Shown in pieces: positions 1 through 64,000 of a DNA stretch of 64,000 bases (the stretch's first letter is position 1; every line of letters starts with the position of its first letter). Made by a program: the position numbers and the translations under genes. The notes under the pieces were generated by a model. It searched no databases and had not been told where the DNA came from. It worked only from the letters and a program-made list of their open reading frames with translations. This stretch comes from an uncultured Clostridia bacterium (GTDB lineage Bacteria > Bacillota > Clostridia > Oscillospirales > Ruminococcaceae), in the NCBI GenBank assembly GCA_947632025.1, contig CANRNN010000003.1, positions 1 through 64,000 of the forward strand. The letters run 5' to 3'.

Positions 1-23
1 ACATTCAGTTTGGAACGCACTAA

Positions 24-206
24 TTCGGTTTGAACCTCGGTCTGGAGTATTCGCAAATTGTCGAGGCTGTCGGAGATCATCTCAATGAAAACAGCAACGT
101 GCAGCAGCGGTTCACGGTTTCTATGCATATCCGCGGCAAGCCGCGCCACGTCCTGCAAGTTGCTTTCGGCGGCGATAACGTAGCAGGTGTAAATGCGGAT
201 ATATAA
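24..206 (+). other. open reading frame tail, unidentified remnant
   Basis: An in-frame stop lies at 21-23. From 24 the frame stays open for 60 codons to a TAA at 204-206 and the peptide (ending GDNVAGVNADI) looks protein-like. There is no ATG until 123 and no ribosome binding site before any candidate start. It may be the 3' end of a gene broken by a frameshift near base 20, or chance. I do not recognise the family. Confidence 0.2.
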
Positions 207-243
207 TTAAAGAGGTTGTTTTCTCAATTTTATATCGAGTGAA

Positions 244-1101
244 TTATAAATCATCTTCATAAAAATCAAGCGACTTTATAATATATTCGTCAAAGCGGCT
301 CAGCATACAAGCTATAGTCGTATGAAAATCTCTCAAGTCCTTTAGCCCATGGTTTGTTATATGGTCTTATAAATTCGTAATTACCCCACAATTCAAATCG
401 TGAAGCGTTCTTTTTAAACCCGTTTCGATACCACATAAAACGATGCTCCCTCTCCAATCTGTTCTTTTTAGGATTGTCCAGATAGAAAATAAATTGTTGA
501 GGAACAAACGGTGAATTATCAATATCCTCCGCTGAATTCGGATAATCATCGCAAATTTTAAGATATGTTATAGGCAGAATATCGCCCAAAGGAATGTCAA
601 CATCATAGTTGACAAGCTCGTCGACAAGCATCAAGACAAATTTATTGAAATACGGCTTATCTTTATAACACTCCGAGCAAAGTTTGTATGTAAGCACGTC
701 GTTCGGTTTCCAAGGACACAAGAATGCTTTTTTTACAGGGATTTTCTCGCGCTCCGGCTGCTCTCCGACAAGCTTTTCACGCAGTTTTTCAAGTGCTGCT
801 TTGCGTTTTTTAACACACTTTTGTTATCTTCGAAACGAAACAAATCCCCACCGCAGTCGATGAGTTTTACAGCAGTATTTTTAACTTCATCTGTAAGTCT
901 GCCCAAGTCAGACATAGCGAGAGCCAAGCCAAACCAAAAATCAAACTTGTCCTCGTCATCTGACATATATTCTTCATTTTCATCAAGAATTTTTTTTAAC
1001 GCATCATCATCGGTTTTTCCGATTTTCAGCTTGTTCTTATAGTCGGTCATAACGCTTTCGGAAACATCATTTCGAAATATTTCCGTTTCCCATGTTCCCA
1101 T
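244..1101 (-). pseudogene. DUF4259-like gene broken by frameshift(s)
   Basis: Two reading frames form one gene. The 5' part begins at 1101 with MGTWETEIFRND, like the MGxW start of DUF4259-type proteins, and stays in one frame to about 812. At the six-T run 806-811 (six A on the coding strand) the protein-like frame changes: with one extra A it continues LKKRKAALEKLREKL and joins the downstream frame that runs to 290. A second, weaker shift is possible near 290-300, because a neighbouring frame continues FDEYIIKSLDFYEDDL to a TAA at 244-246. Function is unknown. Proteins of this kind often occur near secreted toxins, so an immunity role is possible but only inferred. Two shifts favour real decay; a homopolymer read error could explain the first alone. 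Confidence 0.65.
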
Positions 1102-1166
1102 AAAATCCCCCGCAATTGTATGTTATCTATATTTTATCATAATTTTATTAGAGTGTCAAGAGTATT

Positions 1167-1388
1167 TTACATTTTCCATCTGAATTTCTGCTGTTCAATA
1201 AAAAAGTACCTCGCGGCGTATTTGAGGAAGTCGAGAATGCTCGTGTCCTCAAAGCGTATCGCGAGAAACGCGTATGCAAGCGTTATGACCAACGGAACGG
1301 AAAATCCTGTCTGCGAAAGCGCAACTAAAGAAATAAGCGCACCTATTCCTATTACAGCAAGGTCTTTTAAACGCCATAAAAACAGCAT
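1167..1388 (-). CDS. small membrane protein, possibly conjugation-related (PrgI/TcpE-like)
   Basis: A 73-residue protein with two adjacent hydrophobic stretches (about residues 9-26 and 30-46) followed by a basic, aromatic tail (FLKYAARYFFIEQQKFRWK). That layout recalls the small PrgI/TcpE-type membrane proteins of integrative conjugative elements, but the likeness is weak and rests on overall pattern only. No ribosome binding site is visible before the ATG, and the promoter of the divergent protease gene lies directly upstream, so the 5' end may be truncated. Its neighbours do not include other conjugation genes. It may be a relic of a mobile element. Confidence 0.4.
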   Translation of the reverse strand: MLFLWRLKDLAVIGIGALISLVALSQTGFSVPLVITLAYAFLAIRFEDTSILDFLKYAARYFFIEQQKFRWKM

Positions 1389-1395
1389 TGGCGTG

Positions 1396-1424
1396 TTGAC
1401 TTTTTGTGAAAGATGTGATATAAT
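1396..1424 (+). promoter_or_regulatory. sigma-A promoter of CPBP protease gene
   Basis: TTGACT at 1396-1401, a 17-base spacer, and a consensus TATAAT at 1419-1424. The CPBP start codon is at 1482. Confidence 0.8.
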
Positions 1425-1481
1425 ATTGTTAGATAACTGTTATTCGGCACGCTTTGCTAAATTGACATTTGCGGAGGAAAA

Positions 1482-2345
1482 ATGAAAGAAAAAATGCAAA
1501 AACACCCTTTTTTGATGTGTTGGTTTATATTTGCAATATGTGTAATAATTCGGATTGTTGAGTATTTTCTCATTAGAACTGACGAAACGGTTATTGCGGA
1601 AAACTTTGTACATAAAATAATTGGTATAGGCATATTGCTGATTGCATTGTATATATTAAAACTAAAGCCTAGAGACATTGGATTTGTAAAAACTGACATA
1701 AGCGGCATAGGGAAAGGAATCTTGCTGGGTTTACTTTGCTTTGCGGTATCGTACCTGCTTGAAATGAGCATTTTGTTTTTTCAAGAAAAAAATCCACATC
1801 TTGATTTCTATGCAGCCGGATTTTCGCTGAATGGTGAGGAAACAAAAAGAACTGCACCGGGTTTTATTTTACTTTGCGTATTTTTTAATGTTATCAATGT
1901 AATTATGGAAGAGGGGATATTTAGAGGACTGTATTTGAAACTTCTCGAACCTTTTTCGGGCTTTGTAAAAGCAAACTTGTTTGCGGCTTTTCTGTTTGGT
2001 ATTTGGCATTTGGTTATGCCTGTTAGAAACTTCACCGATGGTGATTTATCCTTTGAAGAATTGATTGTGATGGGCATAGGATATGTGATTCTTGCTGGAG
2101 TTATGGGCATCAAGTGGGGGTTACTTTACAAAATTGAAGGTTCTTTATGGGTTTGTTTTGGCGACCATCTTTTTAACAACGTAATTGCGACAAACCTTGT
2201 TCATATTATTACAGAAGATGAGGCTGACAGTATGCAAATTGTGCGTATCATTGTAGCACAATTACTGTCGTTGGTAATTGTCGCGCTTACTTATAAGAAA
2301 CACATAAAAAAGTTGAATCCGTATTATGAGAGCAGTAAATCCTGA
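1482..2345 (+). CDS. CPBP family intramembrane glutamic endopeptidase
   Basis: A 287-residue, highly hydrophobic protein with the three hallmark motifs of CAAX protease/bacteriocin-processing (Abi) membrane proteases. EExxxR is E143-E144-R148 (MEEGIFRG), the FxxxH motif is FGIWH with H176, and the HxxxN motif is H229-N233 (DHLFNN). These proteases act in the membrane on peptide or protein substrates, and some protect against self-made bacteriocins. The substrate here is unknown. GGAGGAAAA sits at the ideal distance before the ATG, and a near-consensus promoter precedes it. It stands alone in its transcript as far as can be seen; the DUF3781 gene follows 134 bases later. Family assignment is secure, biological role is not. 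Confidence 0.9.
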   Translation: MKEKMQKHPFLMCWFIFAICVIIRIVEYFLIRTDETVIAENFVHKIIGIGILLIALYILKLKPRDIGFVKTDISGIGKGILLGLLCFAVSYLLEMSILFFQEKNPHLDFYAAGFSLNGEETKRTAPGFILLCVFFNVINVIMEEGIFRGLYLKLLEPFSGFVKANLFAAFLFGIWHLVMPVRNFTDGDLSFEELIVMGIGYVILAGVMGIKWGLLYKIEGSLWVCFGDHLFNNVIATNLVHIITEDEADSMQIVRIIVAQLLSLVIVALTYKKHIKKLNPYYESSKS

Positions 2346-2479
2346 TTTACCATAACAGGCAATCCGTATAACCATAGCTATAAATCGTTCCCGTGCTGCA
2401 AACAGTCTCGCACATTGCTGAGTTTCAAAATGAAATTTCTCGAATTAAATAAAATTAAAATTTGTAGGGAGAATGGATA

Positions 2480-2722
2480 ATGGAAGCTAAAATACTGTTG
2501 GAAAATATTGATAAGCTTCATACCACAGAAATGGGTATCAAAAGAATTAAGAAAAATCTTAAATTAGAAGAATGTGACGCTGTTGAATATTGTAAAAACA
2601 AAGTTTCAGATAAAAATTGCAACATTTATAAGCAAGGAAAGAATTGGTACTGTGAAATAGGCAATATAAGAATAACTATCAATTCATACAGCTACACAAT
2701 TATAACGGCACATATAATTTGA
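2480..2722 (+). CDS. DUF3781 domain protein
   Basis: An 80-residue soluble protein covering one whole DUF3781 domain: LLENIDKLHTTEMGIKRIKKNL at the N-terminus, then a central CKNKV and KNWYCEIGNIRITIN, ending with SYTIITAHII. This small family is common in Clostridia and Bacilli and has no known function. A GGAGA-type ribosome binding site precedes the ATG. The base composition is AT-rich compared with the core genes further along, as for its upstream neighbour. It is probably accessory. Confidence 0.75.
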   Translation: MEAKILLENIDKLHTTEMGIKRIKKNLKLEECDAVEYCKNKVSDKNCNIYKQGKNWYCEIGNIRITINSYSYTIITAHII

Positions 2723-2882
2723 CAAATTTCCGTTTGTAGAGCAGTAACAAAACCATTTAGAAACTAAAAAACACACTTATATACACAATTGCAAGCTTAC
2801 TCTCTGACAATAAAAATCCGTCGCGCCTAACCGATGTCCATCTTGTAAGTACAAGTAACCGTGAATTCCAAAACAGATTAAA

Positions 2883-4022
2883 TCATTCAAGCATAACGCT
2901 TTTGATTGAAATCTTTTTAATACGCTGTGAGTAAATGTACATAAAAAGTTCATAGGTGATAATAAACAGTACCAGCGAAATTGCAAATGCTGTAAAATCA
3001 AACTTAAACACGGGAACATTTTCAACGTCCGCAAAAACAATATCCACCATAATTCTCAGTAGAAAATATTGATATACAGTACCTACTACAAAGCCTATGT
3101 AAGAAACAGGTCTGTAACCTCCGAGGACTGCCTTACTGCAATCACTATGTTTGTAACCGAACACTCTCATCATAGCAATGGTTTTGGCGTTTCCTTTTAC
3201 TACGCTTGAAAGCGATAAAAATAAGGTCATAAAGGCGAGTATCAAGCCTATCGTCATTACCATGACTGCCATTGTTTCGCTTGAAAGATCTTTCATGGAC
3301 ATCGACATCTGCACCATAGCCGAGAAGCAAAACGCCGAAAATGCGATAAAGAACACAAGTGATTTTCTGCCTCTTACCGTACTCCTCGTTAGTTCTTTCA
3401 GAAAAGGCATATCCTTTGTTTCGTTTTTGCTCACCTTTGCCTTGTACTCACGCTTTTCTTTCAGCAAATCAAGCACGGGTGTTTTAAGTCTGAAACAAGC
3501 ATATATAACTGCTAAAGCCGCAAAGCTGATTGCAGGTACAACGACTAAAAGAAATGCCAAAGATAAGTGAAACTGCACCTTGATTTCGGGAAAAAGGTGT
3601 TCGGCATTTTGCAGTTCATAAAAGCTCGGCAGATAGAGAAATGCCGACACATATCCCAAAGCGCAGCCGACGAAAACGCTTAATCCAAAAATCCAAAAGT
3701 GCTTTGCAATTTTGAAGTTAGAATATCCGAGAGCTTTCAGTATTCCGAGTTCTTTGCCGTGCGTATCTATGTAGTTCTTGACATAGAACAGGAGCATAAT
3801 GACCGATGTTACGGCTAAACAGCCGCCCGAAACGGCTACAATGACCTTTCCGGTAGAAACGATTGCATTATACATTGTGACGCCGCCTGCCGTTGTTATC
3901 TCATTTTTCATTGCTGCGATGTCAATGTTATAATTCAAAAACAACGTGCAAACGAAAACGGCACAACAAGCGATAACGGATATACCGATAAGTTTTAGCG
4001 CGTCTTTCATTCCTACAACCAT
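2883..4022 (-). CDS. ABC transporter permease, FtsX/MacB type
   Basis: A membrane permease of about 379 residues. It has an N-terminal transmembrane segment followed by two FtsX-type bundles. The first, at about residues 60-190, contains GKELGILKALGYSNFKIAKHF. The second is at about 230-379 and carries MMRVFGYKHSDC. Those EL/MR..GY stretches are the typical coupling loops of FtsX permeases. I chose the ATG at 4022 because GGTGG lies just upstream; an ATG 21 bases earlier overlaps the ATPase end and has no site. It follows the ATPase gene by 4 bases, so the two form one exporter, likely for lipid, peptide or antibiotic. Substrate unknown. The TetR repressor upstream probably controls it. Confidence 0.85.
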   Translation of the reverse strand: MVVGMKDALKLIGISVIACCAVFVCTLFLNYNIDIAAMKNEITTAGGVTMYNAIVSTGKVIVAVSGGCLAVTSVIMLLFYVKNYIDTHGKELGILKALGYSNFKIAKHFWIFGLSVFVGCALGYVSAFLYLPSFYELQNAEHLFPEIKVQFHLSLAFLLVVVPAISFAALAVIYACFRLKTPVLDLLKEKREYKAKVSKNETKDMPFLKELTRSTVRGRKSLVFFIAFSAFCFSAMVQMSMSMKDLSSETMAVMVMTIGLILAFMTLFLSLSSVVKGNAKTIAMMRVFGYKHSDCSKAVLGGYRPVSYIGFVVGTVYQYFLLRIMVDIVFADVENVPVFKFDFTAFAISLVLFIITYELFMYIYSQRIKKISIKSVMLE

Positions 4023-4026
4023 ATCA

Positions 4027-4719
4027 TCACCACCCGATTTCATAAGCGGTCTTTTGCTTTTCGTTGGTAGAAACCTCGGAAATTTTTCCGCTGTTCATTT
4101 TTACAACTGTGGTCGCCATTTCTGCTATATTCTGATTGTGTGTCACCATTACAATGGTAAAACCATATTCTTTATGCAGTTTGCAGATATAATCAAGGAC
4201 CTGTCTGCCCGTCTGTTCATCTAATGCGCCTGTCGGCTCGTCTAAAAACAGCACCTTCGGCTTTTTAGCAAGCGCACGGGCAACGGAAACTCTTTGCTGC
4301 TCACCTCCCGAAAGTTCGCTCGGATATTTCCTTGATTTATCTTCAAGCCCTACGGCATTTATAATTTTCTTGTATTCCCGATTGTTCGCAAGGTCAGCTC
4401 CCATTCGCACATTCTTTTCGACCGTCATATTCGGGAGCAGATAATACTGTTGAAAGATAAAACCGATATTGTCCTTGCGGAATTGTGTCAATTCGCTGTC
4501 TGACAGCTTGGTTATTTCCTGTGAACCGTATGTAACGCTTCCGCTGTCGGGGCGTTCTAAACCCGATATTACATTCAGAAAAGTTGATTTCCCCGAACCC
4601 GACGCGCCTAAAATTACAGTGAAATCTTTATCGGAAATTTGCAGGCTTATCCCTTTCAGCACTTGATTTCTATTCCCGCCTGCTCCATAAGATTTTGTAA
4701 TGTCTGATACTGCAATCAT
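4027..4719 (-). CDS. ABC transporter ATP-binding protein, MacB/LolD type
   Basis: A complete 230-residue nucleotide-binding domain: Walker A GASGSGKS (38-45), a Q-loop around [10 protein letters not shown], signature LSGGEQQR (136-143), Walker B VLFLDEP (156-162, catalytic E161) and an H-loop in VTHN. The MacB/LolD type is indicated by the sequence around the Q-loop and by pairing with an FtsX permease. It powers the permease encoded directly downstream. Its ATG overlaps the TetR gene stop as ATGA, so the regulator, ATPase and permease genes are translationally coupled in one operon. Confidence 0.93.
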
Positions 4720-5294
4720 TCTGTTTTACCTCCTTTGATTTCTTTCAGCAAACCAACAAATACCTCCGACATCATCTTTCCGATTTCCTCAGCAGTAAAG
4801 GAACACATATTTGTCGCACAAAGAACGGCTATTCCGTGTGAGTATATCCACAAATGACGGTAAAGGTTTTCAGCGTCTTTCTCATCAAGTCCATATCCGT
4901 TCTGAACGGACTGCAATATTTGATCATAATTTTCATCTATGATCGGAAGAACACCCGCAACAGACGGCTTTTGCGGTTGCTCGGACATAAAGAGCAGTTG
5001 AAACAGTTTCGGCTCTTTGATAGCAAATAGGATATACTGCATACCCACACCCTTAAATGCAGGTTCCTGTTGCAGTCCGACTTGAATATACTCGGCATAT
5101 AGAGCCTTTGCAGCCTTTTGCACTTCTGCCTGCACTTCTTCCATATTTTCAAATACGCTGAATATCGGTTTTGAAGATGACGCTAATTTTGCCCCTAACG
5201 CCCTTGCCGTAACAGCGTTTATTCCCTCTTCGCGTGTTAAATCCAAAGCGGTTTTTATGATTTCTTCCCGTGTGAATTTGCATTTTGGCGGCAT
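4716..5294 (-). CDS. TetR/AcrR family transcriptional regulator
   Basis: A 192-residue regulator. The N-terminal helix-turn-helix spans about residues 6-50 (FTREEIIKTALDLTREEGINAVTARALGAKL is split here for length), with a C-terminal ligand-binding part that includes a WHG-like region. The start at 5294 (MPPKCK) is fixed by a strong AAGGAGG seven bases upstream; an in-frame start 36 bases earlier has none. It heads the operon with the ABC exporter, so it most likely represses its own operon until an exporter substrate binds. A concentric inverted repeat between the promoter and the start is the likely operator. Confidence 0.9.
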   Translation of the reverse strand: MPPKCKFTREEIIKTALDLTREEGINAVTARALGAKLASSSKPIFSVFENMEEVQAEVQKAAKALYAEYIQVGLQQEPAFKGVGMQYILFAIKEPKLFQLLFMSEQPQKPSVAGVLPIIDENYDQILQSVQNGYGLDEKDAENLYRHLWIYSHGIAVLCATNMCSFTAEEIGKMMSEVFVGLLKEIKGGKTE

Positions 5295-5310
5295 ATAATC
5301 CCTCCTTAAT

Positions 5311-5342
5311 AAGAAACGATTATTGCGCAACCTACGTTTCTT
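5311..5342. promoter_or_regulatory. probable TetR operator, concentric palindrome
   Basis: Arms AAGAAACG (5311-5318) and CGTTTCTT (5335-5342) share their centre exactly with an inner palindrome TTGCGCAA (5323-5330). The whole 32-base element lies between the -10 box and the ribosome binding site of the TetR gene, a classic autorepression position. Confidence 0.7.
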
Positions 5343-5347
5343 GTTAT

Positions 5348-5376
5348 ATTATACATCAAAAAAATGTATTTGTCAA
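5348..5376 (-). promoter_or_regulatory. promoter of TetR-ABC exporter operon
   Basis: On the minus strand, TTGACA (5376-5371), a 17-base spacer and TATAAT (5353-5348). Both boxes match consensus exactly, which suggests a strong promoter held down by the adjacent operator. Confidence 0.85.
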
Positions 5377-5424
5377 TACCCTTCAATAAATTTTTTTCTG
5401 AACGATGGGTTTAATTTAGGATTT

Positions 5425-5650
5425 TTAATTGTTAAATCCAACTTGAATTGGAAGTAAATTCTGCGTTTTCAATATTCGTAGAAAGTCCCGCGAATAAATT
5501 TCCAGAAAGAAACTGCCTGTAAACCTCGTCGCTGTGCGGGGGAGTCTGCGGTTCTTCGGGTAGCTCGGAATAAATTTATCGGCAATAACGCAAAAAACCG
5601 AACGACATAACTCTGCGCGCTCACCGTCCAAGCTGCGTTACGGAATCTAT
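5425..5650 (-). other. degraded coding relic, unidentified
   Basis: No intact gene. All three minus-strand frames carry short open stretches. The most protein-like is one without a start, reading SELPEEPQTPPHSDEVYRQF and ending before 5440. Stops interrupt it upstream. This looks like a decayed gene or a dispersed genomic repeat. I see no regulatory element in it. Confidence 0.25.
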
Positions 5651-5654
5651 TCCG

Positions 5655-5695
5655 ACAAAAAAGCACGCCCTCAAAATGTCTTGAGGACGTGCTTT
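5655..5695 (-). terminator. intrinsic terminator after MBL gene
   Basis: A stem of 8 bp (AAAGCACG with CGTGCTTT) extended by CCTCAA/TTGAGG across one mismatch. On the minus strand it is followed by six T. It lies about 100 bases beyond the MBL hydrolase stop. Confidence 0.75.
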
Positions 5696-5793
5696 AATTC
5701 GGTATTTTCGACATTGCTAATTTGGCTTGTGCAAAACAGTTTTTAGGTGTATCCAAAAAGATTTAACAGTTTAGATAAAGTAGAGATTATCAT

Positions 5794-6558
5794 TCAAATT
5801 TGAATCTGAAAATTCCTAAATTCAAACAACCCATTTCCTTGTTTCAGTTGACCACTTTTCTCTATTTGAGCAAATCCAAATGCAATTTCGTCTATCATGG
5901 AAACAGGGATGTTCAATTGATGATGACCCGGTAATATTTTTGCAACTTTATATTTCTGAACTCGTTTTATGGATTCAAAGAATAGATTGGGGTCAGTACT
6001 TGGATAAAACGCATAAAGACAACCTTTGTAAATCAAATCTCCGGAAAACAGGTAATTTCTCTCCGGTTCATAGAAACAGCAATGTCCGGGAGAGTGCCCC
6101 GGTGTGTGAATAACCTGAATTTCCCGATTACCCATATCCAGCTTGTCACCATCGCTTAAAACTCTTTGCGGCATACCTTGAAAAATGTGATAGGAATCAA
6201 TATCAAACTCTGTCGGAAAATCGCAAGGAAATTTTGTTAAGTTTTTCTTGACCACTTGTAACGGTATCGGAAACTCGACAGATAACCAATCTTTTTCCAA
6301 TTCATGCACAGCGATGTTATCAAAAAACTTATGTCCGCCGATATGATCCCAATGGACATGAGTCGTAACTACCATAACAGGCAATCTCGTCAATTTATCA
6401 ACAATTTTCTTTATATTTGAAACACCCAGACCGGTATCAATTAAGATTGCTCTTTTCTGTCCGCATAGCAGATAACAATGAGTTTCTTCCCAATGCTTAT
6501 ATTCACTGATTGTAAATGTCTGAGCGTCAATTTCTTCAACAGTAAACCAGTTATCCAT
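5794..6558 (-). CDS. MBL fold metallo-hydrolase
   Basis: A 254-residue protein with the full metallo-beta-lactamase metal site: THVHWDH (H67, H69, D71, H72), HTPGHSPGH (third histidine), SGDLIY (bridging Asp) and LPGHH near the end. This is a glyoxalase-II-like or generic MBL hydrolase with a dinuclear metal centre. The substrate cannot be told from sequence. GAGGAAAA precedes the ATG at 6558. It is monocistronic on the minus strand, with a terminator behind it and a methyltransferase fragment ahead. Function within the island is unclear; a role in drug or lactone hydrolysis is possible but not supported by more than fold. Confidence 0.85.
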   Translation of the reverse strand: MDNWFTVEEIDAQTFTISEYKHWEETHCYLLCGQKRAILIDTGLGVSNIKKIVDKLTRLPVMVVTTHVHWDHIGGHKFFDNIAVHELEKDWLSVEFPIPLQVVKKNLTKFPCDFPTEFDIDSYHIFQGMPQRVLSDGDKLDMGNREIQVIHTPGHSPGHCCFYEPERNYLFSGDLIYKGCLYAFYPSTDPNLFFESIKRVQKYKVAKILPGHHQLNIPVSMIDEIAFGFAQIEKSGQLKQGNGLFEFRNFQIQI

Positions 6559-6668
6559 ATATGTATTTTCCTCACAAAATGCCGATTATAATAAATTAAA
6601 TTCTTTCCTGTATCAATATTATACAAAATTCTACTAAGAATGTCAATGACTTTCTGAAAAAGTATTTG

Positions 6669-6749
6669 TCAGCCGCCTGCCATCGCCTCGATAACGTTAG
6701 TTGTGACGGCATTTCCGGCTTGCTTGTACGCATTATCCGCTGTGCGAAA
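6669..6749 (-). pseudogene. C-terminal fragment of a DNA cytosine-5 methyltransferase
   Basis: The minus strand reads RTADNAYKQAGNAVTTNVIE...AGG and then stops (TGA at 6669-6671). AYKQAGNAV is the conserved last motif (motif X region, usually YKQxGNSV) of C5 DNA methyltransferases. Nothing upstream continues the enzyme; the sequence passes straight into repeat material. It is the last roughly 26 codons of a lost gene. Confidence 0.55.
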
Positions 6750-6769
6750 AACGTTCAAAATTGCAATAA

Positions 6770-6958
6770 TGTCTAACCTTTATAAAAAGATTTCCTCAAA
6801 GTCGAGAGCGACTCGAAACGAGCCTAACAAAACATTCCGCAGCAATCTGTGAAACGTTTCGATTAAGTGCATTGCCCTGCTACACAATATCCGTACAGAA
6901 AACAACGTCCCAGCGAGATCAACGTCACACTGGGACTTGGTGCAGGGCATTGCCCTGC
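6770..6958. repeat. tRNA-Pro-associated repeat and terminator hairpins
   Basis: Just downstream of tRNA-Pro on the minus strand comes a hairpin GCAGGGCA/TGCCCTGC, then a second one (GTCCCAG/CTGGGAC) followed by GTTGTTTTC, a likely terminator. The second hairpin block (about 6893-6940) and the TTTATAAAAAGATTTCCTC stretch (about 6779-6797) recur near tRNA-Tyr at 9610-9715 in related form. Confidence 0.6.
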
Positions 6959-7034
6959 TGGTCGGAGTGACAGGATTCGAACCTGCGGCATCGAAGTCCC
7001 AAACTTCGCGCGCTACCAACTGCGCCACACCCCG
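6959..7034 (-). tRNA. tRNA-Pro (anticodon UGG)
   Basis: The minus strand folds as a full 76-nt tRNA. The acceptor is CGGGGTG paired with CACTCCG. The D-arm contains GGCGCAGTTGGTAGCGC, the anticodon stem-loop is CGAAGTTTGGGACTTCG with anticodon TGG, and the T-arm carries GGTTCGAATCC. The discriminator is A and CCA is encoded. Confidence 0.96.
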
Positions 7035-7090
7035 ATATTCCGCCGCCGCGAAAAATCCACAAGCGGCAAATACTTCATACGCTATATTAT

Positions 7091-7119
7091 ATTATACACC
7101 ATTTTTCCGAAAATGTCAA
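7091..7119 (-). promoter_or_regulatory. promoter of tRNA-Pro
   Basis: Minus strand TTGACA (7119-7114), 17-base spacer, TATAAT (7096-7091); the tRNA begins about 57 bases downstream. Confidence 0.8.
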
Positions 7120-7120
7120 G

Positions 7121-7609
7121 TCACTGACGCTCAAAATAATCAATTCCGTCATCAGGCAAAAAATATGTCCTCAAATAGCCGTCCGTCGAAACTATCACAA
7201 ACTCGTTTGTGCGCTCTATGTAATAAACATCGTCGCCGTCCTCTTTTTCGGTTTTGTGGAGTACCTCAGGGTCATACGGGACACGCGCTGCTGCCTGTTC
7301 GTACTCCTCGGCAGAGCCAAATCCCATATCAATCCCATGCTTTTGATAATGCTGATTCAACAAATTTTTATTCCGGAATTTCAAAGTAATTTCTGTCGGA
7401 ATTTCACTGCCCGAAAAACTTGAAATTTCTGTCGAAACGCTTGAAAAGCTCTCGTAACTTGAAATTACAGTTTTTGAATATTCCGAGCTGTAATTCGAGC
7501 TTTCGGGAATTTCATCGTCGCTTAAATAATTGATCAAAAAAATCAAATTGCCGATCAAAATCAGCGTTACTCCTATTGAGATAAGAAGTTTCTTTGTCTT
7601 GTCAGACAT
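7121..7609 (-). CDS. membrane-anchored protein with toxin-like nuclease C-terminus (PBECR/colicin-D-like)
   Basis: A 162-residue protein. Residues 8-29 form one transmembrane segment, then comes a serine-rich linker (about 31-70), and a compact C-terminal domain from about 75. That domain carries LLNQHYQKHGIDMGFGS, AAARV, LHKTEKEDGDDVYYIE, TNEFVIVSTDGYLRTYF and DDGIDYF, a pattern I associate with the RNase-type domains found at the ends of polymorphic toxins and phage proteins (PBECR group). The conserved H-x-x-H/K element would be catalytic. This is recalled family resemblance, not a search result. The ATG overlaps the upstream 41-aa ORF by 8 bases, so translation is coupled. It is the last gene of the run from the lipoproteins. 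Confidence 0.55.
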   Translation of the reverse strand: MSDKTKKLLISIGVTLILIGNLIFLINYLSDDEIPESSNYSSEYSKTVISSYESFSSVSTEISSFSGSEIPTEITLKFRNKNLLNQHYQKHGIDMGFGSAEEYEQAAARVPYDPEVLHKTEKEDGDDVYYIERTNEFVIVSTDGYLRTYFLPDDGIDYFERQ

Positions 7610-7727
7610 TCAAGTTTACTTCTCCTTTCTCATACCCAATTTCTCTGTTAAATGCTTCTTCTATGTTTGCTGCAACTCTTGCTGTTTCCGTTATATCCGC
7701 AGTATTTGCTATTTCAGTGTTCGACAT
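7602..7727 (-). CDS. 41-residue ORF, unknown
   Basis: A short gene with an ATG at 7727 preceded by GAGGGGG at a good distance, stop at 7602-7604. The peptide is hydrophilic and probably helical (MSNTEIANTADITETARVAA at its start). It begins 2 bases after the lipoprotein stop and overlaps the start of the toxin-like gene by 8 bases, so it sits snugly in an operon. It may be a small partner or antitoxin of the next protein, or the remaining head of a longer gene. I do not recognise it. Confidence 0.5.
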   Translation of the reverse strand: MSNTEIANTADITETARVAANIEEAFNREIGYEKGEVNLNV

Positions 7728-7729
7728 CT

Positions 7730-8461
7730 TTAGTCCCCCTCTCCCAATATCTTAACTCCATTTTCCCATATCTCCAGTCCATCTTCCCACTTGTAACGAT
7801 CAAGTCTTGCTTGTGCAACACTGGATCTAGCCAGAAAAATTTGTCGCAGTTCGTCCTCGTCAGCTGATTTAAATGTATCATCGTCTACAACTATGATCAA
7901 AAAACTTAACTCGTCAACGGAAAAAGTACTTGATATTTTATCGGATAATGACTTCAGTTGTTCAGTATTCTCGTAAACGCTTTCAGGTAGAGATATGACA
8001 CACACAATAATGCCCTCTTTGCTGCTAAGATACTCTTCAAAACTCGCATTAGCCGACAGCTCTGGGTCTAATGTTCGACCCGCAGCACTGTAAAATACTT
8101 TAGATGAGCCGAATTTTTCATCTGCAATTTGTTTGATTAGCTTCCTCATATTGTCTTGATACTTGATTGCGATATAATTGTCCTTTATAACCATGTTTTC
8201 CCTATCCTTGAAATTTTCGATCTGCACCAAAACTCGCCTGTCGCCAAAGCTCTCGCAGGTTGCCAAAAACGTTCTTGTGCCTGTATAGCTCGCGCCCGCA
8301 GGCGCACTGTATTCAAATTTTTCACCATATTTCTGTTCCAGATATTCCAGTGCCAATTCATTTACGCTCTTCTTAGGTTCCTTGCTGCTGCCAAACATAC
8401 ATCCTGTACCTCCAATTGTTATTGCGGCAATCAATATTGCCAAAAGTAAAATACGCTTCAT
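7730..8461 (-). CDS. lipoprotein, unknown function
   Basis: A 243-residue secreted lipoprotein: signal peptide MKRILLLAILIAAITIGGTGC with lipobox cysteine C21, then a helical start (LALEYLEQKYGEKFEY) and a mixed alpha/beta body. It shares layout with the gene at 8598-9332: lipobox, KYGxxF motif, a strand pair, then a helix of the MRKLIKQIADEKF type. The two are probable paralogues. No enzymatic motif is visible. It is followed at once by the 41-aa ORF and the toxin-like gene, so the three are likely co-transcribed. Function unknown; an immunity role for a surface toxin would fit the context but is only a guess. Confidence 0.75.
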   Translation of the reverse strand: MKRILLLAILIAAITIGGTGCMFGSSKEPKKSVNELALEYLEQKYGEKFEYSAPAGASYTGTRTFLATCESFGDRRVLVQIENFKDRENMVIKDNYIAIKYQDNMRKLIKQIADEKFGSSKVFYSAAGRTLDPELSANASFEEYLSSKEGIIVCVISLPESVYENTEQLKSLSDKISSTFSVDELSFLIIVVDDDTFKSADEDELRQIFLARSSVAQARLDRYKWEDGLEIWENGVKILGEGD

Positions 8462-8597
8462 TTTAAACTCCTTTCACATATATCCCGCCGCGAAGTTCCG
8501 CGATGGGATAATCTCTTCCGTAAAATTTTATTGTACAAATTAGGTATCGAACATTTCAAGCCGAATATTTTTGCCAATATATATTATTTCATAACAT

Positions 8598-9332
8598 TTA
8601 CTCCTTCCCCAATTCAAAATCAATTTCTGATGCAGTCCAAGGCATTTCCCCGTCCTCGACCTTAATATACAGCTCCTTAATATTGTCAATTGCGCCGTAA
8701 GACTTCACTGTATAAAGGTCAAACGGTTCAACCTCGTTCCTTATTTTTTCTTTTACTGTGTTGAAATCCCTTTCTGTTAAAACACGCAAACTTGTCGCAA
8801 AATCTATATCTCCAAGGAAGTTGCCGATTTCAGTATATACGTTAACAATATTTTCCCCAGTTAGATTATCATCAGACAATACAATTATGTTGGTTGAAGC
8901 AGATTCAGGAGAATTAACGTTAAAAAATTCATCAAAAGTCATATCAGTTGATACATTAATACGTATTTTTGGTGTGAACATAACAAAGCACTCTGACTTA
9001 ATACTATACTTTTCAAATGTATTTTTGATTTTGTTTTCCATCATTCGGCACATCAAGCGATATGGATAATCCTCATAGACGACTTTGCCGGTTTTATCTA
9101 CTCTAACGACAAACCTCATGGTTGGGTTGTCATCGGCATAAACATATGCGGTTGCTGTATCTCTATCGATCCTGTCGCCAATAGCAGCTACCGTAAATGA
9201 CTTACCGTATTTTTCAGATAAAGTACTTTTTATTGGCGCAATAACACTATTGTCAATTGCGTTACAACCAAGTAAAGTAGACATAAAAGTTGCCATAATA
9301 ACCCCCACAATAATAAATTTAATACGTTTCAT
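8598..9332 (-). CDS. lipoprotein, paralogue of the neighbour
   Basis: A 244-residue protein with signal peptide and lipobox (TFMSTLLGC, lipidated C23). The mature part starts with a helix and KYGKSFTV, then RFVVRV and a helix (CRMMENKIKNTFEKY), in the same order as in the lipoprotein at 7730-8461. No catalytic motif is seen. A promoter-bearing AT-rich gap and the tRNA terminator hairpin lie upstream. Duplicated lipoproteins next to a toxin-like gene suggest a variable surface or contact-dependent locus; function is not known. Confidence 0.72.
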   Translation of the reverse strand: MKRIKFIIVGVIMATFMSTLLGCNAIDNSVIAPIKSTLSEKYGKSFTVAAIGDRIDRDTATAYVYADDNPTMRFVVRVDKTGKVVYEDYPYRLMCRMMENKIKNTFEKYSIKSECFVMFTPKIRINVSTDMTFDEFFNVNSPESASTNIIVLSDDNLTGENIVNVYTEIGNFLGDIDFATSLRVLTERDFNTVKEKIRNEVEPFDLYTVKSYGAIDNIKELYIKVEDGEMPWTASEIDFELGKE

Positions 9333-9463
9333 AACTTATTCCTTTCACAAAAGCTGTTAAAAATTACCACTAATATTTTCGCTCAGTATTACTGTAAGTT
9401 TATGTTCACATATGAGGTGTACTTCCCGCATCGGTACGCTGCTCTAATCTCATTACAAAACAC

Positions 9464-9492
9464 AAAATCGGCTAGCAAAGCTAGCCGATTTT
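9464..9492. terminator. perfect terminator hairpin
   Basis: AAAATCGGCTAGC and its exact complement around an AAA loop, 13 bp with T-runs at both ends, so it could work on either strand. It closes the tRNA-Tyr side of the tRNA cluster. Confidence 0.8.
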
Positions 9493-9519
9493 CCATTTCT
9501 GTCTAACTTTTACTAAAAA

Positions 9520-9783
9520 TTTTTCCCGAATAAAACAAAACGTCCCGCAGGAGCCTGCGAGACGAACTTGCCGCCGGTCACACAGGCTGTCTGACCTTGA
9601 TAAAAAAATTAACATTATATCCTTACAGAAAACAACATTCCAGTGAGAGCAACGTTTCACTGGGACTCGCCGCCGGTCGCACCGGCTGTCTGACCTCTTT
9701 ATAAAAAGATTTCCTCGAATTCGAGAGAAAAGAAATCGTCCCGCAGGAGCCTGCGAGACGAACTTGCTGCCGGTCACACCGGC
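9520..9783. repeat. three tandem hairpin modules after tRNA-Tyr
   Basis: On the minus strand, three related units follow the tRNA-Tyr CCA. Each begins with a short GCCGGTG..CACCGGC-type hairpin (about 9765-9783, 9669-9690, 9570-9590). Each then has a second stem: CGTCTCGCAGG with CCTGCGGGACG in units 1 and 3, and a CCCAGTG..CACTGG stem in unit 2. Then comes a T-rich run. They look like duplicated terminators. Unit 2 matches the block behind tRNA-Pro. Confidence 0.6.
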
Positions 9784-9868
9784 TGGTGGGCGCGGGTGGA
9801 TTCGGACCACCGAAGCGAAACGCAACAGATTTACAGTCTGCCCCCTTTGGCCACTCGGGAACGCGCCC
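9784..9868 (-). tRNA. tRNA-Tyr (anticodon GUA)
   Basis: An 85-nt class II tRNA with acceptor GGGCGCG/CGCGCCC, anticodon stem-loop CAGACTGTAAATCTG (GTA), a long variable arm, T-arm GGTCCGAATCC, discriminator A and encoded CCA. A TATAAT box lies about 10 bases upstream but no good -35 is visible. Confidence 0.95.
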
Positions 9869-10001
9869 ATGTTATTATATTGTGCTGTGAAAAGGGCTTC
9901 AGCCTTGCATCAACTGAAAACCCCACATTGCCCCAAGAATTACCTTTAAAAAGCATCCTCGCGAATGCGACAGAAAACGTAATACCTTACAGCAACTTAC
10001 G

Positions 10002-10028
10002 AAAAAACGGTCAAGGGCATTGCCCTTG
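10002..10028 (-). terminator. intrinsic terminator after tRNA-Thr
   Basis: Immediately behind the tRNA CCA, CAAGGGCA/TGCCCTTG forms a stem, followed on the minus strand by ACCG and six T. Confidence 0.8.
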
Positions 10029-10104
10029 TGGAGCTGGTGGACGGACTTGAACCCCCGACCTGCTGATTACAAATCAGCTGCTCTACCAACTGAGCTACAC
10101 CAGC
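10029..10104 (-). tRNA. tRNA-Thr (anticodon UGU)
   Basis: A 76-nt tRNA with acceptor GCTGGTG/CACCAGC, D-arm AGCTCAGTTGGTAGAGC, anticodon stem-loop CTGATTTGTAATCAG (TGT), T-arm GGGGGTTCAAGTCC, discriminator T and encoded CCA. Confidence 0.96.
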
Positions 10105-10131
10105 ATTCAGCTCACATCAGACGACTTTATT

Positions 10132-10160
10132 ATTATACCACATCTCAAAAGACTTGTCAA
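10132..10160 (-). promoter_or_regulatory. promoter of tRNA-Thr
   Basis: Minus strand TTGACA (10160-10155), 17-base spacer, TATAAT (10137-10132), about 27 bases before the tRNA 5' end. Confidence 0.82.
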
Positions 10161-10286
10161 GTACTTTTTCAAAAAAAATCATTTTTTTCGTGATTTTTTC
10201 CGATTACGGGAATTATTTATTTGTCGTTCTGATGTCAGCCCGTTCATTTTTTACAATTGCTCATATTGATTTAACTAAATGAAATT

Positions 10287-10781
10287 TTATTTATCTAAAC
10301 TTTGAAGCTTGTTTTTTCTTGCTGATATGAAAATTATCACCGCGCAGACGAGGAGAATTCCTCCCGCACAGGCGATTATAAACTCTTTCGTCAGCATACC
10401 GTCCCTTACGACGGAAAATTCCTCGCCCGACAAATTCGCCGCGAAAATTGCCGCGTAAATCAACAGCAAATACCCCATAACAACCATATTGCCTGTGCCG
10501 TTCACGCCGAACAGCGACCCGCGCCGTATGTTCATAATTATCCACTCCAGCATACCCAAGACAATGAAAACCGCGCTTGCGGCGGTATAGCTTTCGCACC
10601 AGCAAAATAGTTCTTCCATAAACATGAGATTTACGAGCATCAGTGTCGAAAAAATCGCCAGCGTTTCGCAGGAAGTCCGAAGCCTTGCTATTTTCTGCCG
10701 CTCGTCGAGAATTTCCTTTTGCGACCCCGGTTCTGCCGTTATCAGTCTTTCGCAGAACTTATCGAATGATTTCATACTCAT
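10287..10781 (-). CDS. four-helix membrane protein (DUF6773-like)
   Basis: A 164-residue protein with a cytoplasmic N-terminus (about 1-38, KFCERLITAEPGSQKEILDE) and four transmembrane segments at about 41-61, 66-86, 98-117 and 132-153, then a basic tail. The ATG overlaps the stop of the HTH gene ahead (ATGA), so they are one transcript. This pair, a small XRE regulator plus an unknown membrane protein, is common in Clostridia. The membrane protein may signal to or be controlled by the regulator. No function can be given. Confidence 0.75.
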   Translation of the reverse strand: MSMKSFDKFCERLITAEPGSQKEILDERQKIARLRTSCETLAIFSTLMLVNLMFMEELFCWCESYTAASAVFIVLGMLEWIIMNIRRGSLFGVNGTGNMVVMGYLLLIYAAIFAANLSGEEFSVVRDGMLTKEFIIACAGGILLVCAVIIFISARKNKLQSLDK

Positions 10782-10996
10782 TTTGTTTCCTCCTCATTCC
10801 AGAACAAATCGTCAAGTGTTTTTCCGAGCGCCCTGCAAATCGAAACGCAGAGATTTATAGTCGGGTTGTAGTCGCCGTTTTCCACCGCGCTTATCGTCTG
10901 GCGCGTGACGCCCGTTTTTTTCGCAAGCTCCTCCTGCGACATATCCAAAGCCGCCCGCGCCGATTTAAGTTTCAGATTTTTCGCCAAGCCTACCAC
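10778..10996 (-). CDS. XRE family HTH regulator (YgzD-like)
   Basis: A 72-residue protein that is nearly all helix-turn-helix: KLKSARAALDMSQEELAKKT, then GVTRQTISAVENGDYNPT, then a final helix pair ending DDLFWNEEETK. The start is GTG at 10996, though GGGGAG lies better placed for the TTG nine bases on. It matches the YgzD-type mini-regulators that control an adjacent membrane protein. It is co-transcribed with the gene at 10287-10781 and likely autoregulates. Confidence 0.88.
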   Translation of the reverse strand: MVGLAKNLKLKSARAALDMSQEELAKKTGVTRQTISAVENGDYNPTINLCVSICRALGKTLDDLFWNEEETK

Positions 10997-11013
10997 TCCC
11001 CTATTCCATATTT

Positions 11014-11042
11014 ATTGTAACATATATTTTTTACTTTGTCAA
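11014..11042 (-). promoter_or_regulatory. promoter of XRE-membrane protein operon
   Basis: Minus strand TTGACA (11042-11037), 17-base spacer, TACAAT (11019-11014). Confidence 0.78.
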
Positions 11043-11090
11043 GTATATTTTACAATTTTCACAAAAAATTTTACATTTTTAAAACAACGA

Positions 11091-11111
11091 GATCCCCCAA
11101 TAAGGGGGATC
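11091..11111 (-). terminator. terminator of V-ATPase operon
   Basis: GATCCCCC and GGGGGATC around loop AATAA, directly after the subunit D stop, followed on the minus strand by a moderate T-rich stretch (TCGTTGTTTT). Confidence 0.78.
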
Positions 11112-11129
11112 GGGAGTTGTATTTTGAAT

Positions 11130-11744
11130 TTATCCGACCTTGCGTTTTTTAATGACTTTCTGGCGGGAAAATTCCTCACGTTCCTTTTCGTCGAGCGCCG
11201 AGGTTATAAACTTCACCTGCTCTCTGAATTTCGGGATCATAATATTTTTAAGGGCATTGGCACGCTTCATTGTTTTCTTGATAGCGATAGCCAGACGAAA
11301 GATGGAGTTCTCGACCTCAGCAAGGCGAACGGTAAGCTCTTTCACCTTATTGAATCGGATATAAGCATTGTCGAACAGCGAATTTGTCGCTTCCATCGAA
11401 TAATTCGGCTCGCTTATCTCCGAGCTTTCCGAAACAAGCGTCGGAAGCTCCACGCCCATAACGCTCCTGACCGAAAGCTTCAGCGAATTATCCACAGGCA
11501 GCGTCCCAGCTATTTCGTAAACCACGCCAAGCGAGATATTCGCGTATTGCAGCGCCTTGTAAGCCTCCGCGTAGGTAGTGTCTATGCTCTCGCGCAACTC
11601 CTCGGCTTCGTCAACAAGCGCCACCATTTCGCGCACAAGAATATTCCGCTTTCTGTCCATAAGCTCGTAGCCCATCATTGCCTGTGCAAGCTGACGCTTT
11701 GTTTTCATAAGGTTGCCCTTGGTTGGGAAAACTTGTTCGGACAC
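11130..11744 (-). CDS. ntpD: V/A-type ATPase subunit D
   Basis: The central rotor shaft of the V1 head. 204 residues, the usual family size, starting SEQVFPTKGNLMKTKRQLAQA, the conserved N-terminal helix, and ending in a second long helix with EREEFSRQKVIKKRK. The two long helices form an antiparallel coiled coil that turns inside the A3B3 hexamer. The start is GTG at 11744, behind AAGGAAGTGAG. It is the last gene of the operon, 82 bases after ntpB. Confidence 0.94.
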   Translation of the reverse strand: MSEQVFPTKGNLMKTKRQLAQAMMGYELMDRKRNILVREMVALVDEAEELRESIDTTYAEAYKALQYANISLGVVYEIAGTLPVDNSLKLSVRSVMGVELPTLVSESSEISEPNYSMEATNSLFDNAYIRFNKVKELTVRLAEVENSIFRLAIAIKKTMKRANALKNIMIPKFREQVKFITSALDEKEREEFSRQKVIKKRKVG

Positions 11745-11826
11745 AGATACTCACTTCCTTTGGTTAAACCGCACAACGCGTTCCCGCACGGCTGACGTGA
11801 CGGGTGTTTTCAGATATTTTCTTGAA

Positions 11827-13224
11827 TCAGCTTGCGAACCGCTCTGCTCTGGCGGGGTCGTATTTTTCGTTAAGGAGCTTTTCGTCGATTCTGTCAAGCT
11901 CGCTCTTCGGCAGTGAACACAGCAGATCCCACCCAAGATCGAGCGTTTCGTCCATAGAACGGTTCTCGTCAAATCCCTGATTGAGGAAATGTTCCTCAAA
12001 AAGGTTGCCGAAGCGCATATAAGCGCGGTCGGTTTCCGACAGCTCCTCCTCGCCGATAACGGAAGCGAGCGAACGAGCGTCCTGAACCTTTGCGTAAGCC
12101 GCGAACAGCTGATTTGACACTGCCGAATGGTCGCCTCTTGTGTATCCCTCGCCTATACCGTCTTTCATCAGACGCGACAGTGAAAGCAACACCGACAGAC
12201 CCGGATAGATCCCCTTCTGGTCTAATTCACGGGCAAAAACTATCTGTCCCTCCGTGATATATGCCGTAAGGTCGGGGATAGGGTGTGTGATGTCGTCGTT
12301 CGGCATTGTGAGGATAGGTATTTGTGTTACCGAGCCGCTTGACCCGTGAATAACTCCCGCACGTTCGTACAGCGACGCAAGATTTGAATAAAGGTATCCC
12401 GGATAGCCCTTTCTTCCGGGGATCTCTCCCTTAGATGATGAAAATTCACGCAGAGCCTCCGCATAAGAAGTCATATCCGTCATAATGACCAGAATATGCA
12501 TATTCTTCTCAAACGCAAGATATTCCGCAGCCGTAAGAGCGCATAACGGCGTCAGCAGACGCTCGATTATAGGGTCGCTTGAAAGGTTCAAAAACATACA
12601 TACCCTCTCGATAGCTCCCGACTCGACGAATGAACGGCGGAAATACTCTGCCACGTCATTCTGCACGCCCATTGCCGCGAAAACTATCGCGAAATCGCCC
12701 GCGTCCTCGCCTGTCAGCTTTGCCTGCTTTACTATCTGCACGGCAAGTTTATTGTGCGAAAGTCCAGAACCTGAGAATATAGGAAGCTTCTGCCCGCGGA
12801 TAAGCGTCATAAGTGCGTCTATTGAGGAGATGCCCGTATGGATATAGTTTCTCGGATATTGTCTGGCGACAGGATTCAGCGACTGTCCGTTCACATCGCC
12901 CATCTTTTCGGGGAACACCGCGCCCAGACCGTCTATAGGTTTTCCCGAACCGTTGAATACCCGCCCCAGCATTTCAGTTGCAAGCGGTATCTCCAAAGGC
13001 TTGCCTGAGAAAATCGTCTTTGTGTTCGTGAGGGAGATACCGTTTGTTCCCTCAAACACCTGAAGCATTACCCTATCGCCGTCGAGCTGAACTACACGTC
13101 CCACGCGCACAGTACCGTCATCAAGGCAAATCTTTGCTATTTCATCGTAAGCTGCTCCGTGAACTCCCTCAAGGGCGATAAGCGGACCGTTTACGTCTTT
13201 AAGCCCCATATATTGTAAACTCAT
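11827..13224 (-). CDS. ntpB: V/A-type ATPase subunit B
   Basis: The non-catalytic nucleotide-site subunit of the A3B3 head, 465 residues. It begins [21 protein letters not shown] (beta-barrel). It carries the typical [11 protein letters not shown] loop in place of a Walker [20 protein letters not shown] split across the mid-region, and [24 protein letters not shown]. The start at 13224 is set by AAGGAG six bases ahead; a longer in-frame extension has no support. It lies between A and D as in other ntp operons. Confidence 0.95.
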
Positions 13225-13279
13225 AATTTCTCCTTTGCAATTAACAAAGTACAAAAATACATAACCCGCATCTGAAATA

Positions 13280-15031
13280 TCAAACGGTAAGCGTTCCGAT
13301 CTTCTGTTGAATTTCCGTGAGATAATCGTCAAACATCGTGGGCTTGTCGTTCGGAATATCGTACTTCATCTTAACCGCCTTGTCAAACAATCCCGTGGCG
13401 ATAACGTCCGACAGCGGTATCCCTGCGCCTATAGCCTCCAGAGAGCTGTGATAAAGCGTCGAAATGACCTTCATCATATTGCGCTGCTTTTCGGGCGGAA
13501 CGTAGGTATCGTCCTTATGATAGGCATTCTGCTGCAAAAATCCCGTGCGGATAACTTTTGCCGTTTCGATAGTGAGCTTCTGGTCGTCGGGCAGAACGTC
13601 CGCGCCTATAAGCTTCACTATCTCCATAAGCTTGTTTTCCTCGCCGAGAATGTTCGACATCTCCTGCCTTAGCTCCATAAAATCGGGAGCGACATTTTTG
13701 TTGAACCAGTCGGACAGATCCTCTATATACTCGGAATAACTCGTGTTCCAGTCAATAGCGGGATAATGACGTGCATAAGCCAGCGATTTGTCCAGTGCCC
13801 AGAAGCACCGCACGAAACGCTTTGTGTTCTGCGTTACAGGCTCGGAAAAGTCGGAACCCTGCGGCGATACCGCGCCGATAATAGTGACCGAGCCCTCCGT
13901 GCCGTTAAGATTCTCAACGTAACCGGCACGTTCATAAAACTCCGAAAGTCTTGACGGCAGATACGCAGGAAAACCCTCCTCGGCGGGCATTTCCTCCAAC
14001 CGTCCCGAAATTTCACGCAGCGCTTCAGCCCAACGCGACGTGGAATCCGCCATTATCGCTATATGATAGCCCATATCACGGTAATACTCCGCAAGAGTTA
14101 TTCCCGTATATATACTTGCTTCACGAGCCGCCACGGGCATATTCGAGGTGTTCGCGATAAGGACTGTTCTGTCAGTAAGCGGACGGTTGGACTTCGGGTC
14201 GATAAGCTCCGAGAACTCTTCGAGAACCTGCGTCATTTCGTTTCCGCGTTCTCCGCAGCCGATGTACACGATAATATCCGCGTCGCACCATTTAGCTATC
14301 TGGTGCTGCGTCATGGTCTTTCCTGTGCCGAATCCGCCCGGAATAGCGGCAGTACCGCCTTTCGCGATAGGAATTATGGTGTCGATGACTCTCTGACCCG
14401 TGATAAGCGGACGACTGAGCGGAAGTCTGCCTAAGATCGGACGGCTTTTCTTTATCGCCCATTTCTGTACCATTGTCAGGGGAAGCTCCTCACCCGATAC
14501 GGTGCGCAGCTTTATGATAGTATCGTTTACACGGTATTTTCCGTTCTCAACGACAGATGTCACTTCTCCCGAAAGATTCGGCGGAACCATACATTTATGT
14601 GTAATAAGCGGAGTTTCGGGGCAGGTGCAGTAAATGTCGCCACCCTTTAATTTGTCGCCGACTTTTACGGTAACGGTCACGTCAAACTCCCGTTCGGTAT
14701 TGAGTGAAAAGAGGTTGTTGCCCTCCGCGACAAACGCACCGTTAAGTTTTGTCATATCGGGCAGAGGACGCTGTATCCCGTCGAAAATATTGGAGATTAT
14801 CCCCGGACCGAGATTTGCGCACACCGGCGAACCTGTCGGATATATAGGCTCTCCAACGCGCAGTCCGGCAGTATTCTCGTAGACCTGTATAGTCGTGAAA
14901 TCATCAGTCACGCCGATGACCTCGCCTATAAGGCGCTTTTCGCCGACATACACCATTTCGAGCATGGAAAAGTCCTTGGTTTTCCGTGCCTTGACGACAG
15001 GACCGTTTATAGAATAAATTGTGTTGCTCAC
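13280..15031 (-). CDS. ntpA: V/A-type ATPase catalytic subunit A
   Basis: The catalytic subunit, 583 residues. It starts [16 protein letters not shown] and has the bulge domain typical of V/A A-subunits (about 100-190, [19 protein letters not shown] in part). Walker A is GGFGTGKT (232-239), followed by [15 protein letters not shown] and [20 protein letters not shown]. The start is GTG at 15031 with AAGGAG 12 bases upstream. A longer open frame extends to 15184 but would add 51 unrelated residues and overlap ntpE. It sits 64 bases after ntpE. Confidence 0.96.
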
Positions 15032-15095
15032 AAGAATTATACACTCCTTTTGGAATTGCTGAAAAGCAAAAGGGAAGTTGAAATTCCGAATAAGA

Positions 15096-15668
15096 TCAAA
15101 GTCTGAGTTCCGATTTTTGCGGGAAAGCGTCCGATTCGTCCTCAAGCGCTTTGTCAAGGGTATAATCGCCGAACAAGCCTTCATGCTCGTTTACGGCGCG
15201 GATACCTCCGATAAGAACGGCGGGATCGGTTTTGGGCTCTTTGCCCGAAAGTTTTCCGACAAGCTCCACATCATTTGCTCCCGCAAGGAAAACGCAGTCC
15301 TCGCCGAGTTCGCTTCTAGCTTTCTCAATGGACTTTCTGAGATATTCCTCATACCTGTCAGACTTTACAAACTCGCGGAGCTTCTCGCTTATCTCCTCGA
15401 AAAATTCCTCTGAAAGCTCCTTACGGCGAAGTCTTACGGCACGGGCTATCTCAAAATCGCACCGTGAAAGCTCTTTTTTCACGCGGGCTTCCTCCGCGCT
15501 TTGATTTGCTCGTATTGCCGCTATTTCCTCACGCACGGCTAGCTCCTCGCGGGCTTTTCCCGCGGCGCTCTTGCGCTCGCGTATCTTTGCGGTCAGCTCT
15601 CTTATCTCATCGTCCGCCTGTCTGTTTATTGCCTCGCGGAACATATCGATCTTGGCTTTAGATTCCAT
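15096..15668 (-). CDS. ntpE: V/A-type ATPase subunit E (peripheral stalk)
   Basis: 190 residues with a highly charged N-terminal helix (about 10-95: KIRERKSAAGKAREEL and so on) and a globular C-terminal part holding FLAGANDVELVGKL and GGIRAVNEHEGLFGDYTLD. That is the standard form of the E subunit, which pairs with the G/H-type stalk protein to hold the head against rotation. It lies between F and A. The start ATG at 15668 comes 15 bases after the F gene stop. Confidence 0.88.
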   Translation of the reverse strand: MESKAKIDMFREAINRQADDEIRELTAKIRERKSAAGKAREELAVREEIAAIRANQSAEEARVKKELSRCDFEIARAVRLRRKELSEEFFEEISEKLREFVKSDRYEEYLRKSIEKARSELGEDCVFLAGANDVELVGKLSGKEPKTDPAVLIGGIRAVNEHEGLFGDYTLDKALEDESDAFPQKSELRL

Positions 15669-15683
15669 AAAATACCTCGTAAA

Positions 15684-15992
15684 TTAAAGTTTCACGCCGA
15701 TAGCTTCCTCGACATAACGGCTGATAGCCTCGGCGGCGGAACTTTTTCCGTTTCTGTCGGGAATTTCGACGACAAGCGGACGGCGGCGGTTCAGCTTGAT
15801 ATCGTAAACTTTTTTCCTGCACATACCCGCAAGCTTTTCCGTCATAAGCACGACGGCAATGTTCTCGTCCGCGCAGGCTTCGTCCAAAGCCGCCTCTGCC
15901 TCCTGTCCGGTGTGTGCGAAAACTCCCTCTATCCCTGCTATTCTCATTCCGACACGGGTGTCGGTGTTGTCGCTTATCACAAAAAACTTCAT
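15684..15992 (-). CDS. ntpG: V/A-type ATPase subunit F
   Basis: A 102-residue protein of the Rossmann-like F-subunit fold: MKFFVISDNTDTRVGMRIAG, then ENIAVVLMTEKLAGMCRKKV and PLVVEIPDRNGKS. Subunit F binds the rotor shaft subunit D. Length and motifs are typical. It follows the K gene by 12 bases. Called NtpG in the Enterococcus scheme. Confidence 0.92.
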   Translation of the reverse strand: MKFFVISDNTDTRVGMRIAGIEGVFAHTGQEAEAALDEACADENIAVVLMTEKLAGMCRKKVYDIKLNRRRPLVVEIPDRNGKSSAAEAISRYVEEAIGVKL

Positions 15993-16004
15993 AGGATTCC
16001 CCTG

Positions 16005-16448
16005 TTAGCCGAACAGAATAAGTATCGAAATAAGCAGTCCGTAAATCGCGACGCCTTCGCCGAGCGCCACAAAGATAAGCGCCTTAGAGAAGCTCTTATC
16101 GTTTTCGGAAACAGCTCCTATAGCGGCAGGGGCAGCGCCGCCTACCGCGATACCTGTACCTATAGTGCCAAGTCCTGTCGAAAGTCCCGCTCCGATATAG
16201 CGCAGACCTTCCGCAAGCCCGCTCGAAGCAGCTTCGGAAACTGCGCCCGCGGTTTCCGCGAAAGCTCCCGTAAGCGGCATTAAAGCCGTCACAGCAAGAA
16301 CACCAAAGAAAGAAACGATGTTGGTTATAACGGCGCGTTTTCTGTTTACAGGCTTTTTGTCATGGATCCTTTTAAGGCTCACGAACAGCGGCAGCATTAT
16401 TGCCGCGACAACAAACGCGGGTGCGATTAAAAGAATTGCTAAATTCAT
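16005..16448 (-). CDS. ntpK: V/A-type ATPase subunit K (membrane rotor proteolipid)
   Basis: The ion-carrying ring subunit, 147 residues. Two N-terminal membrane segments (about 3-24, 38-62) precede a c-type hairpin (about 82-112 and 121-145). The ion-binding glutamate is E131 in FVALGEGVAIYGLL. In the partner helix (GTIGTGIAVGGAAP) the place of the Na+-site glutamine of Enterococcus NtpK is V102, so proton transport is more likely, though this is inference. The start ATG at 16448 has GGAGG seven bases ahead; an upstream TTG overlaps that site. It follows subunit I. Confidence 0.92.
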   Translation of the reverse strand: MNLAILLIAPAFVVAAIMLPLFVSLKRIHDKKPVNRKRAVITNIVSFFGVLAVTALMPLTGAFAETAGAVSEAASSGLAEGLRYIGAGLSTGLGTIGTGIAVGGAAPAAIGAVSENDKSFSKALIFVALGEGVAIYGLLISILILFG

Positions 16449-16481
16449 ATTGATTTCCTCCAAAAATAAAATTATTTTTAT

Positions 16482-18449
16482 TTATACGTCGAGTTTTATT
16501 TCGGTCGGAGCAAAGCTCTTTCCCGAACCGTCGTAGAAGCGATTGAATATCTCGTAGAATTCCAGACGCAGCGCCTGTATTCCCACCAACAGACCCTCAA
16601 TGCCCATTACGACGAGGTTTCCGATAACGTAAGCGATTATCGTTTTTGCGGTTATCGGAGCGGAAGCGTCAGCCGTTCCCGCAAGCTGTGACACGACAAG
16701 CATAAATCCCGCGTGTGAAAGCACGAAACCGCCGACTCTGAGGTAGGACATCGTGTTGGACAGGAAGCTTATCACAGCCTCGAATATCTCAATAAAATTC
16801 TCAATTATGAAGTTGCCGACGGTCTTTTTCTCCGCCGATTTTTTTCCCGTGACAAGATCGCCCAGCGGCTCTTTGAAGAATATCGCCACAAGCGGAAGTA
16901 CTATAAGGCATATAACATATGGTGCAGTGAACATTTTCACGCCGTACATAAGCTGACCCGCCGCTGCCGCAACAAGAGAAACGTAGAAGATGATCCCCGC
17001 TGCTCCGTTCACGGAAAACAGCGCCTCGCCGAGCTTGTGTGCTCTGAATTTCAGCACCATATTGAAAATCATAGAAATGAGTATCAACACAACGCCGATC
17101 GCAAGCGAAACTATCAGCACTGCCGTTGCCGCTTGGAAAATGCTTTCGGGGTGTTCGGAAACTCCGAGATTGCCGAACAGCCTGCACGCGCTCTTCCATA
17201 TCTCCTCGCGGTGATAAATAGGCTTGATTATCGTTTCGATACCAAAAACCGAGCCGTATATGCACCCTCCGCACATTGAAAACAGTCCCAGCCGCGTCAT
17301 TATCGGAGCTAAACCGTTTTTAGTCTTTTTCGTGAGGATAATTCCGAGAATGGTGATAAGCAGACCCTGTCCCACATCGCCGAACATTATTCCGAACAGT
17401 ATCATATATGTCCACGCAACATACGGCGTAGGGTCGAAGGCTCCGTAAGTGGGCAGCCCGTACATCTTCACGAACATCTCGAACGGACGAGTGATTATAT
17501 TGTTACGCAGCTTTATCGGAACGTCTGCGGGCGCGTCTTTTTTCTCTACCGGAATTTCCACGCAGGAAACACCATCAAGCTCCTCGACAGCCTTTTCGAT
17601 CTTCTTGAATTCTCTTGTCGGACAATATCCCGTAAACGAGAACCTGTCCTCGGTTATAATTGCTTTCCGCCTCAGCTCGAAGCAGTCGGACTTGAATTTC
17701 AGCTTGCACATCACGGCTCTGAAGTCGCCTTTCAGCTCGTCCGTAAGGTATGCTGTTTCTTTTTCAAGCCGAAGTTTTTCCTTTTCCTCCTCGGCTATCT
17801 GCTCCGACAGCTTTTTGTCTGCGTTTTCGGGATCCTCCTGAAGGTAATCCGGCAGGCGTGTTCTCTCGAAGAAAAGCGAACGCATTATCTCGTCCGCGAA
17901 TTCCGTAAGCGTTGTAGGAACAAGATAAAGCCCGTAAACATACCCGTCGTTCCTCTCAAACGGGAAGAACGAAAAGCACTTTTCCTCATAATACTTAAGT
18001 TTACGCTCATTCTCCACCGGAAGCCGCCCTATGCGGAGCTTCACATATTTCATGGCGAAAAGCTCCTTGAACGACACGTCCATTCCCACAAGATGCTTCA
18101 GGTACGATTCGGTGCTTTTATGCTCGTCGAGAGAGCGTGTCACCTCAAGATATTTTTCATTTATCTCATCGTATCTTTTGCTTATGCCGTCAAAATAATT
18201 CTCAAAGTCCTCTGCCGTTTCATACGGAAGGTACTTGAAATCGCAGTATTCGGGTTCTATTTTGAGATTTACCGCCATATCGCGTATTCTGGTGTATATC
18301 CCCGAATACGGATTCTGTGCGTTGGCGCTTCTCGCAATGCTGCCTGAGGTCATCTGGAACTGTCCGCTCTCGCAGCACGCCATAAGCGCCTCGTCAAGCT
18401 GTCCGATAGGACCCTCCGCCGACATCATCGACATTTTTTCAATGCCCAT
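16482..18449 (-). CDS. ntpI: V/A-type ATPase subunit I
   Basis: The membrane stator, 655 residues. The N-terminal half is soluble and helical (about 1-340), with long charged stretches such as SEQIAEEEKEKLRLEKETAY. The C-terminal half has about seven or eight transmembrane segments, from YVAWTYMILFGIMFGDVGQGLL (split here) to SYLRVGGFVLSHAGFMLVV and GIEGLLVGIQALRLEFYEIF. The conserved arginine in the latter segments (QALRLEFYE) faces the rotor ring. It forms the ion half-channels. Followed by K with 33 bases between. Confidence 0.95.
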   Translation of the reverse strand: MGIEKMSMMSAEGPIGQLDEALMACCESGQFQMTSGSIARSANAQNPYSGIYTRIRDMAVNLKIEPEYCDFKYLPYETAEDFENYFDGISKRYDEINEKYLEVTRSLDEHKSTESYLKHLVGMDVSFKELFAMKYVKLRIGRLPVENERKLKYYEEKCFSFFPFERNDGYVYGLYLVPTTLTEFADEIMRSLFFERTRLPDYLQEDPENADKKLSEQIAEEEKEKLRLEKETAYLTDELKGDFRAVMCKLKFKSDCFELRRKAIITEDRFSFTGYCPTREFKKIEKAVEELDGVSCVEIPVEKKDAPADVPIKLRNNIITRPFEMFVKMYGLPTYGAFDPTPYVAWTYMILFGIMFGDVGQGLLITILGIILTKKTKNGLAPIMTRLGLFSMCGGCIYGSVFGIETIIKPIYHREEIWKSACRLFGNLGVSEHPESIFQAATAVLIVSLAIGVVLILISMIFNMVLKFRAHKLGEALFSVNGAAGIIFYVSLVAAAAGQLMYGVKMFTAPYVICLIVLPLVAIFFKEPLGDLVTGKKSAEKKTVGNFIIENFIEIFEAVISFLSNTMSYLRVGGFVLSHAGFMLVVSQLAGTADASAPITAKTIIAYVIGNLVVMGIEGLLVGIQALRLEFYEIFNRFYDGSGKSFAPTEIKLDV

Positions 18450-18474
18450 TATATCACCTCTGTTTTATGTTTTG

Positions 18475-19509
18475 TCAATAGACCAGAATTCTCATTATCT
18501 CCTCGCCGCTCATACCGTAACGCACGCCCTCTATCACGGTTTTAAGATTTCGCAGCTCGGCATTCAGACACTCGAACAGTGCGAAATACACCACAGCCGA
18601 GCTTTTTGTCAAGCGCATTGTTTTACGCAGATAGTCGAGATTTATCCGCTCTGTAAGAAGCTCCACCGTTTCGGGGATCCTCCCGTCGGTATGATAACCG
18701 AGCTTTTCGAGCTCCGCAGCGATTTTTTCGGAATCCGAAAGTCCCGCCAGTCTGTCCACCGTTTCCGCAGAAAGCCTGTACTTGAATCCGATTAGCTTAC
18801 CCGCAAGATCGGCGTTTTCGGAGCCGAAGATAAGCGAACGCCTGTAAACCGTGACGACGTTTTCCATATCTACGCTTCGCAGGATAGCGCGGCGCAGCTC
18901 CTTGCGCTCTGATCCTTTGAAATCGCGGTCGCACTCCTTGAGCATTCTCATATAATACTGCGTGTAAAGCCGCCTCTCGCACTCTGTGATATCAAGCTTT
19001 CCGGTTTCGGCGGCTTCCGTCAGAAGTCCGCCTATGGACTTGAAATAAACTGTTTTTCGCAGAAGTTCCGTCGCCTCCGCAAGGCTTTCCGCTCTTCCGA
19101 GAGCCGCGAGGTCGATCTTCGAGCGGTCGTACAAAAACATCGGCAAAGCCGCGATATACGCGTCCGACGAGCCGTTCGTCACTGACTGAAGCGCCATAAG
19201 CACCTGTTCTATCTCCAGAGATGCCAGTACGAACCGGAAAAAGTTCTTGCTTTCGGTATAGTCGAATTTCCGGAAGCTGTCGAAAATATCGTACACCGCC
19301 TGTCTTAAAAGCGATTCGAGCCGCGCTCTGTAGACGGTCTGCGGATTTTCCGATGCCAGCACCCTGCCGTAGCGCTCTGTAGTTTTAAGTTGTGCGCAGA
19401 CCTCGCCTATGGTTTCCTTTGACGTGAGGGTGATGTAGTCCTCCTCCGTCAGCTGCCGCCCGAACACCGCCCTTGCTTTCGCAATAACGGCGTTTGAAGA
19501 AAACGACAT
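18475..19509 (-). CDS. ntpC: V/A-type ATPase subunit C (central stalk, subunit d type)
   Basis: 344 residues of the all-helical AC39/subunit C family, with FFRFVLASLEIEQVLMALQSV, DMENVVTVYRRSLIFG and RITLDY-type helices toward the end (LLTERINLDYLRKTMRLTKS). It couples the rotor ring to the shaft. Here it lies second in the operon, before I, whereas in Enterococcus hirae it lies between E and F. The ATG at 19509 starts 1 base after the stalk gene stop. Confidence 0.9.
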   Translation of the reverse strand: MSFSSNAVIAKARAVFGRQLTEEDYITLTSKETIGEVCAQLKTTERYGRVLASENPQTVYRARLESLLRQAVYDIFDSFRKFDYTESKNFFRFVLASLEIEQVLMALQSVTNGSSDAYIAALPMFLYDRSKIDLAALGRAESLAEATELLRKTVYFKSIGGLLTEAAETGKLDITECERRLYTQYYMRMLKECDRDFKGSERKELRRAILRSVDMENVVTVYRRSLIFGSENADLAGKLIGFKYRLSAETVDRLAGLSDSEKIAAELEKLGYHTDGRIPETVELLTERINLDYLRKTMRLTKSSAVVYFALFECLNAELRNLKTVIEGVRYGMSGEEIMRILVY

Positions 19510-19510
19510 A

Positions 19511-19825
19511 TTATCCCCCCGTTATGCGGTTTACGATCTCGTCCGCCCATTTTTCACGGTGTTCGGCGAATATTTTTTCGATCTCGCCGCATTTATCCGC
19601 TTTTAGTTTTTCGGATTCACGCAGCCGCTCGTTCAGCTTTTCCCGCAGAGCCTTCACCGCGCTTTCGGATTCTTTTTTTTCCTTAGAGAGGCGCTCGTTA
19701 TTTTCGGACGCCCGCCGCTCGCCGCTTTCATCGGAGAGCTTACGCTCGCGTTCGACGGCTTCCTCCGCACGTCTGACCGCTGCTTTATCCATTTCAAGGA
19801 TCTGACGTATTGATTCCATAAACAC
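19511..19825 (-). CDS. V/A-type ATPase peripheral stalk subunit (G/H family)
   Basis: A 104-residue, almost wholly charged helical protein (RQILEMDKAAVRRAEEAVER, many E/K/R) with no hydrophobic core: the form of the G/H stalk subunit (NtpF in Enterococcus). It would pair with subunit E as a coiled-coil stator. It is the first gene of the operon, 38 bases from the -10 box, and is followed directly by ntpC. Confidence 0.82.
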   Translation of the reverse strand: MFMESIRQILEMDKAAVRRAEEAVERERKLSDESGERRASENNERLSKEKKESESAVKALREKLNERLRESEKLKADKCGEIEKIFAEHREKWADEIVNRITGG

Positions 19826-19863
19826 ACCGCCTTACCTATTTAACTTATGCAACACCTATACAT

Positions 19864-19892
19864 ATTGTAAAACAATTACTTTTCCTCGTCAA
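19864..19892 (-). promoter_or_regulatory. promoter of V-ATPase operon
   Basis: Minus strand TTGACG (19892-19887), 17-base spacer, TACAAT (19869-19864), 39 bases before the first start codon. Confidence 0.78.
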
Positions 19893-20032
19893 CCGTGATT
19901 TTGTACAAATTTCCATTTTATTTTTGTGGATTTTGCCATTATTGTGAAAATAATAACAATTTAAGCCGTTTTTTCCGGAATAGAATTTTCAGAGGAATTT
20001 TTGTGCAAAATGCCGAAAATATTGATGCCTTG

Positions 20033-20061
20033 TTGACGAAAATCATAAAATGTGATAAAAT
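20033..20061 (+). promoter_or_regulatory. promoter of flotillin gene
   Basis: TTGACG (20033-20038), 17-base spacer, TAAAAT (20056-20061), 40 bases before the ATG. Confidence 0.75.
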
Positions 20062-20100
20062 TAAAATAGGTTAATTTTTTGTTGCCGAAAGGAGATAATT

Positions 20101-21630
20101 ATGCCCGATTTTCTCAAAGGAGCCATCGTTCCCGCAATTATTATTGCCGCGGTAATAATTTTTATGTTTGCCGCAGGCTACCGCAAAGCGCCGCCCGATA
20201 AGGCTTTCATAATCAGCGGACTTCGCAGGAAAGCCAAGGTCGTTATAGGAAAAGCCGCGGTAAAGCTGCCGTTTTTTGAAAGATGCGACACGCTGGAGCT
20301 TGCTCTTATGTCCGTCGACGTCAAAACTGCGCAGCCTGTTCCTACAGGCGACTATATCAACATAAACGTCGACGCTGTTGTAAACGTGAAGATATCCCCC
20401 GACCCCGATACTATCGCCCGCGCTCAACAGAACTTCCTCAACCGTAACACCGTCTACATAACACAAGTCGCCCGTGAGGTCCTTGAAGGAAATATGCGTG
20501 AGATAGTCGGTCAGATGAGATTGGAGGAAATGGTTTCAAATCGTCAGACGTTTGCCGATAAAGTCAAGCAGAACGCCGACCCCGACCTTCGCGCTATGGG
20601 TCTTGAGATAGTATCGTTTAACGTGCAGAATTTCGTTGACGACAACGGTATCATCAACGATATGGGTATCGACAACACAATGCAGATAAAGAAAAAAGCC
20701 GCTATCTCCAAAGCCGAGGCGGAACGCGATATCCGTATAGCCCAAGCCGAAGCAAACCGCAAGGCAAACGACGCTAAAGTCGATTCCGAAACCGCTATCG
20801 CCGAGCGCCAGACAGAACTTGCGATAAAGCAGGCGGAACTCAAACGCGCTGCCGACGTCAAGCAGGCGGAAGCCGACGCGGCATACAAGATCCAGGAAGA
20901 GGAACAGCGCCGCACAATTGAGATAACCACCGCGAACGCAAATCTCGCAAAGCAGGAAAAAGAAGTCGAAATCAAGGCTAAAGAAGCCGAAATCCGCGAG
21001 CGCGCTCTCGAAGCGGAGGTAAAGAAAACCGCCGAAGCTCAGAAATACGCGGCTCAACAAAATGCCGACGCGGAACTGTACACCACTCAGCGAAACGCAG
21101 AGGCAAAAAAGTACGAAGATATTCAAAACTCCGAAGCGGAGCTTGAAATCAAGAAAAACGAGGCTGCCGCTATTCTTGTGACGGCGCAGAATGAAGCTGC
21201 CGCCGAAAAGGCTCGTGCGGAAGCGTCACGTTTCGCTGCGGAGCAGGAAGCGGAAGGTATCCGTGCGAAAGCTCTTGCGGAAGCAGAGGGCATTCGCGCC
21301 AAGGCTCTCGCAGAAGCAGAGGGTCTTGATAAAAAAGCCGAGGCTATGCGCAAAATGGAAGAAGCTGCCGTTTTGCAGATGTATTTCGAGAAAATGCCGG
21401 ACGTGGCAAAGGCTATCGCTTCTCCGCTCGAAAACGTCGACAAGATCACAATGTATGGCGACGGGAATACCGCAAAGCTCGTCAAGGATATCACCGAAGC
21501 GACGACACAGGCTTCCTCAGGACTTCTTGAAGGCTTAGGGATAGACCTTAAGGATATGGTGACGAATTTCGTAAAAAAACAGTCCGACAAAGACAATAAA
21601 AACAGCACAAAGCCCGAACAATTCAATTGA
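20101..21630 (+). CDS. flotillin-like SPFH domain protein
   Basis: A 509-residue protein. One N-terminal membrane segment (about 9-25) is followed by an SPFH/band-7 domain (about 30-200: YRKAPPDKAFIISG, VDVKTAQPVPTGDYININVD). A very long Ala/Glu/Lys coiled coil (about 200-430) includes a near-perfect repeat of AEGIRAKALA. The tail (about 430-509) has DKITMYGDGNTAKL. This is the flotillin/YqiK organisation; such proteins assemble into membrane scaffolds. AAGGAG stands seven bases before the ATG. It is a single-gene unit with its own promoter and terminator. Confidence 0.92.
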   Translation: MPDFLKGAIVPAIIIAAVIIFMFAAGYRKAPPDKAFIISGLRRKAKVVIGKAAVKLPFFERCDTLELALMSVDVKTAQPVPTGDYININVDAVVNVKISPDPDTIARAQQNFLNRNTVYITQVAREVLEGNMREIVGQMRLEEMVSNRQTFADKVKQNADPDLRAMGLEIVSFNVQNFVDDNGIINDMGIDNTMQIKKKAAISKAEAERDIRIAQAEANRKANDAKVDSETAIAERQTELAIKQAELKRAADVKQAEADAAYKIQEEEQRRTIEITTANANLAKQEKEVEIKAKEAEIRERALEAEVKKTAEAQKYAAQQNADAELYTTQRNAEAKKYEDIQNSEAELEIKKNEAAAILVTAQNEAAAEKARAEASRFAAEQEAEGIRAKALAEAEGIRAKALAEAEGLDKKAEAMRKMEEAAVLQMYFEKMPDVAKAIASPLENVDKITMYGDGNTAKLVKDITEATTQASSGLLEGLGIDLKDMVTNFVKKQSDKDNKNSTKPEQFN

Positions 21631-21645
21631 CAACTGACAAAAAAC

Positions 21646-21680
21646 AAAGGACGCTTTTCTTCGTGGAAAGCGTCCTTTTT
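21646..21680 (+). terminator. terminator of flotillin gene
   Basis: AAAGGACGCTTT paired with AAAGCGTCCTTT (12 bp) and a run of T, 16 bases after the stop. Confidence 0.88.
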
Positions 21681-21689
21681 ATTATGAAT

Positions 21690-21812
21690 TTCCTTGTTAT
21701 AATATTCTGAAGCACGATCGCGAAAAATATCGGCATTTCCCATATTATCTTCACGCAAATTTGAAATGATTTTTGCGTTGTTTTCTAAGCTCGCTAAGTC
21801 ATATAAATTCAC
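21690..21812 (-). other. possible gene remnant, unidentified
   Basis: The minus strand from a GTG at 21812, behind GGGGGG, reads MNLYDLASLENNAKII and then NMGNADIFRDRASEYYNKEI. It looks protein-like and AT-rich. The frame has no stop before it runs into the antisense of the flotillin gene, so any real gene ends at about 21690. Probably a truncated relic. Confidence 0.25.
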
Positions 21813-21842
21813 AAAAGTCCCCCCGAAATATTATTTCGGGGG
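21811..21842 (-). terminator. terminator hairpin after htrA
   Basis: CCCCCGAAAT and ATTTCGGGGG, a perfect 10-bp stem with loop ATT, 30 bases beyond the htrA stop; the T-run behind it is short. Confidence 0.65.
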
Positions 21843-21872
21843 CAAATTTTGTGGAAAGAGATTATATCTCAA

Positions 21873-23168
21873 TCAGCCGCGTGATTCCGACAGTTCTACT
21901 GTTATATCAACACTGCGGCGTCGATTGAAACCGTCATATCTTGTGACTGTTACAGTCACGGTGTCGCCGGGCTTTTTCTTCGTGAACACATTCATTACGG
22001 TATCGTCGAAAACTGAAACTCCGTCGATTGCCGTAATAACGTCACCCACTACAAGTCCGCTTTGCGATACGGGCATATCCTGATTTATCTCGGTGACAGT
22101 CCAGCCTGCCGTTCTGCCCGTGTAGGCTGCGATCTCCTCGGTGACATTCTGATAGGTGATACCAAGGACCGCACGTCCGGAAACATATCCCTTTGTTACA
22201 AGGTCGCTTATAACGCTTTTCGCCTCGTTGATGGTGATAGCGAATCCAAGGCTCTCGGCGTAGTCGTAAACGTACTTTTCGTTGACGATTCCGACAACCT
22301 CACCGTATCCGTTAAAGAGCGCTCCGCCCGAATTTCCGCTGTTTATAGCGGCGTCGGTCTGGATAGAGGAAAGTCCGCGGACGCTGTCGGATATCTGGCG
22401 GTTAAGTCCCGAAACTATTCCCTTTGAAACGGAGGTTTCAAGTCCCATCGGATTTCCTATCGCAACAACATCATCGCCAAGACGCAGCTCGTCGGAATCT
22501 CCGAGGTATGCGGCGGTAAGTCCCGTCGTATTTATTTTAAGTACCGCAAGGTCGGTATCGCTGTCCGCTCCGAGAAGCTTTGCTTCGTAAGTCTGGGACG
22601 TTGCCGTGCCTGTCGATGGGTCGGTCTTGTTGACCTTAACAGTAAAGCGTGTGCAATCCTCGACGACGTGATTATTAGTCACGATATATCCGTCCGTGGA
22701 GATAACTATTCCGCTTGCCGAACCGTAAAGCTGCTCTGTGCCGCGATACTTCGCGTAGACCTCGATATAAACTATGCTGTCCTGTACAGCAGAAACGAGG
22801 TCGCGGGTATACTTATAAGTACCGTCGGAATTGAACTCGACCTTATCGGCAGTGGTGTGAACGGGAGCAGAAACGTCCTTTTGTATATCACTCATTACCG
22901 CTGCGGAGCCGGAAACGTTTTCAGAGGGAGTATAATAGCTGTAATCGCTTGTATTGCCGCCGGAATTCTGAGCGAGTGACGTACCCGCCAGATAAGCGCC
23001 GCCAAATCCCGCGCCGCCACCCGCGATGATGACCGCCGCTATCATTGCGACAACCCTAATTGTATTGGAACTGCGGTGTTTTCTGGGCGGATTTTTTTTC
23101 GGAGCTTCGGGGATCACCTCGTTGTCCTCTTCCGTCTGTGCTTTATTTAATTCGTTAAAATCGTTCAT
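21873..23168 (-). CDS. htrA: HtrA/DegP-type serine protease with PDZ domain
   Basis: A 431-residue membrane-anchored protease. The N-terminus is cytoplasmic and acidic (1-36), followed by one transmembrane segment (about 37-62). The trypsin-like domain has the full triad: H167 in TNNHVV, D206 in DTDLAVLKI and S280 in NSGNSGGALF. One PDZ domain occupies about 330-428 (VSGRAVLGITYQ, SGLVVGDVITAIDGV). It degrades or refolds misfolded proteins outside the membrane. AAGGAGG stands seven bases before the ATG. Monocistronic. Confidence 0.95.
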   Translation of the reverse strand: MNDFNELNKAQTEEDNEVIPEAPKKNPPRKHRSSNTIRVVAMIAAVIIAGGGAGFGGAYLAGTSLAQNSGGNTSDYSYYTPSENVSGSAAVMSDIQKDVSAPVHTTADKVEFNSDGTYKYTRDLVSAVQDSIVYIEVYAKYRGTEQLYGSASGIVISTDGYIVTNNHVVEDCTRFTVKVNKTDPSTGTATSQTYEAKLLGADSDTDLAVLKINTTGLTAAYLGDSDELRLGDDVVAIGNPMGLETSVSKGIVSGLNRQISDSVRGLSSIQTDAAINSGNSGGALFNGYGEVVGIVNEKYVYDYAESLGFAITINEAKSVISDLVTKGYVSGRAVLGITYQNVTEEIAAYTGRTAGWTVTEINQDMPVSQSGLVVGDVITAIDGVSVFDDTVMNVFTKKKPGDTVTVTVTRYDGFNRRRSVDITVELSESRG

Positions 23169-23303
23169 AACAGAGCCTCCTTGAATATGTATGGGAATTT
23201 ATGTTCCCTTTGCTTTATGAATAAATTATAAACCGTCAATGTGTAAGCCGTGTGAAAATAATTTGAATGAATAATTAAAAAACAGAAAAAGGAAGAAGAA
23301 CGT

Positions 23304-24662
23304 TTATTTTTCTTTCAGCGCTTTATCCACTGCAAGTGCCAGCGCACACTCCAGACGCTTTCTCTGGAACTCACATGACAAGCCGTGCGGCTTGCGGCAG
23401 TCGCCCTCGTAGAGATAGCTGTTCGCGTTGCACCCGCCCGAACAATAGAATTTCGCCCAGCAATCACGACACCCCTGCTTTGAGTAAAGATGCGTTTTCG
23501 CAAAATATGTTTTAATCTCGTCGTTGAATGTCCCATCGTTAAGATTGCCCATTTTCCACCTGTCTATTCCCACAAACTGGTGACACGGGTATATATCTCC
23601 GTGAGGGTCGACCGCCACATAATCGTTTCCGCAGCCGCAGCCGCGAAGCCGTTTTATCGCGCACGGTCCCTGATCTAGGTCAACCATAAAATGGAAAAAG
23701 TTGAACTTTTTCTCCTTACGATCCGCCATTATCTTGCACAAACGGTCATACTCCTCGAAAACTCTTGGTACTTCGGCGTTTGTCAGAGCATAAGGCTCTT
23801 TCTCGTCAGTGACCACGGGCTCGGCGGAAAGCTGCTCGAATCCAAGCTCACGCAAATGCAGGACATCTTCCGCAAAATCGAGATTGTATTTTGTAAACGT
23901 GGCACGGACGTAATAATCCTTGTCGCCGCGTTTTTCGACAAGCTTTAGGAATTTCGGTACTATCACATCGTATGCGCTTTTTCCGTTTACGGTCTTGCGG
24001 ACGCGGTCTGTTGTTTCACGCCGTCCGTCAAGCGACAATACTACGTTTGACATTTCACGGTTGATAAAATCTATCTTTTCGTCATCGAGCAAAACACCGT
24101 TTGTCGTTATCGTGAAACGGAATCTCTTGCCATATTTTTTCTCGACGGAACGTGCGTAATTCACGGTTTCGACGACGGTATCCCACGCCATAAGCGGCTC
24201 GCCGCCGAAGAAGTCCAATTCAAGATTTTCGCGGTTGGCGGATTTTTCGATAAGGAAATCTATTGCCTTTTTTCCTATTTCGGGAGGCATTATGCAGCGC
24301 TCGCCGCCGAAATCGCCCGTCTGGGCAAAACAGTACTCACAGCGCAGATTACAGTCGTGAGCAACGTTCAGGCACATACTTTTCACGGGAGATTTTACCA
24401 TAGTATCGGAATACTTCTCATATTCGTCCTGTGCGAAAAGCGAACCGTCACTATAAAGCCCGTAAAGCTCCTCATAAGTTTCGCGGACGGTATCTTTGTC
24501 ATACTGCGGAAGCTTCTCGAAAAGCTCTTCGGGAACGGCTTCCTCCATAGGCGCGCTCAAGAAGTCGAGCATATCATATGCGCAGTCGTCGAGAACGTGA
24601 ACGCCGTTGCTGTCGGAATCCAATACAATTTTATATCCGAGCTGTTCAAATTTATGTATCAT
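23304..24662 (-). CDS. scfB: SCIFF peptide maturase, radical SAM/SPASM
   Basis: A 452-residue radical SAM enzyme that forms thioether crosslinks in the SCIFF peptide. A peptide-binding N-terminal region (about 1-90) is followed by the CxxxCxxC cluster site (C104, C108, C111 in CNLRCEYC). The core is a TIM-like barrel (FFGGEPLMAWDTV). The C-terminal SPASM region has cysteines for auxiliary clusters (GCGCGNDY, CHQFVG, CRDCWAKFYCSGGC). The start ATG at 24662 follows AGAGGTGG. It lies 58 bases behind scfA, the peptide gene, with a hairpin between. Confidence 0.95.
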   Translation of the reverse strand: MIHKFEQLGYKIVLDSDSNGVHVLDDCAYDMLDFLSAPMEEAVPEELFEKLPQYDKDTVRETYEELYGLYSDGSLFAQDEYEKYSDTMVKSPVKSMCLNVAHDCNLRCEYCFAQTGDFGGERCIMPPEIGKKAIDFLIEKSANRENLELDFFGGEPLMAWDTVVETVNYARSVEKKYGKRFRFTITTNGVLLDDEKIDFINREMSNVVLSLDGRRETTDRVRKTVNGKSAYDVIVPKFLKLVEKRGDKDYYVRATFTKYNLDFAEDVLHLRELGFEQLSAEPVVTDEKEPYALTNAEVPRVFEEYDRLCKIMADRKEKKFNFFHFMVDLDQGPCAIKRLRGCGCGNDYVAVDPHGDIYPCHQFVGIDRWKMGNLNDGTFNDEIKTYFAKTHLYSKQGCRDCWAKFYCSGGCNANSYLYEGDCRKPHGLSCEFQRKRLECALALAVDKALKEK

Positions 24663-24683
24663 TTCCACCTCTTAAAAAATTAT

Positions 24684-24703
24684 GGGCAGGTATGACCCCG
24701 CCC
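24684..24703 (-). terminator. weak hairpin between scfA and scfB
   Basis: On the minus strand GGGCGGGG..ACCTGCCC forms an imperfect stem, followed by ATAATTTTTT. It could act as a leaky terminator that gives more peptide than maturase. Confidence 0.5.
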
Positions 24704-24720
24704 GTTTTTCCGCCTTGAAA

Positions 24721-24864
24721 TTACTTTACAGACTCGCACTTCTGGTTTGCGACCGTGCAGGAGGTCTTGCAAGCGGACTGGCAGGAACTCTGGCATTTGC
24801 CGCATCCGCCTTTTTCGGCGCTTGCTTTAAGGCTTGCCTTATTGATCGTAACAATATGCTTCAA
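24721..24864 (-). CDS. scfA: SCIFF ranthipeptide precursor
   Basis: A 47-residue peptide starting at TTG (24864) behind AGAGGTGTG. It reads KHIVTINKASLKASAEKGG, then six cysteines (21, 24, 28, 32, 36, 43) in CGKCQSSCQSACKTSC and NQKC. This is the six-cysteines-in-forty-five pattern that defines SCIFF, the substrate of ScfB encoded next. ScfB links cysteines to other residues by thioether bonds. Its biological role is not settled; it is nearly universal in Clostridia. It is easily missed because of its size and start codon. Confidence 0.95.
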   Translation of the reverse strand: MKHIVTINKASLKASAEKGGCGKCQSSCQSACKTSCTVANQKCESVK

Positions 24865-24909
24865 TTTACACACCTCTTTTAAAAATAAATTGCGATAACG
24901 CTATTTTTT

Positions 24910-24938
24910 ATTATAACATATTCCGTTTATTTTTTCAA
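24910..24938 (-). promoter_or_regulatory. promoter of scfA-scfB
   Basis: Minus strand TTGAAA (24938-24933), 17-base spacer, TATAAT (24915-24910). Confidence 0.8.
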
Positions 24939-24970
24939 GGGGATTTTTAGTTTTTCGCATATTTTTTAAA

Positions 24971-25003
24971 ATAAAAAACGGCAGAAATATTCTCTGCCGT
25001 TTT
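24971..25003 (-). terminator. terminator after acidic membrane protein gene
   Basis: AAAACGGCAGA and TCTGCCGTTTT, 11 bp, followed on the minus strand by TTATTTT; 12 bases past the stop. Confidence 0.85.
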
Positions 25004-25014
25004 CTGTCGGTCTG

Positions 25015-25287
25015 TCAAAGCTCCTCGTCGGACGTCTCCTCGCTGCTTTCCTCTGAGAAAGAAGCAAAAGGCGCGGAACTCTCCGGGATAGAAGGTTCGC
25101 CCTCGACGTCCATATCCTCGTCGAAATCGAAGTCGAAATCATCGTCGCTGAGGTCGTCGTTATCCCAATCATCGTAGTAATTGTCCTCGTTTTCTTTTTC
25201 GAGCTTTTTCTTTGTGATGTAAGCGGCAGCTGCAATTCCTCCTGCTACAGCCAGCGCGCCTATAAGCAATGCTCCCAAAGCTTTCAT
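25015..25287 (-). CDS. small acidic single-pass membrane protein
   Basis: 90 residues: one N-terminal transmembrane segment rich in Gly and Ala (about 2-23, LGALLIGALAVAGGIAAAAY), a short basic stretch (KKKLEKE), then a strongly acidic tail (DDDFDFDFDEDMD and a run of E, S and D). The tail has no fold signs. AAGGAGG precedes the ATG, and it has its own promoter and terminator, so it is a real gene. Function unknown. Confidence 0.8.
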   Translation of the reverse strand: MKALGALLIGALAVAGGIAAAAYITKKKLEKENEDNYYDDWDNDDLSDDDFDFDFDEDMDVEGEPSIPESSAPFASFSEESSEETSDEEL

Positions 25288-25371
25288 TTGTTTTCCTCCT
25301 TAATAAAAATCACACAAGCGGATCCAATGATAGTATCCGCCTACAAACTCTGAAAATTCTCCTGCTTATTT

Positions 25372-25400
25372 ATTATAACACTTTTACTTAAAAAAAGCAA
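25372..25400 (-). promoter_or_regulatory. promoter of acidic membrane protein gene
   Basis: Minus strand TTGCTT (25400-25395), 17-base spacer, TATAAT (25377-25372). Confidence 0.72.
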
Positions 25401-25438
25401 TAGAATTTGATAAATTTCAGACATTTTGCACAAACATT

Positions 25439-26197
25439 TCACATATTTCCTGTGAGATTCATCAAAATTGAAAGAGCGGCTATTGGAGCGGTTTCGCAGC
25501 GGAGTATTCTTTTACCCAAAGAAGCGACCGCGAATCCGGAATTCCTGAGTATCTCGACTTCGTTCGGCTCGAAGCCGCCTTCGCTGCCTATCACTATGTC
25601 GACATTTTTCCCGAAGTCGGAAACGGCATCACGAAGCGGGATCTCGGCGCACTCGTAGAAAAGTACCCTTGTATGCTCCTGAGGGCAGAGCCCTGCGATC
25701 TGAGAAAAGTCCACTGCCTCTCCGACTGTCGGGATAATTCCCCGCCCGCACTGCTTTGCGGCTTCAAGGGCGATTTTCCTGTATCTTGGGAGCTTTCCTT
25801 TAAGAGCTTTTTCGTCGGGACGGGAAACACACCGCTTTGAGAATATCGGCACTATCTCCGAAGCGCCGCATTCAACGGCTTTCTGCACAATAAATTCCAT
25901 TTTGTCGCTTTTCGGGAAAGCCTGAAACAATCTCACCCGAACCGACGGCTCGGCAAGGTTTTCGGAACGCTCGACAAGCTCGAACCTGCACTCTCCGTTC
26001 TCAAAGCCCGCCAGTTTTCCCAGATAATCCGTGCGCTTTCCGTCACATATTACGGCAATATCTCCCACGCGCATACGCAGAACCTTTGTGATATGACCCG
26101 CGTCCTCTCCCGAAACGGCGGCGATTTTCTCCGAGATATTCTCCGTAAAGAACCTCGGATAGCGCCAGCGTTCCTTTTTAAGCTCTATATTATCCAA
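25439..26197 (-). CDS. rsmE: 16S rRNA m3U1498 methyltransferase RsmE
   Basis: 252 residues, a PUA-like N-terminal part (about 1-75: RFFTEN, HITKVLRMRVGD) and a SPOUT knot domain at the C-terminus with the SAM-binding loop VIGSEGGFEPNEVE and LGKRILRCETAPIAAL. It methylates N3 of U1498 in 16S rRNA. The start is TTG at 26197 with GGCGGTGA ahead. It lies 18 bases behind recG and ends the minus-strand block that begins at the Asp23 gene. Confidence 0.94.
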   Translation of the reverse strand: MDNIELKKERWRYPRFFTENISEKIAAVSGEDAGHITKVLRMRVGDIAVICDGKRTDYLGKLAGFENGECRFELVERSENLAEPSVRVRLFQAFPKSDKMEFIVQKAVECGASEIVPIFSKRCVSRPDEKALKGKLPRYRKIALEAAKQCGRGIIPTVGEAVDFSQIAGLCPQEHTRVLFYECAEIPLRDAVSDFGKNVDIVIGSEGGFEPNEVEILRNSGFAVASLGKRILRCETAPIAALSILMNLTGNM

Positions 26198-26215
26198 AAA
26201 ATCACCGCCTGTATA

Positions 26216-28234
26216 CTAAATTTCGCTTATTCTCCCGTATGCCTCGGCGACGTTCCTGCGAAGTCCCTCGTTTTCGGGCTTTGACAGCGTCGGGTCGCGG
26301 CGGATTATCTCGTCCGCGAGAGCGTCTATCTGCCCGAACATAGCCGTATCGTCCGCAAAATCCGCTGCTTTCAACGGAATAGTCACGCCCGATTGCTCAT
26401 TTCCGAAGAAATTTCCCGGACCTCGCAGTTTCAGGTCTATTTCCGCTATTTTATAGCCGTCGGTGTTTTCTTTCATGGCTGTCATTCTCACTGCTGTTTC
26501 CTTTGAGGAATTATCCGACATCAGGATACAGTACCCCTGCACACTTCCGCGTCCGACACGCCCGCGCAGCTGATGAAGCTGCGAAAGTCCGAAAAGCTCC
26601 GCGTTTTCGATAAGCATTACCGTCGCGTTGGGAACATCTATGCCGACTTCTATTACCGTTGTTGAAATAAGGAGCTTTATTCTATTCTCTCTGAAATCGT
26701 TCATGACCGCGTCCTTGTCGGCTTGTTTCATTCTGCCGTACAAAAGCCCCGTCGGTATACCCTTGAATTCGCCGTTTGAGAGAGCTTCATAATATTCAAT
26801 GGCGCTTTTTTTATCGGAAGCGTCGTTCTCCCGCCGCTCAACTCTCGGACAGACTATAAAAGCCTGCTCGCCGTCGGCGATATGCTTTTTGATGAAGTTA
26901 TAAACTCTTGTTCTGAAGCTTGAATCGACCGCGTAAGTCTTTATCGGTATTCTGCCCTTTGGCGGCGCATTCAATACGGAAACGTCCAGATCTCCGTAAA
27001 TTATAAGCGCAAGCGTTCTCGGAATAGGCGTGGCGCTCATTGCCATAATATGGGGATTCGCGCCCTTTCCCGCAAGCTCCGAACGCTGTGCAACGCCGAA
27101 TCTGTGCTGTTCGTCGACAACAATAAGACCCGTGCGTTTTGGCAGCACCGATTTCTGGATAAGCGCGTGAGTGCCGATAAGAACTTCTATCTCTCCCCGC
27201 TCCGAAGCCTCCCGCACCGATTTTTTCTCGGCTGCGGTCATACTTCCGGTAAGCAGCCCGACCTTAACCCCTATCGGTTCCAGAAAACCTCGGAACGTTT
27301 CGTAATGCTGTTTTGCAAGAACCTCCGTCGGAGCCATTACAAGCGTCGTAAAACCGCTGCACCTTGCGAAATAAGCGCAAGCCGCCGCGACCATTGTCTT
27401 TCCCGTGCCGACATCGCCTTGGATCAGGCGATTCATGGGGTATATCTTCTTCATATCGGCGATACAGTCATTGACGGCGCAAAGCTGTGCCTCGGTCGGC
27501 ACAAACGGCAGCGACCCGTAAAAACCGCTCATATCCGCGTCCGCCATTACAGCGCCCGTCAGCTTTCTGGTGCGGTTTTTTATAGAAGAAAGCACCAACC
27601 GCAGCGTCAGCAACTCCTCAAAAGCAAGCCGCCGTCTTGCCGCGTCACGCTCGGCGTGATTTTTCGGAAAATGGACTTTCCTTATCGCTTCGTCCGCTCC
27701 GATAAGGTCGTACTTTTCCGTTATGGATACGGGGAGCGTTTCAGGGTGTTTTATAAGCGCGAGTGCGCTTTTGACGTTCGACGTGACATTGTTATTCGTA
27801 AGTCCTGCCGTGAGGTGATATTTCGGTATCATTCCCTTTTCGGAAGGCTCGACAAACGCAGGCGAATTCACCGAAAAATCCGGATATGCTCCAGAGATCC
27901 TGCCGAAAAATATATACTGCCTGTTCAGTTTCAGACTCTCGAAAACAAATTTGGAGTTAAAGAAAAGCGCCGTGACCTTTCCCAGACCATCCGAAAGTAT
28001 CGCCTTATAAACGGACACCCTCGACCTGTAATTTGCGGGATACAGCTTTTTTACGACTGTCGCCGCGAAAGCGCAGACCTCTCCATCCTCAAGCATATGG
28101 ACGGGGATCGGCTCGGACAGGTCGATATAAGCTCTGGGATAGTATTCCGTAAGCTCCTCGACGGTCTTTATACCAAGCTTCAAATATAACGCAGCTTTTT
28201 TCTCGCCGACTCCCTTTAGCTCTTTTATATCCAT
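26216..28234 (-). CDS. recG: ATP-dependent DNA helicase RecG
   Basis: 672 residues, the usual length. The N-terminal OB/wedge domain covers about 1-150. The helicase domains carry Walker A GDVGTGKT (273-280), motif II DEQH (374-377), MSATPIPRTLALIIYGDLD (motif III region) and QLRGRVGRG (motif VI). RecG remodels stalled replication forks and branched DNA. It starts one base after the fakA stop, so the two are in one transcript. Confidence 0.96.
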   Translation of the reverse strand: MDIKELKGVGEKKAALYLKLGIKTVEELTEYYPRAYIDLSEPIPVHMLEDGEVCAFAATVVKKLYPANYRSRVSVYKAILSDGLGKVTALFFNSKFVFESLKLNRQYIFFGRISGAYPDFSVNSPAFVEPSEKGMIPKYHLTAGLTNNNVTSNVKSALALIKHPETLPVSITEKYDLIGADEAIRKVHFPKNHAERDAARRRLAFEELLTLRLVLSSIKNRTRKLTGAVMADADMSGFYGSLPFVPTEAQLCAVNDCIADMKKIYPMNRLIQGDVGTGKTMVAAACAYFARCSGFTTLVMAPTEVLAKQHYETFRGFLEPIGVKVGLLTGSMTAAEKKSVREASERGEIEVLIGTHALIQKSVLPKRTGLIVVDEQHRFGVAQRSELAGKGANPHIMAMSATPIPRTLALIIYGDLDVSVLNAPPKGRIPIKTYAVDSSFRTRVYNFIKKHIADGEQAFIVCPRVERRENDASDKKSAIEYYEALSNGEFKGIPTGLLYGRMKQADKDAVMNDFRENRIKLLISTTVIEVGIDVPNATVMLIENAELFGLSQLHQLRGRVGRGSVQGYCILMSDNSSKETAVRMTAMKENTDGYKIAEIDLKLRGPGNFFGNEQSGVTIPLKAADFADDTAMFGQIDALADEIIRRDPTLSKPENEGLRRNVAEAYGRISEI

Positions 28235-28235
28235 T

Positions 28236-29861
28236 TTACTCCACAGAAATAATATAGTAGTAAACCGGCTGACCGCCGTTTACGAGAACGATGTCTATAT
28301 CGTCGGATATTTTCGAGCGGAGAGCTTCAAAAGCGTCGTTCGCGTCCTCGTCGGCGACGTCCGAGCCGTACAATACGGTTATATAACTCGACTGTGATGT
28401 TACAAGGCGCTTTGTCAGCTTTACGAGAGCTTTCTTAAGATCCTTTTCCGTGAACACTATTTTTCCGTTGTCCATAGCAAGTATCTCGCCCTGCTTAATC
28501 TTATGACCGTCGTACTCGCTGTCGCGCACGGCGAACGTTATCTGTCCGCTTGCCACATGGTCGATAGCTTCTGTCATAGCGGCTCTGTTCCCGACGAAAT
28601 CGCTGTTGGGGTCATAGTTCATCATCGCGGAGATACCCTGCGGTATAGTTCTGGTCTGGAGAACGCAGACGTTCCTGTCGGCCAGCTTCACAGCCTGCTC
28701 CGCTGCCATTATGATGTTCTTATTATTCGGAAGCACGAAGACGTTCTGGGCGGGAGTCTGCTCTACTGCTTCGAGGATATCCTCGGTCGAAGGATTCATC
28801 GTCTGTCCGCCGCGCACAACGTTATCCACGCCAAGATCCTTGAACAGCGCTTCTATTCCCGCTCCTGCCGCTACTGCCACAAAGCCCGTATCCTTTTCGG
28901 GCTTTACGGGAAGCTTTTTATTTTTTTGTGCAGCAGCGTCCGCCTTGATAACGTTATTGTGCTGTTCACGCATATTTTCGATCTTTATTTTGGTCAGCTC
29001 TCCGTATTTCAGACCTTCCTCAACGGCTTTTCCGGGATTATTCGAGTGAACGTGTACCTTGATTATCTCATCATCGTCGACGACCACCACGCAGTCGCCT
29101 ATGGTTTCAAGATAAGCCCTGAGAGCTGTCGCCTCTTTCGTTGAATTTTTCTTCACGATAAATTCCGTGCAGTACGCGAATTTTATCTCTTCCGCTGCCG
29201 CGGCTACGGCTGCAGGAGCAGATGGCTTGGTTTCGTCCTCGGAACGTATCATCGAGCCGCCTGAGATCACAGCATACATTCCCTCTAAGATCACGATAAA
29301 GCCCTTGCCGCCTGCGTCGACCACTCCTGCTTTTTTAAGTGCGGGAAGAAGCTCAGGGGTTTTCTCAAGGGAGATCTTTGCCTGTTCGATATATTTTCCG
29401 AGAAATTCATCGGGCTCAAGGTCGGTAAGCTCCGCGGTGTTCTCGTAAGCCTCGCGAGCTACGGTAAGGATCGTGCCCTCGGTGGGCTTCATGACCGACT
29501 TGTAAGCCGCGTCAACGCCCAGCTTCATAGCTGCCGAAATATCAGCCGCATTTGCGGTTTCCTTGCCCGAAAGTCCCTTTGAAAGTCCTCTGAAAATAAG
29601 TGAGAGAATTACTCCCGAATTTCCTCTCGCGCCGCGCAGCATTGCCGAAGCTGCCTTTTTTGCCACCTCGCCTGCCGACGCTATATCGGGAGTATTTTTA
29701 AGCTCACCGACGGCGTTTCCAATTGTCATAGACATATTCGTTCCCGTATCACCGTCAGGCACAGGGAAAACATTAAGTTCGTCAACTGCCTGCTTTTGGT
29801 TGGCAATATTGTTAGCACCCGAAATCACCGCGTCCCGAAGCAGTTTTCCTGAAATCGTCAT
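28236..29861 (-). CDS. fakA: DAK2-domain fatty acid kinase (FakA/YloV)
   Basis: 541 residues. The N-terminal DAK2 kinase domain (about 1-200) has NVFPVPDGDTGTNMSMT and MLRGARGNSGVILSLIFRG, the ATP-binding signature. A middle domain (about 215-320) carries CVVVVDDDEIIKVHVHSNNPG, and the C-terminal domain includes GGQTMNPSTEDI and LPNNKNIIMAAEQA. FakA phosphorylates fatty acids held by a DegV/FakB protein, feeding them into phospholipid synthesis. A DegV-family protein is encoded at 44622-45461. The gene directly follows the Asp23 gene, a widespread Firmicute pairing. Confidence 0.92.
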   Translation of the reverse strand: MTISGKLLRDAVISGANNIANQKQAVDELNVFPVPDGDTGTNMSMTIGNAVGELKNTPDIASAGEVAKKAASAMLRGARGNSGVILSLIFRGLSKGLSGKETANAADISAAMKLGVDAAYKSVMKPTEGTILTVAREAYENTAELTDLEPDEFLGKYIEQAKISLEKTPELLPALKKAGVVDAGGKGFIVILEGMYAVISGGSMIRSEDETKPSAPAAVAAAAEEIKFAYCTEFIVKKNSTKEATALRAYLETIGDCVVVVDDDEIIKVHVHSNNPGKAVEEGLKYGELTKIKIENMREQHNNVIKADAAAQKNKKLPVKPEKDTGFVAVAAGAGIEALFKDLGVDNVVRGGQTMNPSTEDILEAVEQTPAQNVFVLPNNKNIIMAAEQAVKLADRNVCVLQTRTIPQGISAMMNYDPNSDFVGNRAAMTEAIDHVASGQITFAVRDSEYDGHKIKQGEILAMDNGKIVFTEKDLKKALVKLTKRLVTSQSSYITVLYGSDVADEDANDAFEALRSKISDDIDIVLVNGGQPVYYYIISVE

Positions 29862-29879
29862 TGATAGTTACCTTTCCTT

Positions 29880-30236
29880 TTAAATACGAATATTGTCAAC
29901 AAAGACGTTGACCTTTTCCACGGAAATTCCCGCGGACTGCTCTGTGGTATAACCTACTTTATTTATTATGGAGCGGATAACGGCGTTCATATTCACGCCG
30001 TACATAAGCGAAATATGCAGGTCAACATAAAGTTTGTTCTTGACGTACCGAACGGAAACTCCCCGTGCGAAACAGTCCTTGCCCGTGTTCGGGATAGCCG
30101 CCGAAAGCGTATCGCGCACTCCCGTAGTGTTCATTGAAACCACTCCGTAACATTTCGTCACCGTGTTGCCGATAAGCTTTGTGAAATATTCGCGGGAAAT
30201 ATTTATTTTCCCGACATGATTTTGCAGTGTTACCAT
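29880..30236 (-). CDS. Asp23/Gls24 family protein (YloU)
   Basis: 118 residues covering one Asp23 domain: GKINISREYFTKLIGNTV, GVVSMNT and LYVDLHISLMYGVNMNAVI. Members of this family sit at the membrane in envelope stress contexts; the precise function is unknown. The start at 30236 (MVTLQN) follows GGAGGTGAG at seven bases, whereas an upstream in-frame ATG overlaps ispE. It is paired with fakA downstream as in many Firmicutes. Confidence 0.88.
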   Translation of the reverse strand: MVTLQNHVGKINISREYFTKLIGNTVTKCYGVVSMNTTGVRDTLSAAIPNTGKDCFARGVSVRYVKNKLYVDLHISLMYGVNMNAVIRSIINKVGYTTEQSAGISVEKVNVFVDNIRI

Positions 30237-30256
30237 AATCTCACCTCCGAGATCTG

Positions 30257-31069
30257 TTATTCTATCCTTATCACACCCGACTTTGCGGGGTGACATACCG
30301 CCGTGAAGTACTGCGGGAATTTTTTGGCGCAGCCGCGTGCCGTTTCCTCGTCAGAAAACGCTCCGACGACCGCCGAGCCGCTTCCCGTAAGGCAAGCTCC
30401 CAAAGCGCCGTTTTCTGTCAAAAGCCGTTTTATCCTTGCCGTTTCGGGGTCTTTGAAAAGCTCCTCGAAAACGTTGTAAAACGGCTCGGCTTTTTCCTTT
30501 CTCGGAACAGGGCTTTTATCATAATCCGCGAACGCCTGCTTTGTGTTTGTGGAATAATCGGGTTTTACTACAAGATAATTTTCGGCAGAACAAAGCCGTT
30601 TATCTTCCATAATATCTCCTATACCCCGACAGAGCTTTGCTCCGCCTGCAAGGCAGAACGGAACGTCCGCGCCGATCTTCGCTGCGAGAGCAAAAAGCTC
30701 GTCGGATCCAAGCGGTTCGCCCGAAAGCTCGTTCATACCCTTTAAGACAGCCGCTGCGTCTGCGCTTCCGCCTCCCATTCCCGCGCCGTGGGGGATACGC
30801 TTCTCAATGCGTATTCTCACACCGAAGCTTACCCCCGAAAGATCCATAAACTCCCGTGCCGCTTTGCAGCAGATATTTCCCTCGCCCGACGGAATTTCAG
30901 GGTCCGAACACACGACAGAGATCCCGTGTTCGGTTTTGGAAATTTCCACAATATCCGACAGATCGACGCTCTGCATTGATGTTTCAAGCAGATGATAGCC
31001 GTCCGCCCGCACTCCTGTAATATCAAGGAACAGGTTTATCTTTGCGTTTGCGAGATAAGTATTCGTCAC
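30257..31069 (-). CDS. ispE: 4-diphosphocytidyl-2-C-methyl-D-erythritol kinase IspE
   Basis: 270 residues, GHMP kinase fold. LANAKINLFLDI at the N-terminus carries the catalytic lysine K10. The ATP loop PHGAGMGGGSADAA is at 93-106, ADVPFC holds the catalytic Asp (D135), and ACLTGSGSAVVGAF lies near the C-terminus. It is step four of the MEP isoprenoid pathway. The start is GTG overlapping the aminotransferase stop by 4 bases (GTGA), so both are coupled. Confidence 0.95.
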   Translation of the reverse strand: MTNTYLANAKINLFLDITGVRADGYHLLETSMQSVDLSDIVEISKTEHGISVVCSDPEIPSGEGNICCKAAREFMDLSGVSFGVRIRIEKRIPHGAGMGGGSADAAAVLKGMNELSGEPLGSDELFALAAKIGADVPFCLAGGAKLCRGIGDIMEDKRLCSAENYLVVKPDYSTNTKQAFADYDKSPVPRKEKAEPFYNVFEELFKDPETARIKRLLTENGALGACLTGSGSAVVGAFSDEETARGCAKKFPQYFTAVCHPAKSGVIRIE

Positions 31070-32238
31070 TTTTTAAGCTCCTCGACAAACTCCCGTATAC
31101 GGGAAAGTCCCGTCATCAAGTGCTGTACCGAATACGCGTAGGACACGCGTACAAAGCCCTCTCCGCTTTTACCGAACGCCGACCCCGGCACTACCGCGAC
31201 TTTCTTGTCATATACGAGCCGCTCGCAGAATTCCTCGCTCGAAAGCCCCGTAGATTTAATACACGGGAAAACATAGAACGCACCCTCCGGCTCAAAGCAC
31301 TCCAGACCCATCTCGTTGAAGCCTTTGACAAGAAGGCGGCGGCGCATATCATATTCCGATATCATATGCTCCACGTCCTCGGAGCATTTTTCGATAGCGG
31401 TCACAGCCGCATACTGGCTCACCGTCGGGCTTGACATAATGCAGTACTGGTGAAGTTTCAGCATCTGCTTTATTATCGGCTGCGGACCGACGCAATAGCC
31501 CAACCTCCAGCCCGTCATAGCGTAAGTTTTCGAGAATCCGTTGATAACGACCGTGCGTTCTCGCATACCGTCCAGCGACGCTATTGAAACGTGTTTTTCG
31601 CCGTTGTAGGTCATTTCGGAATAGATCTCGTCCGAAACCACCACAATGTTTGTTTCACGCAGAACATCGGCGACAGCTTCCAGATCCTCACGGCGCATTA
31701 CAGCGCCCGTGGGGTTGTTTGGATACGGCAGGATCAGCATTTTTGTTTTCGGAGTTATCTTTTCTTTCAGAGCCTTCGCGGTAAGGCGGAATTTGTCCTC
31801 TATCTTAGTCACAATCGGCACAGCCGTCCCGCCCATCATGGACACAATCGGCGAATAGCACACAAAACTGGGTTCGGGAACAAGTACCTCATCACCCGGC
31901 TCTATTATTGCCCTGACGGAGAGGTCGATAGCCTCCGAGCCGCCGACCGTTATGATAACGTCGCTTTCGGGCGCGTATTCAACTCCGATAAAATCTTTAA
32001 GATATTTGCATACGCAGCGCCTAAGCTCCATAAGTCCGCTGTTTGCGGTATATGCTGTTTTTCCCTTTTCGAGAACGTTTATCGCTTCCCGACGGACTGC
32101 CCACGGCGTCTTAAAATCGGGTTCTCCGACGGACAGGGAAATTACCCCTTCAACGTGCTGTGCAATGTCGAAGAATTTTCGGATACCCGATGGCTGCATA
32201 TCCCGAATTTTCTGCGGGATAAGTTTATCATAATCCAT
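31066..32238 (-). CDS. class I/II pyridoxal-phosphate aminotransferase
   Basis: 390 residues of the aspartate-aminotransferase-like fold. The PLP lysine is K237 in GFSKTYAMTGWRLGY, PLP contacts are in PNNPTG (174-179) and SDEIY (D203), and the substrate-binding arginine lies in GFVRVSY near the end. The exact amino acid substrate is not clear. The ATG at 32238 overlaps the Lrp gene stop by one base (TGATG). Lrp plus aminotransferase is a recurring Clostridia pair, which suggests the regulator responds to an amino acid that the enzyme handles. Confidence 0.9.
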   Translation of the reverse strand: MDYDKLIPQKIRDMQPSGIRKFFDIAQHVEGVISLSVGEPDFKTPWAVRREAINVLEKGKTAYTANSGLMELRRCVCKYLKDFIGVEYAPESDVIITVGGSEAIDLSVRAIIEPGDEVLVPEPSFVCYSPIVSMMGGTAVPIVTKIEDKFRLTAKALKEKITPKTKMLILPYPNNPTGAVMRREDLEAVADVLRETNIVVVSDEIYSEMTYNGEKHVSIASLDGMRERTVVINGFSKTYAMTGWRLGYCVGPQPIIKQMLKLHQYCIMSSPTVSQYAAVTAIEKCSEDVEHMISEYDMRRRLLVKGFNEMGLECFEPEGAFYVFPCIKSTGLSSEEFCERLVYDKKVAVVPGSAFGKSGEGFVRVSYAYSVQHLMTGLSRIREFVEELKK

Positions 32239-32723
32239 CACGGAGAAACCATGCCCCTTTCATCGAAGTTGTCCTCATTAAAGACGTGATTTTTCTCCTT
32301 ATACCTGCGGAGAATGAAATGGGTCGTTGTCGAGAGAACACCGTCCAGCACCGCCAGACGCTCCGATACAAACAGAGCGACTTTTCTCAGCGACGTTCCA
32401 GAAATCGTCACCGAAAGGTCATACGCTCCAGACAAGAGGAACACGCTGTCCACCTCGTCATACGCCATAATCGTATGCGCGAGGTCATCGAAGCCCCTGT
32501 CCTTGATAGGCGTTATCTTGATCTCGATTATTGCGGTAACGCCGTCCTCGTTTGCCTTTTCCTCGTCGATTATCGCCGAGTAGCCCATAATTATCCCCTC
32601 ACGCTCAAGCCGGGAGATCTCGTCCGCGACGGTCTGTTCGCTCTCGCCGAGCATTGCGGCAAGCTGAGCGTTGGAAAGGCGTGCGTTCTGCCTTAACAGG
32701 TCGAGCAGTTTGTTTGTCTGCAT
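32238..32723 (-). CDS. Lrp/AsnC family transcriptional regulator
   Basis: 161 residues: an N-terminal winged helix-turn-helix (LLDLLRQNARLSNAQLAAML, about 5-55) and a C-terminal ligand-binding RAM domain (about 65-145: TAIIEIKITP, VDSVFLLSGAYDLSVTISG). These regulators sense amino acids and often control adjacent metabolism genes. The start at 32723 (MQTNKL) follows GGAGGAAAATATT; an earlier ATG lies inside that site. It is coupled to the aminotransferase gene. Confidence 0.9.
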   Translation of the reverse strand: MQTNKLLDLLRQNARLSNAQLAAMLGESEQTVADEISRLEREGIIMGYSAIIDEEKANEDGVTAIIEIKITPIKDRGFDDLAHTIMAYDEVDSVFLLSGAYDLSVTISGTSLRKVALFVSERLAVLDGVLSTTTHFILRRYKEKNHVFNEDNFDERGMVSP

Positions 32724-32745
32724 AATATTTTCCTCCATATCATGA

Positions 32746-33597
32746 TTATATTTTCACAAATTGCGGTTCTTTCTTGTTAAACACACAGATCTCGGTAAAA
32801 CCGAGCCCGCGGAGCAGGTCAAGCGTTCTCGGAACATCGCCTGCCACATCACACAACTGATGGGCGTCCGAGCCTACCGTAACCATTTTCCCGCCAAGCT
32901 CACGGTAACGCTTCAAAAACGGCGCACCTGCCATAGGGTCGTTAAGCCCCCGTCTGTAGCCCGAAGAATTCGCTTCGAGGGCGATCCCGTTTTTTATTAT
33001 CGTTGTAAGGATTTTGTCAATTATCGGCTTATATGTATCAAATACAGCCTGAGTGCGCTTTGCCTTATCGCAGACAAGTCCCGACGGGGTGTCGATATTT
33101 ACGAATCTCATAAGGAATGTCATATGCGCGAGAGTCGAAAACTTTCCCCATTCGACGAGAGCGAGCATTTCATCAAAATATTCCTTTATAACTCTCTTTC
33201 GGTCAAACACCGTATCGGGAATTTTGGACATATGCTCATAATGCTCTGTTCTGTGAACCGACCCGATTATGAAATCGTAATCGTTATCTGCGAGGATTTT
33301 CTCGGCGGCAGGCAGGTCGTAGAGCGGCTGTCCAAGCTCAGTCGCAAAGTATACATTCATTTTATCGCCAAACTGAGAACTTATCTGCTCATAGGCTGTT
33401 TTGAATTTTGCGATTGCCGAGAAGTAATCCCATTCTTCATAGCCGAATTCGTCGACCTCGATATGATCTGTAAGTGCGAAATGCGAAACACCCGTTTCAC
33501 AAGCACGCCGCGCCATTTCAAGCGGCGTATCGCTCCCGTCGTGCGACAGATTCGAGTGACAATGAATATCGGGTAATAATTTCCCATTCTGTTCCAT
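32746..33597 (-). CDS. PHP-domain phosphoesterase, histidinol-phosphatase-like
   Basis: 283 residues, a PHP domain: DIHCHSNLSHDG (metal-binding HxH), ALTDHIEVDEF, FIIGSVHRTEHYE and VGSDAHQL near the end, all metal ligands. This is the HisJ/HisK type, which removes phosphate from histidinol phosphate, but related members act on other phosphoesters, and no histidine biosynthesis gene is close. The start at 33597 (MEQNGK) has AGAGG ahead; an ATG 24 bases earlier does not. Own promoter upstream. Confidence 0.82.
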   Translation of the reverse strand: MEQNGKLLPDIHCHSNLSHDGSDTPLEMARRACETGVSHFALTDHIEVDEFGYEEWDYFSAIAKFKTAYEQISSQFGDKMNVYFATELGQPLYDLPAAEKILADNDYDFIIGSVHRTEHYEHMSKIPDTVFDRKRVIKEYFDEMLALVEWGKFSTLAHMTFLMRFVNIDTPSGLVCDKAKRTQAVFDTYKPIIDKILTTIIKNGIALEANSSGYRRGLNDPMAGAPFLKRYRELGGKMVTVGSDAHQLCDVAGDVPRTLDLLRGLGFTEICVFNKKEPQFVKI

Positions 33598-33649
33598 TTT
33601 ATCCAACCTCTTTTGTTTCATTCAAATTCCACACACATATACATTTTAT

Positions 33650-33678
33650 ATTATAACACAAAAAAATAAATTTGTCTA
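33650..33678 (-). promoter_or_regulatory. promoter of PHP phosphatase gene
   Basis: Minus strand TAGACA (33678-33673), 17-base spacer, TATAAT (33655-33650). Confidence 0.72.
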
Positions 33679-33686
33679 CAAATAGA

Positions 33687-33715
33687 TTGACTTTTTTAAG
33701 AAATTTTAGTATAAT
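33687..33715 (+). promoter_or_regulatory. promoter of ACT-UPF0210 operon
   Basis: TTGACT (33687-33692), 17-base spacer, TATAAT (33710-33715). It stands back to back with the minus-strand promoter at 33650-33678, leaving 8 bases between the two -35 boxes. Confidence 0.8.
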
Positions 33716-33771
33716 ATATAGGAAATATATTTTTTGCGCGAAAGAGTGCTTTCGCGGAACAGGAGGATAAA

Positions 33772-34041
33772 ATGAGGGCTGTTGTGGCAGTTATCGGTAA
33801 GGACACGGTGGGAATTCTCGCTAAAATAAGCGGATTCTGCGCGGAATATAAGGCAAACGTCATGGACGTGACGCAAACAATTATGCAGGATCTGTTCGCG
33901 ATGACAATGCTTATAGATATCACGAACCTGACAATTGATTTCGTTGACTTCGCGGATAAGCTGAAATCAGCAGGCGAGGAAATGAAGCTTCAGGTCCATG
34001 TAATGCATGAGGATATTTTCAATTCAATGCACAAAATATGA
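33772..34041 (+). CDS. ACT domain protein (UPF0237)
   Basis: 89 residues, one ACT domain: [20 protein letters not shown], then [23 protein letters not shown] domains bind small ligands such as amino acids. AACAGGAGG stands before the ATG. The stop is 17 bases before the downstream start, and this ACT plus UPF0210 pair is conserved across Clostridia, so the ACT protein may regulate its partner. The ligand is unknown. Confidence 0.9.
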
Positions 34042-34058
34042 ATCAAAGGAGATCCCAT

Positions 34059-35414
34059 ATGATAAGCACAGGAGATATACTCGAAACAATAAAGATGATA
34101 CAGGAGGAGAATCTCGATATCCGCACGATAACCATGGGCATCTCACTTATCGACTGTATCGAGAGCGACATTGACCGCGCCTGCGATAAGGTATATGACA
34201 AGATAACCCGCCGTGCCGAAAAACTCGTGAAAACAGGCGAGGATATAGAAAAGCAATACGGTATCCCGATAATCAACAAAAGGATCTCTGTAACGCCTGT
34301 TTCTATAATTTCGGCTGCGACGAAGCAGTCGCCAGTAAAATTCGCGAGGGCGCTTCAAAGAGCAGCTGACACTACGGGAGTAAATTACATCGGCGGTTAT
34401 TCGGCACTCGTCCATAAGGGATTTTCGGCAGGAGATAAGGAACTTATAGAATCCATTCCGGAAGCTCTTGCCGAAACGACCAACGTCTGCTCTTCCGTAA
34501 ATATCGGCTCGACTAAAGCGGGAATCAATATGGACGCGGTGGCTATGATGGGAAAAATTATCCGCGAAGCGTCCGAAAAGACCGCCGACGACCACTGCTT
34601 CGGCGCGGCGAAAATAGTCGTGTTCTGCAATGCCCCTGAGGACAATCCGTTTATGGCGGGAGCGTTTCACGGAGTGGGCGAGTACGATACCGAAATAAAC
34701 GTCGGCGTTTCGGGTCCGGGAGTTGTCCGCGCGGCACTGCAAAAGCACCCTGACGCGAATATCAGCGAGATTGCCGACGTTATCAAGAAAACTGCGTTCA
34801 AGATAACACGAATGGGGCAGCTTGTGGGAACAGAGGCTTCAAAGCGGCTGGGCGTTCCGTTCGGGATAGTAGACCTTTCGCTTGCGCCGACCCCCGCTGT
34901 CGGAGATTCCGTAGCTCACATTCTCGAAGAAATAGGACTTGAAAGCTGCGGTGCGCACGGCACGACCGCGTGTCTTGCTATGCTTAATGACGCAGTTAAA
35001 AAGGGCGGCGTTATGGCTTCGTCGCACGTCGGAGGGCTTTCGGGAGCGTTTATCCCCGTATCTGAGGACGCGGGTATGATAGACGCGGCGGTTCGCGGTT
35101 CGCTCTCGCTTGAAAAGCTGGAAGCAATGACCGCCGTTTGCTCGGTCGGACTTGACATGATAGTAATCCCCGGCGATACCCCCGCGGACACTATTTCCGC
35201 AATAATCGCGGACGAAGCGGCTATCGGCATGGTAAACTCCAAGACAACCGCTGTGCGCGTTATCCCCGCAATCGGCATGAAAGAGGGCGACACGCTGGAA
35301 TTCGGCGGACTGTTCGGAAGCGGTCCCGTTATGAAAGTAAGCCCGTTCTCGCCGTCGAAATTCATATCACGCGGCGGCAGGATACCTGCTCCTATGCAGT
35401 CACTTAAAAACTGA
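34059..35414 (+). CDS. PFL-family protein UPF0210 (DUF711)
   Basis: 451 residues of the DUF711 family, structurally related to pyruvate formate-lyase-type barrels: [63 protein letters not shown] and [21 protein letters not shown]. No radical glycine motif is evident. Function is not established. The start at 34059 (MISTGD) follows AAAGGAG at a good distance, where an ATG 21 bases earlier has none. It has a strong terminator just after the stop. Confidence 0.93.
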
Positions 35415-35420
35415 AAATCA

Positions 35421-35447
35421 AGAGCCGATAAAAATCGGCTCTTTTTT
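35421..35447 (+). terminator. terminator of ACT-UPF0210 operon
   Basis: AGAGCCGAT and ATCGGCTCT with loop AAAA, then six T, 7 bases after the stop. Confidence 0.93.
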
Positions 35448-35472
35448 ATTGCCGGATTCGCCGAAAATCCCC

Positions 35473-35501
35473 TTGAATTACGGAAAAAATTATGATATAC
35501 T
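35473..35501 (+). promoter_or_regulatory. promoter of phosphodiesterase-ttcA operon
   Basis: TTGAAT (35473-35478), 17-base spacer, TATACT (35496-35501), 32 bases before the ATG. Confidence 0.7.
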
Positions 35502-35532
35502 ATTATTGAATATTTTTATCTGGAGTGATTTT

Positions 35533-36066
35533 ATGAAGCTTATGTTCGCATCGGATATTCACGGGTCGGGATCATGGTGCAAAAGACTTCTGGAGAGTTG
35601 TGAAGCCGAAAATCCCGAACGTCTTATACTGCTCGGCGATCTGCTGTATCACGGTCCGAGAAACGACCTGCCCGACGGATTCGCACCGAAAGAGGTGATA
35701 AAACTCCTTAACTCAACAAAGGAAAAACTGCTTTGTGTGCGCGGAAACTGCGACACAGAGGTCGACCAGATGGTGCTTGAATTTCCCGTATTGCAGGAAA
35801 CGGCGCTGATTTTCGCGGACGAGCTTGAATTTTTCCTCCATCACGGACATCACGAGTATGTTTACGGCAATTCGGACGTCGTTCTGTGCGGGCATACTCA
35901 TATTCCAAAAAAGGAAATTATAGGCGGGAAACTTTTTCTCAACTGCGGCTCGGTGTCAATCCCGAAAGAAAATTCCCCACATTCATATCTTATTTATGAG
36001 AACGGGAGATTTTCATGGACAGATATTGAAAACGGCTGCGTTTTCGACGAGTTTGAGGTGAGATGA
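35533..36066 (+). CDS. YfcE-type metallophosphoesterase
   Basis: 177 residues. Metal motifs of the calcineurin-like phosphoesterases are complete: SDIHGS (DxH), LLGDLLYHG (GDxxxxG), VRGNCDTE (GNCD) and LCGHTHIPK (GHTH). YfcE proteins cleave phosphodiesters with manganese; the natural substrate is unclear. The start at 35533 (MKLMFA) has GGAG ahead; a longer upstream frame has no site and covers the promoter. It is followed 4 bases later by the ttcA-like gene. Confidence 0.9.
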   Translation: MKLMFASDIHGSGSWCKRLLESCEAENPERLILLGDLLYHGPRNDLPDGFAPKEVIKLLNSTKEKLLCVRGNCDTEVDQMVLEFPVLQETALIFADELEFFLHHGHHEYVYGNSDVVLCGHTHIPKKEIIGGKLFLNCGSVSIPKENSPHSYLIYENGRFSWTDIENGCVFDEFEVR

Positions 36067-36070
36067 TAAT

Positions 36071-36796
36071 ATGCAGAAAATTTACGGCTATCTGCGACGC
36101 GCCTGTCAGGAATTCAACCTTATAGAGGACGGCGACAGAATAGCGGTCGGGGTGTCAGGCGGTAAAGACAGTCTTGTTCTTCTTGCGGGAATGGCGGGGC
36201 TTAGAAAATTCTACGAGAAAAAATTCGAGGTGTGCGCCATATCTCTCGATCCGAAATTCGGTGGGGAGGAGGGGGATTATTCCCCCGTGGAGCGGCTGTG
36301 CGAAGCACTGGGAGTGGAATTCAAGCTGATACGGACAGATATTGCGGAAATAGTTTTCGATATTCGTCACGAGCCGTCGCCTTGTTCCCTGTGTGCAAAA
36401 ATGAGGCGCGGAGCGCTTCACGACGCGGCAAAATCAATGGGGTGCAATAAGCTCGCTCTCGGTCACAACAACGATGATGTGATCGAAACCTTTATGATGA
36501 ATCTGCTTCACGAAGGGCGGATAGGGTGCTTCGCACCTATATCGTACTTATCGAGAAAAGACATAACTGTGATAAGACCTCTGGTTTTAGCCCCTGAGAG
36601 CGCTGTCATATCGTGTGCAAAACGAAACAATTTCGAGATAGTGAAATCAAAGTGTCCTATGGACAAGCACACGGCACGTCAGGACGCAAAAGAGCTGCTG
36701 AACGAGCTTGAACATCAGGACAGAGGTACAAAGCAGCGTATATTCGGCGCTATGCGCAGAGCAGGCATCGACAGATGGGGAGAAGCTTCGGAATAA
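36071..36796 (+). CDS. ttcA: TtcA-like tRNA thiolation ATPase
   Basis: 241 residues of the PP-loop ATP pyrophosphatase family. The SGGKDS loop is at 29-34. CSLC (C105, C108) and C195 in KCPMDKHT are the cysteines that hold the [4Fe-4S] cluster in TtcA-type enzymes. TtcA puts sulphur on C32 of tRNA; closely related Firmicute members may act on another base. GAGGTGAG precedes the ATG, 4 bases after the phosphodiesterase stop. Confidence 0.83.
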   Translation: MQKIYGYLRRACQEFNLIEDGDRIAVGVSGGKDSLVLLAGMAGLRKFYEKKFEVCAISLDPKFGGEEGDYSPVERLCEALGVEFKLIRTDIAEIVFDIRHEPSPCSLCAKMRRGALHDAAKSMGCNKLALGHNNDDVIETFMMNLLHEGRIGCFAPISYLSRKDITVIRPLVLAPESAVISCAKRNNFEIVKSKCPMDKHTARQDAKELLNELEHQDRGTKQRIFGAMRRAGIDRWGEASE

Positions 36797-36816
36797 AGAG
36801 CGAAAGGAATTTATCT

Positions 36817-37356
36817 ATGCGCAGAAATATCAGACTCAAAACAAAATCTGCTCCAAAACCCTCAAAGGATACTTATTTCTTCTTCATTAAAGATCAGGGT
36901 ACGGGCGCGGCTAAGGTATTTGTCATTTTACTTAAACTCGCCGAAATAGCTCTTACTACGATATACGCCCTCGTTGTAGGGATAATCGCGCCGCTTAGTG
37001 CAGTTTACGGATTGGATTCCGATATTGACTACAGCACGTCAGCATGGGTATGGTTCGCAAGCTCCATACTTTATATAATCGGACTTTTCTTTTCGGTCGG
37101 AGGAAAATCAAAAATCGCTGCTGTCATTCACTGTGTCGCAGCGGCGGGAACGCTTGTCACCTATTCCGTCTACAAAAAACTTCTCGCGGCTCACGACGTG
37201 AATCCCCCGACGGAGCTTTTTATGCCGTGTCTGTTCATTACCGCAATTTCTGCTGCAATAATGCTTATCCTGAATATTCCCGAATGGGTACGCCGTCACG
37301 ACGAAAAGCTCAACGAAAAAGCGCCGTCCATTTTAGAGGACAGAGGTAAGAAATAA
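36817..37356 (+). CDS. four-helix membrane protein, unknown
   Basis: 179 residues. A basic cytoplasmic start (RRNIRLKTKSAPKPSKD) precedes transmembrane segments at about 31-61, 75-95, 101-121 and 133-155, then a charged tail. The start at 36817 follows GAAAGGAA; an ATG 42 bases earlier lies inside ttcA. Probably the third gene of the phosphodiesterase operon. I do not recognise a family. Confidence 0.7.
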   Translation: MRRNIRLKTKSAPKPSKDTYFFFIKDQGTGAAKVFVILLKLAEIALTTIYALVVGIIAPLSAVYGLDSDIDYSTSAWVWFASSILYIIGLFFSVGGKSKIAAVIHCVAAAGTLVTYSVYKKLLAAHDVNPPTELFMPCLFITAISAAIMLILNIPEWVRRHDEKLNEKAPSILEDRGKK

Positions 37357-37493
37357 GAAGTAAGAGATAGCGGAAAATTCGGCTTTGCAATGGGAAATGT
37401 TATGTTTGGTTGACAAAGTTCAAGCGGAAATTGGTAGACAAATCCCGCAAAAAAGAGTAAACTTAAAATATCAACTTCAAGGAGGTTATGTCT

Positions 37494-38297
37494 ATGACAT
37501 TCGCTGAAAAACTGATGAATCTTCGCAAAAGCCGAGGCTGGTCGCAAGAGGAGCTTGGCGACAAGCTCGGTGTGACAAGGCAGACCATTTCTAAATGGGA
37601 GCTTGGCTCTACTACTCCCGAAATGGAAAAGCTGGCGGCTATCTCAGACCTTTTCGGAATAAGTACAGACGAGCTTATCAGAGATATCCGCTCAAACGCC
37701 GAAGCTCCCGAAGCCCCGCACACAGTTATCATCACGGAAACCAAAAAACGCTTTGTCAACGGCGAATTCAAGTCTAAGAAAATTGTAGGCGGAGTGCCGC
37801 TGGTTCACGTCAATTTCAAGGGAAAAGCAAACGGAATAATAGCTGTGGGACTTATGGCAAAAGGAGTTATTTCCGTCGGGCTTCTGTCGGTGGGAGTGGT
37901 ATCAGTGGGACTGCTGGCAGTGGGGATCCTTGCGCTCGGTATGTTTATGGCGATCGGCATTCTCTCGTCGGGTACATTTGCCGTCGGAGTTTTCGCCTGC
38001 GGCGGTATTTCGGTCGGAGTTTTTTCGTTTGGCGGAATAAGCGTCGGCTGGCTGTCATACGGAGGCTTGGCAATAGGGAAATACGCGGTCGGAGGAGCAG
38101 CAGTAGGCACTATTGCTATAGGCGGAATGGCTGACGGCGTGATAGCTGTCGGGGATTCCGTCAAAGGGGAATTTACGTTTACATTGCCGGCAGATCCCGA
38201 CCAATTTAAGGCAATAGTACAATCGCGGCTTCCGAATACGCCGAAATTTATTGTGGATTCTTTCGCAAAACTCGCAGAATTTCTTTCCACAGAATAA
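37494..38297 (+). CDS. XRE HTH regulator fused to glycine-rich hydrophobic repeat
   Basis: 267 residues. An N-terminal XRE helix-turn-helix (about 3-60: LRKSRGWSQEELGDKLGVTR, SKWELGSTTPEMEKL) and a short linker come first. From about 110 to 215 there is an unbroken run of about 20 units of four to six residues of the form hydrophobic-x-(V/I)-G, for example VISVG, LLSVG, VVSVG, LLAVG, ISVG. The tail (about 220-267) is soluble. The repeat looks like a beta-solenoid or a membrane-embedded sheet. The second of two nearby ATGs (37494) is better placed relative to AAGGAGG. A weak promoter (TAGACA, 17, TAAACT) may lie at about 37434-37462. Confidence 0.8.
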   Translation: MTFAEKLMNLRKSRGWSQEELGDKLGVTRQTISKWELGSTTPEMEKLAAISDLFGISTDELIRDIRSNAEAPEAPHTVIITETKKRFVNGEFKSKKIVGGVPLVHVNFKGKANGIIAVGLMAKGVISVGLLSVGVVSVGLLAVGILALGMFMAIGILSSGTFAVGVFACGGISVGVFSFGGISVGWLSYGGLAIGKYAVGGAAVGTIAIGGMADGVIAVGDSVKGEFTFTLPADPDQFKAIVQSRLPNTPKFIVDSFAKLAEFLSTE

Positions 38298-38332
38298 AAT
38301 ATTTTTAGCTTCACTTTTGACCTTGAACAGAA

Positions 38333-38361
38333 AACACCCCCGCTAAACCTGCGGGGGTGTT
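38333..38361. terminator. bidirectional terminator
   Basis: AACACCCCCGC and GCGGGGGTGTT, 11 bp, between two convergent genes and flanked by A and T runs on both sides. Confidence 0.85.
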
Positions 38362-38380
38362 GAATTTTAAAAATATGCAA

Positions 38381-39205
38381 TTAAACTCCGCTCTCGTATA
38401 CGGTCATAGCGTCACGGCGGATAAGCAGCTCCAGAGCGCGTATCGCGCAGACTATCCCACGCGTAGCGTCATCTGTCACGCAGTCAGGCATATTACGCTT
38501 GGAGCGCTCGGCATTCCACAGCGCCGTGAGAACGCCACCGCATCTTATTCTTTTTTCGGGAGTGCTGCGCACCGCTCCCACAGAATAAATAGCCGCACAT
38601 TCCATCTCACTTGTAAGACAGCCGCATTTAAGGTAACTCTCCCAACGCGATTTAAGATTTTCGGAAACTCCGGAGCCGTCGGGATTCACCTCACCGTAAA
38701 AGCTGTCCTTTGAATGAACGACTCCGACGTGCCAGCGCTCGCCGGGATCTGTTCCCGAAAGTTCCTTGGCGGCTTCGACAAGAGCGCTCGTGACCTCAAA
38801 ATTTGCGAGCGCGGGATATCCCTGCGGCAGGTATTCATAACTTGTCCCCTCGGCGCGGATAGCGGCTTCGGCGATTATCAGATCGCCGCCAAAAACAGAA
38901 AGGTCGATACCTCCCGACGTTCCGACGCGGATAAACGTATCCGCTCCGCTGTCGATAAGTTCCTCTACCGCTATTGCCGCCGAAGGACCGCCAATTCCGG
39001 TAGAGCAGACAGAAACAGGCTCGCCGCCCAGAAAGCCCGTGTAGATATTATACTCACGGTTCTGGGCTATCTGACGCGCATCGGTAAGGTACTCGGCGAT
39101 TTTCGGAACACGTCCGGGGTCGCCGGGAAGAATAACGTAACGTCCGACATCGCCGGTTTTTATCTTCAAGTGAAATCTTACTTTGTCGTTGATTATGGTA
39201 GCCAT
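38381..39205 (-). CDS. udp: uridine phosphorylase
   Basis: 274 residues of the nucleoside phosphorylase-I (hexameric) type: GRYVILPGDPGRVPKIAEYL near the N-terminus (phosphate-binding GDPGR), GIGGPSAAIAVEELIDSGAD (split here) and VGTSGGIDLSVFGGD. CLTSEMECAA is the ribose-binding ME pair. It splits uridine with phosphate into uracil and ribose 1-phosphate. It ends the minus-strand run 42620 to 38381 behind the purine phosphorylase, so both salvage enzymes are together. Confidence 0.9.
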   Translation of the reverse strand: MATIINDKVRFHLKIKTGDVGRYVILPGDPGRVPKIAEYLTDARQIAQNREYNIYTGFLGGEPVSVCSTGIGGPSAAIAVEELIDSGADTFIRVGTSGGIDLSVFGGDLIIAEAAIRAEGTSYEYLPQGYPALANFEVTSALVEAAKELSGTDPGERWHVGVVHSKDSFYGEVNPDGSGVSENLKSRWESYLKCGCLTSEMECAAIYSVGAVRSTPEKRIRCGGVLTALWNAERSKRNMPDCVTDDATRGIVCAIRALELLIRRDAMTVYESGV

Positions 39206-39229
39206 TTTGTTTCTCCTTTATTTTCGGAA

Positions 39230-40057
39230 TTATCCCACAATATCGCTGATAGAACGCGTAACAAGCTTCTTAAACAGCGGAGCCACTCTGTCGGCTGTTT
39301 CCTGAACCTCCTTATGCGTCAGCGGATTCGCGGAGATCCCCGCCGCGAGATTAGAAATACAGGATATACCGCACACCTCCATTCCCGCGTGACGAGCCGC
39401 CATTGCCTCTATTGCCGTGGACATTCCCACAGCGTCTGCTCCGAGCCGCCCGAACGCACGAATTTCGGCAGGAGTTTCGTAATTCGGACCGGTTGTCTGA
39501 AGGTAGATACCGCTCTTGAGAGGAACGTTTTCTGCGGCAGCAGCGTTTTCGATAATTCCGCGAAGTCTGCGGGAATATATCTCCGACATATCCGGAAAAC
39601 GCGTTCCAAGTTCGTCTATATTCTGTCCGATAAGCGGTGACGGTACGAAAGACGAGATGTGGTCTGTTATCAGCATAAAATCGCCCGCCTTAAACGACGG
39701 ATTTATGCCTCCCGCAGCATTCGTGAGGAACAGCACTTCCGCTCCCATAAGCTTCATAAGCCGTGTGGGAAGCACTGCGTCCTGAACGGAATATCCCTCG
39801 TAATAATGCACTCTGCCCTGCATGGCGACAACAGGCGCTCCGCCCGAATAGCCGAATACGAACCGTCCCTTGTGACCGAGTACGGTGCTTATCGGAAATC
39901 CGTCAAGCTCACGGTAATCTAGCGTTTCGCGAACGTCCATCGTGTCGCAGAAATCGCCCAGACCGCTTCCGAGTATAAGCGCCAGTTTCGGCTTGAATGA
40001 GATCTTTTTTTCTGCCTGCTCGTAGCATTTTTTGAGTTTTTCGTATACCTCGTTCAT
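39230..40057 (-). CDS. punA: purine-nucleoside phosphorylase, trimeric type
   Basis: 275 residues: PKLALILGSGLGDFCD (phosphate loop), VLGHKGRFVFGYSGG, MQGRVHYYEGY, LTNAAGGINPSFKAGDFMLITDHI, TTGPNYETPAEIRA and GADAVGMSTAIEAMAA. These are the features of trimeric (PunA) PNP, which cleaves inosine and guanosine. The start at 40057 (MNEVYE) follows AAGGAGG; the open frame continues further upstream into the methyltransferase gene without support. It is directly followed by udp. Confidence 0.93.
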   Translation of the reverse strand: MNEVYEKLKKCYEQAEKKISFKPKLALILGSGLGDFCDTMDVRETLDYRELDGFPISTVLGHKGRFVFGYSGGAPVVAMQGRVHYYEGYSVQDAVLPTRLMKLMGAEVLFLTNAAGGINPSFKAGDFMLITDHISSFVPSPLIGQNIDELGTRFPDMSEIYSRRLRGIIENAAAAENVPLKSGIYLQTTGPNYETPAEIRAFGRLGADAVGMSTAIEAMAARHAGMEVCGISCISNLAAGISANPLTHKEVQETADRVAPLFKKLVTRSISDIVG

Positions 40058-40070
40058 AAATTTATCCTCC

Positions 40071-40835
40071 TTATTTTTTTGCAATAAAGAAAAAGCGAGG
40101 GAATTTAAATATGATCTCTCCGTTCTCCTGAACGGCATATTCCTTGTAAAGCTCCTGAGATATCTCGCCGAGAAAATCGCTCTGCTCCGTTTCGGAAAGA
40201 GCGTCAAGATAGGGTCTAAGCCCCGTTGACCTGTACCATTCGATTATCGAATCTATACTCGGCATACGGTGAAAATATGTTGTTTCCCAAAGCTCAAAAT
40301 CATTTGTAAGCCCGCTCAAGATATCGAAATATTCCGACTGCGACAGCGTTCCGAAAATACGCTGCGGGCATTTTTCACGCCATCTTTCACTCCTGCTTAT
40401 TTCGCTGATGATACGATGTATCGGCTCGTTGAAATTCATAGGTATCTGTACCGCGAGCGTCCCGCCGTTTTCCAGCATATCGAAAACCGACGGCAGCAAT
40501 TTTTTATGATCTGTTACCCACTGAAAACAGGCGTTTGAGAATACCAGATCAAAGCTCCCGCGAAATCGCGACAAATCTCCCGAAATATCCAGCTTAATAA
40601 ATTCTATTTCGGGAGCGTTTTTGCGTGCGGTTTCAAGCATAGCGTCCGAGCTGTCCGCGCCGGTTATTTTCGCATTCGGGAAACGCTCTTTCAGCACCAT
40701 CGTGCTGTTCGCGGGACCGCAGCCGAGGTCGATTATCCGTTTCGGAGAACCCGTAATTCTCGCGGCAAGGTCAACCGCCGGCTGCGTTCGCTGCGCCTTG
40801 AATTTCAGATACGATATGCTGTTCCAGTCGCCCAT
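40071..40835 (-). CDS. SAM-dependent methyltransferase, trans-aconitate methyltransferase-like
   Basis: 254 residues, class I Rossmann methyltransferase: RIIDLGCGPANSTMVL (motif I), GADSSDAMLE (motif II) and FDLVFSNACFQWV (motif IV), the last a sequence typical of Tam. LPSVFDMLENGGTLAVQIP follows. Trans-aconitate methylation is the family name, but the true substrate here is not proved. The ATG at 40835 follows GGGAGGAAA and starts one base after the kinase stop, so it is translated with the two-component system. Confidence 0.82.
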   Translation of the reverse strand: MGDWNSISYLKFKAQRTQPAVDLAARITGSPKRIIDLGCGPANSTMVLKERFPNAKITGADSSDAMLETARKNAPEIEFIKLDISGDLSRFRGSFDLVFSNACFQWVTDHKKLLPSVFDMLENGGTLAVQIPMNFNEPIHRIISEISRSERWREKCPQRIFGTLSQSEYFDILSGLTNDFELWETTYFHRMPSIDSIIEWYRSTGLRPYLDALSETEQSDFLGEISQELYKEYAVQENGEIIFKFPRFFFIAKK

Positions 40836-40836
40836 T

Positions 40837-41943
40837 TTAATTTCCTCCCTGAACGGTATCCGGCAGTGTGACGGTAAAAGTCGTTCCCTTTCCCTGCTCC
40901 GACGAAACGGATATCTCCCCCTCGGCAAGGTCTATTATCCGCTTTACGATCGACAATCCAAGACCGTTGCCCTTGGTGGCTCTCGAAGCGTCGGCACGGT
41001 AGAATTTCTCGAATATCCTCGGCAAAGCCTCTTCCGGAATACCGCAGCCGCTGTCGGATACAGTGACGATTATCCTCCTGTCTGATTTTTTGCAGGAAAC
41101 CTTTACCGTACCGCCCTTTGGAGTATACTTCACGGCGTTATCAAAAAGATTGCTCCAGACGTGTGCCAGAAGCTGTTCGTTCCAGAATAGATCAACGGGG
41201 GAAAGCCCCTCCATATCAATCTCGATATCCTTCGCCGACCACTTCGGCTCCAGCCTTATCATACAGCCGCGAAGCTGTTCGTCGAGCGAAAATTTCGCCT
41301 TATCGGGGACGATGTCGCGGTTTTCAAGATTGGTCATAAGAAGCGTATTTTGCGAGATTATTGAAAGATACTCTGTTTCGTCGAGTATTATTCTGGAAAA
41401 TTCCTTCTGCTGTTCGGGGGTGAGATTCCCCTCGTTAAGCTGTCTTGCAAAGCCGCGTATTGACGCAAGCGGAGTTTTGAACTCGTGCGAGAACGACGCT
41501 ATGAAATCCTTTCGGAAAAGCTCGGTATTGCGCAGCTCCTCGGTCATTTCGTTGAAGTCGCGGATAAGCTCGCGCAGCTCTTTTATAGTGTAGCGCTCGA
41601 TCCAGCCGATATCGAGTTTTACGGAAAAATCCCCATTCGCGACACGCTTCGTTGCCTTGATAAGCAGCGAAAGCGGCTTCAGCACACAATTCCCGACCGA
41701 AAACGCGATAAGCGAACCCACCAACGCGCTTGCCGCTACAGCGCCGATAATATCGGTAGTGTCGGAAGTCCCGCCCATAATGTAATCAATGGTTATCCTT
41801 GCCGTAAAAGTAAGGATATCCGCGGCAAATATTATCAGCATTGATAATATTGTAAGCTTTACTCCCAGACGGTTCACGACGCCGAAATATCTGTCGGTGG
41901 TCTTATTCTGCGGAGCTTCAGCGGATCTCGGAGTAAATTTCAT
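40837..41943 (-). CDS. sensor histidine kinase
   Basis: 368 residues. Two transmembrane segments (about 30-52 and 65-84) enclose a very short outside loop (about 53-64), so sensing is probably in the membrane. A HAMP linker follows (about 85-137). The HisKA domain has H153 in SFSHEFKTPLASIRGF, and the HATPase domain has NLFDNAVKYTPKGG, DSGCGIPEE and TKGNGLGLSIVKR. The start overlaps the response regulator stop (ATGA). Confidence 0.93.
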   Translation of the reverse strand: MKFTPRSAEAPQNKTTDRYFGVVNRLGVKLTILSMLIIFAADILTFTARITIDYIMGGTSDTTDIIGAVAASALVGSLIAFSVGNCVLKPLSLLIKATKRVANGDFSVKLDIGWIERYTIKELRELIRDFNEMTEELRNTELFRKDFIASFSHEFKTPLASIRGFARQLNEGNLTPEQQKEFSRIILDETEYLSIISQNTLLMTNLENRDIVPDKAKFSLDEQLRGCMIRLEPKWSAKDIEIDMEGLSPVDLFWNEQLLAHVWSNLFDNAVKYTPKGGTVKVSCKKSDRRIIVTVSDSGCGIPEEALPRIFEKFYRADASRATKGNGLGLSIVKRIIDLAEGEISVSSEQGKGTTFTVTLPDTVQGGN

Positions 41944-42620
41944 TGTTCGGACTTCCTTACGGCTTTATATCCCAAACCACGCACGGTAACTATCTCGAAA
42001 TCTTCATTGTCACGGAATCTCTCACGCAGGCGGTTGATATGAACGTCGACCGTCCTCGCCTCGCTGTCGGAATCCAGCGACCAGAACTCGTCCATAATGT
42101 TCTGCCGCGTAAAGGTTTTGTTTGGATATGAAAGGAGCTTGAAAAGTATCTGAAATTCCTTTCGCGGCAGGACGGTTTCAACGCCGTCCTTTATTACCGA
42201 AAAAGAATCGTAGACAAGCTCTGTGCCGCCGACGGTAAGCTTTTGTTCCTCTGATATTTTGCTCCTTCGCAGCAGTGCCTTTATACGGAGGAGCATTTCT
42301 ATCTCGTCCACGGGCTTTGTCATAAAATCGTCCGTGCCGAGAGTAAAGGATTTCCTAAGGTCCTCGGCGGAATCCCGTGCCGTTATTATCAGGACGGGAA
42401 TATTCAGACCCGACCCGCGGATAGCTTTAAGGCAGTCATAGCCGTCCATTTTCGGCATCATCACGTCGAGAACGACCAGATCGACCCGCTCCCGCGACAA
42501 TATATCCAGAGCCTGCTCTCCGTCCTCGGCAAGTACGACTTTGTAGCCCTCCTTTTCGAGGGTATACTCGTACAGCCGCCGTATGCTCTGTCTATCATCG
42601 GCAACCAGTATCGTGTGCAT
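41940..42620 (-). CDS. OmpR-family response regulator
   Basis: 226 residues. The receiver domain has the acidic pair (ADD, 7-9), the phosphorylation site D52 in VLDVMMPKMDG and K in FMTKPVDE. The C-terminal OmpR/PhoB winged helix covers about 130-226 (EFQILFKLLSYPNKTFTRQ, ARTVDVHINRLRERF, TVRGLGYKAV). The start at 42620 (MHTILV) follows GAAGGGGG; the longer frame upstream is unsupported. It heads the operon: regulator, kinase, methyltransferase, and probably both phosphorylases. Confidence 0.94.
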   Translation of the reverse strand: MHTILVADDRQSIRRLYEYTLEKEGYKVVLAEDGEQALDILSRERVDLVVLDVMMPKMDGYDCLKAIRGSGLNIPVLIITARDSAEDLRKSFTLGTDDFMTKPVDEIEMLLRIKALLRRSKISEEQKLTVGGTELVYDSFSVIKDGVETVLPRKEFQILFKLLSYPNKTFTRQNIMDEFWSLDSDSEARTVDVHINRLRERFRDNEDFEIVTVRGLGYKAVRKSEQ

Positions 42621-42698
42621 TTCAAAGCCCCCTTCGCGGTGTACAGAAGCACAGTATAAACACATTATGCCGCTGCGCATTAAAAAGAGCAGCCTTGT

Positions 42699-42758
42699 CT
42701 TACCTCTTACTTCCTGCTTCTTATCTCTTACCTCTTACTTCTAACCTCTTACCTCTAA
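42699..42758 (-). repeat. GAGGTAAG-type dispersed repeat, downstream of ahcY
   Basis: About 60 bases made of imperfect tandem units of GAGGTAAG and GAAGTAAG when read on the minus strand. The same low-complexity unit appears at 44033-44061 on the other side of ahcY, and in shorter form near 37344-37371 and 47434-47442. Confidence 0.7.
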
Positions 42759-42759
42759 A

Positions 42760-44007
42760 TCAAACTCCGAGGTAACGCTGCTGTTCCGGAGTAAGGGTGT
42801 CTATCTCTATCCCCCACGAACGGAGCTTTCTTTGCGCAACTGTGCGGTCAATATCCTTTGGTACGTTTATGGTCTTGGTTTCATTATCGTGGAGCTTTGT
42901 GGAATTTTTAGCAATATATTCCGCCGAGAGCGCCTGAATAGCGAAGCTCATATCCATAATTTCGGCAGGGTGTCCGTCGCCCGCCGCCAGATTAACGAGC
43001 CTGCCCTCAGCAATAACGAAGATCGTATTTCCGTTTGCAAGAGTGTAGCCCATTATATTGTTTCTCGCAAGGAAGCTTTCTTTCGCAATCGAGCGCAGCT
43101 TTGCCATATTAACTTCAACGTCGAAATGTCCCGCGTTGCAGCAAATAGCGCCGTCTTTCATACGCGTAAACGCCTCTTCTCCGATAACGTCCGCGCAGCC
43201 CGTAACCGTCACGAAAAAGTCGCCCACAACAGCGGCTTCTCTCATAGGCATTACAGTAAAACCGTCCATAACGGCTTCCATAGCCTTGATAGGGTCGACC
43301 TCGGTGACTATGACCTTTGCGCCCAGACCTTTGGCGCGCATTGACACGCCCTTTCCGCACCAGCCGTAGCCCGCAACGACGACGTATTTTCCCGCAACGA
43401 TAAGATTTGTCGTGCGGTTTATACCGTCCCAGACCGATTGTCCCGTGCCGTAGCGGTTATCGAAAAGATGCTTGCAGTCCGCGTCATTCACCAGTATCAT
43501 CGGGAATTTCAGCGTGCCGTCCCTGTCCATATTTTTCAGGCGGATAATTCCGGTAGTGGTTTCCTCGCAGCCGCCCATTACGTTTTTGATAAGGTCGGGA
43601 CGTTCGGTATGAATGTAGTTTACAAGGTCGCCGCCGTCGTCGATTATAATGTTCGGAGCGGCATCTATTACCTTTGAAATATGGCGGTGATACTCCTCGT
43701 CGGTGGAATCATACCACGCGAACACATTCAGTCCGTCGTGAACGAGTGCCGCCGCAACGTCGTCCTGTGTGGAAAGCGGATTGCTGCCCGTCACATACAT
43801 CTCCGCGCCGCCTGCCGCGAGGACTTTGCAAAGGTACGCCGTTTTTGCTTCCAAATGAACCGAAAGCGCTATTTTCAGCCCGGCAAACGGCTTGTCCCGT
43901 TCAAAATCCTGCTCGATGCCGCAAAGCAACGGCATATTGCGCTTTACCCAATCAATCTTGCGTTTTCCGCTTTCCCAAAGGGATACATCTCTGATTTCAC
44001 TTGCCAT
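42760..44007 (-). CDS. ahcY: adenosylhomocysteinase
   Basis: 415 residues. The family signature is clear: LKIALSVHLEAKTAYL, TGSNPLSTQDDVAAAL, DDGGDLV, MGGCEETTTGIIRL, the NAD loop VVVAGYGWCGKGVSMRAKGLGA (split in print), VTVTGCADVIG and NAGHFDVE. It hydrolyses S-adenosylhomocysteine to adenosine and homocysteine. AAGGAG lies before the ATG. The shorter length matches bacterial enzymes that lack the about 40-residue insert. It is bracketed by GAGGTAAG repeats. Its by-product adenosine could feed the salvage enzymes at 38-40 kb. Confidence 0.96.
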   Translation of the reverse strand: MASEIRDVSLWESGKRKIDWVKRNMPLLCGIEQDFERDKPFAGLKIALSVHLEAKTAYLCKVLAAGGAEMYVTGSNPLSTQDDVAAALVHDGLNVFAWYDSTDEEYHRHISKVIDAAPNIIIDDGGDLVNYIHTERPDLIKNVMGGCEETTTGIIRLKNMDRDGTLKFPMILVNDADCKHLFDNRYGTGQSVWDGINRTTNLIVAGKYVVVAGYGWCGKGVSMRAKGLGAKVIVTEVDPIKAMEAVMDGFTVMPMREAAVVGDFFVTVTGCADVIGEEAFTRMKDGAICCNAGHFDVEVNMAKLRSIAKESFLARNNIMGYTLANGNTIFVIAEGRLVNLAAGDGHPAEIMDMSFAIQALSAEYIAKNSTKLHDNETKTINVPKDIDRTVAQRKLRSWGIEIDTLTPEQQRYLGV

Positions 44008-44032
44008 ATTCTGCTCCTTTTAATTTTTTAGA

Positions 44033-44165
44033 GGTAAGAAGTAAGAGGTAAGGTGTAAGATTTGAGGAATGTTCGCTTTCGCGAACGATTTGATTTCCGC
44101 GCTTAAAATTTTACTGCGCGAACGTATCCTTACACTGCTTTACCTCTTATCTCTTTATTCCTTAT
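44033..44165. repeat. GAGGTAAG repeat pair forming a long inverted repeat
   Basis: 44033-44061 reads as tandem GAGGTAAG/GAAGTAAG units ending GGTGTAAG. 44131-44165 reads as the reverse (CTTACACTG then TTTACCTCTTATCTC). The two ends are complementary in part and enclose about 70 bases with an internal CGCTTTCGCG-like hairpin, so the RNA could fold into one large stem. It lies just upstream of ahcY. Confidence 0.6.
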
Positions 44166-44173
44166 TTCCGACA

Positions 44174-44575
44174 TTACAGCACTCGTTTAAGAACTCCGCT
44201 GATAATGTCATTGTTTTTTCCGTGAACGGAAAGTGTCTTGTCAGCCAAGCCCATCACGTCCGCTCCGTCCGTAAATACCGCCGAGGAACTGTCACCCAAA
44301 GCATTCGTCATAACAACGGGAAGCTCCATGATATCCGTTCCGCCGTCGCTTACCGAATACCCGAAACTCTCCGAAACAGTCATTCCGTGAGTATCCGTCT
44401 GGATATATACTCCGTCCGACATACCGTAAATGTAGACCATGCCCGCGCCGCTTCCTCCGTTATCGCAGGAAAGCTCTGCCTCAAGCATCGGACGCTCCGA
44501 CTGAATGTACCCGAACCTCGAAACATTGGTCTGCCCCGCGTTCATAAAATCGGTATTCTTTTCCACATAAAACAC
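44174..44575 (-). CDS. hypothetical protein
   Basis: A 133-residue soluble protein with no signal peptide or membrane segment. It is rich in Gly, Ser and Asp (SCDNGGSGAGMVYIYGMSDG, SVSDGGTDIMELPVVM). The composition suggests a mostly beta structure. The start is a GTG near 44575 (behind GGGG) or a GTG three codons later. The ORF covers its interval and has no better competing frame. I do not recognise the family. Confidence 0.55.
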   Translation of the reverse strand: MFYVEKNTDFMNAGQTNVSRFGYIQSERPMLEAELSCDNGGSGAGMVYIYGMSDGVYIQTDTHGMTVSESFGYSVSDGGTDIMELPVVMTNALGDSSSAVFTDGADVMGLADKTLSVHGKNNDIISGVLKRVL

Positions 44576-44621
44576 CCCCTTTCAAAGGGATTATATGCGG
44601 AGATCTCCGACAAGATACCGT

Positions 44622-45461
44622 TTATTTGCGGATAAAAAGCACTCCGAGAGTATCCTCGCCGCAGTGACACGCAACGGTGCAGCCTGCGTCAGTAATATCT
44701 ATCTCGTCAAATTCGGCGTATTTTTTTATCTCCTCGGCGGTCATTTCCGTATTCTCAGCCGAAGTGGTATGGGTGATGAAAATACGTTCCGGCTCGTATC
44801 CTACGTTTTCGAGCCTGTCTTTAACATACTCCCGTATGACCTTTTCAATGCTGCCGCGGTATTTCTTGACGACGTTCATTTTCCCGTCCGAAACCTCGAT
44901 ACACGGTTTAAGCTTCAGAAGATTCGCGCCCAGAGCCGCTATTGACGAGCAGCGCCCGCCCTTGTGAAGATACTCCACGTTAGCCACGAAAAACGACGCA
45001 TCCACTCTCGGAATGATATCGCCGAGCCTTGTTACTATTTCGTCCGCGGAAAGTCCCTCTGCCGCGAGCCTTGCCGCCGATACAGCGACCAGACCCTCTC
45101 CTGTCGAAAGATTTCTGGAATCAACGACCTTTACGTTAGGAAAACCCTCGGCGGCTATCTTTGCATTCTGGAAAGTCCCCGAAAATTCCGAGCTTATTGT
45201 GATAACGACAAGCTCGTCATTATCCTTGAGCTGTTCGGCGTAGAACTCCTCGAAATCGGAAACATTCACCGCCGAAGTAGCGCACAGCTTTCCTGTAGAA
45301 CGGTAGTGCGCAAAGACCTCCTTCTGCGTTATCTCCGCACCGTCCCTGAGAGTTTTGTCACCGCAGGTGACGTACAGCGGTATCACGGAGATACCGTACC
45401 GCGATTTCAGCTCCTCCGACAGGTCGCAGACGCTGTCCGCACAGATCTTTACCTTTGACAT
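44622..45461 (-). CDS. DegV family fatty acid-binding protein (FakB-like)
   Basis: 279 residues. DegV features: CADSVCDLSEELKSRYGISVIPLYV at the N-terminus (split in print), TSAVNVSDFEEFY (TS motif), ISSEFSGTFQNA, VVDSRNLSTGEGLVAV and a C-terminal domain with ERIFITHTTSAENTEM. DegV/FakB proteins bind a fatty acid and present it to FakA, which phosphorylates it; fakA lies at 28236-29861 in this window. Which fatty acid is bound cannot be told. Confidence 0.9.
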   Translation of the reverse strand: MSKVKICADSVCDLSEELKSRYGISVIPLYVTCGDKTLRDGAEITQKEVFAHYRSTGKLCATSAVNVSDFEEFYAEQLKDNDELVVITISSEFSGTFQNAKIAAEGFPNVKVVDSRNLSTGEGLVAVSAARLAAEGLSADEIVTRLGDIIPRVDASFFVANVEYLHKGGRCSSIAALGANLLKLKPCIEVSDGKMNVVKKYRGSIEKVIREYVKDRLENVGYEPERIFITHTTSAENTEMTAEEIKKYAEFDEIDITDAGCTVACHCGEDTLGVLFIRK

Positions 45462-45510
45462 TTCAATTCTCCTTACTGTAACTTGATAGAAAATTTCCGA
45501 ACCATATTAT

Positions 45511-46140
45511 TCATTCCTGAGCGGCGAGGGATTCAAGCAGCCTTTCCAGCTCCTCTTCAAGCGCACTGTAGAAAAGCGTGAACAGTATATCACAGCTGCC
45601 CAGCAGGAACAGGTTCTTGTTCGTGACAGTCGAAAGCGCCGGCACATAACCGTAAATATACCCCTTGAACCACTCTGCGTCATATGCGGGAACGGGCTTG
45701 CCCGAACGCACCATACGGCGCACTTCCTCGAAATCGTCCGCTATAACGTTCTCATAATTGCCCGCGCCTTTGGCTATTACCATATCGTAGACAGCCTTTA
45801 TCTGTTTATCGTTGAGCGAGCCGCCTTTTGTCTTTACGTTGCGCAGTTCGGGCAGTCTTACGGCAAACGAATACACCATAAGCGACAAAGAGCGCTCATA
45901 CTCAGGCGAATTCATTTCCTTGCAGCGTTCCTTATCGAGCTTTATTCCCGTATTGTAAAGGCTGGACGTATCGGTGATATTTTTAAGCGCTATCTTGAAA
46001 ATATCCTTGACGTTGATGTTGTAGAAATCCTTATCGGCTATCATATATATATACTTCACTGCATTAAAGAGAGATACTCCCGCTTTGACGACAGTATCGG
46101 ACAGCATTGTGAAAGCCGTGCGTTCGCTTATAAATTCCAT
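45511..46140 (-). CDS. hypothetical protein
   Basis: 209 residues, soluble and largely helical, with no motif I recognise. Features are FTMLSDTVVKAGVSLFNAVKYIYMI near the start, RSLSLMVYSFAVRLPELRNV in the middle and LLGSCDILFTLFYSALEEELERLLESL at the end. It has an ATG at 46140 with GAGGTGAAATT ahead. It lies between the DegV gene and azlD on the minus strand, with 133 bases before it. It may be a lineage-specific protein. Confidence 0.7.
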   Translation of the reverse strand: MEFISERTAFTMLSDTVVKAGVSLFNAVKYIYMIADKDFYNINVKDIFKIALKNITDTSSLYNTGIKLDKERCKEMNSPEYERSLSLMVYSFAVRLPELRNVKTKGGSLNDKQIKAVYDMVIAKGAGNYENVIADDFEEVRRMVRSGKPVPAYDAEWFKGYIYGYVPALSTVTNKNLFLLGSCDILFTLFYSALEEELERLLESLAAQE

Positions 46141-46273
46141 AATTTCACCTCGCAGAATATACCATAATGCTCTATACTTTAATTATACCTGTTTTTGGGA
46201 TAATTTGCAATAGCTTTTTACAATTTTATTCACAGGAAGTTTCCTCGGCGCGGAGAAAGCGCACAGATACCGC

Positions 46274-46597
46274 TCACAGGAAGTTCTGTATTATCAGCTG
46301 CACTGCAAGCGCAGCCGCGCAGGACGCTATCGCGACCGTAAGCAGTCCCCTCTCGAAATATGAGAGTATGACCGCTGCCGCAAATCCGGCAATTGCCGCC
46401 GGAACAAGCTCCGTGCTGTAGAAAACGGCGGGTATCGTCATAGCCGCAAGCACTGCATACGGGACGTAATACAGGAAATTCAGCATAAACTTTGACTTTA
46501 TCCTTTTACGGAAAACCGCCAGAGGCAACATTCTTATAAAATACGTCACCAGAGCCATTGTCGCGACGCTTATCGTAAGATAGAGCGTATCAGTCAT
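46274..46597 (-). CDS. azlD: branched-chain amino acid transport subunit AzlD
   Basis: 107 residues with about four hydrophobic helices (LTISVATMALVTYFIRMLPL, MLNFLYYVPYAVLAAMTIP, and AAIAGFAAAVILSYF). This matches AzlD, the small partner of AzlC. Together they export branched-chain or related amino acids. The ATG overlaps the azlC stop by 8 bases, so translation is coupled. Confidence 0.92.
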   Translation of the reverse strand: MTDTLYLTISVATMALVTYFIRMLPLAVFRKRIKSKFMLNFLYYVPYAVLAAMTIPAVFYSTELVPAAIAGFAAAVILSYFERGLLTVAIASCAAALAVQLIIQNFL

Positions 46598-47306
46598 CAG
46601 CGGGTTCCTCCTTTATCTCGCGGGGGAACAGCCACGCTCCGAGAGCAGCCGCCGCGACCGCGCAGATTATCACGGAGATACCGCTTGAAATAAATCCGAA
46701 CACGGGAACGTAAAAGATCACGCATGACAGCGCAGCAGCCGCACCTATCACTGCCAGAACGCCGCGCTGCTTTTTAGCGGGCGGGATTATTATCGCAATG
46801 AACATTCCGTAGATAGCTATTCCGAGAGCGGATTTAAGCATTTCAGGCAGTATGCTGCCCAGAAACGCTCCCACAGCCGTTCCGCCCGACCAGAACACAT
46901 ACGGCAGCAGTATAAGTCCGTACATATACCTTGCCGGAAGCTCCGAGCCTTTGCCGGAAGCCACTGCGAACACTTCGTCCGTCACGCAGAACGCCGTTAT
47001 CAGTCTGTGCGCGAGATTGTATTCAGAATCAAGCTTCTGCGAGAGCGACAAACTCATAAGCGCGTACCTGAGGTTGATGATAAGCTGTGCCAGAGCCATT
47101 TCCGCAAAGCTCCCGCCCGAAGCGATAATGCCTATTCCCGCAACCTGTCCCGCGCTTGTGACGTTGGTGAGAGATATAAGTATCGCGGTCACGGGAGGGA
47201 TCCCCATATTGACCGCCGTTATTCCGAACGTGAACGAAACCGAAAGATATCCCAGCGCTATCGGCAAGCCGTCTTTAAGTCCGTCACGAAATCTTGCTTT
47301 GTCCAT
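46590..47306 (-). CDS. azlC: branched-chain amino acid exporter AzlC
   Basis: 238 residues: FRDGLKDGLPIALGYLSVSF, a family signature near the N-terminus, then about six to seven membrane helices (including VTSAGQVAGIGIIASGGSFAEMALAQ, split in print, and LRYALMSLSLSQKL). It is the larger AzlCD subunit. It starts at ATG 47306 behind AGAGGAA and has its own promoter. Confidence 0.94.
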   Translation of the reverse strand: MDKARFRDGLKDGLPIALGYLSVSFTFGITAVNMGIPPVTAILISLTNVTSAGQVAGIGIIASGGSFAEMALAQLIINLRYALMSLSLSQKLDSEYNLAHRLITAFCVTDEVFAVASGKGSELPARYMYGLILLPYVFWSGGTAVGAFLGSILPEMLKSALGIAIYGMFIAIIIPPAKKQRGVLAVIGAAAALSCVIFYVPVFGFISSGISVIICAVAAAALGAWLFPREIKEEPADD

Positions 47307-47340
47307 AAATTCCTCTCAAAAAATAAATATTCACTATAGT

Positions 47341-47369
47341 ATTCTAACATAATTCCGCGATTTTTTCAA
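47341..47369 (-). promoter_or_regulatory. promoter of azlCD
   Basis: Minus strand TTGAAA (47369-47364), 17-base spacer, TAGAAT (47346-47341). Confidence 0.72.
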
Positions 47370-47387
47370 GGGATTTTGGAAAATATA

Positions 47388-47417
47388 TTGCTTTTTTTGA
47401 AAAAATGTGGTAGAATA
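47388..47417 (+). promoter_or_regulatory. possible promoter of uvrC
   Basis: TTGCTT (47388-47393), 18-base spacer, TAGAAT (47412-47417). It would give a leader of about 120 bases before uvrC. Confidence 0.55.
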
Positions 47418-47544
47418 AATTATATATGGTCAAGAGGTAAGGTGTCGGAAACAAGATTGCGGTGCGGTACGAAGAATATAGTCTTTATGCGCTCCGTTGA
47501 CGCTTGACACCAATATCCCAAATTGAAAAAGTCAAATTATTGCT

Positions 47545-49365
47545 ATGAATGAAAAACTCCCGTACCTTCGCGACAAGGCAAATCATCTCCCGACAGAGCC
47601 GGGCGTGTATCTGATGAAAAATTCCGACGGGAAGATCATCTACGTCGGAAAGGCAAAGCGATTGAAAAACCGCGTCACAAGCTATTTCCGCTCGAATTCA
47701 CAACATACCGCAAAGACGCTGAAGCTGGTGGATAATATCCGCGATTTCGACTTCATCGTATGTAAAAGCGAGCTTGACGCGCTCGTCCTTGAATGCAGCC
47801 TTATAAAGCTCCACCAACCGAAATATAACATTCTTCTGAAAGACGCGAAAGGCTACAATTATATCAAGATAACAAATGAGGATTTTCCGAGGATCTCCTA
47901 TTCACTTAATACCGACGATAAAAACGCCGAATATATCGGTCCCTTTACGGGAGGCTATACCGTAAAGCTCGCCGTCGAGGAGGCAAACACCATTTTCGCC
48001 CTGCCGACCTGTCGGAAGAAGTTTCCGAGGGATTTCGGCAAGGAGCGTCCCTGCCTTAACCGACATATCGGAAAGTGTATGGGCGTGTGCGAGGGAAAAA
48101 TTTCCTCCGAGGAATACAAGAAGATAGTCGCCGAAGCCGTCGAATATCTTAAAACAGGCAGCAAAGCCTCGGTCGAGGAACTTACCGAGCAAATGAACGC
48201 TGCCGCCGAAAACCTCGAATTTGAAAAAGCAGCCCGACTGCGTGACAGGATCTCAGCAATAACACGTCTGACATCAACGCAGACTATACTCGATTACAAG
48301 CAGGATTACGACATTGTCGGAGCAGCACAGAATGTCGGTATGGCAAGCGTCGCCGTTATAAAATACCGCCGCGGCAGACTCGTCGACAAGCAGAATTTTT
48401 TCCTTGGCGAGGAATACAGCGGAGCGGAAATGCGGCGGGATTTCCTGCTGAGTTACTATTCCTCACAGGAAGAGATACCGAAAGAGATCTACGTCGACGA
48501 GGAATTTGATGACGCGCAGCTGCTCGAACAACTCCTTCGGGAACAATCGGGTCACGCCGTGAAATTTATTGTTCCGAAACGCGGAGAGGGGCTTTCCCAA
48601 GCGCTTCTCGCAAAAAAGAACGCGGGAGAATATCTGGCGCTTCGGGTCGGGAGAACGGCAAAGGAAATATCCGCTTTGGAGGACCTGAAGACACTTCTGG
48701 GTCTGGAAAAGGTTCCGAATATCATCGAGAGCTACGATATCTCCAACTTCGGTGAAACGGGGATGGTAGGCGGTATGATAGTTTACCGCAACGGCAGACC
48801 GTTTAAGGCGGGATATAAGCGATTCAATATAAAGACCGTCGAGGGGCAGAACGACTATGCGAGTATGCAGGAGGTGCTGCGCCGCCGGCTTACAAGATAT
48901 CTTGAGGGCGACGAAAGCTTCGCTCCGCTGCCGGACCTTATCCTGCTCGACGGAGGACGCGGGCATATAGCCGCAGTAGCGGAGGTCATGGAAGAACTTC
49001 ATGTTGACGTTCCGCTGTTCGGACTTGTAAAGGACAGCAAGCACCGCACCCGCGCCATAGCAAAAGCGGGCGGAGAGATCGAGATAAAGTCCAACAGGGC
49101 GCTGTTCTCGCTGCTTACCAACATTCAGGACGAGGTACACAGATTTGCCATAACGTTTCAGCGCGTTAAGCACAAACAGAAAACCTACTCTCTGGAGCTT
49201 ACCGAAGTAAAAGGCATAGGAGAAGCAAAGGCAAGGGCGATACTCACCGAATTCAAAACAAAGCAGGGTATAAAAGAGGCTTCTCCCGAAGAACTTAAAA
49301 AAGCGGCAGGGATAAGTATTGAAAAAGCGCGTGAGCTTTGGGGATTTATACAAGAAAGGTTTTAG
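47545..49365 (+). CDS. uvrC: excinuclease ABC subunit C
   Basis: 606 residues, full length. The GIY-YIG nuclease is at the N-terminus (PGVYLMKNSDGKIIYVGKAK, about 20-45), UVR motif AAENLEFEKAARLRDRISA (about 219-240), the UvrC/RNase H-like domain (IESYDISNFGETGMVGGMIV and LLDGGRGH, with catalytic Asp residues), and a C-terminal helix-hairpin-helix pair (VKGIGEAKARAIL). It makes both cuts in nucleotide excision repair. The ATG has no clear ribosome binding site, which is unusual here. Confidence 0.96.
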   Translation: MNEKLPYLRDKANHLPTEPGVYLMKNSDGKIIYVGKAKRLKNRVTSYFRSNSQHTAKTLKLVDNIRDFDFIVCKSELDALVLECSLIKLHQPKYNILLKDAKGYNYIKITNEDFPRISYSLNTDDKNAEYIGPFTGGYTVKLAVEEANTIFALPTCRKKFPRDFGKERPCLNRHIGKCMGVCEGKISSEEYKKIVAEAVEYLKTGSKASVEELTEQMNAAAENLEFEKAARLRDRISAITRLTSTQTILDYKQDYDIVGAAQNVGMASVAVIKYRRGRLVDKQNFFLGEEYSGAEMRRDFLLSYYSSQEEIPKEIYVDEEFDDAQLLEQLLREQSGHAVKFIVPKRGEGLSQALLAKKNAGEYLALRVGRTAKEISALEDLKTLLGLEKVPNIIESYDISNFGETGMVGGMIVYRNGRPFKAGYKRFNIKTVEGQNDYASMQEVLRRRLTRYLEGDESFAPLPDLILLDGGRGHIAAVAEVMEELHVDVPLFGLVKDSKHRTRAIAKAGGEIEIKSNRALFSLLTNIQDEVHRFAITFQRVKHKQKTYSLELTEVKGIGEAKARAILTEFKTKQGIKEASPEELKKAAGISIEKARELWGFIQERF

Positions 49366-49377
49366 AAAGGTCACGGA

Positions 49378-49932
49378 ATGAGGGTTATTACGGGGACAGC
49401 AAAAGGGCGCAAGCTCATCACGGTCGAGGGTACGGAGCTGGTGCGTCCGACGCTCGACAGCGTGAAAGAAGCGATGTTCAGCACGATACAGTTTGAAATT
49501 TCGGACGCTGCCGTTCTTGACCTGTTCGCGGGGAGCGGGCAGCTTGGGATAGAGGCGATAAGCCGCGGCGCAAAGCATTGCTTTTTCGTGGATTCCGCAG
49601 GCGAATCCATAAAAACAATACGTCAGAATCTCGCGTCGGTAAAGTTTGAGGAATTTGCGTCGGTCGTACAGAAACCGTTTTCGGCATTTCTGAAAATGAC
49701 AGCGGAAACGTTTGATATAGCGTTTCTGGACCCGCCGTACCGGCACGGACTTCTCGGAAAGGCGCTGCCGCTGCTGGAACCGAAAATGTCAGAGCGCGGA
49801 ATTATCATCTGCGAACACGAGTGCGAATGTAATCTCCCGAAACAGCTCGGAAGATTTTCCGTTTCAAAGGTCCTGCACCACAGGGGTCTGGACATTACTG
49901 TTTACCGCATTCCCGAAAGCAAGGAGGAATAA
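49378..49932 (+). CDS. rsmD: 16S rRNA m2G966 methyltransferase RsmD
   Basis: 184 residues: MRVITGTAKGRKL, VRPTLDSVKEAMFSTIQF, LDLFAGSGQLGIEAISRGA (motif I) and FLDPPYR (DPPY motif IV, catalytic). It methylates N2 of G966 in 16S rRNA. It starts 12 bases after uvrC and is followed 2 bases later by coaD, the usual rsmD-coaD pair. Confidence 0.95.
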   Translation: MRVITGTAKGRKLITVEGTELVRPTLDSVKEAMFSTIQFEISDAAVLDLFAGSGQLGIEAISRGAKHCFFVDSAGESIKTIRQNLASVKFEEFASVVQKPFSAFLKMTAETFDIAFLDPPYRHGLLGKALPLLEPKMSERGIIICEHECECNLPKQLGRFSVSKVLHHRGLDITVYRIPESKEE

Positions 49933-49934
49933 AC

Positions 49935-50462
49935 GTGAAAACGGCAATTTATCCCGGAAGCTTCGACCCCGTGACGAACGGGCATCTGGATATAATAAAA
50001 CGGGCTGCGAGAATGTTCGACAAGCTGATCGTCGTTGTTTTGATAAATCCGCTTAAAAACTACAGCTTCACTATTCCGGAGCGTGTGAGTCTGCTGTCAA
50101 AGGCGACCGCTATGCTCCCGAATATCGAAATAGACAGCTATGACGGACTGCTTGCGGATTACTTCAAAGAGCGTCCCGAAATCGACGTTATTGTAAAGGG
50201 GCTGCGAGCAACGTCCGACTTTGAATACGAGTTCCAGATGGCACACACCAATAAGGATCTCAATCCACGCGCAGAAACGGTTTTCATTCCCGCAAGCGCC
50301 AACACAACGTTCATTTCGTCAAGTATGGTGAAACAGGTGGCAATGTTCGGCGGGGATCTGTCAAAGTACGTCCCGTCCGAGATCCACGGAGAAATAAGCG
50401 CGAAGCTCACCGCCGAATTCGCCGAAAAAAAGCGGCGGGCACAGCTTCTTAAAAACAAATGA
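49935..50462 (+). CDS. coaD: phosphopantetheine adenylyltransferase
   Basis: 175 residues, start GTG at 49935 behind AGGAGG. It has YPGSFDPVTNGHLDII (HxGH-type nucleotidyltransferase motif), EYEFQMAHTNKDLNP, ETVFIPAS and ISSSMVKQVA (the ISSTxVR-like loop). It makes dephospho-CoA from 4'-phosphopantetheine and ATP. It depends on the same phosphopantetheine arm that the transferase at 59443-60108 attaches to carrier proteins. Confidence 0.96.
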   Translation: MKTAIYPGSFDPVTNGHLDIIKRAARMFDKLIVVVLINPLKNYSFTIPERVSLLSKATAMLPNIEIDSYDGLLADYFKERPEIDVIVKGLRATSDFEYEFQMAHTNKDLNPRAETVFIPASANTTFISSSMVKQVAMFGGDLSKYVPSEIHGEISAKLTAEFAEKKRRAQLLKNK

Positions 50463-50499
50463 TAAGGCTTTGCAAAAGCGTTAAGGAAAGGAATTAAAA

Positions 50500-51006
50500 A
50501 TGCAGAATTCTTACTCGATAGAAGATTTGATAGAAATGCTCGAAGACGTGATAAACAAGGCGACGAGAATACCAATGTCGAAAAAAAGCGCCGTGGATAT
50601 CGACGCTATCGCCGATATCATCACGGATATGAGAATGGCTCTGCCAATGGAAATACAGCAGGCGCAGAAAGTCGTGATGGACAAAAACAACATCATTGAA
50701 GAGGCAAAACAAAAAGCCGAAAGTATTATCCGTGAGGCTGAACAGCGCCGTACAGAGCTTCTTGACAAGAACGATATAGTTATCGAAGCACGGCGCCGCG
50801 TCACCGAAATGGTCAACAAGGAACAGAATGACTGTGCCGATCTGCGTGCCTCAACCGTCGAATACGCCGTAAGAATGCTTCAGCGTATCGAGGAGCTTCT
50901 CGGAAGCGACCTCGAACATATCAGAATACTGCGCACGGGTATTTCCGGCTCGGAAAGCAAGCCCCAGCAGCCCGAAATCAAGCTTTTTGACCAGCCAATA
51001 GAATAA
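50500..51006 (+). CDS. coiled-coil protein, conserved next to coaD
   Basis: 168 residues. A short helical N-terminus (YSIEDLIEMLEDVINKA) is followed by a long charged coiled coil (about 50-115: QAQKVVMDKNNIIEEAKQKA, REAEQRRTELL), a short helix (VEYAVRMLQRIEELL) and an acidic disordered tail. The coiled-coil pattern resembles V-ATPase stalk or DivIVA-type proteins, but no function is proven. AAAGGAA precedes the ATG. Confidence 0.78.
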   Translation: MQNSYSIEDLIEMLEDVINKATRIPMSKKSAVDIDAIADIITDMRMALPMEIQQAQKVVMDKNNIIEEAKQKAESIIREAEQRRTELLDKNDIVIEARRRVTEMVNKEQNDCADLRASTVEYAVRMLQRIEELLGSDLEHIRILRTGISGSESKPQQPEIKLFDQPIE

Positions 51007-51028
51007 TTTTTACAAACTTTCAGAGAAG

Positions 51029-51071
51029 AAAATACAAGCTTCTTGTGCTGAATTCAAGAATCTTGTATTTT
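51029..51071 (+). terminator. terminator after the coaD operon
   Basis: AAAATACAAG pairs with CTTGTATTTT and, after one mismatch, TTCTTG with CAAGAA, a stem of 16 pairs with loop of 9. The plus-strand T-run is short. Confidence 0.7.
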
Positions 51072-51114
51072 GTTCTGCATGGGCTTCCGATTCTTGAACG
51101 TAATAAAAAAGCAC

Positions 51115-51143
51115 TTGCATTTTTGGGCAAAAACGTGTATAAT
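51115..51143 (+). promoter_or_regulatory. promoter of nadE
   Basis: TTGCAT (51115-51120), 17-base spacer, TATAAT (51138-51143), 35 bases before the ATG. Confidence 0.82.
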
Positions 51144-51177
51144 AGTAGTGGATAAAAGTGTTGAAAGAGGGTCGGAA

Positions 51178-53091
51178 ATGAAAGACGGATTCATAAAATG
51201 CGCGGCAGGAGCTTTTGGGGTGGAAGTCGCAGATTGCGAACATAACGCCGACGAAGTCGTTCGCCTTATTGAAGAAGCCGACAAAGAGGGCGTGAAGGTT
51301 CTGGTTTTGCCCGAATTGTGCATTACCGGCTACACCTGCCATGACCTGTTCTATCAGCCTGTCCTTATTGACGGCGCAAAATCGGCTTTGCAGCGCGTTT
51401 TGAAGGCGACAGAAGGACGAGATATGCTTACGGCGGCAGGGTGTCCTCTCGAATTTTTCGGGAAGCTCTACAACTGCGCTGTGATAATGTTCCGCGGGAA
51501 AATTCTCGGAATAGTCCCGAAAAAATTCCTGCCGAATTATAGTGAATACTACGAACAAAGACAGTTTACTTCAAGCCCCGACGGAAATTGTGAGGTCGAG
51601 ATATTCGGCTCGTCAGTGCCGTTCGGACAGGGACTGGTCTTTGACTGCGGATATTTTTCTTTCGGGGCGGAATTGTGTGAGGATCTGTGGTCGCCGCTCC
51701 CTCCGTCAACGTCGCTTGCACTTGGCGGAGCGCTGATTATAGGGAATCTGTCCGCTTCCAACGAGATAATCGGGAAAAAAGAATACCGTCTGGAATTGGT
51801 CAAAACACAATCCGCAAGACTTTTATGCGGATATATCTATACTTCGTCGGGTGAGGGCGAATCGACACAGGATCTTGTTTTCAGCGGACATCGGATAATT
51901 TCCGAGGACGGTGAGGTTCTGACCGAAAGCGCACTGTATACAACAGGTCTTACGATCACTGAGATTGACGTGAAAAGGCTTGCCTATGAGCGTCGGCATA
52001 ACACTTCATTTGTCTGTGAGCAAAAAAATATACGGAGAGTGATTTTCTCCCTTGAAAGCGTCATGGAAACAACGCTTACACGATATATCGACCCGTCGCC
52101 GTTTGTGCCGAAATCCGCATCAGAAAAGGACAAACGCTGCGCGGATATACTGGCTATGCAGGCTCACGGGCTTGCAAAGAGAATACGCCATACGCACTCA
52201 AAATGTGTGGTAGTGGGGATTTCCGGAGGCTTGGATTCTTGTCTGGCACTTCTCGTTTGCGTGGAAGCTATGCAGATCCTAAAGCGTCCGAACTCCGATA
52301 TAATCGCGGTCACAATGCCCTGCTTCGGCACTACGGCGCATACAAAATCAAATGCCGAAAAGGTTTGCAACATCTTAAATACCACACTGCGTATAATTGA
52401 TATTTCGGAAACAGTGAAAAAACATCTGTCGGATATCGGTCACGACGAAAATACGTTCGACGTGACCTACGAGAACGCTCAGGCACGGGAAAGAACAAAA
52501 GTCCTTATGGACATCGCAAACTCCGAAAACGGTATGGTTATCGGAACAGGCGACCTCTCGGAGCTTGCGCTGGGTTGGGCGACCTACAACGGCGACCATA
52601 TGAGTATGTACGGGGTGAACATCTCTGTACCGAAAACACTTGTAAGACACATCGTGCATTATTATGCACAAAACTCCAAGAATTCTGAACTTAGTGAGGT
52701 GCTTACAGCGATTTTCAACACCCCCGTAAGTCCAGAGCTTCTTCCCGCAAAAGACGGAGAGATCTCGCAAAAAACAGAGGATATCGTCGGACCTTATGAG
52801 CTTCACGACTTTTTCCTTTACTATGGGATCCGGCGAGGTTATGCGCCAAAAAAGGTTTTCAGACTTGCGGAATACTGCCTTGGAAAAAACTACGACAGGG
52901 CGACAATATTCAAGTGGCTTGAAGTTTTCTACCGCAGATTTTTTGCACAGCAGTTCAAGCGGAGTTGCCTGCCCGACGGCGTAAAGGTAGGAAGCGTGAC
53001 GCTCTCGCCAAGGGGCGATTGGAGAATGCCCTCTGACGCCAGCGCTAAACTTTGGCTTGATGAGATAAATGAAATTATGCAGGATAGCTAA
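51178..53091 (+). CDS. nadE: glutamine-dependent NAD+ synthetase
   Basis: 637 residues. The N-terminal nitrilase-type glutaminase domain (about 1-290) has its triad: E46 in LPELCITG, K115 or K116 in GIVPKKFLPNY, and C167 in GAELCEDLW. The C-terminal synthetase domain has VVGISGGLDSCLALLV (PP-loop) and GTGDLSELALGWATYNGD. It makes NAD+ from deamido-NAD+ and glutamine. The start at 51178 (MKDGFI) follows GAGGG and lies inside the promoter's transcript; the longer frame upstream is not. Confidence 0.96.
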   Translation: MKDGFIKCAAGAFGVEVADCEHNADEVVRLIEEADKEGVKVLVLPELCITGYTCHDLFYQPVLIDGAKSALQRVLKATEGRDMLTAAGCPLEFFGKLYNCAVIMFRGKILGIVPKKFLPNYSEYYEQRQFTSSPDGNCEVEIFGSSVPFGQGLVFDCGYFSFGAELCEDLWSPLPPSTSLALGGALIIGNLSASNEIIGKKEYRLELVKTQSARLLCGYIYTSSGEGESTQDLVFSGHRIISEDGEVLTESALYTTGLTITEIDVKRLAYERRHNTSFVCEQKNIRRVIFSLESVMETTLTRYIDPSPFVPKSASEKDKRCADILAMQAHGLAKRIRHTHSKCVVVGISGGLDSCLALLVCVEAMQILKRPNSDIIAVTMPCFGTTAHTKSNAEKVCNILNTTLRIIDISETVKKHLSDIGHDENTFDVTYENAQARERTKVLMDIANSENGMVIGTGDLSELALGWATYNGDHMSMYGVNISVPKTLVRHIVHYYAQNSKNSELSEVLTAIFNTPVSPELLPAKDGEISQKTEDIVGPYELHDFFLYYGIRRGYAPKKVFRLAEYCLGKNYDRATIFKWLEVFYRRFFAQQFKRSCLPDGVKVGSVTLSPRGDWRMPSDASAKLWLDEINEIMQDS

Positions 53092-53115
53092 TTTTACAGG
53101 AGCTTTTTTGGTAAA

Positions 53116-53766
53116 ATGTTACAAAAGACTAAGAGAAAACTGATCCATTTTTACACGAACGGCAACATTGCTGAAGATTTTGTTGCTTCTCGCCGTGTGA
53201 AAATAAATAAGCTCCGTTCGTGGATAAAAATGAATTTTTATCTCCACTGTGCGGCGTCGCTGGTCTGCATCGGGCTGTCGTATTTGCTCGGTGCAGGCTA
53301 CTCTGTGATATATGTAACAGTATGCGCATTGGTTTCGGCTTGGTTTGCGCTGTTCGCTGTAGGAGATTTAATGCCTACAAAGGTGCTTTCCTGTGTATTG
53401 GATATTGTTTTTTCGGGAATAGGTATCACGGCGGGAATTATCGCCGAACCCAAACTGCCGTTTCTGATTTGCGGCATAATAATGGTGATAATGGCGATTT
53501 CAGCGTTTTCTGTGATAATTATATCGTCGCTGCGGGAATATCTTGAGGAATTTTCACCACTGCAGATCCGGCGAGAGGACTACACAATGTTGTCCGAAAC
53601 AGGCATCGAAACAGAAAATTCCTCTGAAAAAGATGAAGAGATACCGCCCCTGCCGCCGCTCACAAGCGAAATGCGGGAGCTTGCCAAGGAGCTTCGTGAC
53701 ATTCTATGTTCTGAACAGGAGATCGAAGCGTTTTCACATAAGGAATTTGGCGGTAACGGCAACTGA
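53116..53766 (+). CDS. four-helix membrane protein with acidic tail
   Basis: 216 residues. Four transmembrane segments (about 43-60, 63-83, 89-110, 115-138) follow a basic start; a hydrophilic C-terminal tail of about 75 residues is rich in Glu and Pro (SSEKDEEIPPLPPLTSEM) with a final helix. AGGAG stands 13 bases before the ATG, somewhat far. It is 24 bases after nadE, so likely in that transcript. No family recognised. Confidence 0.7.
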   Translation: MLQKTKRKLIHFYTNGNIAEDFVASRRVKINKLRSWIKMNFYLHCAASLVCIGLSYLLGAGYSVIYVTVCALVSAWFALFAVGDLMPTKVLSCVLDIVFSGIGITAGIIAEPKLPFLICGIIMVIMAISAFSVIIISSLREYLEEFSPLQIRREDYTMLSETGIETENSSEKDEEIPPLPPLTSEMRELAKELRDILCSEQEIEAFSHKEFGGNGN

Positions 53767-53847
53767 ATTTTCGGACGTGCTTATGTTAATATTTTGGCTT
53801 AATAAAGTCGTTTTTTTGACATTTTCTTTTTATGCCAGAGGTGAAAA

Positions 53848-54396
53848 ATGTCTCCGAAAAAGCTAGCGTTTTCGGCAGTTTTTGTGTGTTTTGCTGCGGC
53901 TCTCTCGGCACTTGAAACAATGCTTCCGCCGATAGTTCCGATAACGGGCGTAAGGGTCGGACTTGGAAACGTGGTTACTCTTTTTTTGCTGCATATCGGG
54001 GGGTCATGGAAGCCCGCAAATGCCCTTGCTGTAACGATTCTCAGATGTCTTGTGGCAGCGCTTATTGTAGGTTCTCCGCTTTCGGCGATTTACGGACTGA
54101 GCGGCGGAGTGCTTGCGTGGGCGGTTATGAGCGCTTCAAGGGCACTTTTTTCGAGGGTCGACAAAACCTTTCATGGAGTCAAATTCTTACCTTTTACCGC
54201 TGTTTTTGGAGCAATTTTTCATATTTTCGGACAAATGTTCGTAGCGGTAGCTTTTTATGGGACAATGTCGATTCTCGCATATTTGCCGATTTTAATGGCG
54301 AGTGCGGTTCTGGGGGGACTGTTTACAGGCTTTCTTACATACCTAATTCTTAAAAAACTCCCGGAACGGTTATTGGAAAAAATACGCAGAGTATAA
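53848..54396 (+). CDS. Gx transporter family protein (heptaprenyl diphosphate synthase component I-like)
   Basis: 182 residues, five to six membrane helices: LAFSAVFVCFAAALSALETM, ITGVRVGLGNVVTLFLLH (signature), IYGLSGGVLAWAVMSASRA and FHIFGQMFVAVAFYG. The family is often labelled heptaprenyl diphosphate synthase component I, but its fold resembles ECF-type transport S-components, so it may carry an isoprenoid or vitamin. AGAGGTG precedes the ATG. polA follows. Confidence 0.85.
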   Translation: MSPKKLAFSAVFVCFAAALSALETMLPPIVPITGVRVGLGNVVTLFLLHIGGSWKPANALAVTILRCLVAALIVGSPLSAIYGLSGGVLAWAVMSASRALFSRVDKTFHGVKFLPFTAVFGAIFHIFGQMFVAVAFYGTMSILAYLPILMASAVLGGLFTGFLTYLILKKLPERLLEKIRRV

Positions 54397-54433
54397 TTTT
54401 AAAATAATAATACAAAGAAACGAGGTGCTGTTC

Positions 54434-56944
54434 TTGAAATTACTGCTTATCGACGGCAACAGTATCATGAATCGGGCGTACTACGGAATAAGAGCGCTTA
54501 CAAGCAAAACCGGCTTTCCTACAAACGCATTAACGGGATTTATGAACATATATTTCAAGCTTCTGATCGAGGAAAAACCCGATCGGATTGCTGTTGCTTT
54601 TGACTTGAAGGCACCAACTTTCCGGCATAAATTATACAAAGAGTATAAAGCAAACCGTCATGCAATGCCTGACGACCTTGCTCAACAAATGCCTGTGATA
54701 AAAAAATTGCTGCGCAGTCTTGGAGTTTCTGTGGTCGAATTGGAGGGCTATGAAGCCGATGATATTATCGGAACACTTTCGCACGCTGCATTTGAGCAGG
54801 GGAAAGACTGCGTGATTATGACAGGCGACCGCGACAGTTTTCAGCTCGTGAACGACAAGGTTACAGTGCGACTGGCTTCAAATAAGGAAGATATTATTTA
54901 TAATCCCAACAAGATTTTTGAAGTTTATGGCGTTAAACCCGCACAAATGCTTGATGTTAAGGCGCTTATGGGCGACTCATCCGACAATATTCCCGGAGTT
55001 GCGGGAATAGGAGAAAAAACGGCGCTTTCGCTTATTCAAAAATATGGCAGTCTGAATGATCTGATTTCAAAACTTGCAGAAATAGATGTCACAAAGTCGG
55101 TTAAGACTAAGCTTGAAAACGGCGTAGATTCCGCAAAATTGTCATATGAGCTTGGCAAAATTTGTTTAACAGTGTCGATTTCTACAAATTTAGACGACTA
55201 CAAGATTCATGAACCCAACAATGCAGAAGCCGTTTCAATATTGCAATCTCTCGATATGAATTCTGCAATAAAAAAACTTGGACTTGAAAAATTCAGATCC
55301 TCTGTAAAAACGGAATTTAAGGCAAATAATAATACTCAAAATGCGGCAAAAAGAACAGTTACCAAAGATAATGTTCCGTTCCGCGAGGACGCGCTACTCG
55401 TGTTTATTAAAGACGAAAAAATGTCCGTTTTTCGCGGCAGAGAGCCAATTGTCGGGGATTATAAGTCTGTACTTGAAAACAGTGAGATAAAATATACAGT
55501 TGATGCAAAATCAGTTTACAAATACTGTATAAATGAAGGAATTGAAATTCAAAATGTCATTTTCGATGTAACGCTTGCATCCTATTTATTAGATGTAAAC
55601 GCGAAAGATTACGATGTAAGCCGTTTATGTCAGGAGCGAAATATTGAATTTTCTGATAATGAAGCCGATATTTCCTTTTTGTATCTTCTCTGTGCGATGC
55701 TCTGGAAAGAAATTTGCGATGTAGGAATGCTGAAAGTTTTGCAGGATATTGAGATTCCGCTTGCAGAAGTTCTTGCTTCAATGGAGCATGAGGGAATATT
55801 ACTGGATCTGGATTCTTTGAAAAAATTTGGTGACGAGTTAACTCCGAAAATCAATGAAATTGAAGAAAAAATATATGGTTTGGCGGGTGAACGATTCAAT
55901 ATCGCAAGTCCTAAGCAACTCTCGGAGATTCTCTTTGAAAAGCTCAATTTACCGCATGGGAAAAAGAAATCCACAGGTTATTCGACCGATTCCGAAACTC
56001 TTGAAGCCCTGCTCGGACTCCACCCTATAATTCAACCAATTTTGGACTACCGCAGACTTACAAAGCTCTTTAACACTTATGTAAAAGGGCTTCAGAATGC
56101 GGTTTCCGAGGACGGTAGGATGTACACTACTTTTAAACAAACCGAAACTCGAACGGGTCGGATAAGTTCTGCTGAGCCAAATATCCAGAATATTCCTGTG
56201 CGAACAGAAATTGGAAGAGAGTTTCGCAAATTTTTTATTGCAGCTCCCGGAAAACGGCTTATTGACGCGGATTACAGTCAAATCGAGCTTCGCGTTCTCG
56301 CAGCGCTAGCTGATGACAAAGCTATGATCGAGGTTTTCCGTGAGGGACGCGACATTCATGCCGAAACAGCTGCTAATGTGTTCAAGAATCTTGTAGGCGA
56401 ATCCGAAAATGACCTTCGCCGAAGGGCGAAAGCAGTCAATTTTGGCGTTGTTTACGGCATTGGAGCTTTCTCGCTCGCTAAAGACATCGGGGTCACGGTT
56501 GCCGAAGCGAAAAAGTACATTGATGACTATTTTGCGCATTATTCCGGAGTGAAGCGTTTTCTTGACGAAATTACAGAATCTGCAAAATCTGATGGCTATT
56601 CGGTGACATATTTTGGAAGAAGGCGTTTTATTCCTGAAATTTTGTCGTCGAACAAAGTCGTTAATGCCCTCGGAAAGCGCATTGCAATGAACACTCCTAT
56701 ACAAGGGACTGCGGCTGACATTATAAAAATCGCGATGGTGAAGGTTTACCGCCGTCTTAAAAAAGAGCTTCCGGAAGCAAAACTGATACTACAAGTTCAC
56801 GACGAGCTGATCGTCGAAGCTCCTGAATCCGCATCGCAAAAGGCTTTGGAGATACTTCGCGAGGAAATGCAGGGAGCTGTTAAATTAAAGGTGGAGCTTC
56901 CTGTTGATGCTAAAATTGGAAACAGCTGGTATGATACCCATTGA
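54434..56944 (+). CDS. polA: DNA polymerase I
   Basis: 836 residues: the 5'-3' nuclease domain (about 1-290: LLLIDGNSIMNRAYYG, DDIIGTLSH, TGDRDSFQLV, GIGEKTALSLI), a middle domain (about 300-450), and the polymerase domain with motif A (DYSQIELRVLAALA), motif B (RRRAKAVNFGVVYGIGAF) and motif C (LQVHDELIVEAP). The middle domain lacks the DxE metal residues, so it has no proofreading activity, as in other Firmicute PolA. The start is TTG at 54434 (KLLLID), behind GAGG. The gene is visibly more AT-rich than genes around it. Confidence 0.97.
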   Translation: MKLLLIDGNSIMNRAYYGIRALTSKTGFPTNALTGFMNIYFKLLIEEKPDRIAVAFDLKAPTFRHKLYKEYKANRHAMPDDLAQQMPVIKKLLRSLGVSVVELEGYEADDIIGTLSHAAFEQGKDCVIMTGDRDSFQLVNDKVTVRLASNKEDIIYNPNKIFEVYGVKPAQMLDVKALMGDSSDNIPGVAGIGEKTALSLIQKYGSLNDLISKLAEIDVTKSVKTKLENGVDSAKLSYELGKICLTVSISTNLDDYKIHEPNNAEAVSILQSLDMNSAIKKLGLEKFRSSVKTEFKANNNTQNAAKRTVTKDNVPFREDALLVFIKDEKMSVFRGREPIVGDYKSVLENSEIKYTVDAKSVYKYCINEGIEIQNVIFDVTLASYLLDVNAKDYDVSRLCQERNIEFSDNEADISFLYLLCAMLWKEICDVGMLKVLQDIEIPLAEVLASMEHEGILLDLDSLKKFGDELTPKINEIEEKIYGLAGERFNIASPKQLSEILFEKLNLPHGKKKSTGYSTDSETLEALLGLHPIIQPILDYRRLTKLFNTYVKGLQNAVSEDGRMYTTFKQTETRTGRISSAEPNIQNIPVRTEIGREFRKFFIAAPGKRLIDADYSQIELRVLAALADDKAMIEVFREGRDIHAETAANVFKNLVGESENDLRRRAKAVNFGVVYGIGAFSLAKDIGVTVAEAKKYIDDYFAHYSGVKRFLDEITESAKSDGYSVTYFGRRRFIPEILSSNKVVNALGKRIAMNTPIQGTAADIIKIAMVKVYRRLKKELPEAKLILQVHDELIVEAPESASQKALEILREEMQGAVKLKVELPVDAKIGNSWYDTH

Positions 56945-56972
56945 TTATATGGTAGATTTTAGGAGGTTTTTT

Positions 56973-58229
56973 ATGACAGCGTTTAAGCCTGCGGACATTT
57001 TAATTCCCAATTCCGAAAAAATTGAGATGAAAAAATGGTCCGTTGTCGCATGCGATCAATACACCAGTGAGCCGGCTTACTGGGAAGATGTTGCTCAAAT
57101 TGTGGGCGATTCACCATCTACTTTGAATCTTACCCTGCCTGAAATTTTTCTCGATAAGCCCGATTGTGAGAATCGAATTAAACAAATAAATGAAAATATG
57201 ATTTCATATTTAAAAAAGGATTTGTTTAATTTGCACAAAAACTGCTTTATTTTGGTAAAAAGGACGCAGGCGGACGGAAAAATCAGAGCGGGACTGGTCG
57301 GAGTAATTGATCTTGAAATGTACGACTATCATAAAGGAAGCGCATCACAAGTGCGTGCAACAGAGGCAACGGTCGCTTCAAGGATACCTCCGAGGGTCAA
57401 AATACGCGAAAATGCCGTGCTGGAGCTTCCGCACATAATGATACTGATCGACGATCCGGAATTCACTGTTATTGAACCTCTGCTTACTAAAAAATTACAG
57501 AGAGTATATGATTTTGATTTAATGAAAAACGGCGGACATTTACAGGGTTCAATTGTTAAAAAAAGTGATGCGGACGAGGTTTTGGCTGCTCTTGACAAAC
57601 TCTCTGACAGAGCCAAATTCAATGAAAAATACGGGCTAAAAAATGAGGAAGTACTTCTCTACGCTATGGGCGACGGGAATCACTCACTGGCGACTGCTAA
57701 GGAGTGCTATGAGAAGCTTAAACGAGAAGGTTCTCCAGATGCTGAACTCGCTCGTTATGCGCTTGCAGAGGTTGTAAACCTTCATTCGCCCGCACTTGAA
57801 TTTGAAGCAATACACAGAGTAATATTTGATGTTGACGCGGAAAATCTTTTGTGCAAAATGACCAAAGAACTTGGCTTGGAAAATTCCGGAAGTCAAAGCT
57901 TTAAGGTTTATTATGACGGAAAAGCACTTGAATTTGGCATAACAAAGCCAACTTCTAACCTTGCAGTAGGGTCGGTGCAAGGCTTCCTTGACAAATATCT
58001 TGCGGAGAACGGCGGACGTATTGACTACATACATGGCGAGGACGTTGTTCGTTCACTTTGCAAAAACAGCTCTACTATAGGATTTTTGCTGCCTACAATG
58101 AAAAAAACGGAACTCTTTCCGACTGTAATTAGGGACGGCGCGCTTCCGAGGAAAACATTTTCAATGGGACACGCCAATGACAAACGCTTCTACTGTGAAG
58201 CCAGAATTATCAAGAATCTTGAGGTTTAA
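56973..58229 (+). CDS. DUF1015 domain protein
   Basis: 418 residues of the DUF1015 family: TAFKPADILIPN, WSVVACDQYTSEPAYW at the N-terminus, GLVGVIDLEMYDYHKG, RASRIPPR-like TVASRIPPRVKIR and YAMGDGNHSLATAKECYE, the signature of the family. No activity is known; the DGNH motif suggests a hydrolase or binding protein. The start at 56973 follows AGGAGG, while a longer frame would overlap polA. Its stop is 1 base before the PAS gene start. Confidence 0.88.
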   Translation: MTAFKPADILIPNSEKIEMKKWSVVACDQYTSEPAYWEDVAQIVGDSPSTLNLTLPEIFLDKPDCENRIKQINENMISYLKKDLFNLHKNCFILVKRTQADGKIRAGLVGVIDLEMYDYHKGSASQVRATEATVASRIPPRVKIRENAVLELPHIMILIDDPEFTVIEPLLTKKLQRVYDFDLMKNGGHLQGSIVKKSDADEVLAALDKLSDRAKFNEKYGLKNEEVLLYAMGDGNHSLATAKECYEKLKREGSPDAELARYALAEVVNLHSPALEFEAIHRVIFDVDAENLLCKMTKELGLENSGSQSFKVYYDGKALEFGITKPTSNLAVGSVQGFLDKYLAENGGRIDYIHGEDVVRSLCKNSSTIGFLLPTMKKTELFPTVIRDGALPRKTFSMGHANDKRFYCEARIIKNLEV

Positions 58230-58230
58230 T

Positions 58231-58599
58231 ATGAATTATTTACCATTTTTTAGGAGCATTATTGAACAGGACTCCGAGGCAATCGTAATATGTGACCTAA
58301 ATCACACGATCATCTATATGAATTCTGCCGCAAAAGAACGCTACAAAAAACACGGAAACCTCATAGGGAAAAACATTTTCGACTGCCACGGCGAACGTTC
58401 ACGCGAAATGATAAAGCGTGCCGTAGATTGGTTTTCGGCTGATAAATCGCACAACCGCATCTTTACTTTTCACAAAGATTCAGAAAATATGGATGTTTAT
58501 ATGGTCGCACTTCGTGACGAAAACACTGAACTCATCGGCTATTACGAAAAACACGAACATCGCGACCCCGAAACGCAAGAACGATATAATTTCGCTTGA
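58231..58599 (+). CDS. small PAS domain protein
   Basis: 122 residues, a single PAS fold: FFRSIIEQDSEAIVICDLNH, TIIYMNSAAKERYKKHG, GKNIFDCHGERSREMIKRAV, and the last strands VYMVALRDENTELIGYYEKHEHR. It has no output domain, so it may bind heme or a small ligand as a separate sensor, as seen for similar DUF438-type PAS proteins. The ATG is one base after the DUF1015 stop, behind GAGG, so it is coupled. Confidence 0.8.
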   Translation: MNYLPFFRSIIEQDSEAIVICDLNHTIIYMNSAAKERYKKHGNLIGKNIFDCHGERSREMIKRAVDWFSADKSHNRIFTFHKDSENMDVYMVALRDENTELIGYYEKHEHRDPETQERYNFA

Positions 58600-58624
58600 T
58601 TTTGGCTTTATAATGCAAAATAAT

Positions 58625-58662
58625 AAGTCCTTGAAAATCTATGGATTTCAAGGACTTTTTTT
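58625..58662 (+). terminator. terminator of polA-DUF1015-PAS run
   Basis: AAGTCCTTGAAA with TTTCAAGGACTT, 12 bp, then seven T, 26 bases after the PAS gene stop. Confidence 0.93.
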
Positions 58663-58729
58663 AATTTCAGAAAATGGCTTTGTAATAAGGAATTTTAAAA
58701 TAAACGAAAGCAAAACCAAATATTTTGGC

Positions 58730-59434
58730 TTAACCATGCGGTTTTTGCTGTTTCCAGTGGGCAGAGGTAATTGCCTCAAATCCTGCGGGAGATAGAATAG
58801 GCTTGTCAATTTTGCTGCGCGTTTCCGGAGAAATCGTAAATGAATCCGCGAATTCCTCACCTGCTCGCTTTATGTCACGAAGGTATCCCTCACGCTGGCG
58901 ACGTCCGTAATCAGAAACAAAAAGCTCCCCTTGAGGGCAAAAAATAGCAGTATAATGCGATTTTCCGCATATCGAATCAAGCTGCTTTCGCAGTGCCTCA
59001 TACATCGGAGCAGCTTCAACGTAACCGCACGTTGAAATAATTACAAGCTTCTTGATGTTCATTCGTCCGTCGCGCATTTCGTGAAATCCTCCCGCGAACC
59101 CGCCTTCATACGGCTTCATAAACGGCAGGCAGCGGTCTGTCATAGCTTTTAATGTTGACGGCATTCCGAAAAAATAAAGCGGAAAACTCTCCACGATAAT
59201 ATCCGACGCGAGAATCTTCTCAGAAATAATTCCCATATCGTCGTCAATCACGCATTTCCCTGCTGTTTTTCCCCAACAGGAAAAACACCCAAGGCAAGGC
59301 TTTATGTGCATTTTCGCAAGGTGGAGTATCTCGACCTCCGTGCTTTCGGGAAATCCCTCTGCAAAAGCTTTTGCAATGTTCAACGTGTTGGAACGTTCAC
59401 ATTTAGGGCTTCCATTGAGAATCAAAAGCTTCAT
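58730..59434 (-). CDS. NAD(P)H-dependent FMN oxidoreductase (flavodoxin fold)
   Basis: 234 residues of the NADPH-dependent FMN reductase family: LLILNGSPKCERSNTLN (FMN phosphate loop) and CLGCFSCWGKTAGKC, a cysteine group as in iron-sulfur flavoproteins. IIVESFPLYFFGMPSTLKAMTDR binds the flavin ring (split in print). It reduces a quinone, flavin or other acceptor. The start at 59434 (MKLLIL) follows GAGGTGG; it begins 8 bases after the phosphopantetheinyl transferase stop, so it is the last gene of the ketosynthase operon. Its role there, perhaps a redox step on the product, is inferred. Confidence 0.78.
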   Translation of the reverse strand: MKLLILNGSPKCERSNTLNIAKAFAEGFPESTEVEILHLAKMHIKPCLGCFSCWGKTAGKCVIDDDMGIISEKILASDIIVESFPLYFFGMPSTLKAMTDRCLPFMKPYEGGFAGGFHEMRDGRMNIKKLVIISTCGYVEAAPMYEALRKQLDSICGKSHYTAIFCPQGELFVSDYGRRQREGYLRDIKRAGEEFADSFTISPETRSKIDKPILSPAGFEAITSAHWKQQKPHG

Positions 59435-59442
59435 TTTCCACC

Positions 59443-60108
59443 TCAATCCTCAGAAGCAGTAAGTTTGACCGGTTCGTCCAGGAAGTGAATTTCCTCGTTG
59501 TTCGGAAGATTTATGCTGTAGTAATATTTCTCGCCGAACGCATGAATAATTCCCTCGCGAAAGCTCTCACCACGCAGATCCGCCGTTCTTAGATTATCAA
59601 AAATATCCGAGCCAACGCGCTTGACATAAGATTCCCGTCTTGTCCACGCTGTAAAAAATTCAAGCTCCTTGTCGTCGGAATCTTCAAGATTCTTGAACTC
59701 TGATTCAGTCATAAACGCCCGCGCAAGCTCTTTCATTCTATCGTCGGAATACTCGCGCTTGTGCTGAACATCGCAGCCTACTGCGGCATTTTCGCCTACA
59801 GCGAGTACACATAGCACACACCCCTCGCTGTGAGATACGCTGAAATCCACATTAGGCAAATCAACAAACGGACGTGCGTTTTCACCTATTATTATCGGGA
59901 ACGAAGCTCGGTCGATACGATTTTTCTGAAGCAGGCTGTCAAGCAGCAGAAAGCCGCTCGCGGAATCGCAGAAAGCGCTTCCGCGGCGGCGCAGAAGCTC
60001 GTCAAAATACCCCGAACAAAGCGGGCTATACTGCCCGCGAAGCGCTTCAACACGCGCTCTCATACCGTTTCCCGTAACTGCCGAGGCTGTAAAATCAATA
60101 ACGATCAT
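59443..60108 (-). CDS. 4'-phosphopantetheinyl transferase, Sfp type
   Basis: 221 residues: VDFSVSHSEGCVLCVLAVGE, AAVGCDVQHKR (metal-binding Asp), ELEFFTAWTRRESYVK (WxxxES motif with catalytic Lys). It moves phosphopantetheine from CoA to a Ser on carrier proteins, here most likely the ACP at 63507-63752. Its ATG overlaps the dehydratase stop (ATGA), so it belongs to the operon. Confidence 0.9.
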   Translation of the reverse strand: MIVIDFTASAVTGNGMRARVEALRGQYSPLCSGYFDELLRRRGSAFCDSASGFLLLDSLLQKNRIDRASFPIIIGENARPFVDLPNVDFSVSHSEGCVLCVLAVGENAAVGCDVQHKREYSDDRMKELARAFMTESEFKNLEDSDDKELEFFTAWTRRESYVKRVGSDIFDNLRTADLRGESFREGIIHAFGEKYYYSINLPNNEEIHFLDEPVKLTASED

Positions 60109-60545
60109 TCTTCATACACCGCACTTTTGTCCATTGAAGTGAACAGCATACTTCCCTTTGCCTTGACCACTCCGTCGGCGGAGATCACGGTGGAAAATTC
60201 GTATGCCGCAGCGCTTTTCAATGTACAAGAAACTTTAATTTCCAGTCTGTCGCCGGGTATTACAGGCTTTAAGAACTTGAAATCCTTGACCTTCAAAAGT
60301 ACATAGATCTTGTTGTCGTCGTTCTTTGGAGTGATGACCAGACTGCACAGCTGTGCTGCGCTTTCAATAAGCAGCACTCCCGGCATGATTGGAGCGTCCG
60401 GAAAATGCCCCATAAAATACGGCTCATTTACCGAAACGCACTTTATCCCCGTCGCGGATTCGCCCTCTACAAGCTCTGTTACGCGCTCGATCATCTGAAA
60501 CGGCGGACGCTGCTTGATTTTTTCGTTGATTTCAAGTAAATTCAA
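60105..60545 (-). CDS. fabZ: 3-hydroxyacyl-ACP dehydratase, FabZ type
   Basis: 146 residues, a hot-dog fold dehydratase: RPPFQMIERV, MGHFPDAPIMPGVLLIES with catalytic H47 and E61, then VLLKVKDFKFLKPVIPGDRL. It removes water from 3-hydroxyacyl-ACP to give a trans-2-enoyl-ACP. The start is TTG at 60545, overlapping the reductase stop by 4 bases. As a member of this cluster it probably acts on the growing polyene rather than in general fatty acid synthesis. Confidence 0.92.
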   Translation of the reverse strand: MNLLEINEKIKQRPPFQMIERVTELVEGESATGIKCVSVNEPYFMGHFPDAPIMPGVLLIESAAQLCSLVITPKNDDNKIYVLLKVKDFKFLKPVIPGDRLEIKVSCTLKSAAAYEFSTVISADGVVKAKGSMLFTSMDKSAVYEE

Positions 60546-61282
60546 AGGCTCAAACCTCCGTCAAGTACTATTACCTGCCCCGTGACATAATTGAAAGCAT
60601 CGGAACACATTGCCGCGACCATATCTGCGACCTCGCGGGCGCTTCCGAAACGTCCAAGCGGCACGGCTTTGAGGTATTCCTCACGTTTTTCCTCAGGAAT
60701 GGAATTTATCATTTCGGTTTCGATGAATCCCGGTGCTATTGCGTTTACGGTGATTTTTCTCGGAGCAAGTTCCTTTGCAAGGGTCGCGGTCATTGAGTTT
60801 ACCGCACCCTTTGTCGCGGAATATACTCCCTGCCCCTCAACTGCCAGAACAGAGCTTACGGACGATATGTTGATAATACGTCCGCCTGTTTTTATCATTT
60901 TGAGAGCTGCCTGCTGTGCGCAGTGGAAATAGCCCTTTATATTGATATCAAGGCTTCTTGTAAGGGAATCTTCGTTTATCATCAGCAGGTACGCGTCGTC
61001 AACAACGCCCGCGTTATTTACAAGAACGTCTATCCCGCTGAATGATTTTACGACCTCTCGGAACATTCCCTGCACCGCCTTTAGGTCGGAAGTATCTGCT
61101 TTGAACGCGGCAGCTTTCCGTCCGAGTTTTTCTATCTCGGCGACCGTTTCGGCAGCCTTAGCGTCATTTGAAGCATAATTCACCGCGACATTATAACCGC
61201 ACTCCGCAAGCCGCAGTGCGCAGGCTTTTCCTATCCCGCGCGAAGCTCCCGTGACGAGAGCCGTTTTATTATTGTTTTCCAT
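60542..61282 (-). CDS. fabG: 3-ketoacyl-ACP reductase, FabG type
   Basis: 246 residues, short-chain dehydrogenase: TGASRGIGKA (NADPH loop, 11-20), NNAGVV (89-94), catalytic S140, Y154 and K158 in ISSVSS and YSATKGAV, and a C-terminal GQVIVLDGG. It reduces the 3-keto group made by the ketosynthase. It begins 3 bases after the fused ketosynthase gene, so it is in the same transcript. Confidence 0.93.
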   Translation of the reverse strand: MENNNKTALVTGASRGIGKACALRLAECGYNVAVNYASNDAKAAETVAEIEKLGRKAAAFKADTSDLKAVQGMFREVVKSFSGIDVLVNNAGVVDDAYLLMINEDSLTRSLDINIKGYFHCAQQAALKMIKTGGRIINISSVSSVLAVEGQGVYSATKGAVNSMTATLAKELAPRKITVNAIAPGFIETEMINSIPEEKREEYLKAVPLGRFGSAREVADMVAAMCSDAFNYVTGQVIVLDGGLSL

Positions 61283-61285
61283 ATC

Positions 61286-63505
61286 CTACACCCTTTTGAA
61301 AACGACAGCGGAATACGCCCCGCCCGCTCCGAACGAAGCTGCCAAAACGTACCTGTAGTCGTTCCCGCTGTCCGCGAGGAGCCTTGCAGCCTGCGCAGCC
61401 TGTGCAGCTCCCGAAGCCGCCCGTGCCTCGCCTATCGTGTCTTTTATGTGATATACGGGAGTATTCCCGAAGATATTTCCGAGAACGTCCTTTTCCAGTG
61501 TGTCGACATCGGGATTTCCATTCGCGAAACCGCAGACCGCCGACACCTCCGATACCGTTATACCCGCAGCCGAAACAGCGTCATTTACTGCCTTTTCGAG
61601 AGCGGATTCAGAACCTTTAAGCGTCCCGAACTCCACAGCCTTGTGCGCGCACGCCCAGCCTGCCACCTCAGCAAGCTTTTTTGCCCCGCGCGAATCCGCC
61701 TCGGATTCCGTTTCGAGAACGAGAGCCACAGAGCCCTCTCCAAGCTCGATCTTATCTTTACTTAACGAGTAAAGATAATCTGTGATCTCGGTGCGCTCGT
61801 CCGTACCTGACGCTATCATGACCTTAGCGTCGCCGTTTCGCATAACGTCGGCAGCCTCGCAAACGCTCTGAAGTCCTGCCTGAATACTGTTGGCATTAGT
61901 GACATTATAGCCCTTTATTCCCGCAAAAATAGACAGATACCCGCCTGCCGCATTGTACACGGTATTCGGGAACGAGAACGCCGAACCGCCTGCCGTGCCG
62001 TTCTCAATAACGTTTTTCTGGAAATTGACGATTTCCGTGAGAGGACCGTCGGCGGTACCTATCACGATTCCGATGTCACGGGCATTTTCATCAGAAACGG
62101 TTATCCCCGCGTCTGCAAGGGCGCGAACGCCGCTTATGAGCTGCAGCTGTGAAAATCTGTCAAGCTTTCTGTAGAATGCCATTTTTATGCCGTGCTGCTT
62201 GTAATCATCGGAGGTTATTTCAACATTGGGCTTTCCGATAAGCTCTCCGATACCCGTAACGTATATTTTTTCGGAATTTGTTCTGTCGGGGATTTCGTGA
62301 GGATTCTTCGCGAACACGACAGAAGCGTTATTACCGCCGAACGCAAACGAATTCGACGCTGCGAAATTAACGGTTTTCTCCCGTTTTGTGTTCGGAACGA
62401 AGTCGATGTTACCCGCCTTTTCCTTCAAAGTCTCAAGGTTTTCGGGAGCATATCCGATAGTAGGCGGAATAATATTCTCCTTGACCGCCATTACTGTCAA
62501 AACAGCTTCGATAGAACCCGCCGCGCCAAGGCAGTGACCGGTCATTGATTTCGTTGAACTTACACTTAAATGGTCATTCTCGTCGAAAATCGTGTGGAGC
62601 GACAAAAATTCCGCTTCGTCGTTCTTTGCCGTACCCGTACCGTGAGCATTGATATAATCAAGGTCGGCAGGTTTCAGTCCAGAATTCGCAACAGCGCGGT
62701 TTATCGCAAGCATCTGTCCCTCGCCGTCGGGACGGGGGGCAGTGATATGGTGAGCGTCGGAAGAAACTCCCGAACCGAGAATTTCGCAGTATATCTCGGC
62801 TCCGCGGGCTTTGGCGCTCTCGTAACTTTCGATTATAAGAACTCCGGCGCCCTCTCCTAGCGTTATACCGCCCGAACGGTTGAACGGAGAGCAACTGTCC
62901 GCGTCAAGCGCGTGCAGCGCATGAAATCCAGCAAAAGCGAGCGACGAAAACGCGTCCGAGCCGCCTGCTGCAAAGGCGTCGGCTTTTCCCGCTCTGATAA
63001 GGTCGGCAGCGTAGGCTATACTTATCGTTCCAGCCGCGCAGGCGTTGACGATATTTGCAGTAACGCCGTTCATTCCGTAATGGAACGCGACGTTGTTGGA
63101 AAGCGCCGACGCTGTCATTCTGTAGATATCGTGAGGATTTTCGCAGCCCTTTTTCTTCTCGGAATAATACTTGTCTATGGAAACCGCGCCTCCGACGCAG
63201 TTGCCCATGATAACACCTATCCTGTCGGAATTTTCGGAAGTTATCTTATAGCCTGCGTCCTCAAGAGCCTCGCCTGCCGCTTTTATGCACAAAAGCGAGG
63301 AACGGTCATAATCCTCGCCCGACAGTTTTTCGGACGGGATAAGCACCTCCGCGCCTACATTGGCGTAACAGCCTTCGGTGTTTACGGAACTTACCTCGCG
63401 GATACCCGTAACGCCGTTTACCGCCGCGCTCCAGCACTGTTCGGTGTTCTCGCCGAGAGCGCACACCAATCCCAATCCCGTAACAACAACTCGTCTGTCG
63501 GACAT
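61286..63505 (-). CDS. fused ketosynthase - chain-length-factor-like protein
   Basis: 739 residues. The first half (about 1-402) is a complete KAS-II type ketosynthase: C156 in VNACAAGT, H288 in NAHGTGT and H324 in MTGHCLGAAG. The second half (about 412-739) is another ketosynthase fold, but all three catalytic residues are replaced: NVTNANSIQAG instead of NACxxG, VCGFANGNPD instead of the HGTGT, and IGEARAASGA instead of GHxxGAAG. This is the relation of KSalpha to KSbeta (chain length factor), here in one chain. The ATG at 63505 lies one base after the ACP stop, behind GGGTGAG. The active site makes C-C bonds; the dead half probably sets chain length or substrate. Confidence 0.9.
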   Translation of the reverse strand: MSDRRVVVTGLGLVCALGENTEQCWSAAVNGVTGIREVSSVNTEGCYANVGAEVLIPSEKLSGEDYDRSSLLCIKAAGEALEDAGYKITSENSDRIGVIMGNCVGGAVSIDKYYSEKKKGCENPHDIYRMTASALSNNVAFHYGMNGVTANIVNACAAGTISIAYAADLIRAGKADAFAAGGSDAFSSLAFAGFHALHALDADSCSPFNRSGGITLGEGAGVLIIESYESAKARGAEIYCEILGSGVSSDAHHITAPRPDGEGQMLAINRAVANSGLKPADLDYINAHGTGTAKNDEAEFLSLHTIFDENDHLSVSSTKSMTGHCLGAAGSIEAVLTVMAVKENIIPPTIGYAPENLETLKEKAGNIDFVPNTKREKTVNFAASNSFAFGGNNASVVFAKNPHEIPDRTNSEKIYVTGIGELIGKPNVEITSDDYKQHGIKMAFYRKLDRFSQLQLISGVRALADAGITVSDENARDIGIVIGTADGPLTEIVNFQKNVIENGTAGGSAFSFPNTVYNAAGGYLSIFAGIKGYNVTNANSIQAGLQSVCEAADVMRNGDAKVMIASGTDERTEITDYLYSLSKDKIELGEGSVALVLETESEADSRGAKKLAEVAGWACAHKAVEFGTLKGSESALEKAVNDAVSAAGITVSEVSAVCGFANGNPDVDTLEKDVLGNIFGNTPVYHIKDTIGEARAASGAAQAAQAARLLADSGNDYRYVLAASFGAGGAYSAVVFKRV

Positions 63506-63506
63506 A

Positions 63507-63752
63507 TTACTCACCCTGATGCTCTTCTACGAACTTCGCAAGAGTTTCGATGGACTTGAAATTCTCTCTTGCGGCACCCGTCATCTGCACTCCGAACAGA
63601 TTGTCGATGCCGGCGATTATTTCGATGGAATCAATGGAATCAAGCCCGATATCGTCGCCGAAAAGTTCGGAATCGTATTCAAGCTCGTCCTCCGGAATAC
63701 GAAGGTTTTCAACCAGCATTGCCTTGATCTTCTCGCAAATTTCAGTGTTCAT
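63507..63752 (-). CDS. acyl carrier protein
   Basis: 81 residues, four-helix ACP: CEKIKAMLVENLRIPEDELE, then GDDIGLDSIDSIEIIAGIDN with S39 (DSID) as the phosphopantetheine site. The cluster's own Sfp-type transferase would load it. It is not the housekeeping ACP by context: it starts a run with the ketosynthase fusion. AAGGAGA precedes the ATG. Confidence 0.9.
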   Translation of the reverse strand: MNTEICEKIKAMLVENLRIPEDELEYDSELFGDDIGLDSIDSIEIIAGIDNLFGVQMTGAARENFKSIETLAKFVEEHQGE

Positions 63753-63796
63753 AATAAAATCTCCTTAAAAATATTTTTCCGATAAAATCGGTTTTT

Positions 63797-64000
63797 TTAC
63801 TTTTGTTTCGGGGAATACATACCGCAGTCGCCGTAACGCGAAACAAGCTCATTGTAAAGCGACTTTACGGCTTCCTCGGATTTTTTTGAGATCTCCCTCG
63901 CGTACTTGCTGTGGCGCATATCGGGAGGGCAGCTGCATTCTATCGGCTCACCGACAAGCAGCTTCTGTCTTTTCCCGAACACAAACGGATACGTCCCGTA
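63797..64000 (-). CDS. lysophospholipid-acyltransferase-like protein, 3' end only
   Basis: The window cuts this gene. The visible C-terminal 67 residues read TYPFVFGKRQKLLVGEPIE and then a helical charged tail (REISKKSEEAVKSLYNEL) ending GMYSPKQK. This matches the end of PlsC/LPLAT-type acyltransferases (TYPFxFGKR..G). In aryl polyene clusters such an acyltransferase puts the polyene on a glycerolipid or glycan. The true start lies beyond 64000. Confidence 0.65.
   Translation of the reverse strand, partial: YGTYPFVFGKRQKLLVGEPIECSCPPDMRHSKYAREISKKSEEAVKSLYNELVSRYGDCGMYSPKQK

What the first reader, a model, noticed from the sequence alone, without database searches (positions are those of the whole stretch)
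58730..64000. Polyene-type biosynthetic cluster with a fused ketosynthase/chain-length-factor
Seven genes in one tight operon (overlaps or gaps of a few bases): acyltransferase tail, ACP, KS-CLF fusion, FabG, FabZ, Sfp-type transferase, FMN reductase. There is no enoyl reductase and no FabH in view. In aryl polyene (APE) clusters of Gram-negative bacteria, separate KS and CLF plus KR and DH extend an acyl starter into a conjugated polyene and an acyltransferase attaches it to lipid. The same logic here, in a Clostridia-like genome and with KS and CLF fused in one chain, suggests a polyene, aryl-polyene-like or other unusual acyl product. Direct in sequence: intact triad C156/H288/H324 in the first half and loss of all three in the second half. 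Inferred: the product.
Basis: partly seen in the sequence, partly recalled or inferred. Interest (0 to 1): 0.85.

Follow-up and report, generated by a model that had tools for sequence, protein, structure and literature searches.

The report
Gut-clostridial acyl-chain cassette, fused ketosynthase
A compact seven-gene unit in uncultured clostridia, probably of the gut, appears to build a special, probably unsaturated, acyl chain and hand it to a lipid, using an enzyme in which the catalytic and the chain-length-setting halves are one protein; in two related genomes it is the only enzyme of its kind that was found, so it may stand in for normal fatty acid synthesis there.

Summary
Seven co-directional genes (window 58730-64000, running on to contig position 64504) encode a PlsC-type acyltransferase, ACP, fused KS-CLF, FabG-type KR, FabZ-type DH, Sfp-type transferase and an FMN flavoprotein. 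The KS half has C159/H291/K322/H327; the CLF half lacks the Cys and both His. The same cassette recurs in 26 related loci. It is not the host's primary FAS, which lies elsewhere (ACC, FabH, FabD, FabG, FabF, FabZ; FabV).

Best reading: a type II, highly reducing-like acyl synthase whose product is passed to a lipid. Polyene is plausible but unproven: the flavoprotein (18 of 20 cassettes with downstream room) is of a superfamily that includes an ene-reductase.

Corrections: KS-CLF fusion is not unique to this cassette (two distant fused relatives, one in a cyl-like operon). It is not an APE, cyl or celluxanthene cluster.

New: in a sister genus (2 of 2 sampled genomes, 97-98% complete) the fused KS-CLF is the only FabF-type condensing enzyme found, no FabH matched, and the cassette has taken up AccA, AccD and FabD. 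A stand-in fatty acid synthase is thus a live alternative. No product is known.

The parts
63797..64000 (-). PlsC/LPLAT-type acyltransferase (235 aa; continues outside the window to contig position 64504 = L002:8797-9504)
   Evidence: PF01553 1.2e-17; PDB 5kym PlsC 1e-9; NHx4D in 25 of 26 sequences (the 26th, L020, is a fragment), FPEG in 25 of 26, window included
63507..63752 (-). acyl carrier protein, 81 aa, attachment Ser in GLDSIDSIEI
   Evidence: PF00550 2.2e-10; Ser in 29 of 29 sequences, window, L113 and L114 included
61286..63514 (-). fused ketosynthase-chain length factor, 742 aa
   Evidence: two ketoacyl synthase stretches; relatives in 26 loci, 23 in one frame
62291..63514 (-). KS half (residues 1-408), catalytic C159/H291/K322/H327
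61286..62290 (-). CLF half (residues 409-742), nucleophile and both His lost
   Evidence: 25% identical to KS half; CLF halves on one side of a branch, 12 of 12
60542..61282 (-). FabG-type 3-ketoacyl-ACP reductase
   Evidence: S-Y-K kept in 26 of 26 sequences, window and L113 included
60105..60545 (-). FabZ-type 3-hydroxyacyl-ACP dehydratase
   Evidence: NCBIfam PRK00006 122 bits, over its cut-off 113; GHFP motif 25 of 25 sequences, window, L113 and L114 included
59443..60108 (-). Sfp-type 4'-phosphopantetheinyl transferase
   Evidence: PF01648 3.8e-10; present in 13 of 20 cassettes with downstream room
58730..59446 (-). FMN flavoprotein (flavodoxin-like NAD(P)H oxidoreductase) with CxxCxxCx7C; candidate ene-reductase

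Best explanation
A self-contained type II acyl synthase, built like a highly reducing type II polyketide synthase, that makes one special acyl chain and delivers it to a lipid. Steps: (1) the Sfp-type transferase charges the cassette's own ACP; (2) the host's FabD and acetyl-CoA carboxylase supply malonyl-ACP (in the sister genus FabD, AccD and AccA sit in the operon); (3) the KS half condenses malonyl units while the fused CLF half, having lost its active site, forms the other wall of the pocket and sets the chain length; (4) KR and DH turn each keto unit into a double bond; with no canonical enoyl reductase the chain would stay largely unsaturated, most simply a conjugated polyenoyl-ACP; (5) the PlsC-type acyltransferase puts it on a glycerolipid or similar acceptor; (6) the FMN flavoprotein carries out an accessory reduction. 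Shown by sequence: the genes, their catalytic residues, the fusion, the unit's conservation, and its separateness from FAS. Inferred: starter unit, chain length, degree of unsaturation, acceptor, the flavoprotein's role.
For: Catalytic motifs kept in AT, ACP, KR and DH across 25 to 29 sequences (window and in part L113/L114 included) and in KS 19 of 19; 26 related loci with no window flank gene detected beside any (some of these loci have little flank), so the cassette is the unit; separate FAS in the same genome; KS halves 12 of 12 apart from 36 of 36 FabF in the tree; ishigamide KS 6kxd in the sequence and fold lists, behind many FabF; FabD, AccD and AccA in relatives' operons; a patatin-like phospholipase gene overlapping the acyltransferase gene in L049 and L111, which would fit a lysophospholipid acceptor.
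Against: The KS half resembles FabF more than any PKS KS (298 bits against 204 to the ishigamide KS and 167 to 6qsp, which I recall as the aryl-polyene KS), and NCBIfam's KAS II subfamily model PRK07314 takes the protein above its cut-off (463.5 over 387). The FMN gene, in 18 of 20 cassettes with room, is of a superfamily that includes an ene-reductase, so the product may be saturated in part or whole. The genus g231 result fits a stand-in FAS as well. No pigment, mass or transcript is available. Patatin genes of this type occur in 13 of 14 of these genomes and lie by the cassette in three.
Confidence: 0.5

Rival explanations
1. A second, complete type II fatty acid synthase: the FMN flavoprotein is the enoyl reductase, and the cassette makes a saturated or partly saturated chain whose length the CLF half fixes. 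In genus g231 it has replaced FAS altogether.
For: FMN gene in 18 of 20 cassettes; its profile's best solved relative is flavone reductase 7d38, 7.2e-13 (PMC7862272, passages, calls FLR an ene-reductase); in G386 and G488 the fused KS-CLF is the only PF00109 protein found and no FabH matched, while AccA, AccD and FabD are in the operon, with an acyl-ACP thioesterase-like gene after FMN in L110.
Confidence: 0.3
2. A granadaene-like (cyl) pigment pathway reduced to its core, with an amino acid or sugar head group added by genes elsewhere.
For: A cyl-like operon, L113, has KR, ACP, DH, a GcvT-type protein and a fused KS-CLF of 804 aa, 32% identical; the KS halves group together.
Against: No GcvT/CylF-type, ABC transporter or glycosyltransferase gene among the seven; PlsC-type acyltransferase instead; L113 and L114 are long branches whose place is unsure.
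Confidence: 0.08
3. Ordinary primary fatty acid synthesis with a duplicated FabF.
For: KS half is FabF-like (TIGR03150 480 bits, just under its cut-off 493.75; PRK07314 463.5 over its cut-off 387); relatives' operons hold FabD, AccD and AccA.
Against: The window's genome has another FAS operon and FabV; the second KS half has lost its catalytic residues; KS halves do not fall among FabF; separate FabF in 11 of 13 cassette-bearing genomes.
Confidence: 0.05

Closest known systems
Ishigamide KS-CLF (Iga11-Iga12) and other highly reducing type II PKSs
   Different: there two separate proteins, actinomycete; here one fused chain, clostridial, with PlsC-type acyltransferase and an FMN flavoprotein
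Granadaene-type cyl operons (PMC6985545)
   Same: ACP, KR, DH, phosphopantetheinyl transferase and a KS of the CylH/I kind in Gram-positive bacteria; a cyl-like operon found here (L113) has a fused KS-CLF
   Different: no GcvT/CylF-type, ABC exporter or glycosyltransferase gene; KS-CLF 32% identical to that of L113
Aryl polyene clusters (ApeO-ApeC, PMC8358021)
   Same: KS-CLF + KR + DH + ACP making an unsaturated chain for a lipid
   Different: APE has separate KS and CLF, a second KS (ApeR) and two ACPs; here fused, single, one ACP
Celluxanthene (cex) pathway of cellulolytic clostridia (PMC12144888)
   Same: polyene from anaerobic Clostridia
   Different: cex uses an iterative type I PKS
Flavone reductase FLR (7d38; PMC7862272), for the FMN protein
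   Same: flavodoxin-like fold, N-terminal part alignable
   Different: only 39-52 bits over at most 107 positions; NQO2 is slightly nearer by fold; function not transferable

Membership tests
KS-CLF pair | catalytic Cys-His-His in KS | tested here: met
   19 of 19 fused proteins, window included
KS-CLF pair | partner of KS fold without the catalytic Cys/His | tested here: met
   CLF half: no Cys at the column, H1 to F, H2 to E/D in 9 of 9 window-type halves; PF00109 match 3.7e-12
KS-CLF pair | the two halves pack as a heterodimer and share a pocket that sets length | not testable with these tools
   model pTM 0.87, pLDDT 77 but no coordinates to inspect; fold rows cover residues 3-406 only
highly reducing type II PKS | KR and DH with KS-CLF and ACP | tested here: met
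highly reducing type II PKS | no enoyl reductase | tested here: inconclusive
   none of the known kinds among the seven genes; FMN protein is a candidate
highly reducing type II PKS | conjugated polyene product | not testable with these tools
   no product data
aryl polyene (APE) cluster | separate KS (ApeO) and CLF (ApeC) plus second KS (ApeR) | tested here: not met
   single fused gene; only one other PF00109 protein in the genome, the FAS FabF
aryl polyene (APE) cluster | two ACPs | tested here: not met
   one ACP in the operon
cyl (granadaene) operon | CylF-type GcvT protein and ABC exporter beside the synthase | tested here: not met
   not among the seven genes by Pfam; flank translations read by eye
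cyl (granadaene) operon | CylE N-acyltransferase | not tested
   CylE was not used as a query; the only acyltransferase among the seven is PF01553 PlsC-type
celluxanthene cluster | iterative type I PKS CexF | tested here: not met
   discrete type II proteins
primary FAS operon | FabH, known enoyl reductase, FabD and ACC in the operon | tested here: not met
   absent from the seven genes; present elsewhere in the genome
FLR-type ene-reductase (for FMN protein) | reduces C=C with FMN/NAD(P)H | not testable with these tools
   homology only partial

The most novel reading that the evidence does not exclude
The cassette is a new kind of type II fatty acid synthase: a one-chain KS-CLF elongates, with a flavodoxin-like FMN protein as a new class of enoyl reductase. 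In genus g231 it is the sole synthase, FabF and FabH having been lost and AccA, AccD and FabD drawn into its operon; in the other hosts it runs beside normal FAS to make a lipid of its own.
Probability: 0.18. Interest if true: 0.88.

Novelty: new variant of a known kind. Interest (0 to 1): 0.6.

Why it matters
Few acyl natural products of gut clostridia have genes assigned (my own knowledge). A seven-gene unit whose KS and CLF are one chain gives fixed 1:1 stoichiometry and an easy system to reconstitute for asking how a CLF sets chain length. If the sister genus really lives with this as its only condensing enzyme, it tests whether a PKS-like KS-CLF can serve as a cell's fatty acid synthase, and whether a flavodoxin-like protein can be an enoyl reductase.

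Tried and rejected
Primary FAS: rejected for this genome. FabK was looked for (only sub-cut-off matches of 27.9 and 22.3 bits); FabV was found. FabI was not told apart from other SDR proteins (one search lists six SDR matches, not examined further).

Yellow affinity substance of cellulolytic clostridia: considered because the hosts are related clostridia; rejected as the same pathway, since cex is a type I PKS (PMC12144888). A link with cellulosomes was tested through dockerin matches in 16 genomes: own genome one sub-cut-off match, G027 49, its cassette-free congener G138 63; no link seen. Whether Ruminococcus flavefaciens has the cassette could not be tested (genomes unnamed).

Patatin-like gene as part of the cassette: overlapping the acyltransferase gene in L049 and L111, and near the other end of the cassette in L015 across a TetR-like gene (named by eye); in the other ten genomes with a match it lies on another contig or, in G180, 68 kb off, as far as contig numbers show (G964's cassette contig is not given). 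Kept only as a hint.

Fixed genomic site: no window flank gene was found beside the cassette at any of 26 loci at E 1e-15. Weak negative: the ORF picker is greedy and lost some genes, even cassette genes, and several loci have little flank.

Chain length from pocket residues: not attempted beyond printing the FabF gate position, as the needed CLF structures could not be aligned and no coordinates are given.

Structure match of the CLF half alone: not run (both prediction jobs went to the whole protein and the FMN protein). A fold that is not listed is not excluded.

Literature: ten searches. Judged by titles and abstract starts, none listed a paper on this cassette; five wordings of 'fused KS-CLF' gave 0 papers. 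The library lacks most subscription papers, so this does not show that it is unpublished. Papers seen: PMC12144888 parts 1-2 of 4; PMC11839114 part 1 of 3; PMC8358021 part 1 of 4; PMC6985545 section 7 and one passage; passages only of PMC10132072, PMC7862272, PMC6920887, PMC9125021, PMC12664062, PMC13311259; all others search listing only. That the GBS CylI itself is a fused KS-CLF was not stated in what I saw and was not tested.
Full report
The observation. The window's last genes form one minus-strand operon of seven: acyltransferase, ACP, fused KS-CLF, KR, DH, phosphopantetheinyl transferase, FMN flavoprotein. The contig goes on beyond the window; the acyltransferase starts at contig position 64504, and the next genes upstream are a divergent TIGR04086 membrane protein and a YlbJ-like gene (below its cut-off). 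The downstream neighbour is a convergent PAS-domain gene. The operon is therefore complete as seen, 58730-64504. Spacing is 44, -8, 3, -4, -4 and -4 bases.

The unit. A scan of bacterial genomes gave 21 loci: 18 have the fused gene in one frame, L017 and L020 have it split over two frames, L023 is cut by the contig end. Five more came from whole-genome searches (L049, L050, L110-L112). The record titles of the 21 name uncultured Clostridia, Oscillospiraceae or Ruminococcaceae, or just 'bacterium', with sample names such as water deer colon and 'Lapin' (rabbit, my reading), hence 'gut'. Of the 26, 20 have at least 3 kb beyond the last cassette gene; FMN is present in 18 of 20 (not L013, L112) and the phosphopantetheinyl transferase in 13 of 20, at the score limits used. 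ACP and KS-CLF were found in all 26; the acyltransferase in 25 (not L050); KR and DH in all but L005, L014 (DH only) and L023, where the contig ends close by, and L049, where DH is not between KR and FMN and the contig ends 159 bases after FMN. Catalytic motifs are kept: AT NHx4D 25 of 26 (L020 is a fragment), ACP Ser 29 of 29, DH 25 of 25, KR 26 of 26, four Cys of the flavoprotein 20 of 20; these counts include the window, and ACP, DH and KR in part L113 and L114. The window's flank genes were not found at any of the 26 loci (a weak negative). The cassette is sparse: window-type fused proteins in 5 of 197 genomes drawn from the family, 6 of 394 from the order (three of them the same as before) and 1 of 398 from the phylum, the window's own.

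Not the host's fatty acid synthase. The genome has one other FabF in an operon with FabH, FabG, AccB, FabZ, AccC, AccD and AccA and a divergent FabD (genes named from their translations; FabF, FabH and FabG also by Pfam). A FabV-type enoyl reductase is present (3.6e-106); FabK was not found above cut-off.

Variation that tells. In the order-level relatives L110 and L111 (G488, G386) the operon also carries FabD, AccD and AccA between DH and FMN, and in L110 an acyl-ACP thioesterase-like gene that overlaps the FMN gene by eight bases. These two genomes, 97% and 98% complete, show no PF00109 protein other than the fused one and no FabH match. Of 13 cassette-bearing genomes examined, 11 have a separate FabF and 9 a FabH match; G071 and G962 lack the FabH match yet have FabF, and 10 of 14 control genomes rang, so the FabH absence is the weaker half of the evidence. 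Two members of the same family without a detected cassette, G471 and G548, have FabH. So in this genus the fused enzyme is the only condensing enzyme found. Either it lost ordinary FAS and imports fatty acids, keeping malonyl supply for the cassette alone, or the cassette makes its fatty acids.

Mechanism. The most economical pathway is: ACP charged by the cassette's transferase; malonyl-ACP from the host (or cassette) FabD and ACC; iterative condensation by the KS half with the CLF half as pocket wall; reduction and dehydration by KR and DH to an enoyl unit each turn; transfer by the PlsC-type acyltransferase to a lipid. With no further reduction the chain is a conjugated polyene. With the flavoprotein as enoyl reductase it is a saturated or mixed chain. 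Evidence at hand does not decide, so I give the unsaturated-lipid reading 0.5 and the parallel FAS reading 0.3. A patatin-like phospholipase gene overlapping the acyltransferase gene in L049 and L111 hints at a lysophospholipid acceptor, but such genes are common in these genomes (13 of 14).

Comparison with the known. It works like a highly reducing type II PKS. It is not an APE cluster (PMC8358021: separate KS and CLF, second KS, two ACPs), not a cyl operon (PMC6985545: CylF, ABC exporter; CylE not tested) and not cex (PMC12144888: type I PKS). The fusion itself is shared with a cyl-like operon in another genome of the phylum (L113: GcvT-type protein, KR, ACP, DH; FabD and AcpS by eye) and with a third cluster type (L114: adenylation-ACP-thioesterase protein). 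What is new, as far as ten searches of an open library can tell, is the cassette, its acyltransferase-flavoprotein make-up and host range, and above all its apparent sole-synthase state in one genus.

Limits. The record titles of the 21 named relatives all say metagenome-assembled genome; absence from a draft genome is weak, though two genomes agree. I have no product, expression or growth data.

Noticed in passing
G386 (L111) and G488 (L110): Two 97-98% complete genomes of one genus show no FabF-type enzyme besides the fused KS-CLF and no FabH match, while the cassette operon carries AccA, AccD and FabD.
   Followed up: partly
L113:10028-16617 (G759): A cyl-like operon in another genome of the phylum with GcvT-type protein, KR, ACP, DH and a fused KS-CLF of 804 aa, so fused KS-CLF exists outside this cassette.
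   Followed up: partly
L114:1764-11539 (G721): A third kind of cluster: fused KS-CLF (753 aa) with DH, a weak KR match, ACP, an adenylation-ACP-thioesterase protein and two similar small proteins (93 aa each) that look like leader-type peptides by eye.
   Followed up: no
G000:C13:26299-26979 (L116): The host has a FabV-type enoyl reductase and no FabK above cut-off.
   Followed up: yes
L017:1827-4417 and L020:5000-7276: The fused gene is split over two frames in two older metagenome bins; assembly error or decay cannot be told apart.
   Followed up: no
L049:3992-4849, L111:12470-13336, L015:11772-12614: Patatin-like genes (PF01734 + DUF6363) overlapping the cassette's acyltransferase gene (L049, L111) or near its downstream end (L015).
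   Followed up: partly
G027 and G138: Two genomes of one genus with 49 and 63 dockerin matches; only G027 was found to hold the cassette.
   Followed up: no
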